Positions 1-64,000 of a stretch of 64,000 nucleotides of DNA are shown here, in pieces. Origin of the DNA: Prevotella sp. (GTDB lineage Bacteria > Bacteroidota > Bacteroidia > Bacteroidales > Bacteroidaceae); assembly GCA_022486815.1 (NCBI GenBank), contig JAKVJW010000001.1, positions 1 to 64,000 on the forward strand. The letters are read 5' to 3'. The stretch's first letter is position 1. Every line of letters starts with the position of its first letter. The notes under the pieces were generated by a model, which ran no database searches, was not told where the DNA came from, and saw only the letters and a list, made by a program, of their open reading frames with translations. The translations under genes and the position numbers were made by a program.

Positions 1-95
1 CTTATCGAGAGGACCAACCCAGCTATCAACATCACGGAAGAAAGGACAAGGCGAACCCAGGCACTCCGCTGATCACTACTTTTTTGTTCATCCAT
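1..95 (-). CDS. partial CDS (N-terminus only), likely membrane protein, runs off the window start
   Basis: Reverse strand from ATG at 95: MDEQKSSDQRSAWVRLVLSSVMLIAGLVLSI..., open to the window edge, hydrophobic segment. Confidence 0.45.
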   Translation of the reverse strand, partial: MDEQKSSDQRSAWVRLVLSSVMLIAGLVLSI

Positions 96-265
96 AACTT
101 TACAACTTTTATTTTCTGTTGCAAAGATAAATAAATAGAGATGCAACTGAGTTGCAAAGATGGTTCCTGCCACATCTTTACCAACTTATAATGATACGAA
201 GAGCCAAAATATATTGAGGCCTATCCAGGTGAAAAATACAAGAACAAGCTTAGTCGTTAGTAACT

Positions 266-309
266 TTAAAAAAGAAATTTTATGTAATACCAGTGATCTA
301 TTACATAAA
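266..309 (-). terminator. Rho-independent terminator downstream of the small ORF at 411-494
   Basis: Minus strand TTTATGTAAT-loop-ATTACATAAA followed by a T-rich tract. Confidence 0.5.
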
Positions 310-410
310 GATTGAAATCTCTGTCCATAGAATCAGAGTTTCAGTAAACTTCCAGATAAAAGACGAAACACTTACGATCTCATATCAAGAAGATTGAATA
401 TAATGAATTC

Positions 411-494
411 CTAAAAATGACTTTCAATATATTCAAACAACCAATCGTCAAAATCTTTAGCTCTTTTCTGATCACTTATCTTTTCATTTTCCAT
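411..494 (-). CDS. candidate small protein, 27 aa (MENEKISDQKRAKDFDDWLFEYIESHF)
   Basis: Small ORF with a TATCTTTG box just upstream (523-530, minus) and a hairpin terminator downstream; not in the ORF track. Confidence 0.35.
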   Translation of the reverse strand: MENEKISDQKRAKDFDDWLFEYIESHF

Positions 495-522
495 TATTCT
501 GTCAGTTTTAAATTTTCAGCCA

Positions 523-530
523 CAAAGATA
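523..530 (-). promoter_or_regulatory. Bacteroidetes -7 box TATCTTTG for the small ORF
   Basis: caaagata on + strand = TATCTTTG on - strand. Confidence 0.4.
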
Positions 531-726
531 AGAAAATCTTTGCTTTTTTAATGAAAGTTATCAATTGTTTTTTAAAATCTTCTATTATGGCCTAGCAACG
601 TTGCCAATCAATATAAGAATACAACTTTAATTGCCAAACTACATAGCAAAGATTATTCTAAACTATTAGAAACTCCTTATAAAACCAAAAAGATGTACCC
701 ACAGATCTAGTATCAATTCTTTTTCG

Positions 727-734
727 TATCTTTG
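727..734 (+). promoter_or_regulatory. Bacteroidetes -7 box TATCTTTG upstream of ruvB
   Basis: TAnnTTTG motif 27 bp before the ruvB ATG. Confidence 0.6.
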
Positions 735-760
735 CATACAAAGAAAATCAATCATAAAAA

Positions 761-1792
761 ATGGACGAAGATTTTAATATCCATCAAGAAAACGAGTCTT
801 CGGCAGAAAAAGAATTTGAGAAAGCACTACGACCGTTGAGATTTGATGATTTCAGCGGAGAAAATAAAGTTGTAGAGAATCTTAGAATCTTTGTCGAAGC
901 CGCGAAATTCCGAGGAGAGCCACTTGACCATACCTTGCTTCATGGACCACCAGGTTTAGGAAAAACTACACTAAGCAATATTATCGCCAATGAACTCGGT
1001 GTAGGATTTAAGATCACAAGCGGACCGGTATTAGATAAACCTGGAGATCTTGCGGGTATTTTAACTTCTTTGGAGCCAAAGGATGTCCTGTTCATTGATG
1101 AAATCCATCGTCTCTCTCCAGTTGTAGAAGAATACTTATATTCAGCTATGGAGGATTATCGAATCGATATTATGATTGACAAGGGTCCTTCAGCAAGAAG
1201 TATACAAATAGATTTAAATCCTTTCACGCTTATTGGTGCTACAACACGAAGTGGCTTGCTATCAGCTCCCCTACGGGCACGTTTTGGAATTAATCTGCAT
1301 CTAGAATATTATCAACCAAAAACTCTCAAGAAGATCATTATGCGTTCTGCAAAACTTCTGAAAGTAAAAATCGACGATGATGCAGCAGAGGAAATAAGCC
1401 GCCGATCACGAGGTACGCCACGTATAGCTAATAGTTTGTTACGTCGTATCCGTGATTTTGCTCAGGTAAAAGGCAATGGAACCATAACAGGCGGCATTGC
1501 ACGAATAGGTCTAAAAGCATTAAATATAGACCAATATGGTCTCGATGAAATCGACAATAAGATACTTACGACAATCATTGATAAATTCCGGGGTGGTCCT
1601 GTTGGAGTCTCAACCATAGCGACAGCTATTGGAGAAGATTCCGGAACAATAGAAGATGTTTACGAGCCTTACCTTATCATGGAGGGCTTTATTAAGCGGA
1701 CACCTCGCGGACGAATCGCCACTTTATTGGCCTACGAACATTTAGGCAGGAATTACCAAAGCAGTAATTCCATGGAACAAAATCTCTTTTAA
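761..1792 (+). CDS. ruvB: Holliday junction branch migration ATPase RuvB
   Basis: [21 protein letters not shown], Walker [18 protein letters not shown]-terminal RTPRGR. Confidence 0.97.
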
Positions 1793-1867
1793 CAGATAAA
1801 ATTAATAATAAAAAAACAGATTGAAATCCGAAAGTTGTATAAGTAATAAAACAGTAATCATAAAGCG

Positions 1868-2317
1868 ATGAAAACAGGACTATATACCGGAACTTTTGAT
1901 CCATTTACGACAGGACACCAAAATATCGTAGAGCGTACTATGCCACTCTTTGACCGACTAGTCATCGCTGTAGCCGTAAATGAACGCAAGCACACAGAAG
2001 AGGAAATAAACCAAAGGGTAAAAGACATTCAACTCCTCTATGCAAATGAACCACGGATTAAGGTAGTACCTTATAGTGACCTTACCGTTGATCTGGCGCA
2101 TCGTGAACATGCCAAATACATTGTCCGTGGAGTTCGGAACTTGCGCGACTTTGAGTACGAACGGGAACAGGCAGATATCAACAAAAAACTTGGTGGCGTT
2201 GAGACAATCCTGCTTTTTTCTGAACCACAGTTAGGAATCGTCAGTTCTTCACTGGTTCGTGAACTTCGGCATTTCGGTCATGATGCACATGAATTCCTTC
2301 CTCAAAAAGACAAATGA
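1868..2317 (+). CDS. coaD: phosphopantetheine adenylyltransferase
   Basis: GLYTGTFDPFTTGHQNIVERT, YIVRGVRNLRDFEYE, SSSLVREL motifs. Confidence 0.96.
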   Translation: MKTGLYTGTFDPFTTGHQNIVERTMPLFDRLVIAVAVNERKHTEEEINQRVKDIQLLYANEPRIKVVPYSDLTVDLAHREHAKYIVRGVRNLRDFEYEREQADINKKLGGVETILLFSEPQLGIVSSSLVRELRHFGHDAHEFLPQKDK

Positions 2318-2359
2318 CAGAATCATTCCATTTTTAAATGAATATTCAAAAGAAAGAAT

Positions 2360-2770
2360 ATGATTAGCTATCAAGCAGAAGGCATTGAAATGCCAAAGAT
2401 CAAGAAAAGAGATACTACCTCATGGATAAAGAAGGTAGCAGCCGCACATGGACGAAAGGTCGGTGAAATCGGCTATATGTTTGTCAATGATGAAAAGATA
2501 CTGGAAACGAACAAACAGTATCTGGGGCATGATTATTATACGGACATCATCACTTTTGATGATGATGAGGGAGATGTACTCAATGGTGATATCGTAATTT
2601 CCCTAGATACGGTCAAGTCAAATGCCAAGAAGTTCAATAAAACTTATGACGATGAACTCCACCGTGTAATCATCCATGGCATCTTGCATCTTTGCGGAAT
2701 CAATGATAAAGGCCCTGGAGAACGAGAGATTATGGAAGCTAATGAAAATGAAGCTTTAAAGATGCTTTAA
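2360..2770 (+). CDS. ybeY: endoribonuclease YbeY (16S rRNA maturation)
   Basis: HGILHLCGINDKG motif and TDIITFDDDEGDVLNGDIVIS. Confidence 0.9.
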   Translation: MISYQAEGIEMPKIKKRDTTSWIKKVAAAHGRKVGEIGYMFVNDEKILETNKQYLGHDYYTDIITFDDDEGDVLNGDIVISLDTVKSNAKKFNKTYDDELHRVIIHGILHLCGINDKGPGEREIMEANENEALKML

Positions 2771-2872
2771 AGACTAAAACTTTCACTTCTATCAAGATAA
2801 CCACCACAAATTATATTCTTTATCTTCAGGAAAGTCTAGTCCCTTGATTTTAACAACCAGACTATAATGAAC

Positions 2873-2910
2873 AATACCGTCTCAGTCTAACTAAAAACTG
2901 AGACGGTATT
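2873..2910. terminator. bidirectional terminator between convergent ybeY and S41 protease genes
   Basis: AATACCGTCTCAGT-10 nt loop-ACTGAGACGGTATT, perfect 14 bp stem. Confidence 0.8.
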
Positions 2911-2963
2911 ATTCTATTTAAGACCTAACTGATAAGGTCAGAATATCCTAAATCATCACTTCC

Positions 2964-4553
2964 TTATTTCTTTCCAGCGAGTAACTGCAACGCCTTTTGA
3001 ACAGTGTGATTCTTTTCATTTATAATTTCAAAATATTCATTCATACCCCACAGGTCACGTGCAATTAGGGCTTTCAACTGAATAGATAGTGTTGGAATTG
3101 TTTTTTGAAGTTCCTTATCATCTGCAGGCTTGACCTTTTGTCTAGCTCCTTCAGCCACAATACTATCAATAAGCGCTTGAGGAACCATGAAATTCTTGCG
3201 GAAGCTGGAGAAAGAAGGATATTTAGCCTTTAATTCCTTACGATAATTGTCTATATAAGAAAGTGTTTGTGTATAGATAGAATTACCGACAAGAAGTTTC
3301 CGATGAAATGCTGTATATTGTAAGGTATCCAACGGTACGAAATAGTCTGGCATGATGCCACCACCACCATAGACAAGACGGTGTTTACGAAGCGTATAAT
3401 ACTTCTGAGAGGGATCAAAATGAATGCTATCACGATTAGTGAATTCACCATGTTTATAACGATGGTCAAGATCCATTTCATAATCTTTCAGATCACCCTT
3501 TTTATATGGTTTCTGTATGCAACGGCCACTAGGGGTATAATAGTGAGCTACCGTAAGTCGGATCATACTACCATCTGGAAAAGGAACAGGACGCTGTACA
3601 AGACCTTTCCCAAATGATCGACGGCCGACAACGATGGCACGATCCTGATCTTGCAACGCTCCGGTTACAATCTCTGCTGCAGAAGCGGAAAACTCATCAA
3701 TAAGAACTATGACTTTCCCTTTAAGCATCTTGCCTTTTCCATTAGAATGAAATTCTTCCCTAGGAGAACGACGACCTTTTGTATATACAATCAAAGCATG
3801 ATCAGGAAGAAATTGCTGAGCAATTTCAACAGCAGACTGGAGATATCCTCCACCATTCTCCTGAAGGTCCAATATAAGGTCCTTCATCCCTTCATGCTGT
3901 AAAGAATCAATAGATTGAGAGATTTCTTGCGGACTATGGATACCAAAACTCTCCAAACGTATATAACCGATTCCAGGACGTATCAGATATGAGGCATCAA
4001 CGGTTTTTAAAGGAATCCTATCTCTAATTACCATAAAATGGAGTTTAGCCGGTGCACCACGCCGGACAATTGTCAGGTTTACCTTTGTGCCTTTAGGTCC
4101 GCGTAAACGCTTCATAATCTGTTCTCGAGGCATTTTAACGCCCGCTATGGCTGTATCATTCACGTTTACGATACGATCACCGGCAATAATGCCAACCTTC
4201 TCAGAAGGGCCATTAACGACAGGTTGGATAACTACCAATGTATCATTCATCATATTAAATTGAACTCCAATGCCATCAAAATCACCATTCAAAGGTTCAT
4301 TCAACTCTTTAGTTTCAGACGGAGTAGTATAAGCAGAATGAGGATCTAGTTTATCCAACATACCGCGAATGGCATCCTCTACCAGTTTATTCTCATCCAC
4401 AGAATCGACATAAAGATTATCTATAGCTAATTCAGCGGCACTGAGTTTCGCCAGTGGAGAACCCTTTTCTAAATGGATACGAAACTGTGCTGACAAAGAA
4501 AATACACAGCTTAGAAATACAACTAACAGAACGGTTTTTTTTCTATAAGACAT
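2964..4553 (-). CDS. S41 family C-terminal processing peptidase (CtpA/Prc-like) with PDZ domain
   Basis: DKLDPHSAYTTP, PDZ GDRIVNVNDTAI, IDEFSASAAEIVTGALQDQDRAIVVGRRSFGKGLVQ. Confidence 0.94.
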   Translation of the reverse strand: MSYRKKTVLLVVFLSCVFSLSAQFRIHLEKGSPLAKLSAAELAIDNLYVDSVDENKLVEDAIRGMLDKLDPHSAYTTPSETKELNEPLNGDFDGIGVQFNMMNDTLVVIQPVVNGPSEKVGIIAGDRIVNVNDTAIAGVKMPREQIMKRLRGPKGTKVNLTIVRRGAPAKLHFMVIRDRIPLKTVDASYLIRPGIGYIRLESFGIHSPQEISQSIDSLQHEGMKDLILDLQENGGGYLQSAVEIAQQFLPDHALIVYTKGRRSPREEFHSNGKGKMLKGKVIVLIDEFSASAAEIVTGALQDQDRAIVVGRRSFGKGLVQRPVPFPDGSMIRLTVAHYYTPSGRCIQKPYKKGDLKDYEMDLDHRYKHGEFTNRDSIHFDPSQKYYTLRKHRLVYGGGGIMPDYFVPLDTLQYTAFHRKLLVGNSIYTQTLSYIDNYRKELKAKYPSFSSFRKNFMVPQALIDSIVAEGARQKVKPADDKELQKTIPTLSIQLKALIARDLWGMNEYFEIINEKNHTVQKALQLLAGKK

Positions 4554-4645
4554 AATTTAATGCTATATTTATCATTACCATTTCCCTATTCTCAAGATGA
4601 TTCAAAATCATATTCTCCGCTCACTTTTCCAGCCACTGCCTAACC

Positions 4646-6658
4646 CTACATCTCTTCAAGTCCTTGCCCTTTATCTACTTTATCAGTGGTCAGATTCTCG
4701 GTTTGTATTTCCTCTTCAGGAAGGTCTTCTTCTATAACCAGATTATCAATGATAAAATTCTGCCTTTCCATCGTATTCTTACCCATATAATAAGTCAACA
4801 ATTTCTGAACCTGGTCATTTTTATGAAGTGTAACCTGTTCCAGCCTCATATCCGGACCTATAAAATGAGCAAATTCATCCGGAGAAATCTCACCAAGTCC
4901 TTTGAATCTGGTTATCTCAGGATCTGGCCCAAGTTCTCCGATAGCTTTACGGCGTTCCTCATCTGTATAACAATAAGAAGTTATAAAATCACTCTTCTTC
5001 CCATATTTTTTCTCATAATCAGTGATAGTCCTCTTATCCTTGATCTTGGTCTTCCTGTTTCGTACGCGGAAAAGTGGTGTCTGAAGCACATAAACATGCC
5101 CCTTCTTAATCAATTCAGGGTAGAACTGAAGAAAAAAAGTTATCATCAGCAAACGGATATGCATACCATCTACATCAGCATCCGTAGCGACAATCACCTT
5201 GTTATACCTCAGATCATCCAGTCCATCTTCTATATCCAAAGCAGCCTGAAGAAGATTAAACTCCTCATTTTCATATACTACTTTTTTAGTTAGTCCAAAG
5301 CAATTCAAAGGTTTACCACGAAGAGAAAATACAGCTTGAGTATTTACATCGCGACTTTTCGTAATACTTCCACTGGCAGAATCTCCCTCTGTAATAAAGA
5401 TACAACTCTCTTCCTTACGAGGATTTCTCAAATCGCAATAATGAATACGGCAGTCTCTTAACTTACGATTATGGAGACTCGCTTTTTTCGCACGTTCACG
5501 GGCAAGTTTTGTGATTCCTGCCATTGACTTACGCTCATGCTCGCTCTCCTTAATCTTATTCTCGATCACTTCCGTTACATCCTGATGAATGTGCAGATAG
5601 TTATCTACATTTTGTTTGATAAAATCACCAACATATTTATTAATAGACTCCCCGCCAGGGGACATCTGTGTACTGCCTAATTTGATCTTAGTCTGACTTT
5701 CAAATACAGGTTCCTCAACGTTAATGGCAATAGCAGCTACTATCCCATTACGAATATCCGTATAATCATAGTTCTTGTTAAAGAATTCCTTGATTGTCTT
5801 TGCAATATGTTCTTTAAAAGCACTCTGATGGGTACCACCCTGAGTAGTATGCTGTCCATTTACGAAACTGTAATATTCTTCACCATACTGATTTGTATGA
5901 GTAAAAGCGATTTCTATATCCTCACCTTTCATGTGAACAATCGGATATAACCCATCTACTGTCATATTATCAGTTAGCAAATCCTGCAATCCATTACGGC
6001 TGTGAATACGTCTTTCATTATACATAATGCTAAGACCAGAGTTCAGATATGTATAATTGCGGAGCATCGTTTCGACAATATCATCATGGAAGGCATAATT
6101 CTTGAACATGGTATCATCTGGTTTAAAAAAGATATAAGTACCCGTTTCATCTGATGAAGATTCTGTCTTATCACTCTTTTTCACTCCCCTTTCAAATATC
6201 AGCTCACGGACTTTCCCATCTCTGAAACTACGTACGGCAAACTTTGAACTCAAAGCATTAACCGCTTTTATGCCCACGCCATTCAGTCCTACACTTTTCT
6301 TAAAAGCACGGGTATCATATTTACCACCAGTATTCAACTTTGCTACAGCTTCTTCCAGTTTCCCCTGTGGGATTCCACGCCCATAATCGCGTACAGACAC
6401 CTCCTGATTATCCTTAATATTCACCTCAATACAGTCACCTGCATTCATTTTAAACTCATCAATGGAATTATCCATAACCTCTTTGAGAAGTACATAAATC
6501 CCATCCTCTGGTAAAGAACCATCCCCCAAACGCCCTATATACATTCCAGGACGCGTACGGACATGTTCCATATCATTCAAATGACGAATATTCGCATCTG
6601 TATATGCCGGTGTTATTGCCGGTTGATGATTCAAATTATGCTCATTTTCTTCTGACAT
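4646..6658 (-). CDS. parE: type IIA topoisomerase B subunit (topoisomerase IV ParE-like)
   Basis: GHKL ATPase motifs ([28 protein letters not shown]) and Toprim [17 protein letters not shown]. Confidence 0.9.
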
Positions 6659-6854
6659 CTATACCTTTCTTGCATTTGTGTTTTCCGGACTATAAATAGT
6701 AAAATCTAAGAATATCTTTATTTCAGCACTTCTGCATAAGTATCTCCTAAAGTTTATGTCTATCCATAATAACAGATAAACCATAATGTGATCTATACTT
6801 TAACATTATATCATGATTTTGTCTCATAATATTTTTGTTCACATAATATAATAA

Positions 6855-8042
6855 TCATTTAACTTCTACTCCGTTGTTCTCAGTATCCTCCGAAGGAACA
6901 AGTATTTTCTTAAAGCAACGTCGGCGCTTGTGATTGATGGGGTTCAATGGGCCCCACTGACTTTGGACACCTTCATTACTTTCCATCTCTACCTGACTTT
7001 CACCCCATTTAAAGCCATAAGCCTGATATCTGGGTATCAGATCAGCAAAAAGTAATGAATTAGCACCCTTTTTACGGTATTCAGGCAAGAAACCTAACAG
7101 AAGAAGATCTCCACCTTCTGTCTTATGCCACTTGATAGCTCGAAGAACATACCACCAGCCAAACGGGAGCAAACGCCCTCGATGACATTTTTGCATGGCC
7201 TTTGAAAGAGAGGGCATAGTAACACCGATGCCAGCTAATTTATTACCTGCACTAGCATCTTCAATGAGTGTGACTAAATTTAAATCCATAAAAGGCAGAT
7301 ATTCTTTAATCAACTGGTTAATCTGAGCATCACTCAATTCAGAGTAACCATAAAGATCAGCATAGGTCTCATTGATGAGTTCAAAAATCTTGCGACCATA
7401 CCCACCTTTGAATATATCATTTTTGGTAAGTTTTTTTATGCGAAGATGATAACGTTCCTCTACCACTTTGGCAATATTGGAATACTTTTCCGGTATTTCA
7501 TCAGGAACTTTTAAATAATATTCCACATAATCATTATCTTTCACAAAACCATCCATCTGTTCCATATATTTTGGATAATATGAATAGTTGTAAAGCGTCG
7601 GCATAGTACCGAGCTTATCAAATCCCCACGTAAGCATTCCCTCAGGATCCATATCAGTGAAACCTAAAGGTCCTACAATTTCCGTCATTCCCTTACTTCT
7701 TCCATAGGTCTCGACGGCACTCAACAAAGAACATAAGACCTCCTTCTTGTCAATAAAATCAAGCCACCCGAAACGAATAGACTTACAATTCCATTTTTTA
7801 TTTGCTTTATGGTTGATAATCGCTGCAATCCGTCCCACAAGTTTTCCATTTTCATAAGCCATATAATATTCGGCCTCACAAAATTCGAAAGCAGCATTAT
7901 GATTCTTATCCAGCGTATTGAATTCGTCACTAAATAAATTAGGCACATCGTATGGACTTCCCTTATACAGATCGTAATGAAAATCGATAAAATGCTTGAG
8001 ATCTCTTTTAGTTTCGACCTTTTTGATTTCTATTGCTGACAT
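6855..8042 (-). CDS. GNAT-like N-acetyltransferase family protein (start moved to MSAIEIKKVETKRD)
   Basis: AEYYMAYENGKLVGRIAAIINHKANKKW; conserved Bacteroidetes protein. Confidence 0.7.
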   Translation of the reverse strand: MSAIEIKKVETKRDLKHFIDFHYDLYKGSPYDVPNLFSDEFNTLDKNHNAAFEFCEAEYYMAYENGKLVGRIAAIINHKANKKWNCKSIRFGWLDFIDKKEVLCSLLSAVETYGRSKGMTEIVGPLGFTDMDPEGMLTWGFDKLGTMPTLYNYSYYPKYMEQMDGFVKDNDYVEYYLKVPDEIPEKYSNIAKVVEERYHLRIKKLTKNDIFKGGYGRKIFELINETYADLYGYSELSDAQINQLIKEYLPFMDLNLVTLIEDASAGNKLAGIGVTMPSLSKAMQKCHRGRLLPFGWWYVLRAIKWHKTEGGDLLLLGFLPEYRKKGANSLLFADLIPRYQAYGFKWGESQVEMESNEGVQSQWGPLNPINHKRRRCFKKILVPSEDTENNGVEVK

Positions 8043-8260
8043 ATAATTTAATATAAATATTGCTTTAAACTTACAAAGGTAAGAAAATAAAAGGAAACTA
8101 GCAAAGAGCAAGGTTTTTTTTGGGGAATATTAGAGAGTTTTACACAGAACCGTGCTTGTTTATGCGCATTATTTATTGTTCTGTGCAGTCTGATCGATAA
8201 AATCAAAAGTATGATCCTTCTAAAAAGAAAAAGCCTTGAAGGGAATAACATAAAGACATA

Positions 8261-8300
8261 AAAAAACTCTCACGAAGAGACAAACTCAAGTTCGTGAGAG
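8261..8300 (-). terminator. terminator of the frd/sdh operon
   Basis: CTCTCACGAA/TTCGTGAGAG stem with U-tract on the minus strand. Confidence 0.8.
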
Positions 8301-8336
8301 CATTATAAGTAAGATATTCTTTATATGGAAAGAATA

Positions 8337-9092
8337 TCAGTCATTCAATTTAGCCTTGATGAACTCACGATTCAGGCGGGCGATATTAGCAATAGACTCA
8401 TTCTTCGGACACTCAGCTTCACAGGCACGAGTATTAGTACAGTTACCAAAACCTAATTCTTCCATCTTTGCAACCATAGATTTAGCACGACGTGCTGCTT
8501 CTACACGGCCTTGGGGAAGTAAGGCAAATTGGCTCACCTTGGAACTTACGAACAACATAGCTGAGCCATTCTTACAAGCTGCCACACAAGCGCCACAACC
8601 AATACAAGAAGCACAGTCCATAGCCTCATCTGCCTTATCCTTAGGAATAGGAATTGCATTCGCGTCTTGAGCTGCTCCGGTTCTAACGGTGATATAACCA
8701 CCTGCAGACATAATCTCATCAAACGCAGAACGGTCTACCATGCAATCTTTAATAACAGGGAATGCCGCAGAACGCCACGGCTCTACTGTAATCGTATCTC
8801 CATCATTGAAACTACGCATATAGAGTTGGCAGGTCGTGCCACCTTGTGCTGGTCCGTGAGGATAACCGTTAATATACAATGAGCACATACCACAAATGCC
8901 CTCCCGACAATCGTGGTCGAATACGAACGGTTCCTTATCAGCCTCTATCAACTGTTCATTCAAGATATCGAGCATCTCAAGGAAAGAGGTATCAGTAGGG
9001 ATATCCTCCATCTGGAAGGTATCAAAATGACCTTCTGCCTGAGGTCCGTTCTGACGCCAGACCTTCAGCGTGAAATTTATATTCTTGTCCAT
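8337..9092 (-). CDS. frdB: fumarate reductase/succinate dehydrogenase iron-sulfur subunit
   Basis: [48 protein letters not shown] clusters. Confidence 0.95.
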
Positions 9093-9138
9093 TTTTTAAT
9101 CTGATTAAATTGATACATCAATAATCCTATATGAAGGA

Positions 9139-11091
9139 TTACTTTTTATAGTTACGAACCTGAACCTTAATGTACTTATAGTCCAATGGCTCCTTCAAAA
9201 GCGTAGGAGCAATATCATCTGAACCTTCATATTTCCAGCAAGCTACATACATGTAATGCTCATCATCACGCTTAGCCTCACCCTCTTCAGTCTGAGACTC
9301 TTCACGGAAATGTCCGCCACAACTCTCATTCCGGTTCAAGGCATCATATGCTATCAACTCACCCATGGTAATAAAATCACGAAGATGAATAGCCTTATCA
9401 AGTTCCACATTCAATCCTTCTTCCGATCCAGGTACACGAACATGTGAATAGAATTCCTGACGCACGTCTTTCAGCATCGAAAGGGCTTTCTTCAAACCTT
9501 CTTCATTACGGGCCATTCCTACGTAGTTCCACATAATATTATACAATTTTCTGTGGATAAAATCAACGCTCTCGTCACCCTTTATATTGTAGATACGGTC
9601 TATCTCAGCTTTGACATTCTTCTCAGCCTCGTCAAACTCTGGAGCATCTGTTTTAAAACGAGGAACAGAAATCTGATCACTCAGATAATTCTGCATTGTA
9701 TAAGGAATGACAAAATAACCATCACTCAATCCTTGCATCAAAGCGGATGCACCCAAACGGTTGGCGCCATGATCAGAGAAATTGCACTCTCCTAGAGCAA
9801 ACAAGCCCTTGATAGAAGTCTGCAATTCGTAATCTACCCAAAGACCACCCATAGTATAGTGAATGGCCGGATATATCATCATCGGGTTTTTATATGGATC
9901 CACATTGACAATTCTCTTATACATATCAAACAAGTTGCCATATCGTTGCGTAACGACGTCCTTTCCCAAGCGTCCGATAGCCTCTTTGAAATCCAAGAAT
10001 ACTGCCAATCCGGTCGAGTTGACACCAAAGCCCTTATCTGTACGTTCCTTAGCTGCACGAGATGCAACATCACGAGGTACTAAATTACCGAAAGCTGGAT
10101 ACCGACGTTCCAGATAATAGTCCCGATCCTCTTCTGGTATATCCTTACCCTGGAGTTCACCACTCTGGAGTTTCTTAGCATCCTCAAGTTTCTTAGGAAC
10201 CCAGATACGACCATCATTACGAAGAGACTCGGACATCAAAGTCAACTTCGATTGCTTGTCTCCATGTACAGGAATACAAGTTGGGTGAATCTGTACGAAA
10301 CAAGGATTTGCAAACCAAGCACCCTTCCTATAGCACTGCATAGCAGCAGTACAGTTACATCCCATAGCATTGGTAGACAAGAAATAGGTATTTCCATAAC
10401 CACCAGTTGCAATACAAACAGCATGAGCAGCATAGCGCTCAAGCTTTCCTGTAACAAGATTCTTGGCTATGATACCACGAGCACGCCCGTCAATGATGAC
10501 AACATCTTCCATCTCTGTACGAGTATGGAGCTCTACTGTACCATTGTGCACTTCCTTCATTAAAGCAGAATAGGCTCCTAACAGCAACTGCTGTCCTGTC
10601 TGGCCCTTTGCATAAAAAGTACGGCTCACTTGCACACCACCAAAAGAACGGTTAGCCAAGAGCCCACCATACTCACGTGCAAAAGGAACACCTTCGGCAA
10701 CACACTGGTCAATAATATCTGCACTCACCTCAGCCAGGCGATAGACATTAGCCTCACGTGAACGATAGTCTCCACCTTTGATCGTATCATAGAACAGACG
10801 GTAAGTCGAATCTGCATCATTTTGATAGTTCTTGGCTGCATTGATACCTCCCTGCGCTGCGATTGAGTGTGCGCGACGAGGAGAATCTTGAATACAGAAA
10901 TTTATAACATGAAAACCCTGCTCACCCAAAGAGGCTGCTGCTGAAGCTCCAGCCAATCCAGTACCAACAACAATGATATCTAACTTACGCTTATTAGCTG
11001 GATTAACCAGTCTCTGATGAGCTTTATAATTAGTCCATTTTTCAGCCAAAGGGCCTTCTGGAATTTTGGAATCAATCTTTATATCTGACAT
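9139..11091 (-). CDS. frdA: fumarate reductase/succinate dehydrogenase flavoprotein subunit
   Basis: [59 protein letters not shown]. Confidence 0.96.
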
Positions 11092-11128
11092 AATCTGATA
11101 TTCTTAAAATGATAATATTAATCAGGAA

Positions 11129-11809
11129 TTAGCGAAGGCTGGGTGCGAAACCGAAAGCGAAGGACAAGACGATAATAGCAAAGACAGCCATCAGGATGGT
11201 CACGTAGATAATGCCAATGGTCTGCCAGCGTTTCAGCCAAATCTTACCACTCCAGCCAAAAGTTTGCATCGAACTCCAGAAACCATGAGAAAGATGAAAC
11301 CAAATGGCACAGAACCATACAAGATAAAGAACGACAAGTAATGGATTGGCAAAAGTATGCTTAATCCAGCCAAAACCGTCTGTAGAACCAGCAATTGAAG
11401 AAGGTATACCGGCAATATCGGCAAGCATCATGTGCGACCAGAAGTTGAACAGATGAAGGATAAGACCACAAAGAATGATCAGTCCGAGTACCAGCATATT
11501 CTGGGAAGCCCAACTAACCTCAGGACGACGGGCTGTCACGGAATAACGCTCACTACCACGTGCACGACGATTCTGAATGGTCAGAATAAAGGCATACACG
11601 ATGTGAAAGCAGGCCAATGCAGCCAAAATGATAGTACCAAGAATGGCATACCAATTAGAACCCAAGAATGCACAAACTTCATTGTAACCATTTCCAGAGA
11701 AAAAGGCTACCATGTTCATGCATACGTGGAATGTCAAAAATAGAATAAGGCAAACGCCTGTTACGGCCATTACCACCTTTCTACCGATAGGTGAATTGAT
11801 TAACCACAT
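11129..11809 (-). CDS. frdC: succinate dehydrogenase/fumarate reductase cytochrome b subunit
   Basis: Five-TM cytochrome b558-type, LTFHVCMNMVAFF, immediately upstream of frdA. Confidence 0.92.
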   Translation of the reverse strand: MWLINSPIGRKVVMAVTGVCLILFLTFHVCMNMVAFFSGNGYNEVCAFLGSNWYAILGTIILAALACFHIVYAFILTIQNRRARGSERYSVTARRPEVSWASQNMLVLGLIILCGLILHLFNFWSHMMLADIAGIPSSIAGSTDGFGWIKHTFANPLLVVLYLVWFCAIWFHLSHGFWSSMQTFGWSGKIWLKRWQTIGIIYVTILMAVFAIIVLSFAFGFAPSLR

Positions 11810-12088
11810 AAATGATTATAATTTAATTATTTAACTGTTTGAAAATGTTTCATAATTTTAAAAGGTCCATCTTCAATTGCCTTAAAAGCCTGACAGTACC
11901 CACTGGTCATTACTCACATTGAACGTGCTTGAACGAACATCACCTTTAAAGAGTTTTCTACTCCTTAATATAAGGTATACGCTAAAGCATGTTTGCTGCA
12001 AATTTACCATTTTTCGACGATTAAACAAAGTAATTCCTATAAAATTTCAATTTAATTTCTTACTTTTGCGGAAAAAGGAGATACTGAA

Positions 12089-13960
12089 ATGAGTTTCAAT
12101 TATGATGTCATTGTTATAGGTGGTGGGCATGCAGGATGCGAAGCTGCGACAGCTTCTGCCAATATGGGAGCAAGAACTTGCCTGATAACAATGGATATGA
12201 ACAAGATCGGTCAGATGAGTTGCAACCCTGCTGTCGGAGGAATTGCCAAAGGACAGATCGTCCGCGAAATTGACGCCTTGGGAGGCCAGATGGCTCAAGT
12301 CACGGATCATACAGCAATCCAATTTCGGATGCTCAACGTAGGAAAGGGTCCTGCCGTCTGGAGTCCTCGGGCTCAATGTGACCGTGGTAAATTCATTTGG
12401 GAATGGAGGCACACACTTGACAACACTCCGAATCTTGACATCTGGCAGGATCAGGCAGACATTCTACTTGTCGAGAATCAAGAGGTCGCCGGCGTACGTA
12501 CTGTCTGGGGAGTAGAGTTTCATGCCAAAAGCGTCATTGTCACTGCAGGCACATTCCTCAATGGACTTATGCATATCGGACGACACATGTTAGAAGGCGG
12601 TCGTATTGCTGAGCCAACGGTACATCATTTCTCGGAAAGCATCTCACGCTGGGGTATTCACTCTGACCGGATGAAAACAGGAACACCTCCACGTATTGAT
12701 AAACGCAGTATCCACTTTGATGAAATGACGGAACAAAAAGGAGAATCTGACTTCCATCAGTTTTCATATATGGGTTCGCATAAAGTATTACAGCAGTTAC
12801 CGTGCTGGACCACTTATACGAATAAAACTGTTCATGATATTTTGAGAAGCGGACTGAAAGATTCTCCTCTTTTTGATGGACAGATAAAAAGTAAAGGGCC
12901 ACGTTACTGCCCTTCCATCGAAACCAAACTTGTCACTTTTCCTGATAAAGATCAGCATCCTTTATTTCTTGAACCGGAAGGAACTGATACTAACGAAATG
13001 TACTTAAATGGATTTTCTTCAAGCATGCCAATGGAAATCCAACTCGAAGCTATTCATCACATACCAGCCTTAAGGGATGCGAAGATCTATCGTCCCGGTT
13101 ATGCTATTGAATATGATTATTTCGATCCTACTCAACTTTATCATTCGTTGGAATCGAAAATTTTGAAAGGACTGTTTCTGGCCGGACAAGTAAATGGAAC
13201 AACTGGCTATGAAGAAGCGGGCGGACAAGGAACTGTAGCCGGAATAAATGCAGCTATTCATTGTGGTGGCGGCAAGCCTTTTATAATGGGAAGAGATGAA
13301 AGTTATATTGGTGTCCTCATCGATGACTTGACCACAAAGGGAGTAGATGAGCCATACAGGATGTTCACATCGCGTGCTGAATACCGCATCCTTCTCCGAC
13401 AAGATGATGCTGATGCAAGATTAACAGAAAAAGCTTATCAACTTGGAATTGCCAAACGCGACCGCTACGATTGGTGGTTAAAAAAGAAGGAAGCAATCAA
13501 TCAACTCCTCCATTTTTGCGAGAATACTCCGATAAAGCCAAAGGAAATCAACTCGTATATGGAATCCTGGGGCTCCACCCCATTACGAACCGGTTGTAAA
13601 TTAATCGATCTTATTGCTCGCCCTCAACTCAACCTGAAAAAGCTCGCTGAAGTTGTACCGGGTCTTAAAAATGCTCTTGAATCCCCATCTGATCGAAAAG
13701 AAGAAATTGCTGAAGCGGCAGAAATCAGAATGAAGTATAAAGGTTATATCGACCGCGAAAACATTATAGCCGATAAGATGCATCGACTTGAGAACATTAA
13801 AATCCGTGGACATTTCAACTATAATAATTTGCAAGAAATTTCAACAGAAGGAAGACAGAAGTTAACAACTATAGATCCAGAGACTCTAGCACAAGCAAGC
13901 AGAATTCCAGGAGTTTCACCAAGTGATATAAATGTTCTCCTCATCCTTATGGGAAGATAA
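12089..13960 (+). CDS. mnmG: tRNA U34 carboxymethylaminomethyl modification enzyme MnmG (GidA)
   Basis: YDVIVIGGGHAGCEAATASANMGA, SCNPAVGGIAKGQIVREIDALGG, MFTSRAEYRILLRQDDAD. Confidence 0.97.
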   Translation: MSFNYDVIVIGGGHAGCEAATASANMGARTCLITMDMNKIGQMSCNPAVGGIAKGQIVREIDALGGQMAQVTDHTAIQFRMLNVGKGPAVWSPRAQCDRGKFIWEWRHTLDNTPNLDIWQDQADILLVENQEVAGVRTVWGVEFHAKSVIVTAGTFLNGLMHIGRHMLEGGRIAEPTVHHFSESISRWGIHSDRMKTGTPPRIDKRSIHFDEMTEQKGESDFHQFSYMGSHKVLQQLPCWTTYTNKTVHDILRSGLKDSPLFDGQIKSKGPRYCPSIETKLVTFPDKDQHPLFLEPEGTDTNEMYLNGFSSSMPMEIQLEAIHHIPALRDAKIYRPGYAIEYDYFDPTQLYHSLESKILKGLFLAGQVNGTTGYEEAGGQGTVAGINAAIHCGGGKPFIMGRDESYIGVLIDDLTTKGVDEPYRMFTSRAEYRILLRQDDADARLTEKAYQLGIAKRDRYDWWLKKKEAINQLLHFCENTPIKPKEINSYMESWGSTPLRTGCKLIDLIARPQLNLKKLAEVVPGLKNALESPSDRKEEIAEAAEIRMKYKGYIDRENIIADKMHRLENIKIRGHFNYNNLQEISTEGRQKLTTIDPETLAQASRIPGVSPSDINVLLILMGR

Positions 13961-14079
13961 TTATTCCTACCAGGAAATGATTTGTAATGAGAATGATTCT
14001 ACTTCTTTTTAATGCCCTGACAGGCATCTATACATCTATATCAATTCACAAAGCGGCTGCTCACTTCTTTTTAGATATA

Positions 14080-14095
14080 TGTTTCACGTGAAACA
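14080..14095. promoter_or_regulatory. parS site, TGTTTCACGTGAAACA (ParB binding)
   Basis: Exact 16 bp match to the palindromic parS consensus. Confidence 0.88.
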
Positions 14096-14350
14096 ACGAC
14101 ACACATAACATCCTGTTATCCTGAAACTTAGATATTAAAGTAAAACGAGAAGCATGAAGATATAATTCAAAGATATAATAATAAAATTTAAAATGGCACC
14201 ATCCAACAGGAACTTAGAAGTTAGAAAAATCAACAAAGGAAATAATCAAAATATAAGCCGATAAACTACTATCAATTTTGAAGAGTAGTTGTTGAGGGAA
14301 ATATTAGATTTCTCTATTGCAAACTCTAAATAATAAATAAACATAAAAAA

Positions 14351-14881
14351 ATGGACAATCAAATGCTAATCGACAAGTTACGGACAGTTCCGGACTGGCC
14401 GATAAAAGGAGTAAATTTCAGAGACATTACCACCTTATTAAAAGATCCTGAATGCTTGAAAGAAATCAGCGACGAAATGTATGACCTCTATAAAGACAAA
14501 GGGATAACAAAGATTGCCGGAATAGAAAGCCGTGGTTTTATCATGGCCTCTGCCCTGGCTATTCGTATCGGAGCAGGTGTGGTACTTTGCAGAAAGCCCG
14601 GCAAACTTCCTTGCCAGACCGTTCAACAAAGTTATGCAAAGGAATATGGCATTGATACTATAGAAATCCATAAGGACGCTATTACCTCAGATGATGTAGT
14701 TCTTTTGCATGATGATCTTTTAGCTACAGGGGGAACTATGCAGGCTGCATACAAACTAGTTAAAAAGTTTCATCCGAAGAAAATATATTGCAATTTCATT
14801 ATTGAACTGATTCACGAAGGATTAGAAGGTAGAAAAAAGTTTGACAACGATGTCGAAATCACTTCTCTCCTCAAATTATAA
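14351..14881 (+). CDS. apt: adenine phosphoribosyltransferase
   Basis: FRDITTLLKDPE, GIESRGFIMASALA, VVLLHDDLLATGGTMQAA. Confidence 0.96.
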   Translation: MDNQMLIDKLRTVPDWPIKGVNFRDITTLLKDPECLKEISDEMYDLYKDKGITKIAGIESRGFIMASALAIRIGAGVVLCRKPGKLPCQTVQQSYAKEYGIDTIEIHKDAITSDDVVLLHDDLLATGGTMQAAYKLVKKFHPKKIYCNFIIELIHEGLEGRKKFDNDVEITSLLKL

Positions 14882-14917
14882 TCAAAGGAAAAACCTTTTA
14901 CACACAAATCATATTAT

Positions 14918-14960
14918 AAAGAACCTTTCTGATGAAGTTAAAAAGTCAGAAAGGTTCTTT
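14918..14960 (+). terminator. terminator after apt
   Basis: AAAGAACCTTTCTGA...TCAGAAAGGTTCTTT stem-loop. Confidence 0.75.
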
Positions 14961-15011
14961 ATTCATTAGCAGAAGCAAACATGACGGAAGAAGCAGAAGC
15001 AAGAAGTCGCC

Positions 15012-15204
15012 TATATAACTAATTTTCAGTCACTTACACCACCCCCCCTCAAACTGCCACATGATCCAATATTACCAATACTGCGGTAATGTGCTTTCCA
15101 GTACTATGGTAATGAGGTTACCTATTAGCGATAATGTGGTTACCAATTTTCGGTTATATGCTTACCGTACTATGGTAATGTGGTTACCACCTTTCGGTAA
15201 TATT
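15012..15204 (+). repeat. composite repeat: leader (15012-15035) plus 6 tandem 22-23 bp TTACC..GGTAA units (15071-15204)
   Basis: Units such as attaccaatactgcggtaatgtg, ctttccagtactatggtaatgag, gttaccaattttcggttatatg, cttaccgtactatggtaatgtg. Confidence 0.85.
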
Positions 15205-15441
15205 AGATGTAAATTGATTTGGCCAAGGGGTTTCTTTAAATTTCAAGAAACTCCAAGCATAAACCAAGAGGTAGAGAACCAGCATCTCCCGTAGCAGTCA
15301 GATTGATCAGGACCATATTATTTCTATTACAATTAAGAAGTATATAAATTTGCGGCAAAAAAGAAAAAATACTATATTTGTATTCGATAAAAAAGATAAG
15401 GAATTAAGATAACAAGACCACGAAGCAGAGTACAGGCATAA

Positions 15442-15457
15442 AGTTTCACGTGAAACA
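15442..15457. promoter_or_regulatory. second parS-like site, AGTTTCACGTGAAACA
   Basis: 15/16 match to TGTTTCACGTGAAACA, 39 bp upstream of uvrC. Confidence 0.82.
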
Positions 15458-15495
15458 AATGCATTCAAACCAACTGAGAATAAAGGAGATACAAA

Positions 15496-17340
15496 GTGAC
15501 CAAGAAAGAAAATGAAGAGCGTTTAGCCTACCTAAAGAATATAGTTTTGAATATGCCCGAGAAACCAGGCAGCTATCAATTCTATGATGATCAACATAAG
15601 ATTATCTATGTAGGAAAAGCCAAGCATTTAAAACGAAGAGTCTCATCCTATTTCCACAAAGAAGTAGACCGTTTTAAAACGAAGGTATTGGTAACTAAGA
15701 TACGTGACATTACTTATACCGTAGTAAACACAGAAGAAGATGCCCTGCTACTCGAGAACTCCCTGATAAAAAAATATAATCCACGGTATAATGTATTACT
15801 AAAAGATGGCAAGACTTACCCAAGTATTGTTATCACACACGAATATCTCCCCAGGATTTTTAAAACGAGACGCATCAACAGGAACTATGGAACCTACTAT
15901 GGCCCATACCCCAATATATCTGGCATGTATAATGTGCTCGGGCTTATTCATAAATTGTATAAACCGCGTACTTGCAGACAACCGATCACGGAAGCCGGAA
16001 TACGTGAAGGAAAATACAAACCATGCTTGGAATACCACATTCACAACTGTTATGCTCCATGTATCAACAAAATTAGTCATGATAAATACATAGAAAACAT
16101 AAAACAGGCTGAAGAGATATTAAAGGGAAATACACGTAAAGTCAGCGAGCTTCTTTACAAACTGATGATGCAAAATGCGAAAATATTAAAATTTGAAGAA
16201 GCTGAAGAACTAAAGAAACGTTACCTCTTACTACAAGATTTCGTATCAAAAAGTGAGGTTGTCAGTCATACCATAACTGATGTAGACGTCTTTACTATTA
16301 CAGATGATGAAAATAAGAAAAACGCATATATCAACTATATTCATGTTAAAAACGGGGCAATCAATCAAAGTTTTACGTATGAATATAAACGTAAACTGGA
16401 TGAAAGTGACGAAGATCTCCTGAATACAGCCATACCTGAAATAAGAAACAGATTCGAGAGTCATGCTAAAGAAATTATAGTCCCTTTTAAGATGGACTGG
16501 AAAATAAAAGAAGCAGAATTTACCATCCCACTAAGAGGTGATAAGAAACACCTTTTGGACCTTTCTGAAATGAATGGAAAAGAATACCGTTTTGACCGAT
16601 TAAAACAAGTCGAAAAGTTAAACCCCGAACAGAAACATACTCGTCTGATGAAAGAGCTGCAAGACATTCTCAAATTGCCAAAACTCCCTTATACAATCGA
16701 ATGTTTTGATAACTCTAATATTTCAGGGTCAGATGCTGTAGCAGGATGCATTGTTTACAAGGGAATGAAACCATCACGAAAAGATTATCGTAAATACAAC
16801 ATCAAGACGGTCACAGGACCAGACGATTATGGTTCTATGCAAGAGGTCGTCCGCCGCAGATATACAAGAATGACAGAAGAAAACCATCCTCTACCCGATT
16901 TGATTATCACTGATGGTGGTAAAGGACAAATGGACGTAGTAAGAAATGTTATAGAAGGAGAATTACATTTAGATATACCGATTGCAGGACTGGCAAAAGA
17001 TAATCATCACAGAACTAATGAACTTCTTTTTGGTTTCCCTCCTCAAACCATAGGCTTAGATATAAAAAGTGAACTCTTCAAAGTACTGACTCAAATCCAA
17101 GACGAGGTCCACCGATTTGCCATAACATTTCACCGTGATAAACGATCCAAACACGCATTGCATAGTGAACTGGATGATATTAAAGGGATTGGTGGAAAAA
17201 GCAAGGACATTCTTTATAAAGAATTCAAAAGCGTAAAAACAATAAAAAGCACTGATTTGCAATCACTTATACATGTATTAGGCCCTAACAAAGCTAAAAT
17301 TGTCTATGGCTATTTTCACAGCGAGCCTAACTCCTTATAG
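15496..17340 (+). CDS. uvrC: excinuclease ABC subunit C
   Basis: GIY-YIG domain MPEKPGSYQFYDDQHKIIYVGKAKHLKRRVSSYF, ECFDNSNISGSDAVAGCIVYK, C-terminal HhH. Confidence 0.97.
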   Translation: MTKKENEERLAYLKNIVLNMPEKPGSYQFYDDQHKIIYVGKAKHLKRRVSSYFHKEVDRFKTKVLVTKIRDITYTVVNTEEDALLLENSLIKKYNPRYNVLLKDGKTYPSIVITHEYLPRIFKTRRINRNYGTYYGPYPNISGMYNVLGLIHKLYKPRTCRQPITEAGIREGKYKPCLEYHIHNCYAPCINKISHDKYIENIKQAEEILKGNTRKVSELLYKLMMQNAKILKFEEAEELKKRYLLLQDFVSKSEVVSHTITDVDVFTITDDENKKNAYINYIHVKNGAINQSFTYEYKRKLDESDEDLLNTAIPEIRNRFESHAKEIIVPFKMDWKIKEAEFTIPLRGDKKHLLDLSEMNGKEYRFDRLKQVEKLNPEQKHTRLMKELQDILKLPKLPYTIECFDNSNISGSDAVAGCIVYKGMKPSRKDYRKYNIKTVTGPDDYGSMQEVVRRRYTRMTEENHPLPDLIITDGGKGQMDVVRNVIEGELHLDIPIAGLAKDNHHRTNELLFGFPPQTIGLDIKSELFKVLTQIQDEVHRFAITFHRDKRSKHALHSELDDIKGIGGKSKDILYKEFKSVKTIKSTDLQSLIHVLGPNKAKIVYGYFHSEPNSL

Positions 17341-17455
17341 TAAATAAATTGTGACAAACCGGATTTCAATTAATAAAAGAAAACTTGTCTTGCTAAACGA
17401 ACTTGTCTACTCTAAAATTAAAGAAAAAAGAACGGTTCGAGAAATAAAATAAAAT

Positions 17456-17923
17456 TTGTATATTTGTAACATGAGAGTCGTAATACAAAGAGTCAGAAGG
17501 GCCTCTGTAACTATCAAGGGGACTATAAAATCAACAATCGGAAACGGTTATCTGATATTGATAGGAATAGAAGAAAAGGACTGCCTGGAAGACATAAACT
17601 GGTTAGTCAGGAAAATTATCGGATTGAGGATCTTCGATGATGAAAATGGCATTATGAACCGCTCAATATTAGAAGTCGACGGAGAGATTCTAGTCATTAG
17701 TCAGTTCACTCTTTTCGCTAGCTATAAAAAAGGAAACAGGCCCAGTTGGATCAGAGCCGCTAAACACGAGATATCGATACCACTCTATGAAACCTTCTGC
17801 AAACAACTCTCTACAGCATTAGGGAAACCAATAGGCACAGGGGAATTCGGAGCAAATATGCAAGTTGAATTAATCAATGATGGCCCGGTCACAATCGTTA
17901 TGGATACCCATAACAAGGAATGA
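17456..17923 (+). CDS. dtd: D-aminoacyl-tRNA deacylase (annotated start may be at the internal M, 17471)
   Basis: MRVVIQRVRRASVTI, SQFTLFASYKKGNRPSW, GEFGANMQVELINDGPVTI. Confidence 0.95.
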   Translation: MYICNMRVVIQRVRRASVTIKGTIKSTIGNGYLILIGIEEKDCLEDINWLVRKIIGLRIFDDENGIMNRSILEVDGEILVISQFTLFASYKKGNRPSWIRAAKHEISIPLYETFCKQLSTALGKPIGTGEFGANMQVELINDGPVTIVMDTHNKE

Positions 17924-18001
17924 TTTAAAGGAACATATCAACAATATATTTAAAAGGTATAGAGTCAAATGAATTGTTTTTAAGCCAAAAGGACAGAAAA
18001 C

Positions 18002-18364
18002 ATGATCACGAAAATGAAGTGTAACGAGATGACTATAAAAGAAGCACAAGAGCAAGTAGATAAATGGATTAAAACCTACGGAGTAAGGTACTTCAGTGAA
18101 CTTACTAATATGGCTTGCCTGACCGAGGAAGTAGGCGAATTAGCCAAGGTAATAGCTCGTACTTACGGAGACCAAAGCTTCAAAAAAGGTGAAAAAGCCA
18201 ACTTAGGTGAAGAAATGGCAGATGTTCTCTGGGTTCTCTTGTGTTTAGCAAACCAAACTGGTACAGATTTAACTGATGAACTCAATAAAAGTTTCGACAA
18301 AAAAACGAAAAGGGACAAAACACGTCATCTCAATAACCCAAAATTAAGGGAAAGTCCAAAATAA
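18002..18364 (+). CDS. MazG-like nucleotide pyrophosphohydrolase
   Basis: LTEEVGELAKVIAR, LGEEMADVLWVLLCLANQTG. Confidence 0.85.
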   Translation: MITKMKCNEMTIKEAQEQVDKWIKTYGVRYFSELTNMACLTEEVGELAKVIARTYGDQSFKKGEKANLGEEMADVLWVLLCLANQTGTDLTDELNKSFDKKTKRDKTRHLNNPKLRESPK

Positions 18365-18422
18365 AGAAATCAATTACCAAAAGGTAATCATACAAATAAA
18401 ACTATCATAAATTAAGCAGATT

Positions 18423-19388
18423 ATGGCATACAGAAGTAAGATTCAACCCACCGTTGACCCGAAGAAGTTGAATGAACAGGAAAAGAATAAACAAGAAGAG
18501 CCCGAGAAAAGTAAATATGATCAGGCTCTAGAGAAGTATAATACCCATCTCAATGAAACAGAAATCAACGAGGCAATAAAAAAGATCATTGCGGAAAAGG
18601 TACCGGAAAATGACACCAAAGAAGTCAAGAAATTTCTTCTGGGAAGTGTAGAATTGACCTCACTCCATACCACAGACACCGAAGAAAAAATCCTTGCCAT
18701 GACGGAAAGAATCAACAAATTCTACGAAGATTATCCTGAACTTCCACATGTAGCAGCCATCTGCGTTTATCCGGTATTCACAGAACTTGTAGCCAAAAGT
18801 TTGGAAGTTGATGGTGTCGAAATTACGAATGTATGTGGTAATTTCCCTTCATCACAAGCCCGCATGGAAGTAAAGATTGCGGAAACTTCCTTGGCTATTG
18901 CAGACGGTGCCACCAATATCGACATCGTTATGCCTGTAGGAAAGTTTCTTAGTGGCGATTACGAAGGGGTATGCGATGATATCTGTGAACTTAAAGAAGT
19001 CTGTAAAGATATTCCCCTAAAGGTTATTTTGGAAACAGGTGATTTAGGCAGTTATAGTAACATCAAGAAGGCAGCCATTCTTGCAATGTATTCCGGGGCT
19101 AATTATATCAAAACCTCTACAGGCAAGGAGAAGGAAGGAGCCACACCAGAAAGCGTATATATCATGTGCCAGGCTATCAAAGAATACTATGATCAAACTG
19201 GTATACAAATTGGTCTAAAACCGGCAGGCGGCATGAAAACAGTCATGGATGCTGTTATTTATTATACCATTGTCAAGGAAGTACTCGGCGATAAATGGCT
19301 TACAAATGAGTGGTTACGATTAGGTACCAGCAGTTTGGCAAATCTGTTGCTCAGTGAGATCATTGAAAAGGATATCAAGTACTTTTAA
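18423..19388 (+). CDS. deoC: deoxyribose-phosphate aldolase
   Basis: NIDIVMPVGKFLSGDY, LKVILETGDLG, NYIKTSTGKEKEGATPESV, GLKPAGGMKT. Confidence 0.95.
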   Translation: MAYRSKIQPTVDPKKLNEQEKNKQEEPEKSKYDQALEKYNTHLNETEINEAIKKIIAEKVPENDTKEVKKFLLGSVELTSLHTTDTEEKILAMTERINKFYEDYPELPHVAAICVYPVFTELVAKSLEVDGVEITNVCGNFPSSQARMEVKIAETSLAIADGATNIDIVMPVGKFLSGDYEGVCDDICELKEVCKDIPLKVILETGDLGSYSNIKKAAILAMYSGANYIKTSTGKEKEGATPESVYIMCQAIKEYYDQTGIQIGLKPAGGMKTVMDAVIYYTIVKEVLGDKWLTNEWLRLGTSSLANLLLSEIIEKDIKYF

Positions 19389-19496
19389 ACAAAAAATGGT
19401 ACTATCCGCTATTAACTTCAAACTGAGAACTGAATGATAAAGAAATCACACAAACTTTTGGACAAATCATTCCTATCAGATGTGGTAAAATGTATA

Positions 19497-19524
19497 AATC
19501 CGGAGAAACTTTTCTCCGGATTTT
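19497..19524 (+). terminator. terminator after deoC
   Basis: AAATCCGGAGAAA/TTTCTCCGGATTT plus T-tract. Confidence 0.8.
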
Positions 19525-19637
19525 TATAACTTCCAACTCTAATAATTTATCATCTCAAAGAAAATGAGAAGCAAATACCCGATTTATATTTATCAAGAAC
19601 AATCAAACTGATATTTGTAAAGTAACTTAATAATAAA

Positions 19638-20615
19638 TCAGTTATCTCTCTTAATAATAAAATCCAGATAAGCTTTCAGAGAAGTCCTTACATCCAAATC
19701 CTTTACATAATCATTCAAGAATTTGACACAGGCATCATGAAATTCCCACATTCGTTTTTCAGCATATTCAATGCCACCATTTGCTTTTGTAAAATTCACC
19801 AATGTAGCTATCTCATCAGGCTGAATCGTATGAGCTTTCACCTTTTTTGCCAAAATCATCATTTCCTCGTTCTGAGTAGAATTCAAAGCATAAATAACCG
19901 GCAATGTCAATTTACCTTCAGAAAGATCATTCCCTGTAGGTTTCCCGATAACTTTCGAATCTGAATAATCAAAAATATCATCCTTAATCTGAAAGATAAT
20001 ACCAAGGTTCTCCCCAAATAGACGCGCTGCCATAACCTGATCTTGCGTAGCTTTAACAGATTCCGCCCCAATTGCAGCACAGGCAGCAAATAGAGTGGCC
20101 GTCTTTTGTTTAATGACTTGATAATATACCTTTTCTGATATATCTTCATTCTGAATATTGGTCAACTGAAGGATTTCACCATTTGAAAGTGTTTGTCCCA
20201 ACTCAGAAAGATAGCGGACAATCACTTCAGAATGAGTATAAGAAACATGAAGTAACGCCGTAGAAAGTATGTAATCACCTACAAGAATAGCTACTTTGTT
20301 ATCATATACCGCATTTACAGATGCCTGCCCTCTACGTACCAGACTCTCATCGACGACATCATCATGCACAAGTGAGGCTGTATGCAACAACTCCAGTCCT
20401 ACAGCTGCGTTCAATGTAACATCATTGATGTTACCGAAATTACGCGCTATCAACAGAATTAGCATAGGCCTCATCCGTTTACCTTCTCGCTGACGGATGT
20501 GGTCCAGCACTTGAGAAAGTAAGCCGTTACTATGTGAAAGGGCCTTATTGAACAATACAATAAAGTCATCCAACTCTTTTTGTATCGGTTGTCTGATAAT
20601 CGAAAGATAGTCCAT
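19638..20615 (-). CDS. polyprenyl synthetase family protein (trans-isoprenyl diphosphate synthase)
   Basis: REGKRMRPMLILLIA, LLHTASLVHDDVVDESLVRRG, FQIKDDIFDY. Confidence 0.93.
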   Translation of the reverse strand: MDYLSIIRQPIQKELDDFIVLFNKALSHSNGLLSQVLDHIRQREGKRMRPMLILLIARNFGNINDVTLNAAVGLELLHTASLVHDDVVDESLVRRGQASVNAVYDNKVAILVGDYILSTALLHVSYTHSEVIVRYLSELGQTLSNGEILQLTNIQNEDISEKVYYQVIKQKTATLFAACAAIGAESVKATQDQVMAARLFGENLGIIFQIKDDIFDYSDSKVIGKPTGNDLSEGKLTLPVIYALNSTQNEEMMILAKKVKAHTIQPDEIATLVNFTKANGGIEYAEKRMWEFHDACVKFLNDYVKDLDVRTSLKAYLDFIIKRDN

Positions 20616-20702
20616 GGAAATCTAAATCTGCTACAAAAATAGTGATTTTATCGCATTTACAGTAATTTTTTTGTAAATTTACGCCATTAAACAGAAAATA
20701 TT

Positions 20703-23465
20703 ATGAAGAAATTGTTCCTTTTAGATGCATACGCACTTATATATAGATCATATTATGCTTTTATTAAGAATCCGAGAATCAACTCAAAAGGGCTGAACAC
20801 ATCTGCAATATTGGGGTTCTGTAACACTCTTAACGAAGTACTTACTAAAGAAAAACCAGATTATATCGGTGTAGCTTTCGATCATGGCAAAACCTTTCGT
20901 AATGAGGTATTCCCAGACTACAAAGCACAACGTGAGGAGACACCCGAAGATATCAAACGGTCCATACCCATCATCAAGGAAATACTCAACGCTTATCACA
21001 TCCCGATCTTGCAGGAAGAAGGATATGAGGCAGATGACGTAATCGGAACCATTGCTACCCATACAGGTAAGATGGATATAGAAACTTATATGTTGACTCC
21101 TGATAAGGACTACGGACAAATCGTTGCCACAAATGTCTATATGTTCCGTCCACGACATGGAGGAGGATATGACAAAATGGGCGAAAAAGAAGTAGAAACT
21201 AAATATGGCATTTCTTCTACCAAGCAGATCATCGACCTCCTGGCCTTGATGGGTGACTCCGCTGATAATTTTCCAGGGTGCCCAGGTATCGGAGAAAAAA
21301 CGGCAGTAAAACTTATCAGTAAGTTTGGTAGTGTTGATGAACTCCTTGCCAACACAAATCAACTCAAAGGGAAGATGAAGGAGAAAGTGGAAAATGCCAT
21401 CGATAATATTAAGATGTCAAAATATCTGGCTACCATCAGAACTGACATCCCAATAGACTTGAAACTTGAAGATTTGAAGATCGTAACTCCGGATGAGAAA
21501 AAACTCGATGAGATATTCACTCACCTTGAATTTAATTCACTAAAGAGCAAAACCTTAAATAAAGGTGAAAACAAGAAAAAAAATGTAAACAAGCAACTAA
21601 ATCTTTTTGCAGATGAATCGGATGATCGGAAAGAAAATTTTGAGAGATCCGATTTAGAGAGCCTAAAAACGATAATACATGATTATCAACTTATTGATAG
21701 TCAAGACAAAATGGAAGAAATATGTGATTTTTTTAGGACAAAAAAGATTCTCAGTTTAGACACAGAAACAACCTCTACTCATGCTATAGATGCAGAATTG
21801 GTCGGTTTAAGCTTCTCTGTAGAAGAAAATCAGGCCTTTTACATCCCGATTCCAAGCAATCGTGAAGAAGCACAAAAAATAGTTAATATATTTAAACCCA
21901 TATACGAAAACCCTGAAATCCAAAAAATCGGACAAAATATTAAATACGATTATGAAGTTCTGAAAAATTACGGTATAGAGATTAAAGGTAAGATGTTCGA
22001 TGATATGATCGCCCATTACCTTATCCAACCGGAATTAAGACATAACATGGATTACATGGCAGAAATTTATCTGCATTACGAAACTGTACATATTGAAGAG
22101 TTGATCGGTCCAAAGGGGAAGAACCAGAAAAACATGCGCGACCTGAAACCGGAAGATATATATGAATATGCAGCAGAAGATGCTGATGTTACTCTAAAAC
22201 TAAAAAATGTCCTTGCACCCAAACTCAAAGAACTGAATTTAGAAGAACTGTTCGAGAAAATAGAGATGCCATTGGTCCCAGTTCTTGCTGATATGGAAAT
22301 GACAGGTGTAAGATTGGATACGAAGGCACTCCAAGAGGCATCAGACAGTTTTACACATCGGATGCAAGAAGTAGAAAAGCATATCTATGAACTGGCTGGA
22401 GAAACTTTCAATATTTCCTCTCCCAAACAAGTCGGTGAAATACTCTTCAATAAAATGAAGATTATTGATAAACCGAAAAAGACAAGAACAGGACAGTTTG
22501 TCACCAGTGAGGAAGTTCTCCAACAGTTGCGTTCCAAAAATCCCATTGTTGAAGAAATTCTGAAATACCGAGGTTTGAGGAAATTATTAAACACATATAT
22601 TGATTCTCTGCCAAAACTGATCAACCCACGCACCGGACACATCCATACTTCTTTTAATCAGACCATTACAGCAACTGGGCGGCTCAGTTCCAGTGATCCA
22701 AACCTGCAGAATATTCCGGTCAGGAATGATGACGGTAAAGAGATTCGGAGGTGCTTCATCCCCGAACCCGGAAGTTTATTCTTCTCGGCTGACTACAGTC
22801 AAATCGAACTCCGCATCATGGCTCATCTCTCCGAAGATGAGAATATGATCAATGCTTTTAAAGATGGTCTTGACATCCATGCAGCAACTGCAGCAAAAAT
22901 ATGGCACAGAGACATGAAAGATGTCACACCTCAGGAAAGGAAAAAAGCCAAACAGGCTAATTTCGGTATTATATATGGTATTACCGCATACGGACTTGCT
23001 CAGAGAATGGATATTCCCAATGGAGAAGCCCGTGATCTGATTAAAGACTATTTCATGACGTTTCCAAAAGTAAAGGATTACATGGAAAAAGCCAAGGAAA
23101 TTGCTCGCCAGAAAGGTTATGTCGAGACTCTCTTCCATCGCCGTCGTTATTTGCCAGATATCAAAAGCCATAACGCTACGGTCCGTGGATTCGCAGAACG
23201 CAATGCCATCAATGCCCCAATACAAGGTAGCGAAGCTGATATTATAAAAGTGGCAATGGTTCGTATCTGGCAGCGTTTCAGGAAAGAAGGAATCCGCTCG
23301 AAAATGATTCTCCAGGTACATGACGAACTCAACTTTTCTGTTTATCCCGATGAAAAGGAAAAAGTAGAAGAAATAGTCCTTGGAGAAATGCAAAGCGCCT
23401 ACACTTTGAAAGTGCCTCTCATTGCAGATGCAGGATGGGGAAAGAATTGGTTGGAAGCCCATTGA
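20703..23465 (+). CDS. polA: DNA polymerase I
   Basis: 5' nuclease domain, 3'-5' exo SLDTETTSTHA, Pol A DPNLQNIPVRND, ADYSQIELRIMAHLS, QVHDELNF. Confidence 0.98.
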   Translation: MKKLFLLDAYALIYRSYYAFIKNPRINSKGLNTSAILGFCNTLNEVLTKEKPDYIGVAFDHGKTFRNEVFPDYKAQREETPEDIKRSIPIIKEILNAYHIPILQEEGYEADDVIGTIATHTGKMDIETYMLTPDKDYGQIVATNVYMFRPRHGGGYDKMGEKEVETKYGISSTKQIIDLLALMGDSADNFPGCPGIGEKTAVKLISKFGSVDELLANTNQLKGKMKEKVENAIDNIKMSKYLATIRTDIPIDLKLEDLKIVTPDEKKLDEIFTHLEFNSLKSKTLNKGENKKKNVNKQLNLFADESDDRKENFERSDLESLKTIIHDYQLIDSQDKMEEICDFFRTKKILSLDTETTSTHAIDAELVGLSFSVEENQAFYIPIPSNREEAQKIVNIFKPIYENPEIQKIGQNIKYDYEVLKNYGIEIKGKMFDDMIAHYLIQPELRHNMDYMAEIYLHYETVHIEELIGPKGKNQKNMRDLKPEDIYEYAAEDADVTLKLKNVLAPKLKELNLEELFEKIEMPLVPVLADMEMTGVRLDTKALQEASDSFTHRMQEVEKHIYELAGETFNISSPKQVGEILFNKMKIIDKPKKTRTGQFVTSEEVLQQLRSKNPIVEEILKYRGLRKLLNTYIDSLPKLINPRTGHIHTSFNQTITATGRLSSSDPNLQNIPVRNDDGKEIRRCFIPEPGSLFFSADYSQIELRIMAHLSEDENMINAFKDGLDIHAATAAKIWHRDMKDVTPQERKKAKQANFGIIYGITAYGLAQRMDIPNGEARDLIKDYFMTFPKVKDYMEKAKEIARQKGYVETLFHRRRYLPDIKSHNATVRGFAERNAINAPIQGSEADIIKVAMVRIWQRFRKEGIRSKMILQVHDELNFSVYPDEKEKVEEIVLGEMQSAYTLKVPLIADAGWGKNWLEAH

Positions 23466-23476
23466 AACAGGGAAAG

Positions 23477-23752
23477 ATGAAAAAAAGATTATCATTCAAC
23501 AAGGGATACACCATACAAGGATTTTCAAAAAAAGTTTTCCATCTGCATGTCCATTATGAAGGCGATAATGATGAACTCTATTTCCGGGACTATTTAAGGG
23601 ACCATGCAGATATTGCAAAAAAATACGAACGGCTTAAACTGTCTTTATGGAAGCCTTACGAACACAACAGAGATGCTTATACTGAAAAGAAAACCGACTT
23701 TGTAAAGCATTATAGCGATATTGCCCGAAAAGCATACCCTGATAGGTATTAA
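23477..23752 (+). pseudogene. C-terminal fragment of a GrpB/UPF0157 family protein
   Basis: FNKGYTIQGFSKKVFHLHVHYEGDNDELYFRDYLRDHADIAKKYERLKLSLWKPYEHNRDAYTEKKTDFVKHY matches the C-terminal half of GrpB proteins; the N-terminal half is absent. Confidence 0.7.
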
Positions 23753-23822
23753 AAAGAAATGCAATAATTGACAATAGCTCAATAAAAAAAGCTATTTTTT
23801 TTGATTTTCGTTCAAGTTATGC

Positions 23823-23830
23823 TACCTTTG
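23823..23830 (+). promoter_or_regulatory. Bacteroidetes -7 box TACCTTTG upstream of ychF
   Basis: TAnnTTTG motif 27 bp before the ychF ATG. Confidence 0.6.
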
Positions 23831-23856
23831 CATAGTATAGATTTAAAAATTAAGAA

Positions 23857-24969
23857 ATGGCATTAAAATGTGGCATTGTAGGCCTTCCAAATGTGGGAAA
23901 GTCTACTCTTTTCAACTGCCTGTCAAGTGCTAAAGCGCAGGCGGCAAATTTTCCTTTTTGCACCATCGAACCAAATCTGGGAGTGATTACTGTACCAGAT
24001 AATCGCCTCAATAAACTGGCTGAAATTGTACACCCGGGACGCATCGTTCCTGCTACCTGTGAGATTGTAGACATTGCAGGATTGGTAAAAGGTGCCAGCA
24101 AGGGAGAAGGGCTGGGAAATAAATTCCTCGGAAACATTCGTGAATGTGACGCAATCATTCATGTCATCCGTTGCTTTGATGATGACAATATCATTCGTGA
24201 AGGAGGTGCTCCTATTGATCCAGAAGAGGATAAAAGTATCATTGACACCGAACTCCAACTAAAGGATCTTGAAACGATCGAGTCACAACTCAAAAAACAG
24301 GAGAAAATTGCCAGTAATGGCAATAAGGAAGCAAAAGAATCTATGGAAGTTCTTAATGCTTATAAAACTGCTTTGGAGCAAGGCAAAAATGCACGTATGG
24401 TAACTTTTGATGATAAGGAACTTCAAAAAATAGCCCATGATTTATTTCTCCTGACAACAAAACCTGTACTTTATGTCGCAAATGTTGACGAGTCAGCTGC
24501 TAAAAACGGGAATGCATACAGCAAGAAAGTAGAAGAAATGGCAGCTGCCGAAGGTGCTGAATCCATGATTATTGCTGCCAAGACGGAAGAGGACATTGCT
24601 GCATTGGATACTTATGAAGATAAGAAGATGTTTCTGGATGAACTGGGATTGAAAGAAAGTGGAGTTGACCGCTTGATCAAGAAAGCATACAATCTGCTCA
24701 ATCTGCAAACCTTCATTACCGCAGGCGAAATGGAAGTAAAAGCCTGGACATTCCACAAGGGTTGGAAAGCCCCGCAATGTGCTGGTGTCATCCACACTGA
24801 CTTTGAAAAAGGATTCATTCGTGCTGAGGTCATAAAATATGAGGATTATCTGAAATATGGTTCCGAGACAGCCATACGTGATGCAGGTAAAATGGGTATT
24901 GAAGGAAAAGACTATATCGTTCAGGATGGAGATATCATGCACTTTCGATTCAATGTATCAAAAAACTAA
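23857..24969 (+). CDS. ychF: redox-regulated ATPase/GTPase YchF (Obg family)
   Basis: MALKCGIVGLPNVGKSTLFN, DIAGLVKGASKGEGLGNKFL, C-terminal TGS domain. Confidence 0.97.
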   Translation: MALKCGIVGLPNVGKSTLFNCLSSAKAQAANFPFCTIEPNLGVITVPDNRLNKLAEIVHPGRIVPATCEIVDIAGLVKGASKGEGLGNKFLGNIRECDAIIHVIRCFDDDNIIREGGAPIDPEEDKSIIDTELQLKDLETIESQLKKQEKIASNGNKEAKESMEVLNAYKTALEQGKNARMVTFDDKELQKIAHDLFLLTTKPVLYVANVDESAAKNGNAYSKKVEEMAAAEGAESMIIAAKTEEDIAALDTYEDKKMFLDELGLKESGVDRLIKKAYNLLNLQTFITAGEMEVKAWTFHKGWKAPQCAGVIHTDFEKGFIRAEVIKYEDYLKYGSETAIRDAGKMGIEGKDYIVQDGDIMHFRFNVSKN

Positions 24970-25113
24970 TCGATTCTCAAAGTTCACCCTTATATAAATA
25001 TTCCTCAGAAAGTTAAAATCATCGTAGGAGGATACAGTATTTTTCCATAGTATAAGAGTTATCCTGCTAACACATATCCAAGGTCTTTTATTTCAAATCA
25101 AACATTCTGATAT

Positions 25114-26031
25114 ATGAATTTATTGAACTATATCGTTTGGAATCCTAACCCTATTATAGGGCATATCGGGCCCGTAACACTTCGATGGTATTCTATGTGC
25201 TGGCTGGTAGGACTCATTTTAGGTTATCTTCTTATGAAGAAACTGTATCAGCAACAGCATATCCCGGAAGAGAAATTCGATCCCTTGATCATTTACATTT
25301 TTGTCGGAGTACTGGTCGGCGCACGCTTAGGCCACTGCCTGTTCTACCAACCTGATTATTTCCTGACCAGTTGGGATCATATTATTGAAATGATCCTGCC
25401 TATCCGCCACATGCCAGACGGAGGCTGGAAACTCACTGGATATGAAGGACTGGCCTCACACGGAGGAGTTATAGGAATGTTCATTGGAATCTATCTCTAC
25501 TGCCGCAGGAATCATGTCGGCTGGTGGATAGTCCTTGACAATATGGGTATCTGCTCAGGAATCACAGCCATGTTCATTCGTCTGGGAAATTTGATGAACT
25601 CCGAAATTATCGGTCGTGTCACAGATGTGCCTTGGGCTTTCATCTTCGTTCAAGACGATAATTATCCACGACATCCAGGACAACTCTATGAAGCTATAGC
25701 TTATGGGATAATTTTCCTGATTATCTATACCTTCTATCGTAAAAAGGGTCCAAAGACTATTGGATCAGGATTCTATTTCGGACTATGTCTGGCACTCATA
25801 TTTACTTTCCGTTTTCTGATTGAATATACCAAGGAAATACAAGAACCTTTCGAAGCCGGTCTGCCACTGGATATGGGCCAGGTTCTCTCCATCCCACTCG
25901 TTGCTATTGGGATATGGAGCATTTGCACCAGTAAGAAACGCAATGCAAAACTCTCCATCAATGAGGAAAGGAAAATGTCTCAGGAAAAAGAAACATCTTC
26001 TATTGACAAGAAGAAATCAAATCGGAAATAA
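25114..26031 (+). CDS. lgt: prolipoprotein diacylglyceryl transferase
   Basis: VGALVGARLGHCLFYQPDYF-type signature, HGGVIGMFIG, NYPRHPGQLYEA. Confidence 0.95.
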   Translation: MNLLNYIVWNPNPIIGHIGPVTLRWYSMCWLVGLILGYLLMKKLYQQQHIPEEKFDPLIIYIFVGVLVGARLGHCLFYQPDYFLTSWDHIIEMILPIRHMPDGGWKLTGYEGLASHGGVIGMFIGIYLYCRRNHVGWWIVLDNMGICSGITAMFIRLGNLMNSEIIGRVTDVPWAFIFVQDDNYPRHPGQLYEAIAYGIIFLIIYTFYRKKGPKTIGSGFYFGLCLALIFTFRFLIEYTKEIQEPFEAGLPLDMGQVLSIPLVAIGIWSICTSKKRNAKLSINEERKMSQEKETSSIDKKKSNRK

Positions 26032-26033
26032 AC

Positions 26034-26084
26034 AAAATGAGCTTTCAGATTTTTCCAATCAAGGAAATTTGAAAGCTCATTTTA
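26034..26084. terminator. bidirectional terminator between convergent lgt and mutS
   Basis: AAAATGAGCTTTCA...TGAAAGCTCATTTT. Confidence 0.75.
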
Positions 26085-26120
26085 TATAGTTTATTACCTG
26101 AAAATCGGAGTTTTTCCTTC

Positions 26121-28796
26121 CTATTTTCCAGTTACTATCTTCTTTATATCACTGAGTTTATTAAGCGCTTCAACAGGCGTCAGATGATTGATATCAAGTT
26201 CTAATATTTCATCCCTGATCTGACACAATACAGGATCATCCAACTGAAAGAAACTCAGTTGCATTCCATCATCTTTTTTCTGTTGTGTCTCACTCATCTT
26301 CTTACCATTCGAGGAAACCGTCTCTGAGCCAACGGTAGAATTGTCTTCCTCCAACTGTTTCAACACCTCCTCTGCCCGATTGACGATACTTCTCGGCATA
26401 CCGGCAATTTCTGCCACGTGAATACCAAAAGAATGTTCAGCACCTCCGGGAATAAGTTTTCGGAGAAAGATTACTTTTCCGTCCACTTCTTTTACACTCA
26501 CATTATAATTCTTGATGCGAGGAAAATATTTCTCCATCTCATTGAGTTCATGATAATGTGTCGCAAAGAGAGTACGTGCCCTGGCTTTCGGTTGCTCATG
26601 CAGATACTCTACGATAGCCCAGGCTATGGAAATACCATCATAAGTAGAAGTCCCACGCCCTAACTCATCAAAAAGGACCAAGGAACGAGGTGTAACATTA
26701 TTAAGAATATTAGCCGCTTCCGTCATTTCTACCATAAAAGTTGATTCCCCAAGCGAAATATTATCAGAAGCTCCTACACGAGTAAATACCTTGTCTACCA
26801 TACCGATTCTCGCGCCCTCTGCGGGCACGAAGCACCCCATCTGAGACAACAGTACTATCAAGGCAGTTTGACGCAACAGAGCAGATTTACCAGCCATATT
26901 AGGGCCAGTAATCATCATGATCTGTTGCTTCTCTGTATCCAGATAGACATCATTCGGAACATACTTCTCTCCTAAAGGCAATTGGGTTTCAATCACTGCA
27001 TGACGACCACTTTTAATATCTATTACGTCCGTGTCATCGACAACAGGACGCACATAACGGTTCTCATTCGAAACCTTTGCAAAAGACAGCAGACAGTCGA
27101 GATATGCGATAAGATTAGCATCCAATTGAATCCCGGAAATATAATCCTGCATATAGACGATCAGTTGAGTATACAAGTCATTTTCCATGACCTGTATCCG
27201 TTCATCTGCTCCGAGGATCTTTTCCTCATATTCTTTTAACTCCTGTGTGATATAGCGCTCTGCACTGACCAGGGTCTGCTTCCGTATCCAGTCTTCCGGT
27301 ACCTTGTCCTTAAACGTATTACGTACCTCAAGGTAATAACCGAAAACGTTATTATATCCCACTTTCAGGGAACTGATACCGGTTTTCTCTATTTCTCTCT
27401 CCTGTATCTTCAACAGATAATCCTTACCGTTATCGCGGATATTACGCAGATCATCCAACTCTTGGGAATATCCAGGTGCGATCACTCCTCCCCTGCTTAA
27501 CAGTTGGGGCGGATCAGGCTGAATCTCTTTCTCAATCCGATCACGAAGCTCTTCACAACAATCTATTTTCTCCCCTATATGATTCAATGTGGGCTCATCT
27601 GCTTCAAGACAAACTTTTTTTACAGATACCAAAGCCTGTAAAGCAATCTTCAATTGTACGATCTCACGTGGAGAGACACGGCCGACAGCAACCTTAGAGA
27701 TAATCCGCTCCACATCTCCCATGGTCTGCAACTGGTCATCGATAGTCTGCTCAAACTCCGGGTCTTTAAAGAAATGCTCTACAATATCCAGTCTTTCCTG
27801 AATCGGTTTCAATTCTTTCAGGGGAAAGATAATCCAACGACGAAGCATGCGCCCTCCCATAGGAGTAACCGTATGATCGATTACATCCAATAACGAGCTT
27901 CCCCCTTCTTGCATCGGTTGCAGAAGTTCAAGACTTCGGATCGTAAAATTATCAAGACGTACATAGCGGTCAGTTTCGATACGGGCTAATGAAGTGATAT
28001 GTGAGATATGCGTATGCTGTGTAAGAACTAGATACTGCATGATAGCCCCACTGGCGATAATACCATTCTTCAAGTGCTCAACACCGAAACCTTTCAGATT
28101 CTGGGTACCAAAATGCTTGAGAAGCCGTTCACGGGCATTCTGTTCAGTAAAAACCCAGTCATCCAGTTCGTATGTACAGCACCTTGTGCCGAAGTACTTC
28201 TCAAAATCTGTTTTTCTGGCACGATCAAAAAGAACCTCTTTTGGAGAAAAATTACCCAATAGTTTCTCTACATAATCATAAGAGCCCTCACCGGTCAGAA
28301 ATTCACCGGTAGAAATATCCAGGAAACTCACCCCACAGGACTTTTTCCCGAAATGCACAGCAGCCAGAAAGTTGTTTTCTTTATAGTTAAGTACATTATC
28401 GCTCATGGCTACACCAGGGGTGACAAGTTCGGTAATCCCCCGTTTTACCATCTTGTCTGCCGCAGTAAGCCCTTTCTTGCCTTTTATTTCTTCACGCTTC
28501 TTCTTAGGATCTTCCAACTGGTCACAGATAGCCACACGCTTACCTGCCCGAATCAATTTCGGCAGATAAGTGTCAAGAGCATGATGGGGAAATCCGGCCA
28601 TCTCAGCCGAGCCATGATTCCCTCCATTATTGCGCCTGGTCAACGTAATTCCCAAAATTTTCGAAGCCTCAATGGCATCATCGCAATAAGTCTCATAAAA
28701 GTCTCCGCAGCGAAACAGCATCAGTGCATCTGGATGCTTAGCCTTCAGCGAAAAAAACTGCTTCATCATTGGGGTTAAAGCCTTATTATTTGTCAT
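26121..28796 (-). CDS. mutS: DNA mismatch repair protein MutS
   Basis: [73 protein letters not shown]. Confidence 0.98.
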
Positions 28797-28859
28797 GATT
28801 TCCTCCGCGTTTAAATATCATGCAAAGATAATAAAAAACATTAAGCCAGACAAACTATA

Positions 28860-28888
28860 AAAAAGGACAACCATTCCGGCTGTCCCTT
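28860..28888 (-). terminator. terminator of the PL11 gene
   Basis: Minus strand GGACAgccggaatggttGTCCTTTTTT. Confidence 0.6.
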
Positions 28889-28939
28889 TCCTATAAACAA
28901 ATCTGACGAAATAAACATCTTTTCTAAAGACTCTCAAAA

Positions 28940-31036
28940 CTAGTTATCCATATTTTTAGTTAATGTACTGGACGGAACTGATTTGACATAGTCGGGAAGA
29001 TAGAATCCCAGATGTGGCGGTTGATTGTATCCTACATTCTGCCAGGCTACCCCCATACGGTAAACATGATCATGCATCAAAGTAGGAACACGATAGTTTG
29101 TCGGTATATTTGTAGAGAACACATTGATTGAAGCAGGATTAGATGCATCCCTGAATATCACTTCTTCCCGCCAGTCTCCAAAGAGATCAGCCATCAGACA
29201 TGGAGTAGATTTCGAACCGTTGCAAGCAGAAGAATTACCATACTCATAGAAAGTCATCAACCGTGAAGTACCATCTCCATTCCACTGATCAAGTTTTGTA
29301 CCATCCAGGAGCTGATCCTGAAGACCACCATTCCAATACATCCTGAAATTAATGCTGACCCTTTTTGTAGAAACGACCTGATTGGAACGATTCCGAATCT
29401 GCCCATCATTGGCAGACCAAAACTGGTACCCACGCTCAGAACTGATCAGATCAGCTGCTATCCCACGACCATTATCATCATTTCCAAGACCTCTATAGAG
29501 AATCTTTCCTGTTGCTGCATCGTGAACATCCCATCCATAACCTGCTGGTTGAGTCTCATGAACTTCAAAAACTTCAAGTCCCTTTCGATCCGGGTCAATA
29601 TCTGCCAGATGGATTGCATCGCCATGGCCGAAACCTGTAGCATAAAGTAAAGAACCGTCATGGTTCACGGCTGAAGAACCATAGATAATCTCATCACAGC
29701 TATCTCCGTTCACATCTGCAACGGAAAGATTATGATTTCCTTCACTATAGACGGTATTGCTTGAATTAATTCCACTCGTATTATGTATGTAATTGGTGGT
29801 TGTCACCTTACCTTGTGCATCCGTTACCTGTACCTGGGATCTAGAGACAGAGGCATGCAACCATTTGGTCTTCAAATGCCGGCCGTCAAAATCTACAGCC
29901 CAAAGATACGCATAGGTATAATAACCACGGCACATGACCGCCGATGGTTTTTTATCGGGTCCGTCAAGATAAGCGACACATGCCAGATAGCGCTGACCCC
30001 GATTTGCATAGTCCGCATCAACCTTCCCTGAACGATCATCCCAATTTGCCCACCCCGGAGCCCCACCATAGGTACGAGCACGATTCGGATTATAAAAAAT
30101 TGTGTTAATGGCTGCACCTGTTTCACCGTTAAAGACTGTAAGATACTCTTGCCCGCCTATCACTTTCCCATTGGAATTACGCCAGTCCGTTGTATTATCC
30201 ACCTTCAGAATAGAAGGATCATCAGCTGCTTCCGAGACATATTTCCCGGTCCCGTCTATCGTTCCGGGAGCTGTCTTGCAGATCACCTCCGCTTTCCCAT
30301 CACCATCAAAATCATAGACGAGAAACTGGGTATAGTGAGCACCGGCCCGGATATTCTTTCCCAAGTCGATTCTCCAAAGTTTTGTTGCTGTTCCCTGGTT
30401 ATTATCCAGTTTGTAAGCATCCAGATAGACATTCCCGGTATATCCGCTTTGGGAATTATCATGAGAATTGGACGGATCCCATTTCACTATCAATTCATAT
30501 TTGCCATCTCCATCAACATCTCCTACAGAACAGTCATTAGGAGTGTAACTATAGTGCTCTCCTGTTGGTGTTACACCATCGGCAGGACGATCAAGTAAAA
30601 AGGACTGATAGATATTCCTCCAAGGTCGTACCTGATCACTTCGGTCTAGCTCCTTTCCATTCAACTTTGCAACGACTTGATATTGATTAGACGTCGTACC
30701 TTGAGGATCTACTAAATTAGTAAGAACTTGATCTTTTTTAAATAAAGTTCCATTGCGATAAATATCAAAAGTTACCTGCGCATCATCTGTACCCAATAAT
30801 CGCCAACTTAGAAAAATCCCCTTTCCGTTCTGAGCCGGTAATGCTACCAGGCCACGATCTAATTTCTCCATTTCTGAGACAGGAGTCTTCCAGAACTTCG
30901 ATGGACTGGTATTCGTTGGTGGAGTAACTGGTTTCGGATTGGGATTAGGAACATCACTACTGCTACTACAGGATAAGAATAAAAATTCTGCGATTGTTAC
31001 TAACAATATTACATAGATTCTGTTTAGTTTGTTCAT
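28940..31036 (-). CDS. rhamnogalacturonan lyase-like lipoprotein (PL11-type)
   Basis: Lipobox FLSC; MEKLDRGLVALPAQNGKGIFLSWRLLGTD; repeated DVDGDGKYE-type motifs; GDWREEVIFRD. Confidence 0.88.
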   Translation of the reverse strand: MNKLNRIYVILLVTIAEFLFLSCSSSSDVPNPNPKPVTPPTNTSPSKFWKTPVSEMEKLDRGLVALPAQNGKGIFLSWRLLGTDDAQVTFDIYRNGTLFKKDQVLTNLVDPQGTTSNQYQVVAKLNGKELDRSDQVRPWRNIYQSFLLDRPADGVTPTGEHYSYTPNDCSVGDVDGDGKYELIVKWDPSNSHDNSQSGYTGNVYLDAYKLDNNQGTATKLWRIDLGKNIRAGAHYTQFLVYDFDGDGKAEVICKTAPGTIDGTGKYVSEAADDPSILKVDNTTDWRNSNGKVIGGQEYLTVFNGETGAAINTIFYNPNRARTYGGAPGWANWDDRSGKVDADYANRGQRYLACVAYLDGPDKKPSAVMCRGYYTYAYLWAVDFDGRHLKTKWLHASVSRSQVQVTDAQGKVTTTNYIHNTSGINSSNTVYSEGNHNLSVADVNGDSCDEIIYGSSAVNHDGSLLYATGFGHGDAIHLADIDPDRKGLEVFEVHETQPAGYGWDVHDAATGKILYRGLGNDDNGRGIAADLISSERGYQFWSANDGQIRNRSNQVVSTKRVSINFRMYWNGGLQDQLLDGTKLDQWNGDGTSRLMTFYEYGNSSACNGSKSTPCLMADLFGDWREEVIFRDASNPASINVFSTNIPTNYRVPTLMHDHVYRMGVAWQNVGYNQPPHLGFYLPDYVKSVPSSTLTKNMDN

Positions 31037-31304
31037 TTGATTATTAATTTTTAAGACGTAGATTCCTTACTATAACTACTTTTATTGATAGATTTGAGCG
31101 CAAAGATAAAAACTTAACCCTTTCCGAAAAATATCATTTTGTCCGAAAAATATACCTTTCATTCAATCTAGCTATTTAAGTCCTTACTGCTCGTACTGAA
31201 AAGGACATATAAGGTCATTATAATTGCTTATTGACAAAGACCCGATTTATCATTCTATCCCAGGATTTTTTTGTAAGTTTGCAAACACTTAATTACAAGA
31301 TATA

Positions 31305-33443
31305 ATGAACACATTCACCCAACAAATAGCTCAAGAACTGAGTTTGCCAGTCCAAGGCGTAGAGAATACATTACAACTCCTGAATACTGGATGTACCATA
31401 CCTTTTATCAGTCGTTACAGGAAAGAGCGTACAGGCAATCTTGATGAAGTGGCTATCGGCCACATTCAGGAAAGATGCCAATGGCTTGAAGGTTTTCAAA
31501 AACGTAAGGAAAGCATCCTAAAATCTATCGACAGTCAGGGGAAACTGACTACACAACTGAAATCGCGCATTGGACAATGCGTAGAAATTGCAGAACTTGA
31601 AGACCTCTATCTGCCTTTTAAACCCAAACGCCGTACCAAGGCTCAGATTGCCCGCGAACAAGGTCTTGAGCCTCTGGCCTCTTTGATCCTCCTGCAACAG
31701 GAGTCGCATCCTAAAGAGAAAGCCTGTGCTTTTGTCAAGGGTATTATAACAGATACTGACACAGCGATAAAGGGTGCGCAAGATATTATCGCCGAAAAGA
31801 TAAGTGAGGACGAACAAACCAGAAAAGAAATCAGAAACATTTACAAACACGGAGCAATTATCACTTCTAAAGTTGTAACCAAGATAAAGAAGGAAGAGAA
31901 GGCACAGAAATATGCCGATTATTTCGATTTCTCTGAACCCCTGAAACACTGTAGCAGTTTTCGGCTTTTAGCTATGCGGAGAGGGGAATCAGAAGGAATA
32001 TTGAGAGTTTCTGTTTCCGCTGATGATGAAGAATGTGTACACCGTTTAAACCGTCGATTCATTCAAGGTCAGGGAGCATGCCAGAAACTTGTCCGAGAAG
32101 CTGTAGAAGATGGATTCAAACGACTCATCAAACCTTCAATGGAAACAGAATTCAGTACTTTGAGCAAAGATCAGGCTTGTGAAGAAGCCATTGATGTTTT
32201 TGCAGAAAACCTTCGCCAGTTGCTCCTTGCTCCTCCACTGGGTCCCAAACGCGTACTGGGAGTTGACCCAGGATTCCGCACCGGTTGCAAGGTCGTATGC
32301 CTCGACGCACAGGGTAATCTTCTGCACCATGATGTGATCAAACCTCATCCCCCCGTTAACGACTGGTCTGGAGCCGCCAAACAGGTTGAAAGAATGGTCA
32401 GAGATTATCAAATTGAAGCTATTGCCATCGGAAACGGAACAGCCAGCAGGGAAACATCAGACTTTATCCATAAATTAAAATTCGACCATCCTGTACAGAC
32501 ATTCGTGGTCAGTGAGGATGGGGCCTCTGTCTATTCTGCATCAGAAACAGCCAGGGAGGAGTTTCCTCATGAGGATGTTACCGTGCGTGGAGCTGTCAGC
32601 ATCGGAAGGCGATTGATGGATCCTTTGGCAGAACTCGTAAAAATTGATCCAAAGAGTATAGGAGTAGGACAATATCAGCATGATGTCGACCAGAGCCAAC
32701 TGAAAAACAGACTTGACCAGACTGTCATTTCTTGTGTCAATGCGGTAGGTGTCAACCTGAATACAGCCAGTAAACACCTGCTCTCTTACGTCAGTGGACT
32801 AGGACCTGTCCTTTCCCAGAATATCGTGGATTACCGTAAGAAAAACGGTGCCTTCGCTTCTCGCTCCCAACTGCTCAAGGTTCCTCGTCTCGGTCCTGCT
32901 GCCTATAGGCAATGTGCCGCTTTTCTCCGCATACCTGATGCCAAAAATCCCCTTGATAATAGTGCTGTACATCCCGAAAGTTACCCTGTTGTCGGGAAAA
33001 TGGCCGAAGATTGTAACTGTACAGTCAATGACTTGATTCACCAACCAGAAAAACGCAAAATGATCCAAATCAAAAATTATATTACAGATACGATTGGACT
33101 TCCTACACTCTCTGACATCATGAAGGAACTGGAAAAACCCGGACTTGATCCGAGAAGTCAGATAGAAGTCTTCGAATTTGACCCGAATGTAAAAACTCCG
33201 GAAGATTTACAACCGGGAATGGTTCTTCCTGGAATTGTTACAAATATTACACAGTTCGGAGCTTTTGTAGATATCGGCGTACATCAGGATGGACTGGTCC
33301 ATATCTCACAACTTGCTGACCATTTCGTGAAAAATCCAAATGAGGTGGTAAAACTCCATCAGCATGTGACTGTACGAGTCATAGATTTAGATACCATACG
33401 TCATAGAATATCACTCTCGATGCGAGGAATAGTGAAAGGATAA
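31305..33443 (+). CDS. tex: Tex family RNA-binding transcriptional accessory protein
   Basis: FISRYRKERTGNLDEV, VLGVDPGFRTGCKVVCLD, HhH GLGPVLSQNIVDYRKKNG, S1 domain GMVLPGIVTNITQFGAFVDIGVHQDGLVHISQ. Confidence 0.96.
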   Translation: MNTFTQQIAQELSLPVQGVENTLQLLNTGCTIPFISRYRKERTGNLDEVAIGHIQERCQWLEGFQKRKESILKSIDSQGKLTTQLKSRIGQCVEIAELEDLYLPFKPKRRTKAQIAREQGLEPLASLILLQQESHPKEKACAFVKGIITDTDTAIKGAQDIIAEKISEDEQTRKEIRNIYKHGAIITSKVVTKIKKEEKAQKYADYFDFSEPLKHCSSFRLLAMRRGESEGILRVSVSADDEECVHRLNRRFIQGQGACQKLVREAVEDGFKRLIKPSMETEFSTLSKDQACEEAIDVFAENLRQLLLAPPLGPKRVLGVDPGFRTGCKVVCLDAQGNLLHHDVIKPHPPVNDWSGAAKQVERMVRDYQIEAIAIGNGTASRETSDFIHKLKFDHPVQTFVVSEDGASVYSASETAREEFPHEDVTVRGAVSIGRRLMDPLAELVKIDPKSIGVGQYQHDVDQSQLKNRLDQTVISCVNAVGVNLNTASKHLLSYVSGLGPVLSQNIVDYRKKNGAFASRSQLLKVPRLGPAAYRQCAAFLRIPDAKNPLDNSAVHPESYPVVGKMAEDCNCTVNDLIHQPEKRKMIQIKNYITDTIGLPTLSDIMKELEKPGLDPRSQIEVFEFDPNVKTPEDLQPGMVLPGIVTNITQFGAFVDIGVHQDGLVHISQLADHFVKNPNEVVKLHQHVTVRVIDLDTIRHRISLSMRGIVKG

Positions 33444-33549
33444 TTTATAAATATTCATTATTACGGCTTTTTTGCAATTTTTATCCACAAAATGGCCCGA
33501 TTTATGAAATTTTATGTAACTTTGTGCCCTGAAACGAATATATCAGAGC

Positions 33550-35058
33550 ATGGCTTACAATAGAATAACAGCTGCCGAAGGTGCAGCAATGATTAAAGAT
33601 GGCGACTATATCGCATTAAGTGGATTTACCCCGAATGGAGTTCCGAAAGCAGTCTTTCGTGAACTGTCCAAACGCGCTGTTAAAGATCATGCAGAAGGAA
33701 GGCCATTTCAGGTAGGTATCCTGACCGGTGCTTCATCTTTACAGAGTGTTGAAGGGGACATGGCCAATGCACATGCTATTAAGTTCAGAGCACCCTTCTC
33801 TACAAACAAAGATTTCCGTACCCATGTAAACCTTGGTGAGATTGATTACGAAGATACTCACCTAGGGAATATGGCGGAACGACTTCGTCATGGTTTTTAT
33901 GGAACTGTCAACTGGGCCATTATAGAAGTCAGTGATCTGGAAGAAGGAGAAAACGAATGCAAAGCCTATCTTTCTTCAGCTGGAGGAATATCGACTACGA
34001 TTGCCCGATTAGCCAAGAAAGTGATTATAGAATATAATCACTTCCATAATCCGAATTCAAAATGTCTGCAGGATACTTATGAACCAGGAGAATGTGGATT
34101 CGAGCGTCAGCCGATTCCTATTATACATGTCATAGACAAAGTTGGAAAGAATTATGTTTCCATTGATCCGAAGAAAATCGCTGGTGTTGTAGAATGCAAC
34201 ATTCCAGAGGAAGCCAGGGTATTTAAACCATTGACCCCTGAAACCAGACAGATGGGATATAATGTAGCAGAATTTCTGGTAAATGACATGAAGAAGGGAC
34301 ATATCCCTCCCCAGTTCCTGCCTCTGCAAAGTGGTGTAGGAGCTACAGGAAATGCAGTATTACAGGCCTTAGGGCAGAATTCGCATATCCCTCACTTTAA
34401 AGTTTATTCAGAAGTTGTACAGGAATCTGCCATTGATCTTATCCAGAAGGGTATTATCACAGAAGCATCAGCTACTGCCATGACAGTCACCAATGAATGC
34501 TTGCAGAAGATCTATGACAATATGGATTTCTTCAAGAAACACTTGGTAATCCGTCAAAGTGAGATCGCCAATTCTCCGGAAATAATCCGCCGGCTGGGTG
34601 TAATTGCCATCAATACGGCCATCGAGTGTGACCTTTACGGAAACGAAAATTCCAGTCATATCTGTGGATCCAAATTGATGAACGGTATAGGAGGCTCATG
34701 CGATTATGAAAGAAATGGCTATATCAGTATTTTCACTACTGCCAGTACAGCTAAAGACGGACGCATCTCTTCTATAGTTCCTATGTGTACTCACATAGAT
34801 TCTACAGAACACGATGTAGATGTCATCATTACTGAGCAAGGAGTAGCAGACTTACGGGGTAAAGGGCCCTTACATCGTGCACATGAGATCATAGAACATT
34901 GTGTACATCCGGACTACAAACCGATTCTCCGTGAATATCTGAAAATTTCAGACCACGGTCATGAACCCCAGAGTTTGCGCGCAGCTTTTGCCATGCACGA
35001 TACTTTGATGAAAAAGGGAGATATGAGACTGGTCGATTTTGGAGAATATTTGAAATAA
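33550..35058 (+). CDS. acetyl-CoA hydrolase/transferase family protein (succinate/acetate CoA-transferase type)
   Basis: IALSGFTPNGVPKAVFRELS, GIGGSCDYERNGYISIF, ITEQGVADLRGKGPLHRAHEIIEHCVHPDY. Confidence 0.92.
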   Translation: MAYNRITAAEGAAMIKDGDYIALSGFTPNGVPKAVFRELSKRAVKDHAEGRPFQVGILTGASSLQSVEGDMANAHAIKFRAPFSTNKDFRTHVNLGEIDYEDTHLGNMAERLRHGFYGTVNWAIIEVSDLEEGENECKAYLSSAGGISTTIARLAKKVIIEYNHFHNPNSKCLQDTYEPGECGFERQPIPIIHVIDKVGKNYVSIDPKKIAGVVECNIPEEARVFKPLTPETRQMGYNVAEFLVNDMKKGHIPPQFLPLQSGVGATGNAVLQALGQNSHIPHFKVYSEVVQESAIDLIQKGIITEASATAMTVTNECLQKIYDNMDFFKKHLVIRQSEIANSPEIIRRLGVIAINTAIECDLYGNENSSHICGSKLMNGIGGSCDYERNGYISIFTTASTAKDGRISSIVPMCTHIDSTEHDVDVIITEQGVADLRGKGPLHRAHEIIEHCVHPDYKPILREYLKISDHGHEPQSLRAAFAMHDTLMKKGDMRLVDFGEYLK

Positions 35059-35069
35059 CAGCAGAAAAC

Positions 35070-35612
35070 TTAGCGCAACAGCGCCAAGTTTTTTGCAAAC
35101 TCCCACACGACTATTCCAGCTGTCACGGACACATTCAGAGAATGCTTGGTCCCAAACTGCGGTATTTCCAGACATCCGTCAGAAGCATCAACGACATTCT
35201 GCTTGACACCCTTTACTTCATTTCCGAAGATAACCGCATATTTCCTGTCCTTGGTAAGTTGCAGGTTCTGAAGCTTTGTAGATCCTTCAACTTGCTCTAT
35301 GCTGTAAACGAAATAGTTCTTATCATGCAGTTCTTTTACTGCATCCTCCGTATTCTCAAAGTACTTCCAGTTGACACTATCCTCCCCTCCCAATGCCGTC
35401 TTATGGATCTGTGGATCCGGAGGACAGGCTGTAATTCCACATAGATAGATAGCTTCTACACGGAAAGCATCTGAAGAACGAAACACACTTCCTACATTAT
35501 AAAGAGACCGTATATCATCAAGAACAACTATCAAAGGCAGTTTCTCTGCTTCCTTAAACTCCCCCACTGATAACCGGTGCATTTCTACCGTTTTTAACTT
35601 TCGCATAATCAA
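35070..35612 (-). CDS. TrmH/SpoU family RNA 2'-O-methyltransferase
   Basis: LDDIRSLYNVGSVFRSSDAF, FGNEVKGV, LNVSVTAGIVVWEF. Confidence 0.93.
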   Translation of the reverse strand: MIMRKLKTVEMHRLSVGEFKEAEKLPLIVVLDDIRSLYNVGSVFRSSDAFRVEAIYLCGITACPPDPQIHKTALGGEDSVNWKYFENTEDAVKELHDKNYFVYSIEQVEGSTKLQNLQLTKDRKYAVIFGNEVKGVKQNVVDASDGCLEIPQFGTKHSLNVSVTAGIVVWEFAKNLALLR

Positions 35613-35637
35613 AGAGAAAAACTTTTATCATCCATTT

Positions 35638-36066
35638 CTAAGCCTCTTTTTCCTTAGCAGCATAAGCTAAAGCATACATCCGTATCTGCTTGATCATAGC
35701 CAGAAGTCCGTTACTACGCGTCGGAGAAAGATGCTCTTTCAACCCGAGTTTGTCAATAAAATAGAGTTTGGCATCTATGATTTCCTTAGGGGTATGACCG
35801 CTGAGAACACGAATCAGCAACGCTATAATACCTTTTACTATGAGTGCATCACTATCAGCAGTAAAGACGAGCTGCCCGTTTTTATAGTCACATTGCAGCC
35901 ACACCCGGCTCTGACATCCGTCTATCAGATTAGAGTCATTCTTGTACTGGTCATTCAACGACTCCAAATCGTTACCCATGTCAATAAGCATTTGATATTT
36001 GTCCATCCAGTCTGTAAAGTCAGCAAATTCATCTACAACCTCATCCTGGGCTTCATTAATCGTCAT
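35638..36066 (-). CDS. sufE: SufE family Fe-S cluster assembly sulfur acceptor
   Basis: NDSNLIDGCQSRVWLQC, IVKGIIALLIRVLSGHTPKEI, LSPTRSNGL. Confidence 0.94.
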   Translation of the reverse strand: MTINEAQDEVVDEFADFTDWMDKYQMLIDMGNDLESLNDQYKNDSNLIDGCQSRVWLQCDYKNGQLVFTADSDALIVKGIIALLIRVLSGHTPKEIIDAKLYFIDKLGLKEHLSPTRSNGLLAMIKQIRMYALAYAAKEKEA

Positions 36067-37331
36067 GATTTTATCTCCTTTATTTCTTGTACTTTGACCA
36101 ATTTAAATATTTTATCATGCGGACGGACCTTATCCTTGACGGGAATAGATATTTTCCAACCTTTTTCTGCTTTCTGAACGGGTTTGAGATCATAACGGAT
36201 CTCTTCACAATCCACATACATCACACCGGTTGTAGGACCAGTGATAAGTAACCGATCGCCCAACTCTATTTCAGAAGCTTCAACGGCTACTTCTGCAACC
36301 TTGAGTTTTGAAAAGAATTTTGTAATCTTGCCTACAAGCACTTTTTTCTCCGTAGCTACGGATCCATAATGCTTGTTCCATTCACCTAACTTTTGACCCA
36401 GATAATATCCGTCCCAGAATCCACGGTTGAAAACTGTTCCAAGCCGTTTATCCAGATCATCCTTCTTCTCTTCTGTAAAAGTACCGTCAAGTACACTCTG
36501 GATCGCTTCTTTGTAACATTTCACTACCGTATAGACATATTCAGGACCACGTGCACGTCCCTCAATCTTAAAGACTTTCACGCCCGCATCCATCATTTGA
36601 TCAATGAAACGGATGGTCTTCAAGTCTTTCGGACTCATGACATACTTATTGTCAATATTCAGTTGGTTACCTGTCTGGTCATCCGTTACCGTATAAGAAT
36701 GCCGGCAAATCTGTACACATTCCCCACGGTTGGCACTACGGTTGGCAAGACCCAGACTCATATAGCATTTTCCGCTCACAGCCATACACAAAGCCCCATG
36801 ACAGAACATCTCGATACGGACCTGCTTTCCATTTGGACCGCAGATATTGCGCCTGATGATTTCATCATGAATGTGTTTTACCTGACTGAGTTTCAACTCT
36901 CGGGCTAATACGGCAACATCAGCAAAATGACTGTAAAACTGTAATGCTTCAGTGTTTGAGATATTCAGTTGGGTAGACAGATGAACTTCCTCACCCACTT
37001 TATTGCAATAGTTCATTACAGCCACATCACTGGCTATAACCGCACTGACTCCGGCTGTCTTTGCCGCATCAATGATTGACTTCATCGTCTCTACATCTTC
37101 ATCATAGATAACTGTATTGACAGTAAGATAAGTCTTCATCCCATGCATCCGGCAAGTAGCAGCAATATCTCTCAGATCACTGATATCAAAATGATTGGCC
37201 GAATGTGACCGCATATTCAATTTACCAATGCCAAAGTATACAGAATCTGCTCCAGCTTGAATAGCTGCAGCCAGACTTTCCCGTGATCCCACGGGTGCCA
37301 TAATTTCAAAATCTTCTACTTTTGCGTTCAT
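36063..37331 (-). CDS. peptidase U32 family protein
   Basis: MAPVGSRESLAAAIQAGADSVYFGI, EMFCHGALCMAVSGKCYMS, FKIEGRARGPEYV. Confidence 0.94.
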   Translation of the reverse strand: MNAKVEDFEIMAPVGSRESLAAAIQAGADSVYFGIGKLNMRSHSANHFDISDLRDIAATCRMHGMKTYLTVNTVIYDEDVETMKSIIDAAKTAGVSAVIASDVAVMNYCNKVGEEVHLSTQLNISNTEALQFYSHFADVAVLARELKLSQVKHIHDEIIRRNICGPNGKQVRIEMFCHGALCMAVSGKCYMSLGLANRSANRGECVQICRHSYTVTDDQTGNQLNIDNKYVMSPKDLKTIRFIDQMMDAGVKVFKIEGRARGPEYVYTVVKCYKEAIQSVLDGTFTEEKKDDLDKRLGTVFNRGFWDGYYLGQKLGEWNKHYGSVATEKKVLVGKITKFFSKLKVAEVAVEASEIELGDRLLITGPTTGVMYVDCEEIRYDLKPVQKAEKGWKISIPVKDKVRPHDKIFKLVKVQEIKEIKS

Positions 37332-37575
37332 GCTTACAAAGATACAAAATATCCTCGGAACTTATCGCGGGAGGATTAAAATTTAGGAACTAAACCAAAT
37401 AAGGGAAGCAGGTTCACCGTTTCTTTTATACAGATAAAAGCATCCATTTACCACCATATTAATCTTTGCAAAATGGCCAACTTCAGAGTCTCTTGCTCTG
37501 GAAGAAATATTTCTTTATTTTTTGGCCAAACTCATATTGTATTATGCATGATTTTTAGTATTTTTGCCAGTATAT

Positions 37576-38613
37576 ATGAAGAAAATCACTTTTATCACTA
37601 TACTTGTCACAAGTCTTATCCTGACAGACTGCCATAACCGTAGGCCAGCATCTTCCACTGAATATCTTCAGACGGAAGTACTTATCCCGACAACCCAAGC
37701 AAAAACGACTTGTGAAGATAGCCCATCCTGGGCATACGCTATGTTATCAACTATCGAGTCTGAACATCTTACAGAAGGAGATTCCGTCAATCTATCCATA
37801 TCCTTTCCTTTGCGAATGTTACTCACTGAAGAAACTCAGAAATGCTATTTCAGCAAAGGTAAATTCACTCCTTCCGTTCAAGGTATGGCTCCGACTGTTA
37901 TTCATCTGATAGAAAAATATGGAACCGTACCATACGATTCCTATCCTGATGCACCTAACCTTAACTATAACGTTATCTGCCGGTCTTTAGAAAAAATTGC
38001 CAAGGAATATGCAGGACGCCATACGAGCCTGGATTATTTGCACCAGTCTTCCGAAGAATGTCTTGATCGGTATATGGGATTCCTTCCAGGAAAAGACGTA
38101 TTTCTTCTAGGAGCCGAATATACAAAAGGAGAGTTTGCTCGAAGTGTATGTGCACCAAATGAATATCTCTGGCTAACTAGTTTTACACACCATCCTTACA
38201 ACAAATACTTCGTCCTTGAAACTCCTAATAATGTGATGAATGACCGATTTTACAACCTTCCGATCGATCATTTGCTCACCTCAATAGAAAAGGCTCTCCG
38301 ACATGGTCATCCCGTTTGCTGGGAAGGAGATATCACGAATCCTGATTTTAATAATCATAAGAATATTTCAGGGCAAAGCATCTCGAAAGCAACATGTACT
38401 CCACAAAAACGGCAGAGGCTGTTCGAGCAACTTTTCACCACAGACGACCAGGCTTTTGAACTCATCGGTATTGCCCATGATTCAGCACACCACGAATACT
38501 TTATAGCCCGTAATCCGCAGAATAAGTATTCTAATTCCAGGCCCATCTATCTAAGTAGAAACTACCTTTATCTCTACACGATAGCTGTAACCATGAGTAA
38601 GATGGCATACTAG
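37576..38613 (+). CDS. C1B (PepC/bleomycin hydrolase-like) lipoprotein, predicted catalytically dead
   Basis: Lipobox LTDC; TTCEDSPSWAYAMLSTIESE aligns with the GTCWxFS active-site region (Cys to Ser); TTDDQAFELIGIAHD aligns with DDHAM..GIA (His to Gln). Confidence 0.75.
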   Translation: MKKITFITILVTSLILTDCHNRRPASSTEYLQTEVLIPTTQAKTTCEDSPSWAYAMLSTIESEHLTEGDSVNLSISFPLRMLLTEETQKCYFSKGKFTPSVQGMAPTVIHLIEKYGTVPYDSYPDAPNLNYNVICRSLEKIAKEYAGRHTSLDYLHQSSEECLDRYMGFLPGKDVFLLGAEYTKGEFARSVCAPNEYLWLTSFTHHPYNKYFVLETPNNVMNDRFYNLPIDHLLTSIEKALRHGHPVCWEGDITNPDFNNHKNISGQSISKATCTPQKRQRLFEQLFTTDDQAFELIGIAHDSAHHEYFIARNPQNKYSNSRPIYLSRNYLYLYTIAVTMSKMAY

Positions 38614-38614
38614 A

Positions 38615-38655
38615 AAACAAAAAAGGCAGATCGTGTAGGTCTGCCTTTTTTGTTT
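38615..38655. terminator. bidirectional terminator between convergent genes
   Basis: AAACAAAAAAGGCAGA-loop-TCTGCCTTTTTTGTTT, perfect 16 bp stem. Confidence 0.9.
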
Positions 38656-38664
38656 CTGTATCAG

Positions 38665-39966
38665 TCAGTCTTTTGAACACTTCTGATCATAATTATTTAA
38701 TTTCTTAAGAAAATAAGTTTTAAAATCTTTCCAGTGGTAATAAGGTGCACGATCTGTCTTAATCGGCAGTGTTGCCTCATTTTCATTACGAAGCACCTTG
38801 AACAAGATATCCTTGTCTCCAACATAACGACGATAGAAAATAAATTGGATATTACAAGCCATTGGGAATATTTTATAATCACACCAACCATCTTGCGGAA
38901 GTTTTTCCAGATCAGGTTCCTGAAGTCCTAACCCGTCCAGATCCAGAAGACAAGTCAGTGGCATAACCATGGTATCATGGCCAAAACGCAGGGTCACTCC
39001 AGGATGCTTCAACACAATACAACTGTCAGCCTGATGAATAATATTACGCAAAAGATTACGCTGGGAATAAGGCTGATTGCCTCCATTCAATGGACAAGCT
39101 CCATATTCAATATAATAATAAGCATTATTCATTAACCAGTCATTGTATATCTCATCATCATTGAAGAGATCATACAAAGAAATGCTATTCCGCAAGTCCG
39201 TACTCTGCATATCTCCGGCAAGTGAGAAAAGATCACGGTTCAGAAGTGAACCCTGCACATGATTCCGCCAATAGCCTTCATCCTTGAATATTTCGCCCAT
39301 AACCCGTTCATAATGGTCATGCTTCTTACGAAAAGCATCCCATACAGATTTCGTATCTCCGGAATATCTCTGTTTGCGCAAAGCTTTGTCATCATAGTTC
39401 ATATAATACATATCATGAACACTGGCATCATGACGGATCTGCAAACGTGGATTCTCAAGCAATAACTGTTGAAGTGCATTTTCCATCGAGAGAATACAAC
39501 GAATAACCGTCGTACTCTTTGCATCGACATTTGTTTTACCTGCAAATACCTGTGGAAAATTCTTATACATTCTCAAGGCTATGGCCTTATGCTGTTGGGC
39601 ACCCAGCAAAGTAAGCTCACCTTCACGATTCCTGGCTTCATCACGAATAACACGAAGTTTTCTCAGTAATATCTTCCCCTTCGGAGTAAGTTCATTCAGG
39701 CTGTCAGCCTTTAAAAGCGTAAAATAAGGCCAATCATAGACATCATTTCCTATCAGATAACGACTCCCATGACGACCATAATGACTGATATAAAATGGAA
39801 CATAACCTGCTGGCGCTTGTGTGTATACCTTCTGTTGTGGCCCGGGATAGGCATAATAGTTACTGGCTGACATACACCGGTTAATCCTAAAATCCTTCCT
39901 TGCTTGCTGCGCGCTCAGCGTCAAGGCAAAGCAAAGGACAATCATAAATGATGTAAACTTCTTCAT
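38665..39966 (-). CDS. secreted histidine-type phosphatase, clade 2 (MINPP/phytase-like)
   Basis: Signal peptide; YISHYGRHGSRYLIG (RHGxR) and RFGHDTMVMPL (HD proton donor). Confidence 0.82.
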   Translation of the reverse strand: MKKFTSFMIVLCFALTLSAQQARKDFRINRCMSASNYYAYPGPQQKVYTQAPAGYVPFYISHYGRHGSRYLIGNDVYDWPYFTLLKADSLNELTPKGKILLRKLRVIRDEARNREGELTLLGAQQHKAIALRMYKNFPQVFAGKTNVDAKSTTVIRCILSMENALQQLLLENPRLQIRHDASVHDMYYMNYDDKALRKQRYSGDTKSVWDAFRKKHDHYERVMGEIFKDEGYWRNHVQGSLLNRDLFSLAGDMQSTDLRNSISLYDLFNDDEIYNDWLMNNAYYYIEYGACPLNGGNQPYSQRNLLRNIIHQADSCIVLKHPGVTLRFGHDTMVMPLTCLLDLDGLGLQEPDLEKLPQDGWCDYKIFPMACNIQFIFYRRYVGDKDILFKVLRNENEATLPIKTDRAPYYHWKDFKTYFLKKLNNYDQKCSKD

Positions 39967-39991
39967 ATAATATAAATAATTATTATTACTT

Positions 39992-40569
39992 ACCCATTGG
40001 CGGAATTAAATTCATTAAATAATGATGTATAAGAAGTTACGCATATCACTGATTTTTAGTAAATTAGTAGTTTCAAAGCTGTTAATTTCAAATCATCGTA
40101 TACACAACCTATATACAAAGTTCGGCAAAATCCTTGGGATATGCAAACAATTTTCGAATAATCTGGTAATTGAACAACGTAACATTCCCCGTCGTGGTCC
40201 TGTTCCCTGATTCTCAGATTTGGAGATTGTGGCACTGTCGCTCGCAGCGGAAGCAGAAAGCATTGACAGCGAGAAATGGCTTTTCGAAACGGCACCCATC
40301 AGACTTGAATGTCCCTACCGTATTAATCAGAGAGACAGGATTCCAACATTTATACCATTTGCCAAGGCCCTGAAAAGGGTTGAGACGCTGTTCTCGCAAC
40401 TGGCAGACCAATTCCAGGTCATCAGAAACTATGCAAAGATAACAAATGGTTTGTTTGCCAGAATAATCGGCAAAATCAGTGCGCTGCCTGTTTCACAATA
40501 TATGAATTACATTAATGGCAAGCACATTGGTAGAATTAAGTATGAACTAAATTAATTCCGCCAACGGGT
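39992..40569 (+). mobile_element. internally deleted IS982-type element with 18 bp terminal inverted repeats ACCC(A/G)TTGGCGGAATTAA
   Basis: TIRs at 39992-40009 and 40552-40569 (one mismatch); interior encodes N- and C-terminal pieces of an IS982-type transposase. Confidence 0.82.
40106..40555 (+). pseudogene. IS982-family transposase remnant (in-frame stop at 40208, central catalytic part missing)
   Basis: NLYTKFGKILGICKQFSNNLVIEQRNIPRRGPVP*FSDLEIVALSLAAEAESIDSEKWLFE... then RVETLFSQLADQFQVIRNYAKITNGLFARIIGKISALPVSQYMNYINGKHIGRIKYELN. Confidence 0.8.
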
Positions 40570-40649
40570 AATATCTATTATGATTGTACGTCCTGATACC
40601 CGCTAGAGAAATTAAACATGAAGGAAAAACAGGTCTAACTAATTGTACA

Positions 40650-40938
40650 TATATCTAATTTTAAGCAACTTATACCATTTAGCCTTTAAGCTATACCTGA
40701 TCCGTAATTACCACGCAGTGGTAATAAGGTTTCCATACAGTGGTAATGAGGTTTCCACGCATTGGTAATGGGGTTTCCACACTATGGTAATGAGGTTTCC
40801 AATACTGTGGTAATGTAGTTTCCAATACTATGGTAATGTAGTTTCCAATACTATGGTAATGTAGTTTCCAATACTATGGTAATGTGGTTACCAATACTGT
40901 GGTAATGTAGTTTCCAATACTGTGGTAATGAGGTTTCC
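40650..40938 (+). repeat. composite repeat: leader (40650-40671) plus about 10 tandem 22-23 bp units (40707-40938)
   Basis: Units gtttccaatactatggtaatgta, gtttccacactatggtaatgag, attaccacgcagtggtaataag; leader tatatctaattttaagcaactt resembles the 15.0 and 58.9 kb copies. Confidence 0.9.
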
Positions 40939-41058
40939 GGATACATAACCAATAATGAATAGAACCATAATATCTATAGCCAATAGCAAAGTTAGCACTT
41001 TCTTCTTAAAACCCAAGTTCAGTCGTTTGATTACTATCAATATAATACCAGAAAGCAT

Positions 41059-41094
41059 ATTGTGCGCGAACACACAATATTTGATATAAGTCAA
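41059..41094 (+). promoter_or_regulatory. tandem palindromic regulatory module: ATTGTGCGCGAACACACAAT plus FNR-box-like TTGATATAAGTCAA
   Basis: Same module, same spacing, upstream of the second microprotein locus at 54037-54073. Confidence 0.65.
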
Positions 41095-41155
41095 GAAAGA
41101 ACAATAGAACCCATCATTTTACCTGAAAACTCTTGTCTGGAACATGAAATCACAC

Positions 41156-41163
41156 TATCTTTG
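41156..41163 (+). promoter_or_regulatory. -7 box TATCTTTG of microprotein locus 1 (TTG at 41133, 20 bp spacer)
   Basis: TATCTTTGCAGTGTC; shares CTTTGCAGTGTC with locus 2. Confidence 0.7.
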
Positions 41164-41447
41164 CAGTGTCGTTAAGAAACAAGAATACAAAAGATAAATA
41201 GGTATTCGTAAGGTAATAAAGGATTGCGATAAAGGATAATTGATGTTGATTAAGGTAGTAAGAGAGATTGTATAGAAGGACGACAAGTATTAGTTAAAGG
41301 TAAAGAAAGATTGTAAAGTAAGGTGATGGTATTAGTAAGGTAAAAGATAAAGGTTGTGAGTAAGGTAACAGGGGCGTCGGAGAGACGGTCGATAGAAAAA
41401 GGTAAAAAGATAAAAGAAATCTCAATAGGTTAAAAAGGAACAGGATA

Positions 41448-41525
41448 ATGAGTATGACAGTAATGATTGCCTGGGTTGCAGCTATAGCAACTACAGGCTA
41501 TGTGATGGAGAACTTCAATAAATAG
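41448..41525 (+). CDS. single-TM microprotein, 25 aa (MSMTVMIAWVAAIATTGYVMENFNK)
   Basis: Preceded by purine-rich AACAGGATA, followed by a terminator; architecture duplicated at 54293. Confidence 0.55.
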   Translation: MSMTVMIAWVAAIATTGYVMENFNK

Positions 41526-41573
41526 TTCAGACCATCCTTAAGTTATGAAAAATTTGAGAACAAAGAATAGGTA

Positions 41574-41599
41574 ACGCGCGACTCAGGCCGCGCGTTTTT
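41574..41599 (+). terminator. terminator of microprotein locus 1
   Basis: ACGCGCG-actcaggc-CGCGCGTTTTT. Confidence 0.85.
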
Positions 41600-41793
41600 C
41601 GTATCTATATATCTACAAAAAATGAGGCAAACCTTAGGGGATTAAGCTTATCCTTTAAGCTATTTTTGGTTTAATCATTTTTTCAACATGAAAAAGCCTG
41701 ATTTATTTTGTTATTCATTGCCTTTTTACTATTTTTGCAATAGACTCAAATAGTCATTTAAAACGATTCAGGTAGAACGTTAATTGGAAGAAT

Positions 41794-42441
41794 ATGGCAA
41801 AGAATCCATTGTGGTCGGATGAATACTGGTTGTTGCTTATGCAACTCTATCTGAATAAACCAGTTGGCATAAAGCCTCTGTATTCAAAAGGATTAGTAGA
41901 TCTAAGTTTAGAGCTACATATCCCTCCTCGTTATCTTCATGAGCAGATGACACGTTTACAACTGTTGGAGACACCTCGTATCAAACAGTTATGGGAAACT
42001 TACGGAAAAAATCCCCGAAAACTTTTACATGAGGTAAAACTTCTGAAGAAGATGGATGGGTTCAACCATGCTGAAAAATTCTATGAAGGTGTTGAAATAC
42101 GCGAATCATTCGAGAAACTTTTCAAACCTTTAGAGGAAAGCCCAACACTCACACCTGTCAAACTGATACTGATCCTCAATCTTTATTTTCGTCTTACTCC
42201 ATTTACCATGGTAACGGATACACCGGAAATTATCGATCTCGGTAAACTCATACAAGTGAAGCCTGAATTGATTGTAGAAATCATGGATATTTATCAATAC
42301 TGTGATCCATGTCTCAAAAATGAGGACATCATCATCAATCCTTTGATGGGACACTGCCAGGAAACATGGCAACACTATGGTAATGGAGATTTAAAGACTC
42401 TCTCTGACTTATCCAAAGAACTCATGTTCTATTTTCTCTAA
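41794..42441 (+). CDS. conserved hypothetical protein upstream of rpoN
   Basis: 215 aa ORF preceded by TATTTTTG promoter-like box near 41743. Confidence 0.8.
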   Translation: MAKNPLWSDEYWLLLMQLYLNKPVGIKPLYSKGLVDLSLELHIPPRYLHEQMTRLQLLETPRIKQLWETYGKNPRKLLHEVKLLKKMDGFNHAEKFYEGVEIRESFEKLFKPLEESPTLTPVKLILILNLYFRLTPFTMVTDTPEIIDLGKLIQVKPELIVEIMDIYQYCDPCLKNEDIIINPLMGHCQETWQHYGNGDLKTLSDLSKELMFYFL

Positions 42442-42520
42442 ACTGACAGGTATTTAAGATCGCTATTTTAAAATTTAAGAGTATAATTACGTTTTAAAGA
42501 GAAGGTTTAAATAGAAAGAA

Positions 42521-44047
42521 ATGACTCAGAAATTAATTCAGACACAGACACAAAAGATGCAACAAGTCCAGAGGCTTTCTGCCCAGCAGATGCTCCAGGT
42601 AAAATTGTTCGAGATGCCTCTGAATGAACTTGAAGAGAATGTCAATGCGGAATTAGATGATAATCCGGCTCTGGAAAGATGTTCGGACGAGGACGGTGAA
42701 GTCAGAAATGATAATGACGACACTCAGGATAGTAATAGTAATGATACTGAAGATATAGATTATACGGAAAGCAATGAGCGCGAGGAACGTGAAGATGCCC
42801 TTGATTCAGCCCTAAAGGATATGGGAGCTGATGATGAGATGCCAGAGCCAACGTATAACATTAACAGAGGGGGACTATCAAACAATCCCGACTACCAGAA
42901 TATGGTTTACGGAGATACCCTTTCCTTTTATGATCGGTTAAAAGAGCAAATGGATATGCTCCATCTTACTGATAAAGAGCATGACATCATGGAATATATC
43001 ATCGGTTCGCTGGATGACGATGGACTGCTCAGAAAGGATATTGGTACCATCAGTGACGAACTTGCCATTTATCATAATATCGATGCCTCCGAGAAAGAAA
43101 TCAGAGACGTTCTGCATCTTCTCCAACAATTCGATCCGGCAGGTATCGGTGCCCAGAATCTTCAAGAATGCCTTCTTCTTCAAATTGAAAGAATGAAAGA
43201 AAGTAAGTTGAAGACCGTAATACACAAAGTCATAAAGGATTATTTTGACGAATTTACAAAGAAGCATTGGGATAAAATTCAGGAAGGAATGTCTCTGAAT
43301 GATCTGCAAATACAAGAACTCCAAAAAGAAATCAGGAAATTGAATCCTAAACCCGGTTCTTCCCTTGGAGAGGCTGAAAGTAGAAATACTCAACAGATCA
43401 CACCTGACTATATCATTGACACTACTGATGATGGAGATATTTCTTTCTATATCAACCGTGGTAATATTCCTGACCTCACTGTCTCGTCATCTTTTCAGGA
43501 CATGATTGACAGTTATAAGAATAATAAAGCGAACATGAACCGTCAGGAAAAAGAAGCTCTGCTCTATGCAAAAGAAAAGGTAGAAAAAGCCAGAGGATTC
43601 ATTGATGCAGTAAAGCAACGTCGGCATACCATGTTTATCGTCATGAAATCGATTATCAATTGGCAAAAGAAATTTTTCGAAGACGGTGATGAAGCTGATT
43701 TACACCCTATGATCTTAAAAGATATTGCCGATCAGACTAAATTGGACATTTCTACCGTTTCCAGAATAGCAAGCATGAAATATGCTCAGACCAGATGGGG
43801 CACATTTCCCCTTAAATTTTTCTTTAGCGACAGTTATACGACAGAAGATGGTGAGGAAATGTCTACACGTAAGATAAAACTGGCGCTAAAGGGCCTTGTA
43901 GAGAAAGAAGATAAGAAAAAGCCGATGAGTGACGACATCTTAGCTGCTTCTATGAAAGAAAAGGGGTTCCCGATAGCTCGCAGGACAGTGGCCAAATACC
44001 GTGAACAACTCGGTATACCCGTTGCCCGACTTCGTCGGGAATTATGA
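42521..44047 (+). CDS. rpoN: RNA polymerase sigma-54 factor
   Basis: QRLSAQQMLQVKLFEMPLNELEE, DISTVSRIASMKYAQTRWGTFPLKFFFS, RPON box ARRTVAKYREQLGIP. Confidence 0.96.
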   Translation: MTQKLIQTQTQKMQQVQRLSAQQMLQVKLFEMPLNELEENVNAELDDNPALERCSDEDGEVRNDNDDTQDSNSNDTEDIDYTESNEREEREDALDSALKDMGADDEMPEPTYNINRGGLSNNPDYQNMVYGDTLSFYDRLKEQMDMLHLTDKEHDIMEYIIGSLDDDGLLRKDIGTISDELAIYHNIDASEKEIRDVLHLLQQFDPAGIGAQNLQECLLLQIERMKESKLKTVIHKVIKDYFDEFTKKHWDKIQEGMSLNDLQIQELQKEIRKLNPKPGSSLGEAESRNTQQITPDYIIDTTDDGDISFYINRGNIPDLTVSSSFQDMIDSYKNNKANMNRQEKEALLYAKEKVEKARGFIDAVKQRRHTMFIVMKSIINWQKKFFEDGDEADLHPMILKDIADQTKLDISTVSRIASMKYAQTRWGTFPLKFFFSDSYTTEDGEEMSTRKIKLALKGLVEKEDKKKPMSDDILAASMKEKGFPIARRTVAKYREQLGIPVARLRREL

Positions 44048-44135
44048 CGCGAAATATTATTTTAGGATATTCAAAGTCAAAGAGAGAATTCAAAGTTTTA
44101 GAAACAGAGAGATTATCAAGAGAAAGGAACTTCAA

Positions 44136-44789
44136 ATGACTTTAAAGATGGAATCTGAAAATGGAATGAATACAAATGTCTTGAAAGATAGACAAATCAT
44201 CAAGGCTGCACGTGTTATGAGCATGATTTTCACCCCATTTTATCTACCGTTATTAGGACTTGTCATCCTTTTCTTATTCAGTTATATGAGTTTACTGCCT
44301 CTATCCTATAAATTGTCGGTACTCCTGTTTGTATACCTGTTGACCATTCTACTCCCTACCCTTCTTATTCATCTATATAGAAAATATCAGGGATGGAAGC
44401 CTATTGACCTTGGAAGAAAAGAACGGCGTATTATCCCATATATCATTTCTATCCTCTGCTATTTCATCTGCATCTATATCATGAACCGGCTTCAATTTCC
44501 AAGATACATCAGTATTATCGTTGTTGCGGCTTTAATCGTGCAGATGGCGTGTGCCCTAATCAATGTCTGGTGGAAAATATCCACCCATTCCGCAGCTATA
44601 GGAGGAGTGGCAGGGGCAATACTGGCCTTCGCAGAAATATTCTCCTATAATCCTACCTGGTGGCTTTGCCTGGCTCTCATTCTCGCAGGGATGGTGTGTT
44701 CCAGCAGGATGATACTGAGACAGCACAGTTTATCACAAGTTACAGCAGGATTCCTGATCGGTTTCTTCTGCGCCCTAATCATCATTTGA
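44136..44789 (+). CDS. PAP2-like membrane protein
   Basis: Multi-TM; ISTHSAAIGG and SSRMILRQHSLSQVTAGFLIG resemble PAP2 phosphatase motifs. Confidence 0.65.
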   Translation: MTLKMESENGMNTNVLKDRQIIKAARVMSMIFTPFYLPLLGLVILFLFSYMSLLPLSYKLSVLLFVYLLTILLPTLLIHLYRKYQGWKPIDLGRKERRIIPYIISILCYFICIYIMNRLQFPRYISIIVVAALIVQMACALINVWWKISTHSAAIGGVAGAILAFAEIFSYNPTWWLCLALILAGMVCSSRMILRQHSLSQVTAGFLIGFFCALIII

Positions 44790-44939
44790 TATTTATTCAG
44801 AAGGGTACGTCATTATCAAGAAAGAAAAAGACAACCAGAGAAACCTCAAAGAAGGCTTTGGCTATCAACAAAGAAGAATATAAAACAAATAGTTATCTGA
44901 GATCATTCATGAAACGATAAATAATAAAATCCAAACGAT

Positions 44940-45449
44940 ATGAAACCATTAATCAGTATTATCATGGGTTCTACAAGCGACCTTCCTGTTATGGAAAAAG
45001 CTTGCCAGTGGCTGGAAACTTATCAGATTCCATTTGAAGTAAATGCACTTTCTGCTCACCGTACACCGGATGCCGTGGAGTCCTTTGCTAAAGGGGCCAA
45101 AGCCCGGGGTATAAAAGTGATCATTGCCGGAGCCGGTATGGCTGCTGCCCTACCGGGAGTCATTGCAGCATCTACCTCACTACCTGTGATCGGTGTGCCC
45201 ATCAAAGGTATGCTTGACGGACTAGATGCAATGCTTTCGATCATCCAGATGCCTCCTGGGATTCCTGTAGCAACAGTGGGCATAAATGGTTCCAAAAATG
45301 CGGCTATCCTTGCAGCAGAGATGATCGCCCTGGGTGATGAGAATATTGCGAAAAAAGTAGATGAATGGAAAGCCGGATTAGGCCTAAAAATAGAAAAAGC
45401 GAATAAAGATCTGGCAGAAATTAAGACTTATAAGTTTAAATGTAATTAA
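44940..45449 (+). CDS. purE: N5-carboxyaminoimidazole ribonucleotide mutase
   Basis: IIMGSTSDLPVMEKA, SAHRTPDAV, AGAGMAAALPGVIAASTSLPVIGVP. Confidence 0.97.
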   Translation: MKPLISIIMGSTSDLPVMEKACQWLETYQIPFEVNALSAHRTPDAVESFAKGAKARGIKVIIAGAGMAAALPGVIAASTSLPVIGVPIKGMLDGLDAMLSIIQMPPGIPVATVGINGSKNAAILAAEMIALGDENIAKKVDEWKAGLGLKIEKANKDLAEIKTYKFKCN

Positions 45450-45540
45450 GTCTGTTTCTCTTAAAAAAACAAAAGTAAGTATGATTTATAAGTCATACGA
45501 ATCAAACTAATTTTAATTAACCAACTCTAAAATATCATTC

Positions 45541-47400
45541 ATGAGTTTGGATTTATTCAATTATAATCGTCGGGAAACAAATGTCATACATGTCGGCGTA
45601 CTGGATATGGGTGGAAATAATCTTATCCGCATTCAGTCTATGACAACTACCAGTACTGATGATACAAAAGGCTCTGTAGCTCAAGCAGAACGGATTATCA
45701 AGGCAGGCGGAGAACTGGTCCGGCTGACAACCCAGGGTAAACGTGAGGCTGAGAATTTGAAAAATATCAAAGCTGAACTACTTGCTGATGGATACAGTAC
45801 ACCTCTCGTGGCAGATGTCCATTTCGTAGCTGATGTAGCTGATACGGCTGCTCAATACGCCGAAGGTGTACGCATTAACCCAGGAAACTATGTGGATCCT
45901 GCACGTAGATTCATCAAAAAAGAATATACTGACGAAGAGTATACTCAGGAACTCCAGAAGATTGAAGATCGCTTCATCCCCTTTCTGAATATTTGCAGGA
46001 AGAATCATACAGCTATACGCATCGGAGTCAACAACGGTTCTCTTTCAGACCGTATCCGTAATCGTTATGGTGATACACCGGAAGGTATCGTCGAGAGTTG
46101 CATGGAATTTCTTCGCATCTGTAAAAAACAACATTTCAATGATGTCGTCATTTCCATCAAAGCTTCCAATACCGTCGTCATGGTACACTCTGTACGTCTT
46201 TTGGTCGCTGAAATGGAAAAGGAGCACATGAAATATCCACTCCATCTGGGAGTGACGGAAGCAGGAGATGGCGAAGACGGACGGATAAAAAGTGCCGTAG
46301 GCATAGGTGCATTACTGGCTGACGGCATCGGAGATACCGTCAGGGTCAGTTTAAGTGAAGAACCGGAAGCTGAAATCCCTGTAGCACGCCATCTCGTCAA
46401 TTATATCACAATGCGTACCGGACATGTATTGATTCCGGCAACACAGGCAAAGAAATTCAACTGGATCAATCCTAAACGGCGCGAGACAAAAGCTGTTGAA
46501 AATATCGGCGGAGACCAAGTACCTGTCGTCATTGGCAAGAGCACAAAAGCAGACTATTGGTATACAGGTTCTACTATTCCGGAACATCCCGTTCCTCAAC
46601 AGAAGTATATCATTGACTACAATAAATTCGGAGAGCTACAGGGAGAAGGCAAATTGACAGAGTTGGAGAAGGACGGTACAAGATTCTATCCGATCTTCCC
46701 AGTCAATGCCATGCCTTTTATGGCTATGGTACAGTCACCATTGAAGTTTTTAGTCCTTCAGTTTGGTACTCCTGCTGCTGAATATCTGACCTGCCTGAAA
46801 TATCACCCTGAAGCAGTCGTTATCTGTATGAGTCACCACAAGAACCGTCTGGGTGACCAGCGCGCCCTTGTGCATGAAATGTGGTCTGCAGGCTTGAAAA
46901 ATCCTGTCATCTTTTCCCAAATGTACAGTCATTCACAAACGGAAAAAGAAGACTTCCAGATTGAATCAGCAGCAGATATGGGAGCATTGATGATGGATGG
47001 TCTTACTGACGGCATCTGGCTGCTGGATGGCGGCGATTTATCAGATGAGGATATCGTGTCAACAGCTTTTGATATTCTTCAAGCCGGTCGCCTCAGGACA
47101 TCCAAAACAGAATACATCAGTTGTCCAGGTTGTGGTCGTACCCTGTATGATCTTCAAGGCACGATATCAAAAATCAAAAAAGCCACCAAGGATATGAAAG
47201 GCCTTAAAATAGGTATTATGGGCTGTATTGTCAATGGTCCTGGAGAAATGCACGATGCCGATTATGGATATGTCGGAGCCGGTTTCAATAGAATCTCCCT
47301 CTATCGCAAACAAGTTTGCGTGGAGAAGAATATCCCTGAGGAAGATGCCGTAGACCATCTGCTGGCACTAATCAGGAAAGACAAGGAAAAACGCTCATGA
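45541..47400 (+). CDS. ispG: 4-hydroxy-3-methylbut-2-enyl diphosphate synthase (large Bacteroidetes-type IspG)
   Basis: IRIQSMTTTSTDDTKGSVAQ, LVADVHFVADVA, ISCPGCGRTLYDL, GIMGCIVNGPGEMHDADYGYVG. Confidence 0.96.
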   Translation: MSLDLFNYNRRETNVIHVGVLDMGGNNLIRIQSMTTTSTDDTKGSVAQAERIIKAGGELVRLTTQGKREAENLKNIKAELLADGYSTPLVADVHFVADVADTAAQYAEGVRINPGNYVDPARRFIKKEYTDEEYTQELQKIEDRFIPFLNICRKNHTAIRIGVNNGSLSDRIRNRYGDTPEGIVESCMEFLRICKKQHFNDVVISIKASNTVVMVHSVRLLVAEMEKEHMKYPLHLGVTEAGDGEDGRIKSAVGIGALLADGIGDTVRVSLSEEPEAEIPVARHLVNYITMRTGHVLIPATQAKKFNWINPKRRETKAVENIGGDQVPVVIGKSTKADYWYTGSTIPEHPVPQQKYIIDYNKFGELQGEGKLTELEKDGTRFYPIFPVNAMPFMAMVQSPLKFLVLQFGTPAAEYLTCLKYHPEAVVICMSHHKNRLGDQRALVHEMWSAGLKNPVIFSQMYSHSQTEKEDFQIESAADMGALMMDGLTDGIWLLDGGDLSDEDIVSTAFDILQAGRLRTSKTEYISCPGCGRTLYDLQGTISKIKKATKDMKGLKIGIMGCIVNGPGEMHDADYGYVGAGFNRISLYRKQVCVEKNIPEEDAVDHLLALIRKDKEKRS

Positions 47401-47410
47401 CAAATCCTTT

Positions 47411-47456
47411 AGTATATCAGTTTGTTTAGAATATATTCTAAACAAACTGATATACT
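47411..47456. repeat. 46 bp perfect palindrome between ispG and the 47481 ORF
   Basis: AGTATATCAGTTTGTTTAGAATA|TATTCTAAACAAACTGATATACT, no mismatch, no spacer. Confidence 0.95.
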
Positions 47457-47480
47457 GTTATAAGAAACCTACTTAAAAAC

Positions 47481-47870
47481 ATGAGAATACAGGAATTAAT
47501 GAAAACCGTCCGTTTCGACGATATTAAAGATACTTTGAAGCAATCTGACTTCAATTTAAAAGAATTAAAAGAGTGCGAAAAGACCTTCAATGTATTACGA
47601 AATATCAAGCCCACCTTTGACTATTTTGACATGATTATCAATGTAAAAAGGTTAAATGGGCGTGTTATGGTTACCAATACACATCTCGGCTCCATCAGTG
47701 ACCTTGCTGGCAGAACTGTAAAAATCAGAAAAGAAGACCATTTTACATCTGCAGAAGCAGCAGCTCATATTATCTATCAGATTACTGCCCACGGATATGA
47801 TACCGTCAGATACAAGGATAATCTGGATGAGTGGGACGATGATATGATGACTGATTCAGACGAAGAATAG
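47481..47870 (+). CDS. hypothetical protein, 129 aa
   Basis: ORF with typical codon use; acidic C-terminus. Confidence 0.7.
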   Translation: MRIQELMKTVRFDDIKDTLKQSDFNLKELKECEKTFNVLRNIKPTFDYFDMIINVKRLNGRVMVTNTHLGSISDLAGRTVKIRKEDHFTSAEAAAHIIYQITAHGYDTVRYKDNLDEWDDDMMTDSDEE

Positions 47871-47923
47871 TATTTTTGATCATACTCCCTTTTCATACCT
47901 CTTTTTTCGTCAAATCCAATCCG

Positions 47924-48877
47924 TCACACATTACCCAAATGAACATATCTTATGCCAGCTTTCAGGGCTATCTCCTTGGCTGCATACATGTCTTCCAGCA
48001 ATGTAGGCCCATGATTCTCCATCTTAAACATCGGAAAGCAACGACTGAAATGAAGAGGACAGTCTGCAAAACCATTTCCGACAAGCCATTCACACAGTTG
48101 TGAGACTAACTTCTTATCTGTATTAACTCCGGGTACAAGGAGGTTCGTAATTTCCAGATATACCCCTGCTTTCAGGAAAATCTTCAAAGTCTTGAGAACT
48201 GGTTCCAATGTCGCTCCGTTCCATTTCCGGTATATCTCATCACTGAAAGACTTCAGATCGATATTGGCAGCATCTATATAAGGAATCAGCCAGTGGAGGG
48301 GCTCCGGATTGATATAACCAGCAGACACAAGGACATTATAGAGATGATGTCGATGCGCCAATACAGCTATATCATGTACATACTCAATATAAGTAAGCGG
48401 TTCTGTATAGGTGTAAGCTATGGTCGGAAGATGGTTTTGCAAGGCCATATTGACAATATCTTCAGGAGCATATTCCTGATTAGGAACATCTTTTGGAGAA
48501 GTTTGGGAAATATCAAAATTCTGGCAGTTCTTGCAACGCAGATTACACCCCGCACAAGCAAGGGATAGGCATCTGCTACCGGGATGAAAATGCAATAACG
48601 GTTTCTTCTCTATCGGATCATCTGCTAACGCACAAGGCCGGCCATATACCATAGAATAAAGCTTACCTCCGATATTTTTCCGGCTCCGGCAAATACCGGT
48701 ATGCCCTACTTTTATCAGGCATTCATGAGGACAGAGCAGACAGCGGACATCATTTTTTCTGCTATTCATCTCGGAAATATCCCGGCAAGTTTGAATATCT
48801 GGTGTTTTCTCTACCACACGGGGCTGGTCTGAAACGGATTCTGTTACCTTTTCATAAAATTTCGCTTCATATAGCAT
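47924..48877 (-). CDS. amrS: AmmeMemoRadiSam system radical SAM enzyme
   Basis: RCLLCPHECLIKVGHTGICRSRKN; CNLRCKNCQNFDISQ radical SAM cluster; adjacent Memo-AMMECR1 fusion. Confidence 0.92.
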   Translation of the reverse strand: MLYEAKFYEKVTESVSDQPRVVEKTPDIQTCRDISEMNSRKNDVRCLLCPHECLIKVGHTGICRSRKNIGGKLYSMVYGRPCALADDPIEKKPLLHFHPGSRCLSLACAGCNLRCKNCQNFDISQTSPKDVPNQEYAPEDIVNMALQNHLPTIAYTYTEPLTYIEYVHDIAVLAHRHHLYNVLVSAGYINPEPLHWLIPYIDAANIDLKSFSDEIYRKWNGATLEPVLKTLKIFLKAGVYLEITNLLVPGVNTDKKLVSQLCEWLVGNGFADCPLHFSRCFPMFKMENHGPTLLEDMYAAKEIALKAGIRYVHLGNV

Positions 48878-50526
48878 TATTGATTCTCCTTCCCAACCTT
48901 TATTCCCATCGATTTCTCACTGAAAATAATAGCTTCATAGGTATAAAGTTCAGCGTTTTTCCAACCGTCCCAGCCTATTCCTGTCTTATCCTGGGCACAA
49001 TGCCCGAGAAACTCTTCCTTGGTCCAGTTGACTTCATCTGCTACCTGTGGCAGAAATGTTCCGCTACGAAAACCTTTCCGCATATAAATACCCTGTTTAC
49101 CATAGTGGAATTCACTGATATCTGTAATTCTATGAAGTGGCGTAAGAACAGAAATTTCAATATCAATTTTTGGAAGTTCCTCTTTATTAACAGGAGTAAA
49201 ACGTGGATCTTCAAAAGCAGCCGCCCTCGCCATCTCTCTGACTACATCAGTCAATGGAATATCTGCTCCAAAATGGCCTATACAGCCACGGAGACGGCCG
49301 TTTTCATTCAAGGTTACGAAAGCTCCACATTTGCGCATGAGACGTGCAGAAAACGGTCCTGAAGAAGTTTCTGAATCCGAAGAAATGCTTCTTCTGGCAA
49401 GAATCAGCAACGCTTTCTTCTCCTCTAAAGTCAAAAATTCTTTAGAAGAAAGAGTCTGCTGTCCCGAAGACAATGCTATATGGTCAGAATCTTTCTCTGA
49501 CTGTACATAATCCCTATTATTCGAGAAAATATCAGCAGATCGCTCCTCCGATAATGTCTGACAAAGCGCATAATATCCTACGACCTCCTTTTTCTCTCCG
49601 TATGGAGAATCACCGGAATTCAAATAAATGAGTTTGTAAAGATTTAACTTCGGATTGTTCTCACTCATCATCAAGAGAACGGCAATACCGCATTGTCCGC
49701 AAGCACTGGTAGCAAGATTGTGAAAACCGAGGAAATGATTATCCGACAGGGTCTTGACAAATTTTTCCAGACTACCTGTTGCAATTGCATCTCCTGTCCG
49801 ATGATCCACTTTTTCTGCATCATCATACGAAGGGTAATGAGAAAAGTCACTACTGATTACAAAGAGATTCCGAGAATTGAAATAAGGTTGTAAAGCTTTG
49901 GCTATTTCACGAAGGCGATTCATGTCCTCTGTTCCGATAATAATAGGAACAATAGGCGGGACATCTTTCAGATGATACTGTAAAAACGGAAGTTGAACCT
50001 CCAGACAGTGTTCACGGTCATGAGCCTGAGGCAAATATTGAAACACCCTGTTTTCCGTAATGAGGCGATCACAAAGAACTGTATCTACTTTTACCTTGCC
50101 TAAAGGAGTAGCATAACAGGCAAAAGCATTACAGACAGAGGCACCATCAAAAGCTACGTGATGAGAAGGTCCTATCAGGAAAATATGATCATAACGGACA
50201 TTCGTAGAGATCTGGGCAAAGGCGTCTGCCGCTACCCTACCGGAAAACACATACCCTGCATGAGGTACGATCACCGACTGGATATACTGATCAGCAAAAA
50301 GAACTTTTGCACTGGCAAAATAGGATTTTAGATAGACTTTCAGTTCTTGTTGATCTCTAGGATAGAACTGACCGGCAACCGCCATCGGGCGTACTGTCTC
50401 CCCTTCTTGTATTCCATTCATAGCATTACCTCCTATTGCAAAAACAAACAAAAGTAATAAAAAAATGCCCGTCAATGATTTCGACAGGCATTCTCTTTTC
50501 TTTCTATCAGGGACATTCTGCATCAC
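48877..50526 (-). CDS. AmmeMemoRadiSam fusion protein: Memo (AmrB) domain plus AMMECR1 (AmrA) domain, N-terminal hydrophobic signal
   Basis: VRPMAVAGQFYPRD, IVPHAGYVFSGRVAA, SDFSHYPSYDDA; C-terminal GAFVTLNENGRLRGCIGHF, FEDPRFTPV; N-term KSLTGIFLLLLFVFAIGGNA. Confidence 0.92.
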   Translation of the reverse strand: MMQNVPDRKKRECLSKSLTGIFLLLLFVFAIGGNAMNGIQEGETVRPMAVAGQFYPRDQQELKVYLKSYFASAKVLFADQYIQSVIVPHAGYVFSGRVAADAFAQISTNVRYDHIFLIGPSHHVAFDGASVCNAFACYATPLGKVKVDTVLCDRLITENRVFQYLPQAHDREHCLEVQLPFLQYHLKDVPPIVPIIIGTEDMNRLREIAKALQPYFNSRNLFVISSDFSHYPSYDDAEKVDHRTGDAIATGSLEKFVKTLSDNHFLGFHNLATSACGQCGIAVLLMMSENNPKLNLYKLIYLNSGDSPYGEKKEVVGYYALCQTLSEERSADIFSNNRDYVQSEKDSDHIALSSGQQTLSSKEFLTLEEKKALLILARRSISSDSETSSGPFSARLMRKCGAFVTLNENGRLRGCIGHFGADIPLTDVVREMARAAAFEDPRFTPVNKEELPKIDIEISVLTPLHRITDISEFHYGKQGIYMRKGFRSGTFLPQVADEVNWTKEEFLGHCAQDKTGIGWDGWKNAELYTYEAIIFSEKSMGIKVGKENQ

Positions 50527-50668
50527 TTTAGAACTTAATCCCTGCTTTTCATAGTTTACCCCATAAGAATGCCTAACTTATCTTTTAAACATCCATGAAC
50601 AGCAAAATTGGGAAACGGATACCAGAAACCGATTTTATGGATTAACAAACTATCCTTTCCCCAAATGG

Positions 50669-52162
50669 TCATCTATCCAACTTCCAGGTAGCTCCATCCT
50701 GAGTATCCTGAATTTTAAACCCATCCTGTTGTAACTCATTACGAATCTGGTCACTTGTGGTCCAGTCCTTGGCCTCTTTAGCCTTGGCACGAAGATCGAG
50801 GACCATATCCACTACTTTACCAAAGGATTTTTCCCGCTCACTATTATTAGCACCAGTCTCACTCTTCAATCCCAGAATATTAAAGGTGAATAGATTCATA
50901 GTATCTGAAAGTTCTTTCAGATCCTCAGAACTGATTTTCGCCTTGTGATCTACAATGGTATTGACCAGATGACAAGCTTCAAACAGATTACTGATAACCG
51001 TAGGAGTCTGTAAATCATCGTTCATGGCATCATAGCATTTCTGCCGAAGTCCACTCACAAATCCAGTCGTGCCGTCATCACTGCTTTTAGAAACTTGAAT
51101 ACGCTTGATGTCATTGATACCATCCATCAAACGTTTATAGCCCTTTTCTGCAGATAGAAGGGCTTCATTAGAGAAATCAACCGTACTACGATAATGGGCA
51201 GAAAGGATAAAGAAACGGATTGTCATCGGACTATAAGCCTGTTTGAGGGTCGGATGATTACCCGTAAAGAATTGCTCTAAAGTAATAAAATTACCCAGAC
51301 TCTTCCCCATCTTCTGGCCATTGATGGTAATCATGTTGTTGTGCATCCAGTAGTGCACCATCTGATCACCTTGACTGGCTACAGCTTGTGCTATCTCACA
51401 TTCATGATGAGGAAAGACCAGGTCCATTCCTCCTCCATGAATATCAAAGTGATTACCTAAGTATTTCCTGCCCATAGCTGTACACTCGCAATGCCAACCC
51501 GGATAACCTACGCTCCAGGGACTTGGCCACCGCATGATATGCTCAGGTTGAGCCTTCTTCCAAAGGGCAAAATCGCACTGGTGCTTCTTCTCGCCAACGC
51601 CATTCAATTCCCGGCTGTTGTTGATGATATCCTTTAGATTACGGCCTGAAAGAATGCCATAATGATATTTCTGATCATATTTCACGACATCGAAATAGAC
51701 AGAGCCATTACTGATATAGGCAAAACCATTGTTCAGAATTTCTTTAGTCAACTCTTCTTGCTCTATGATGTGTCCTGTAGCATGGGGTTCAATGGAAGGT
51801 GAAAGAACATTCAGTGCTTCCATAGCATGATGATAACGAATGGTATAATACTGTGCTATTTCCATAGGCTCCAACTGCTCCAGACGGGCTTTTTTCTCAA
51901 TCTTATCCTCACCTTCATCAGCATCGTGTTCCAAATGCCCCACATCCGTAATGTTACGTACATAACGTACTTTATAACCCAGATGGGACAAATAACGGAA
52001 AAGGACATCAAATGTTATTGCCGGACGTGCATGTCCTAAATGTGGATCACCATAAACAGTTGGTCCGCAAACATACATGCCTACATGCGGTGCATGCAAG
52101 GGTTTGAAAATTTCTTTTCTACGAGAAAGTGTATTATAAACAATCAGTTTTTGTTCCATCAT
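50669..52162 (-). CDS. cysS: cysteinyl-tRNA synthetase (start moved to [10 protein letters not shown])
   Basis: [67 protein letters not shown]. Confidence 0.97.
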
Positions 52163-52263
52163 AAATCTATTTTTCTGATATGCAAATATATGATTTTTAT
52201 AGCAGAGGACAAAATAAAAAAACGATTTTTGCGATTTTACCTTTTCTACCATCAAAATTTAAG

Positions 52264-52271
52264 TAACTTTG
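52264..52271 (+). promoter_or_regulatory. Bacteroidetes -7 box TAACTTTG upstream of the HAD hydrolase
   Basis: TAnnTTTG motif 32 bp before the ATG. Confidence 0.6.
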
Positions 52272-52302
52272 CAAACATTCAGCAAATCTTACAAATAAAA
52301 AC

Positions 52303-53091
52303 ATGGATAAATACGCCATCTTCAGTGATATTGACGGAACATTAGTTAGTTTCAAGACCCATCGCGTACCGGAATCTGCCGTTCAGGCTCTTACAGAAGC
52401 ACACCAAAGAGGGCATCATTTTTATATTTCTACCGGCAGACCTCCCTGCTTCATCACAAATCTAAAACAGGTAGAACCACTTATCGATGGTTATATAAGC
52501 GCAAATGGAGCCTACTGCTTTATCGGGAAAAAGGAAGTTTATTGTCGTTCTATCTTACAAGAAGATGTTGATACCCTGTTGAATTTTTCTGACCAGTTAG
52601 GTTTTCCTTGCATTGTCGTCGGAGAAAAGACTGTTGCTGTATATAACAATACTCCTGAAGTCAATGATGTGTTCTATAACCAACTTGGTGTACCCGGACT
52701 CGACAAAGCACCATCAACAGATGCTTTAGAGGGACAACGTATTTTACAGTTGACACCCTTTATATCTCCGACTCAGGAAAAAAAGATCATGCCATATCTC
52801 AAGCATTGCAATGGTGGCCGCTGGACCCGGAAATTCTTAGATATTACAGATGCTGATGCTGACAAGGGAAAAGGGCTATTGAAAATGGCTGAATATGAAG
52901 AAATAAATATCAGTCATACTATCGCTTTAGGAGACGGAGGAAATGATATTCCTATTATCCGACAGGCAGGAATAGGGATAGCTATGGGGAATGCATCAGA
53001 TACTACTAAGAAGTCAGCTGACTTCGTCACAAAGGATGTGGATGATAATGGTCTGGCCTATGCTCTGAAACACTACAAAATCATCAAGTAA
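52303..53091 (+). CDS. Cof-type HAD-IIB family hydrolase
   Basis: FSDIDGTLVSF, ISTGRPP, IALGDGGNDIPIIRQAGIGIAMGNAS. Confidence 0.93.
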   Translation: MDKYAIFSDIDGTLVSFKTHRVPESAVQALTEAHQRGHHFYISTGRPPCFITNLKQVEPLIDGYISANGAYCFIGKKEVYCRSILQEDVDTLLNFSDQLGFPCIVVGEKTVAVYNNTPEVNDVFYNQLGVPGLDKAPSTDALEGQRILQLTPFISPTQEKKIMPYLKHCNGGRWTRKFLDITDADADKGKGLLKMAEYEEINISHTIALGDGGNDIPIIRQAGIGIAMGNASDTTKKSADFVTKDVDDNGLAYALKHYKIIK

Positions 53092-53265
53092 TAAGAAAAA
53101 TGGGTATAGAATCCTAAAAACCCTCAGATAAAATATACCCCGTTATCCTATCCCTTAAAATTAAAACAACCGTGTCTCCAAAAATGGATTGAAGACACAG
53201 TCACAAATATTCTAAATCTCTATCATTTCTGTACGTTCTAACATATAAAGTACAGATCTGATAAA

Positions 53266-53505
53266 TCAGTCTACAGCGTCCTTACTGTCAACGGCATCAT
53301 AACCTTTTGCAGAGTTGTGACTAATCAATTCGTGGATATCCATCTCATGATAACCACCGTTAGCTTTATCTGCAGCATCCATCTCTTCTACTTCCTTCTT
53401 TTCAGCTTCAGAATGAGTAAAAGTTGATTTGGACTTTAGTTCACACACTCCCCAACCAATTAATGCCACAACAATAAAAAGCAAAAATGCTAATTGAATA
53501 CTCAT
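53266..53505 (-). CDS. small membrane protein, hypothetical (start moved to MSIQLAFLL)
   Basis: N-terminal TM helix, charged C-terminus. Confidence 0.6.
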   Translation of the reverse strand: MSIQLAFLLFIVVALIGWGVCELKSKSTFTHSEAEKKEVEEMDAADKANGGYHEMDIHELISHNSAKGYDAVDSKDAVD

Positions 53506-54036
53506 TATTATAAATGTATTTGAATTCAAGATGCAAATTTACACATTTCTTTCGAAATGACAATCATAGAACCTTTTTTTTTCAGGATTTATGACTAATC
53601 CACTTGACTTATCTATAACTGTATAGTTGAGTACTAACCTATTCATGGTATTTATAATAATCCTCTAAAAAAGGATACATAAATTTTGATAAACAACTTT
53701 TAATCATTTTTGAACTTGGAAGGCAGTGACTATGAAAGGATTTGGTTTATACTTTTAATACTCTATTTGCTAATTTACGATACAACTTCCTAAGAGTATG
53801 ACGGATTCACTTGATCCCTTTTAGTTTCTCTTCCTAATCTGGAATTAAGTAATAATTTTTGAATATATTGAAAAAATAATCTTTTACCGATTCATTCTAT
53901 CCATTTTATCATAATGTAACATAAAATAACCACAAATAGATATTATTATCCATATTAAACATATATTTTCTCTAAATCAGTTTCAGTATATAATCAATGT
54001 GTCACATTCATTCTCTATAAACTTTATTAAGTTCCA

Positions 54037-54073
54037 TTTTGTGTGCGAACACAAAACGATTGATACATATCAA
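54037..54073 (+). promoter_or_regulatory. tandem palindromic regulatory module: TTTTGTGTGCGAACACAAAA (perfect 8 bp arms) plus TTGATACATATCAA (FNR consensus)
   Basis: TTGAT-N4-ATCAA exact; same arrangement as 41059-41094. Confidence 0.7.
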
Positions 54074-54133
54074 GAAAAACAACAAATAACAAGGATTTAC
54101 TTCGTTATTATCACTTGCTAATATCTAAAGTAC

Positions 54134-54141
54134 TAACTTTG
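54134..54141 (+). promoter_or_regulatory. -7 box TAACTTTG of microprotein locus 2
   Basis: TAACTTTGCAGTGTC; shares CTTTGCAGTGTC with locus 1. Confidence 0.7.
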
Positions 54142-54292
54142 CAGTGTCATCAAAAGAAAGTAAGTTTGAAGGATAAGTTCAAGAACGAACAATCAAGGAT
54201 GACAAGGTAAAGGATACAAAACAGGATAAGTATAAAATAAAACACGAGGGCCGAAAGGTCTGAAGTAAAAGGTAAAAAGAAAGGAAAAAATT

Positions 54293-54379
54293 ATGTTGAC
54301 AAGTGGAAGTATGATGTGCTATGCAATACTATTCTTCGTATTTGCGGGTGTAATCAGTTCAACTATCGAACGTCGATAA
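54293..54379 (+). CDS. single-TM microprotein, 28 aa (MLTSGSMMCYAILFFVFAGVISSTIERR)
   Basis: Purine-rich AAGGAAAAAA upstream, terminator downstream, paralogous architecture to 41448-41525. Confidence 0.55.
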   Translation: MLTSGSMMCYAILFFVFAGVISSTIERR

Positions 54380-54422
54380 TATTTTCGGCAAATTCAGGAA
54401 AAATTAAAAAATCAAGTAGAAG

Positions 54423-54460
54423 GTCGCAACAAGCTGAAAAGTTTGTTGCGACTTTATTTT
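54423..54460 (+). terminator. terminator of microprotein locus 2
   Basis: GTCGCAACAA-loop-TTGTTGCGAC followed by TTTATTTTTA. Confidence 0.88.
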
Positions 54461-54638
54461 TAATTGACAACTGTCAATTTATAATTTTCAAGAAAACTAT
54501 TTCCTTATCTATTTTACAAATTTGTTTATGAAACAATTTTATAGAAGGAAAAAGCCGGAATATTCAGATTAAAAACAGATACATTTTTAATCTGAAAGAC
54601 AGATTAGTTATTACAAATCTGTCTTTCTAATGTAAATA

Positions 54639-54800
54639 TTACTCTTGTGGAGTAAACTGATCTTTTCCAACACCACAAAGTGGGCAGACCCAATCATCTG
54701 GAAGATCTTTAAAAGCCGTTCCAGGATCTATACCATTATCAGGATCACCTTCTGCAGGATCATAAACATATCCACATACATCACATACATACTTTTCCAT
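54639..54800 (-). CDS. rubredoxin, 53 aa
   Basis: [53 protein letters not shown]: two CxxCG knuckles; absent from the supplied ORF track. Confidence 0.96.
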
Positions 54801-54893
54801 AATGCTTAATTATTTATAAGTTAATAATTTGTATTGCGCTTCAAAGTTACCATATTTTTTTAAAAAGCACTTAATTTACAATTATTTTTTTTA

Positions 54894-54901
54894 TATCTTT
54901 G
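54894..54901 (+). promoter_or_regulatory. Bacteroidetes -7 box TATCTTTG upstream of leuS
   Basis: TAnnTTTG motif 63 bp before the leuS ATG. Confidence 0.55.
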
Positions 54902-54963
54902 CATATTAAATATATACCCCAACATGTTCATAAAAAAGCAAATATAAAAAGTATTTAAATAAG

Positions 54964-57825
54964 ATGGATTACGACTTCAGAGAGATCGAAAAGAAATGGC
55001 AACAAAAGTGGGTTGAAAACAAGACCTATAAAGTTACTGAAGACAAAAATAAAAAAAAGTATTACGTACTAAACATGTTTCCTTATCCATCAGGTGCAGG
55101 ACTTCATGTAGGACATCCTTTAGGGTATATAGCCAGTGATATCTATGCTCGATACAAACGTCTGAAAGGTTTTAATGTTCTGAATCCTATGGGCTATGAT
55201 GCTTACGGTCTGCCTGCTGAACAATATGCTATTCAAACAGGTCAGCACCCCGCCATAACTACTGAACAAAATATTAATCATTATAGAGAACAACTTGATA
55301 AAATCGGTTTTTCATTTGACTGGTCACGTGAAATCCGTACTTGTGACCCGGAATATTATCACTGGACACAATGGGCCTTTGAAAAAATGTTCAATAGTTT
55401 CTATTGCAATAAAGGACAGAGGGCACAACCTATTGAAAAATTAATTCGCCATTTTTCAGAAAAGGGGACAGAAGGCATTCACGCAGCACAGAGCAGAGAA
55501 CTTTCTTTCACAGCAGATGAATGGAATACCTGGGATAGTAGAAAAAAACAAAATATACTAATGAACTATCGGATTGCTTATCTGGGTGAAACGATGGTTA
55601 ACTGGTGTGCCGGTCTTGGAACTGTCCTTGCCAATGATGAAGTAGTAAATGGGGTGAGTGTCCGCGGAGGTTATCCTGTAATACAAAAAAAAATGCGTCA
55701 ATGGTGTCTCCGTGTTTCAGCATACGCTCAAAGACTTCTGGATGGATTGGATACCTTAGACTGGAGTGATTCCATAAAAGAGACTCAACGTAACTGGATA
55801 GGCCGTTCAGAAGGAACAGAAGTTGTATTCAAGGTAAAGGATAGTGATGTTAAATTTACGATCTTCACTACACGTGCTGACACCATGTTTGGTGTAACAT
55901 TTATGGTACTGGCACCAGAATCTGATCAAGTAGCTTATGTAACAACTCCTGAACAGAAAACTAAAGTTGAAAAATATTTGAGTTATGTAAAGAGTCGTAC
56001 AGAACTTGAACGTATGAGTGACAGGAAAGTTACAGGCGTATTTACCGGTTCTTATGCCATTAATCCTTTTACCCAAGAAGCCATCCCTATTTGGGTTGGA
56101 GAATATGTCCTGGCAGGATATGGTACAGGAGCCATAATGGCTGTACCAGCTCATGATAGTCGTGATTATGCTTTCGCCAAACATTTTCATTTATCCATTA
56201 TCCCTTTAATTGAGGGTGCAGATGTGAGCAATGAAAGTTTTGATGCCAAAGAGGGAATAGTGATGAATTCTCCTGCTCCTGGAAAAAGAGGGCTGGATGG
56301 ATTTTCTCTTAACGAACTAACTGTAAAAGAAGCTATTGCTGCTACAAAGAAATTTGTTTCTGAAAAGGGTATTGGCCGCATAAAAGTCAATTATCGTCTT
56401 CGTGATGCCATCTTTTCCCGTCAAAGATATTGGGGAGAACCATTCCCTGTATATTATAAAGATGAAATGCCTTATGTCATTCCCGAAGAATTCCTTCCTT
56501 TGACTCTTCCGGACATTGACCTATATAAACCAACGGAAACGGGAGAACCACCATTAGGCCGTGCAAAAAAATGGGCTTGGGATACAGAAAATAATAAAGT
56601 CGTAGACAAATCCTTTATAGATCAAAAAACTGTTTTTCCCCTGGATTTGTGTACAATGCCTGGATTTGCCGGAAGTTCTGCTTATTATTTACGATATATG
56701 GATCCAAAAAATAATCAGGAACTGGTAAGTGAGAATAAAGATGAATATTGGCAGAATGTTGATTTATATGTGGGTGGTACTGAACATGCTACCGGACATT
56801 TGATTTATTCTCGTTTCTGGAACAAATTTTTACATGATTACGGTTATTCATGCAAAGAAGAACCTTTCCAAAAGCTTATCAATCAAGGTATGATTCAAGG
56901 ACGTAGTAACTTCGTTTACCGTGTCAACGATAAAAGTACAAAAGATAAGCCCGTATTTGTAAGTATTAACTTGAAAAAGAACTATAAGGATGTTACTCCC
57001 ATTCATGTCAATATCAATATCGTAAAAAATGATATACTCGATACGGACGCTTTCAAGGCATGGAGACCAGAGTATAAAAATGCTGAATTTATTTTGGAAA
57101 ACGGTAAATATATTTGTGGATATACTGTTGAAAAGATGAGTAAAAGTATGTTTAACGTGGTTAATCCTGATGATATTGTAAAAGAATACGGTGCCGATAC
57201 ACTCCGACTTTACGAAATGTTTCTGGGTCCTGTGGAAGCCAGTAAACCATGGGATACTAATGGTATTGATGGATGTCATAGATTTCTGAAGAAGTTTTGG
57301 AACTTGTTCTGGGATAATAGATCTGATCAATTCTTGGTAAATGAGGATGCTCCGAGTAAAGATTCTCTAAAATCTACTCACAAACTAATAAAAAAGGTAA
57401 CTGAAGATATAGAAAAATTCAGTTATAATACGGCTATATCTGCATTTATGATAGCTGTTAATGAACTCCATCAACAGAAATGTCATAATCATGAACTACT
57501 CAAAGATCTAGTTATCTTAATCACTCCATTCTGTCCTCATATCGCTGAGGAACTTTGGCAAGAACTTGGTGAGAAAGGATCCGTCTGTGATGCACAGTGG
57601 ATTACCTATGATGAAAAATATCTTGTTGAAAACGAAATACAACTCACAATATCCTTTAATGGAAAAGCTCGATTCCAAAAGACTTTTGCTGCCGATGCAG
57701 ACTCTAAAAGCATAAAAGAAGCAGTGATTTCCGATGAAAAAAGCCAAAAATATATATCAGGAAAGGATATTATCAAAATAATTGTTGTTCCTAAAAAAAT
57801 CGTCAATGTAGTCTTAAAAAATTGA
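54964..57825 (+). CDS. leuS: leucyl-tRNA synthetase
   Basis: [66 protein letters not shown]. Confidence 0.98.
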
Positions 57826-57917
57826 TTATACTTTATTATAAGAAAATCTATTTAAAATAAAATATTATAAAGTACATACAAATGTTGTTTTAACAACATC
57901 TGTAACTTTTAAACTGT

Positions 57918-58892
57918 ATGAATATAATTAATAGTAGTAACATAAAAAATGAAATCAAGGATTATGCATATATAACCTTTGGTCTTATACTCTATACCTT
58001 TGGATGGACGGTATTTCTTTTACCATATAGCATTGTAACAGGTGGCGTTACGGGTATTTCTGCTATTATATTCTATGCTACTAAAATACCTATTGCTTAT
58101 ACTTATTTTATAATTAACGTCATATTATTGGTATTTGCATTAAAAATACTCGGTTTAAAGTTTTTAATAAAAACAATATATGCCATAATAGTACTTTCTC
58201 TCTTACTCAGTTTTAGTCAGCAAGCAATGACACTACCAGATCATTCTATGTATCAGATTTTAGGAAAAGGTCAGGATTTTATGTCATTGATTATAGGATG
58301 TTCGATGACCGGAACCGCACTGGCTATCGTATTTCTACATAATGGTTCAACAGGTGGTACTGATATTATTGCCGCCTGTGTTAACAAATATCGTAATATT
58401 TCACTCGGTCGCGTCCTCATATTTGTTGATATTTGTATAATAAGCAGTTCTTATCCTATATTTTATGATTGGAGAAAACTTGTATTTGGTTTTTGTACTA
58501 TGATCATAGAAAATTTTGTTCTTGATTATGTAATGAATGCCAGAAGAGAAAGTGTACAATTTATGGTCTTTTCCAGTAAATATCAGGAAATAGCAAATGC
58601 TATAGGAACAAAAATGGAACACGGAGTAACTATTCTTGATGGTCATGGCTGGTATACAGGTAATGAAGTAAAAGTTCTTTGTATATTAGCAAGAAAGAGA
58701 GAAAGTCCTATTATCTTCCGACTTATCAAAATTATTGATCCTAAAGCTTTCGTATCTCAGTCTTCTGTCATCGGCGTCTATGGAGAAGGATTTGATAAAA
58801 TGAAGGTAAAAATACCAAAACATGAAAAGGATTCCATAATAAAAGCATCAAAATTAAAAGCTCCTTCACCATTAAATAATAATAAAAAATAA
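57918..58892 (+). CDS. YitT family membrane protein (DUF161/DUF2179)
   Basis: LPYSIVTGGVTGISAIIFYATKIPIAYTYFIINVILLVFA, HNGSTGGTDIIAACVNKY, GHGWYTGNEVKVLCILARKRE. Confidence 0.92.
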   Translation: MNIINSSNIKNEIKDYAYITFGLILYTFGWTVFLLPYSIVTGGVTGISAIIFYATKIPIAYTYFIINVILLVFALKILGLKFLIKTIYAIIVLSLLLSFSQQAMTLPDHSMYQILGKGQDFMSLIIGCSMTGTALAIVFLHNGSTGGTDIIAACVNKYRNISLGRVLIFVDICIISSSYPIFYDWRKLVFGFCTMIIENFVLDYVMNARRESVQFMVFSSKYQEIANAIGTKMEHGVTILDGHGWYTGNEVKVLCILARKRESPIIFRLIKIIDPKAFVSQSSVIGVYGEGFDKMKVKIPKHEKDSIIKASKLKAPSPLNNNKK

Positions 58893-59079
58893 CTCATTGG
58901 CGGAATTAATTTACCACAGTATTGGAAAACATATTTTAATAGTACTGAAAAACTTATTACCACGCTGTGGTAATTTAGGATTTTGACAGTCTAAAGGATG
59001 AATTGAAAAGTGGCTGAAAATTATATATATACTACTTCTTATCTCATTTCTTCTTTCATTTTTAATTCCGCCAATAGAT
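58892..59079. mobile_element. MITE-like element (~180-188 bp) with TIR core ATTGGCGGAATTAA, carrying a copy of the composite repeat on the minus strand
   Basis: TIR cores at 58896-58909 and 59062-59075; interior contains rc of TTTCCAATACTGTGGTAA (58911-58928), attaccacgctgtggtaat (58956-58974), and the leader (59008-59030). Confidence 0.8.
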
Positions 59080-59100
59080 AAAATAATAGATTTAATAATA

Positions 59101-59721
59101 ATGAATATAGTATTTGCTACAAACAATAAAGATAAACTTCGTGAAATACGTGAGATTCTCGAACCTGAATTCAATATTATCTCTTTATCTGATATAGGTT
59201 GCCATGAAGATATTCCTGAGACAGGTAAAACTTTAGAAGAAAATTCACTTTTAAAAGCTCAATATGTTTATGACCATTATCATCAAAATTGTTTTGCAGA
59301 TGATACCGGTCTGGAAGTTGATGCCTTGAATGGTGAACCAGGTGTACATTCTGCCAGATATGCAGAAGATACAGATCATGACAATGAAGCTAATATAAAA
59401 AAACTTTTATCAAAGTTAGAAAACAAGAATAATCGTAAAGCAAAATTTCGTACTGTAATTACGTTAATACAAAGATCCCCAGATCCTACCCACAGACAAG
59501 TTATAAATTGTTTTGAAGGAGAAATATCAGGCACTATAGCTAAAAATAAATTAGGTATAGCTGGTTTTGGATATGATCCTCTTTTTATCCCTGAAGGATA
59601 TAAAGAAAGTTTTGCTCAAATGGGAGATATAGAAAAGAATAAAATATCACATCGGGCACGTGCTGTTTCAAAACTCGTAGAATTTCTTAAAAAACAGGTT
59701 ACTTGTATTAATATGGAATAA
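59101..59721 (+). CDS. rdgB: XTP/dITP diphosphatase (RdgB/HAM1 family)
   Basis: MNIVFATNNKDKLREIREIL, FADDTGLEVDALNGEPGVHSARYA, GFGYDPLFIPEGY, KISHRARAV. Confidence 0.97.
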   Translation: MNIVFATNNKDKLREIREILEPEFNIISLSDIGCHEDIPETGKTLEENSLLKAQYVYDHYHQNCFADDTGLEVDALNGEPGVHSARYAEDTDHDNEANIKKLLSKLENKNNRKAKFRTVITLIQRSPDPTHRQVINCFEGEISGTIAKNKLGIAGFGYDPLFIPEGYKESFAQMGDIEKNKISHRARAVSKLVEFLKKQVTCINME

Positions 59722-59750
59722 AGACAATGTCTTTATTCCATATTTTATAT
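59711..59750 (+). terminator. terminator overlapping the rdgB stop codon
   Basis: ATATGGAATAAAGAC-aat-GTCTTTATTCCATAT, perfect 15 bp stem; TAA stop lies within the 5' arm. Confidence 0.85.
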
Positions 59751-59949
59751 ATTTCTAAAAAATATTTAGACTCATCTCTACATATTATAATTCGTACCTT
59801 TATAACGGAACTTTTCCATAATAGAGTCAATATTAAAAAACAGAGTACAGCGTTCTTCTGTTGAGTAAATATTCTTTATTGCTTAAGTTTATCATAAGAC
59901 ACAAAAAAACATTACAGAACGGCTTAAAAACGTATCCAGGCTAATTGTT

Positions 59950-60340
59950 GTTTCTTTATTACAAAGAAGATAACCTATTATTATTAATAATACATCTTTA
60001 TTTATTCATCTATTATATTATTATTATCTTATTTTATTTATAAAAATATATAATGATTAAGTATGATATCTTGTGGATATGTTAATAATTTTTGATAAGA
60101 TAATATCTATATTTAATTATGCTCATAATTACCTTTCTTATGCACAATTATTATTTATACTTTCTTATTGATTTTCAGTTAATTAAATAGTTATGCACCA
60201 ATTTACTAACTATGTGTATAATAATAAGTTGATATTATTTTAATGATTATTTATGTGGAAAAAGGTAGATAAATGATCTTATAAACCTATGGATATCCTC
60301 AGTAGGATAAGTGCTGTTTATTTGTCTATGGATATCTTTT
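59950..60340. other. candidate chromosomal replication origin (oriC): AT-rich unwinding-like region plus DnaA-box-like cluster
   Basis: AT-rich 59970-60130; boxes TGTGGATAT (60072), TTATGCACA (60138), TTATGCACC (60191), TGTGTATAA (60213), TGTGGAAAA (60254), CTATGGATATC twice (60287, 60326). Confidence 0.5.
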
Positions 60341-60482
60341 ACTTTATGAATGGATTATGCCATAGATATAAACTTAGTTTTCCATATAAACTGTTGAAAA
60401 GTAGAATTTGATATTAAAAATTACATGGTAAGGAACATTTTATTTCTTATAAAATGCTTCTGATAAATAATAAAAGATTAAG

Positions 60483-61541
60483 TTATTTTTTTCTTTGTAA
60501 GTTGATATCTACGCGATCTGCTATCATTTTAGGAGAAATATTTATAAGGCAAGCATAATCTCCCCTTAAACAAGATTTATTTCCGTAGATACTACAAGGA
60601 CGACATGGTAGGTTTAATTGAATAGCATTATCCGGATTTTGTCCCCATCCCATAAAACCAGCATAAGGATGAGTTGCTCCCCATATACTTACAACAGGGA
60701 TATTTACCAGTGAAGCCAGATGCATGTTTGCACTATCCATGCTGATCATGACATCAAGATGGCTCATCAATATGAGCTCTTTATCTAAACTTTGTAGAAG
60801 TCCGGAAGCATTTATGCAAGATGGATACTTTTTATTCCAGTTGTCCATATATTTTTTTTCATTACCTCTTTTTCCACCAAATAAGAAAATACGGCATGAA
60901 GGATGTCTGTGAATTAAAAGTTGAATAACTTTTTCCATTGATTCGAGCGGATAAGTTTTTGAAACATGAGCAGCAAAAGGAGCTATACCTATCCATTGTT
61001 GAAATCCTTTTTTAACACCTATACTTTCCGGTAAAAGACGGATGTTTCCTCCTTCAGGTGGAAAAAGAGAAGTAAATTTGACTTGTATAGGATAACCAAG
61101 CTTTCTTAATACATCAGCATAATTTTGTGTTTCGGTTGGTTGTTGTATGAGTTTTTTTCCATCTTGAGCAATTAATTTTTTTCTTCCCTCACGATGCTTA
61201 TTGATATGTTCTACCCTAAAATGACTCATGTTAAAGCGTAAGCGAAGATAATTGGAACGTAAGACTTGATGAAAATCAGCTACACATGTAAACTGTTTGG
61301 CAATTAACCGACGATAAAGTGTATTCAAACCTTTTATTCCACTATATTCTCCTTTTACATCTGCTCCCATAAAACTTACATTTGGAGCTATATTTTCAAA
61401 AAAAGGTTTTGCAAATGGTCTACTGAGTACAGTAATCCTCAAATTTGGATATTGGGTTGCTAAAGAATAGATTACGGGAACAGTCATAGCCACATCACCT
61501 ATTGCAAAGAAACGAATGATTAGAATATGCTCAGTTTTCAT
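60483..61541 (-). CDS. glycosyltransferase family 9 (heptosyltransferase-like)
   Basis: RFFAIGDVAMTVPVIYSLATQYPNLRITVLSRPF, IAPFAAHVSKTYPLE, SMDSANMHLASLVNIPVVSIWGATHP. Confidence 0.9.
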   Translation of the reverse strand: MKTEHILIIRFFAIGDVAMTVPVIYSLATQYPNLRITVLSRPFAKPFFENIAPNVSFMGADVKGEYSGIKGLNTLYRRLIAKQFTCVADFHQVLRSNYLRLRFNMSHFRVEHINKHREGRKKLIAQDGKKLIQQPTETQNYADVLRKLGYPIQVKFTSLFPPEGGNIRLLPESIGVKKGFQQWIGIAPFAAHVSKTYPLESMEKVIQLLIHRHPSCRIFLFGGKRGNEKKYMDNWNKKYPSCINASGLLQSLDKELILMSHLDVMISMDSANMHLASLVNIPVVSIWGATHPYAGFMGWGQNPDNAIQLNLPCRPCSIYGNKSCLRGDYACLINISPKMIADRVDINLQRKK

Positions 61542-61547
61542 GAGAGA

Positions 61548-62171
61548 TTATAATTTATCTTCTTTTTCTTTCTTCTTATAAAGGACAGGATTGGTATCTG
61601 TATCATTATACATTTTCATCTGTCGATAAACCTTCATCAACTTTTTTCCTGTTTTAATATCATCAAGAAGTTGGTCTATAGATAGACTTAAATCCTTTTG
61701 TTGTTCTAATAAAACATGAAGTTTATTTAGGCATTTATTTCGATGTTCTTGTGAAGCATCTTTCCGTTCTGCTTGTTCTTTCATGTGATAGATCTTTATT
61801 GCAAGGATGCTTAGACGGTCTATAGCCCATGCCGGACTTTCTGTATTTAGATGAGCATTTTGCAGTGCTTTCACATCTTTATATAGATCTCTGAAATAAG
61901 AATCAATTTGTTCCACAAGATTTGTTCTATCTTGATTACTTTTGTCTATGCGATGCTTGAGTTGCATACCTTTATCCGGATCAATATTTGGATCACGGAT
62001 AAGATCTTCAAAATGCCATTGTACTGTATCTATCCAACATTTACGATAGAGCTTGTTTTCAATAGTGTCTTTGGAATAAGGATTATTGATTTGAGTATCA
62101 ATATTATCTTCAAAGTGATAATCCACTATAGCTCTATTAAAAATTTGGTTTGCAATTTTGGTAAATGACAT
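61548..62171 (-). CDS. DUF4254 family protein
   Basis: RDPNIDPDKGMQLKHRIDKSNQDRTNLVEQIDSYF; adjacent to GT9 as in other Bacteroidetes. Confidence 0.8.
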   Translation of the reverse strand: MSFTKIANQIFNRAIVDYHFEDNIDTQINNPYSKDTIENKLYRKCWIDTVQWHFEDLIRDPNIDPDKGMQLKHRIDKSNQDRTNLVEQIDSYFRDLYKDVKALQNAHLNTESPAWAIDRLSILAIKIYHMKEQAERKDASQEHRNKCLNKLHVLLEQQKDLSLSIDQLLDDIKTGKKLMKVYRQMKMYNDTDTNPVLYKKKEKEDKL

Positions 62172-62398
62172 CAGTTTTGTAAGAATTTATTAATTGCGCA
62201 AAAGTAATTAATTTATTCTAAATATCCAACTAAAATTTCAAAAAAGGCGTTGAAATGTGCACAATATTGATAGGTTTGTGCAAAGTTAAATGCTTTTTTA
62301 TTAAAAAAGTTTGCTAATGTGAGGAAAAATTTGTTTCTTTGCACCCGATTTTTAATTAGAAAGAAATTATTTATAAACGTTTTTTAAAGGTTACAATT

Positions 62399-62647
62399 AT
62401 GTCAGAATCAGAAATTGAAAAGAAAGTAAAAACTATTATCGTGGACAAACTCGGTGTTGATGAGTCTGAAGTTAAGCCAGAAGCTAGTTTTACAAATGAC
62501 CTCGGTGCAGATTCTTTGGATACAGTAGAATTGATTATGGAATTTGAGAAAGAATTCAACATCTCTATCCCTGACGATAAAGCTGAAAAGATTGCAACTG
62601 TTGGCGATGCTATCAAGTATATTGAAGATAACGCTTCTGCCAAATAA
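62399..62647 (+). CDS. acpP: acyl carrier protein
   Basis: [29 protein letters not shown]. Confidence 0.98.
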
Positions 62648-62668
62648 TTTGTTACTTATCTGCTATAG

Positions 62669-63931
62669 ATGGAATTAAAAAGAGTAGTAGTAACAGGAAT
62701 GGGTGCAGTAACACCTGTAGGCAATACTCCTGAGGAAACTTGGAAGAATATTGTTGAAGGAAAAAGTGGTGCTGCACCCATTGCCCAGTTTGATGCAACC
62801 AAATTTAAAACTCATTTTGCTTGTGAGGTAAAGAATTTGGATCTTAAGGATTATCTGGATCGTAAAGTTATTCGTACTACAGATCGTTATACCCAATTGG
62901 CTATGGTATCTGCCATTCAGGGTGTGAAGGATGCCAAAATTGATTTAGAAACAGAAGATAGAAACCGAATAGGTGTCATCTATGGTGTAGGTATTGGTGG
63001 TATTCATACTTTTCAAGATGAAGTTATCTATTATGGCCAGAATCTTGAAAAAGGACCGATGTTCAGTCCTCATTTTATACCGAAGATGATTGCAGATATT
63101 GCTGCTGGTCAAATTTCTATTCATTTCGGTTTTCATGGACCTAACTATACTACCACTTCAGCATGTGCTTCTTCAAGTCATGCTCTTGCTGATGCCTATA
63201 ACCTGATACGTTTGGGTAAAGCTAATATCATAGTAAGTGGAGGTGCCGAAGCTGCAATTTGTGATTGTGGGTTAGGTGGGTTCAACTCTCTGCATGCTTT
63301 GTCTACACGTAATGATGACCCTGAGCATGCTTCTCGTCCATTCAGTGGAAGTCGTGATGGTTTCGTGATGGGCGAAGGTGCTGGCTGTCTTGTTCTTGAA
63401 GAACTTGATCACGCTAAGGCTCGTGGTGCTCATATCTATGCTGAAATGGTAGGTGAAGGTATGAGTGCAGATGCTTATCATATTACAGCTTCTCACCCTG
63501 AAGGGCTGGGTGCAAAACTTGTAATGAAAGATGCTCTTGATGATGCAGAAATGAAACCTTCTGAGATTGACTATATCAATGTCCACGGGACTTCTACACA
63601 TGTAGGTGATCTTTCTGAAGCAAAAGCCATCAAGGAAGTTTTCGGTGATAGTGCTTATAGATTGAATATATCTTCTACAAAGTCTATGATCGGTCATCTT
63701 TTGGGTGCTGCTGGAGCTGTGGAAGCAATGTTCTGTGTATTGAGTATCCGTGACGGTATCATTCCACCTACTATTAATCATAAAGAAGGTGATGATGATC
63801 CTGATATAGATTATAAGATGAACTTCACGTTTAACAAGGCTCAGAAGCGTACAGTAAATGCTGCCTTGAGTAACACGTTCGGTTTTGGTGGTCATAATTG
63901 TTGCGTGATTTTCAAGAAATATGTTAAATAA
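62669..63931 (+). CDS. fabF: beta-ketoacyl-ACP synthase II
   Basis: VVVTGMGAVTPVG, TTSACASSSHALADAYNLIRLG, NVHGTSTHVGD, SSTKSMIGHLLGAAGAVEA. Confidence 0.97.
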   Translation: MELKRVVVTGMGAVTPVGNTPEETWKNIVEGKSGAAPIAQFDATKFKTHFACEVKNLDLKDYLDRKVIRTTDRYTQLAMVSAIQGVKDAKIDLETEDRNRIGVIYGVGIGGIHTFQDEVIYYGQNLEKGPMFSPHFIPKMIADIAAGQISIHFGFHGPNYTTTSACASSSHALADAYNLIRLGKANIIVSGGAEAAICDCGLGGFNSLHALSTRNDDPEHASRPFSGSRDGFVMGEGAGCLVLEELDHAKARGAHIYAEMVGEGMSADAYHITASHPEGLGAKLVMKDALDDAEMKPSEIDYINVHGTSTHVGDLSEAKAIKEVFGDSAYRLNISSTKSMIGHLLGAAGAVEAMFCVLSIRDGIIPPTINHKEGDDDPDIDYKMNFTFNKAQKRTVNAALSNTFGFGGHNCCVIFKKYVK

Positions 63932-64000
63932 TTTTTTAGATAGGTTAGGGCTTCTTTTCTGTAAAGAAAAGGAGCTCTATTTGTCTTTACACCGTGTTCT
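63921..64000 (+). CDS. rnc: partial CDS, probable ribonuclease III N-terminus, start overlaps the fabF end
   Basis: MLNNFLDRLGLLFCKEKELYLSLHRV... truncated by window end; acpP-fabF-rnc order. Confidence 0.6.
   Translation, partial: MLNNFLDRLGLLFCKEKELYLSLHRV

Follow-up and report, generated by a model that had tools for sequence, protein, structure and literature searches.

A candidate bifunctional small-RNA gene of Prevotella from a scattered family of many copies under a common operator

What kind of gene occupies positions 41059-41599 of the window, the whole 64,000-nucleotide stretch of Prevotella sp. DNA analysed here? The initial annotation described a small transcription unit made of a palindrome, an FNR-like box, a promoter, a leader, a 25-aa ORF and a terminator, and each of these parts was found in place. 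Judged from sequence, this locus (locus 1) is an unannotated small gene, and we put at about 0.6 the probability that it is a bifunctional small-RNA gene, one copy of an RNA-gene family that is dispersed in Prevotella (sensu lato) and shares an operator. It lies upstream of a gene for a 215-aa protein without a Pfam match, which is followed by rpoN, and it has the following features.

41061-41074, plus strand: LacI-type palindrome core TGTGCGCGAACACA, centred at about -102, near-invariant in the operator alignment, with a central CG
41081-41094, plus strand: Crp/Fnr-type box TTGATATAAGTCAA, centred at about -82, from pattern search and alignment
41156-41163, plus strand: -7 promoter element TATCTTTG, 61 bp downstream of the box
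about 41170-41447, plus strand: unstructured, repeat-rich leader with AAGGTA six times, GATTG three times and GGTATTAG/TATTAG
41448-41525, plus strand: ORF MSMTVMIAWVAAIATTGYVMENFNK for a 25-aa microprotein with a single transmembrane (TM) stretch, stop codon TAG, with orthologues in genomes G030, G209 and G316
41540-41569, plus strand: conserved 3' RNA element AAGTTATGAAAAATTTGAGAACAAAGAATA, located after the stop codon and ahead of the terminator; retained in orthologues whether or not they have the ORF
41574-41599, plus strand: intrinsic terminator, stem 41574-41595, T-run to 41599

Transcription would be expected to start at about 41168-41172. The symmetry of the palindrome is imperfect beyond its core, the box departs from the perfect dyad at a single base (GTCAA in place of ATCAA), and a small hairpin lies inside the leader at about 41373-41391. 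Just upstream of the locus, positions 40708-40961 hold about ten imperfect tandem repeats of 22-23 bp (TGGTAATGTAGTTTCCAATACTA); similar units are found downstream of the C12 microprotein locus (L111), and the array looks like a dispersed intergenic repeat.

The same architecture had been said to recur at 54.0-54.46 kb, and the full set of elements was indeed found there, at 54.04-54.46 kb (locus 2).

54040-54053, plus strand: palindrome core TGTGTGCGAACACA, from pattern search
54060-54073, plus strand: Crp/Fnr-type box TTGATACATATCAA, a perfect dyad
54134-54141, plus strand: promoter TAACTTTG, 60 bp after the box
54150-54292, plus strand: leader with a GGGCCGAAAGGUCU hairpin
54293-54379, plus strand: 28-aa single-TM microprotein MLTSGSMMCYAILFFVFAGVISSTIERR, related to peptides in L252, L254, L229 and L089
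54416-54458, plus strand: intrinsic terminator

A 53-aa rubredoxin-like ORF (about 54638-54799, minus strand) converges on locus 2 from just downstream, placing an electron-transfer gene next to an RNA with a Crp/Fnr-type box.

We searched the rest of the genome with a profile of the promoter region. Clear members are the two window loci (C1:41060 and C1:54039), the non-coding members C4:81160 and C17:24714, and C5:58884 (L110), where the same type of operator drives a small protein of about 120 aa with an apparent signal peptide (MKKMILLAVALLSITTATFAANDEKE...). A weaker-scoring member, C12:17710 (L111), has its palindrome near the promoter and encodes a third TM peptide, MVTLISAAVVAIMIAQAIKVNDKINLSNK. 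At C2:47786 (L114), a Crp/Fnr-type box and promoter lead into a very short RNA with a terminator, and the gene downstream reads by eye as trxB (thioredoxin reductase).

Could the plan of locus 1 have arisen by chance? In most copies the module runs from the palindrome TGTG-N2-CG-N2-CACA through about 6 bp to the box TTGAYNNNNRTCAA and then, after 60-61 bp, to the promoter TAnnTTTG; in others, such as those on C17 and C5, the palindrome lies near the promoter. By alignment the family's start is TTTGCATCGTCAAAAG, of which TTTGCAGTGTC in the window is a variant. Searching 250 congeneric genomes with GTGTNCGNACACA-N6-TTGAYANNNRTCAA, at most three mismatches being allowed, returned the bipartite operator at about 85 places in 66 genomes, compared with about five for the reversed pattern, which is an imperfect control for a palindrome; the fixed spacing to the promoter is independent support. 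That spacing was 60 or 61 in all 47 modules of a first set (about 45-61 allowed) and in 191 of the 228 modules of a larger set (57-65 allowed). Sixty of the operator places were inspected, and most consisted of the operator, a promoter TACCTTTGCATCGTCAAAAG, an RNA of 150-500 nt with recurring short motifs and a terminator. Four matches of the first pattern search (L006, L007, L009 and L014) lie inside coding regions and were set aside as apparent chance matches. The operator enrichment, the fixed spacing, the leader repeats and the excess of TM ORFs over shuffles (32 of 185 transcripts, compared with 0-2) together argue that the plan is not due to chance, as had been proposed from its recurrence in the window.

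A search for the module across related genomes had also been suggested, and the 66 genomes with the operator are only part of its outcome. Each of the 120 genomes of the genus that were searched had a match to the promoter profile at E <= 0.01, and in nearly every one the best match was 1e-9 or better; apart from the window's own, these genomes are at least 95% complete. At E <= 1e-6 it matched 105 of 151 genomes of the family, in 16 of 22 genera, and full-length copies of the module occur both genus-wide and in other genera of the family.

Which regulators might act on such a promoter? The module has the features of a Crp/Fnr-type promoter, namely a TTGAT-N4-ATCAA-like dyad whose spacing to the promoter is constant and in helical phase, and a box centre at about -82 is in phase with the class I positions of E. 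coli CRP. The even palindrome TGTG-N2-CG-N2-CACA, for its part, has the central CG that is the rule for LacI-family operators (PMC4052901). Candidates for both are few, because the genome encodes three LacI-family proteins, two HTH_Crp_2 proteins (L427 and L428) and one RRM-1 protein (L429), counts from an assembly that is 85% complete and from which further LacI, Crp/Fnr or RRM proteins could be missing. A Crp/Fnr-type protein very probably binds the box. The earlier reading of a Crp/Fnr site is supported as to type, with only two such proteins in the genome, although the locus 1 box departs from the consensus by one base. A LacI-type partner at the palindrome is probable as well, and given the central CG a second regulatory signal through this palindrome is therefore likely. 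Anaerobic, FNR-like control of the module is plausible; the signal may be oxygen, nitrosative stress or carbon. The carbon regulator Cur (BT4338) was considered as owner of the box and rejected, its motif, wwwTATGTTnTAnAACATAwww (PMC3878776, PMC6989115), being different from TTGAYNNNNRTCAA.

We then turn to the RNA. Most transcripts of the family are non-coding, about 32 of 185 encoding a TM peptide, and the motifs TTTAGGTT, AGATTG, AAGGTAA and GGATAACA are common to them. TTTAGGTT, AGATTGTT, AAGGTAAA, GGTATTAG and GGATAACA occur 10 to 100 times as often as in dinucleotide shuffles (for example, TTTAGGTT 172 vs. 9.6, AGATTGTT 155 vs. 3.8 and GGATAACA 66 vs. 0.6), and they occur in peptide leaders and non-coding members alike. 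Of the 32 peptide leaders 29 contain AGATTG, as do 99 of the 105 non-coding RNAs, and the locus 1 leader has six copies of AAGGTA compared with 1.1 in its shuffles. The fold of this leader is near random (z = -1.2), no more structured than shuffles, and both the sequence and the length of the leaders (150 to 280 nt) drift fast even among orthologues; the locus 1 leader could be a cis leader. Searches of Rfam, at the gathering cut-off on the window and at E <= 5 on 12 loci, returned nothing credible; none of the searches for tRNA or tmRNA, plasmids and phages gave a match. Exact matches to the core motif TTTAGGTTTTTAGTTATT were confined to the window's genus among the 22 family genera sampled. 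Its longer form was matched in public genomes that include Segatella copri, S. baroniae, Hallella mizrahii, Hoylesella timonensis and Leyella stercorea, with a box and promoter upstream in 71 of 80 matches, and one non-coding member is closely conserved across Segatella copri (L287), Hallella, Hoylesella and Leyella.

Is the peptide a real product? ORFs of 22-32 aa that combine a hydrophobic stretch with a purine-rich ribosome site were found in 32 of 185 distinct transcripts, the range in 20 shuffles being 0-2. The encoded peptides share a short N-terminus, a single TM stretch and a tail such as ENTIEKK, IESGLRK or MENFNK. In close pairs or groups of peptides, pS was well above pN and dN/dS was mostly 0.06-0.30 (seven groups); across seven species within a single genus, differences at codon positions 3, 1 and 2 numbered 134, 53 and 22. 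For the locus 1 orthologues in G030 (MSITLMIAWVAAIATTGYMMGGNRKS), G209 and G316, dN/dS was about 0.29 over codons 2-20; this range was used, and a full-length pairwise value of 0.7 between the window and L048 set aside, since the two ORFs differ in length. These substitution patterns indicate that the peptides, that of locus 1 included, are under purifying selection, as would be expected of the small protein of a dual-function RNA. With all its elements present and its peptide under selection, the description of locus 1 as a complete unit for a 25-aa single-TM peptide holds up well. Because of the TM-ORF excess and the purifying selection, translation of the ORF is strongly supported, and we consider it highly likely that the peptide is made. 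Pfam and NCBIfam searches with the peptides found nothing, and a profile search against PDB chains gave matches at chance level alone, the best being Psb30 (E = 0.25), and none to CydX or another oxidase subunit. At another box-promoter locus (L422, G263:C48), a TM peptide (MVTLMIVLSVVAIIATQTFNDNDQLNLSK) has another small ORF, a basic one, after it, and the two may form a two-gene unit.

The same genomic site was compared among the 30 best matches of the 215-aa gene, G209 being found separately. Module and peptide both lie upstream of the 215-aa gene (and of rpoN where reached) in G000, G316 and G030, and also in G209. In five others (G622, G069, G066, G575 and G631) the module and the 3' element (GTTATGAAAAATTTGGGAA) are present without a comparable TM ORF. 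The remaining matches among the best 30 lack the module within 1.5 kb, including G569, the nearest relative found (78% identity in the 215-aa gene). Conservation in related strains is partial: the ORF is kept in G030, G209 and G316, but most relatives have no module at this site. Several of the peptide-free orthologues (L436, L443, L448, L453 and L454) carry a GCCTGTGAGCAG...CTGCTTCGGGC hairpin in the place of the ORF. The 3' element, which in some copies can be read as a tiny ORF, was treated as RNA, as it recurs in RNAs without a TM ORF. Because peptide-free orthologous sites keep the RNA and its 3' element, we read the RNA, not the peptide alone, as a functional product; these sites and the non-coding members bear on whether the RNA may regulate targets independently of the protein. 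The name 'microprotein locus' therefore suits the selected peptide but not the family, most of whose members are non-coding and some of whose orthologous sites have no peptide.

These results can be set against simpler accounts. If locus 1 were a plain microprotein gene, the 25-aa TM peptide would be its sole product and the leader a long 5' UTR that tunes translation or stability. Purifying selection on the peptide, the purine-rich ribosome sites ahead of its start and the drift of leader sequence among orthologues all agree with this, but we regard it as unlikely, given that most members of the family have the same promoter and repeats and no ORF, and that five orthologous loci without the ORF retain the RNA and the 3' element. 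The converse emphasis, an RNA sponge whose repeats titrate the single RRM-1 protein (RbpB-like) as CsrB titrates CsrA, with the peptide a late add-on, is possible by analogy, though we hold it only tentatively. It would account for an unstructured RNA with recurring short motifs in a genome with one RRM protein, and in B. thetaiotaomicron, RbpB binds to small RNAs of multi-copy families at their single-stranded regions (PMC11697453); the motif make-up, however, varies among members. Our confidence in the sponge overlaps with that in the preferred reading, because a sponge is one form of action in trans. A more elaborate version, in which dispersed, co-regulated RNAs specific to Prevotella titrate the RRM protein through their repeats, some copies release TM microproteins, and Crp/Fnr and LacI logic sets both RNA-protein occupancy and membrane activity, strikes us as doubtful.

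Two further accounts start from the peptide itself. It might be a small subunit of one respiratory enzyme, FNR-induced, such as the CydX-like subunit of cytochrome bd; its size, its single TM stretch with a charged tail and the Crp/Fnr-type box would suit such a role. Against it speak the presence of several divergent paralogues within a single genome (at 41.4 kb, 54.3 kb and C12:17.7 kb), the absence of any oxidase gene among the neighbours of both window loci and the PDB-chain result. Neither a sequence match to CydX nor an association with cydAB was seen, the neighbours of locus 1 being the gene for the 215-aa protein and rpoN, and we find the account improbable. The short hydrophobic peptide, long leader and several copies per genome would also fit a type I toxin-antitoxin system, in which a membrane toxin is held down by antisense RNA or the long leader. 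Here the conservation of peptide-free copies and a shared operator of the metabolic-regulator type make the case improbable as well.

The bifunctional reading starts from what the sequence shows, namely a promoter of fixed layout, a mostly single-stranded RNA assembled from recurring motifs, a terminator and, in some copies, a TM peptide under selection. One of the two Crp/Fnr proteins of the genome would act as activator from about -82, a position whose helical phase permits class I activation. Beside this site, or in other copies close to the promoter, one of the three LacI-family proteins would bind and contribute a signal from a sugar or metabolite, as CytR does alongside CRP. The RNA would act in trans by pairing with mRNA start regions, or its repeats would hold the single RRM protein; we think a function in trans an even bet or slightly better. 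The peptide would sit in the inner membrane and, as a small modulator, may adjust a membrane enzyme or a transporter, with a division of labour between RNA and peptide as in AzuCR, SgrS and VcdRP.

How does the family compare with known systems? In AzuCR (E. coli), SgrS and VcdRP (V. cholerae), too, a short RNA doubles as the message for a small protein. Control of AzuCR and VcdRP is by the Crp-family regulator CRP, which represses both; VcdP is 29 aa long, and the enzyme on which AzuC acts, GlpD, is membrane-associated (PMC8672173). The Prevotella family differs from all three in being multi-copy, with a shared bipartite operator, leader repeats and orthologues with and without the ORF, and no homology to dual-function RNAs was seen in Rfam. 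At CytR-CRP promoters the operator lies between two CRP sites. They resemble the Prevotella module in pairing a LacI-family operator with a Crp-family site at constant spacing, but belong to another phylum, and the module is placed at about -102/-82, not between two such sites.

A parallel in organisation is with the RbpB-bound RNAs FopS and GibS of Bacteroides, a genus of the same taxonomic order, which are also multi-copy, are largely single-stranded, end in an intrinsic terminator and occur with an RRM-1 protein. FopS, compared here by description, is non-coding with a conserved 5' seed (PMC11697453), whereas the present family has no credible Rfam match and its TTTAGGTTTTTAGTTATT core is exact only in the window's genus. 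By analogy, the family seems to work like a dual-function RNA (AzuCR, VcdRP) and to be organised like a multi-copy family (FopS). SnoA/HcpR of B. thetaiotaomicron is another case of a regulatory RNA tied to a Crp/Fnr-family regulator; in the available part of the report, snoA is a single locus antisense to the hcp promoter, its level is unaffected by hcpR deletion, and neither repeats nor a peptide subset, as found in the Prevotella family, is mentioned (PMC13370916).

Prevotella and Segatella are dominant bacteria of gut and rumen whose RNA regulation is barely known, and an RNA family defined by its promoter, with a peptide-coding subset, offers a concrete and testable regulon. Its microproteins have been overlooked and are absent from the family libraries searched, and a single locus with and without the ORF provides a natural series on how bifunctional RNAs arise or decay. 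A small RNA of the same group, SrcF of Segatella copri, is reportedly controlled by carbohydrates (El Mouali et al. 2024). S. copri has a close non-coding member of the family (L287), and SrcF may itself be a member.
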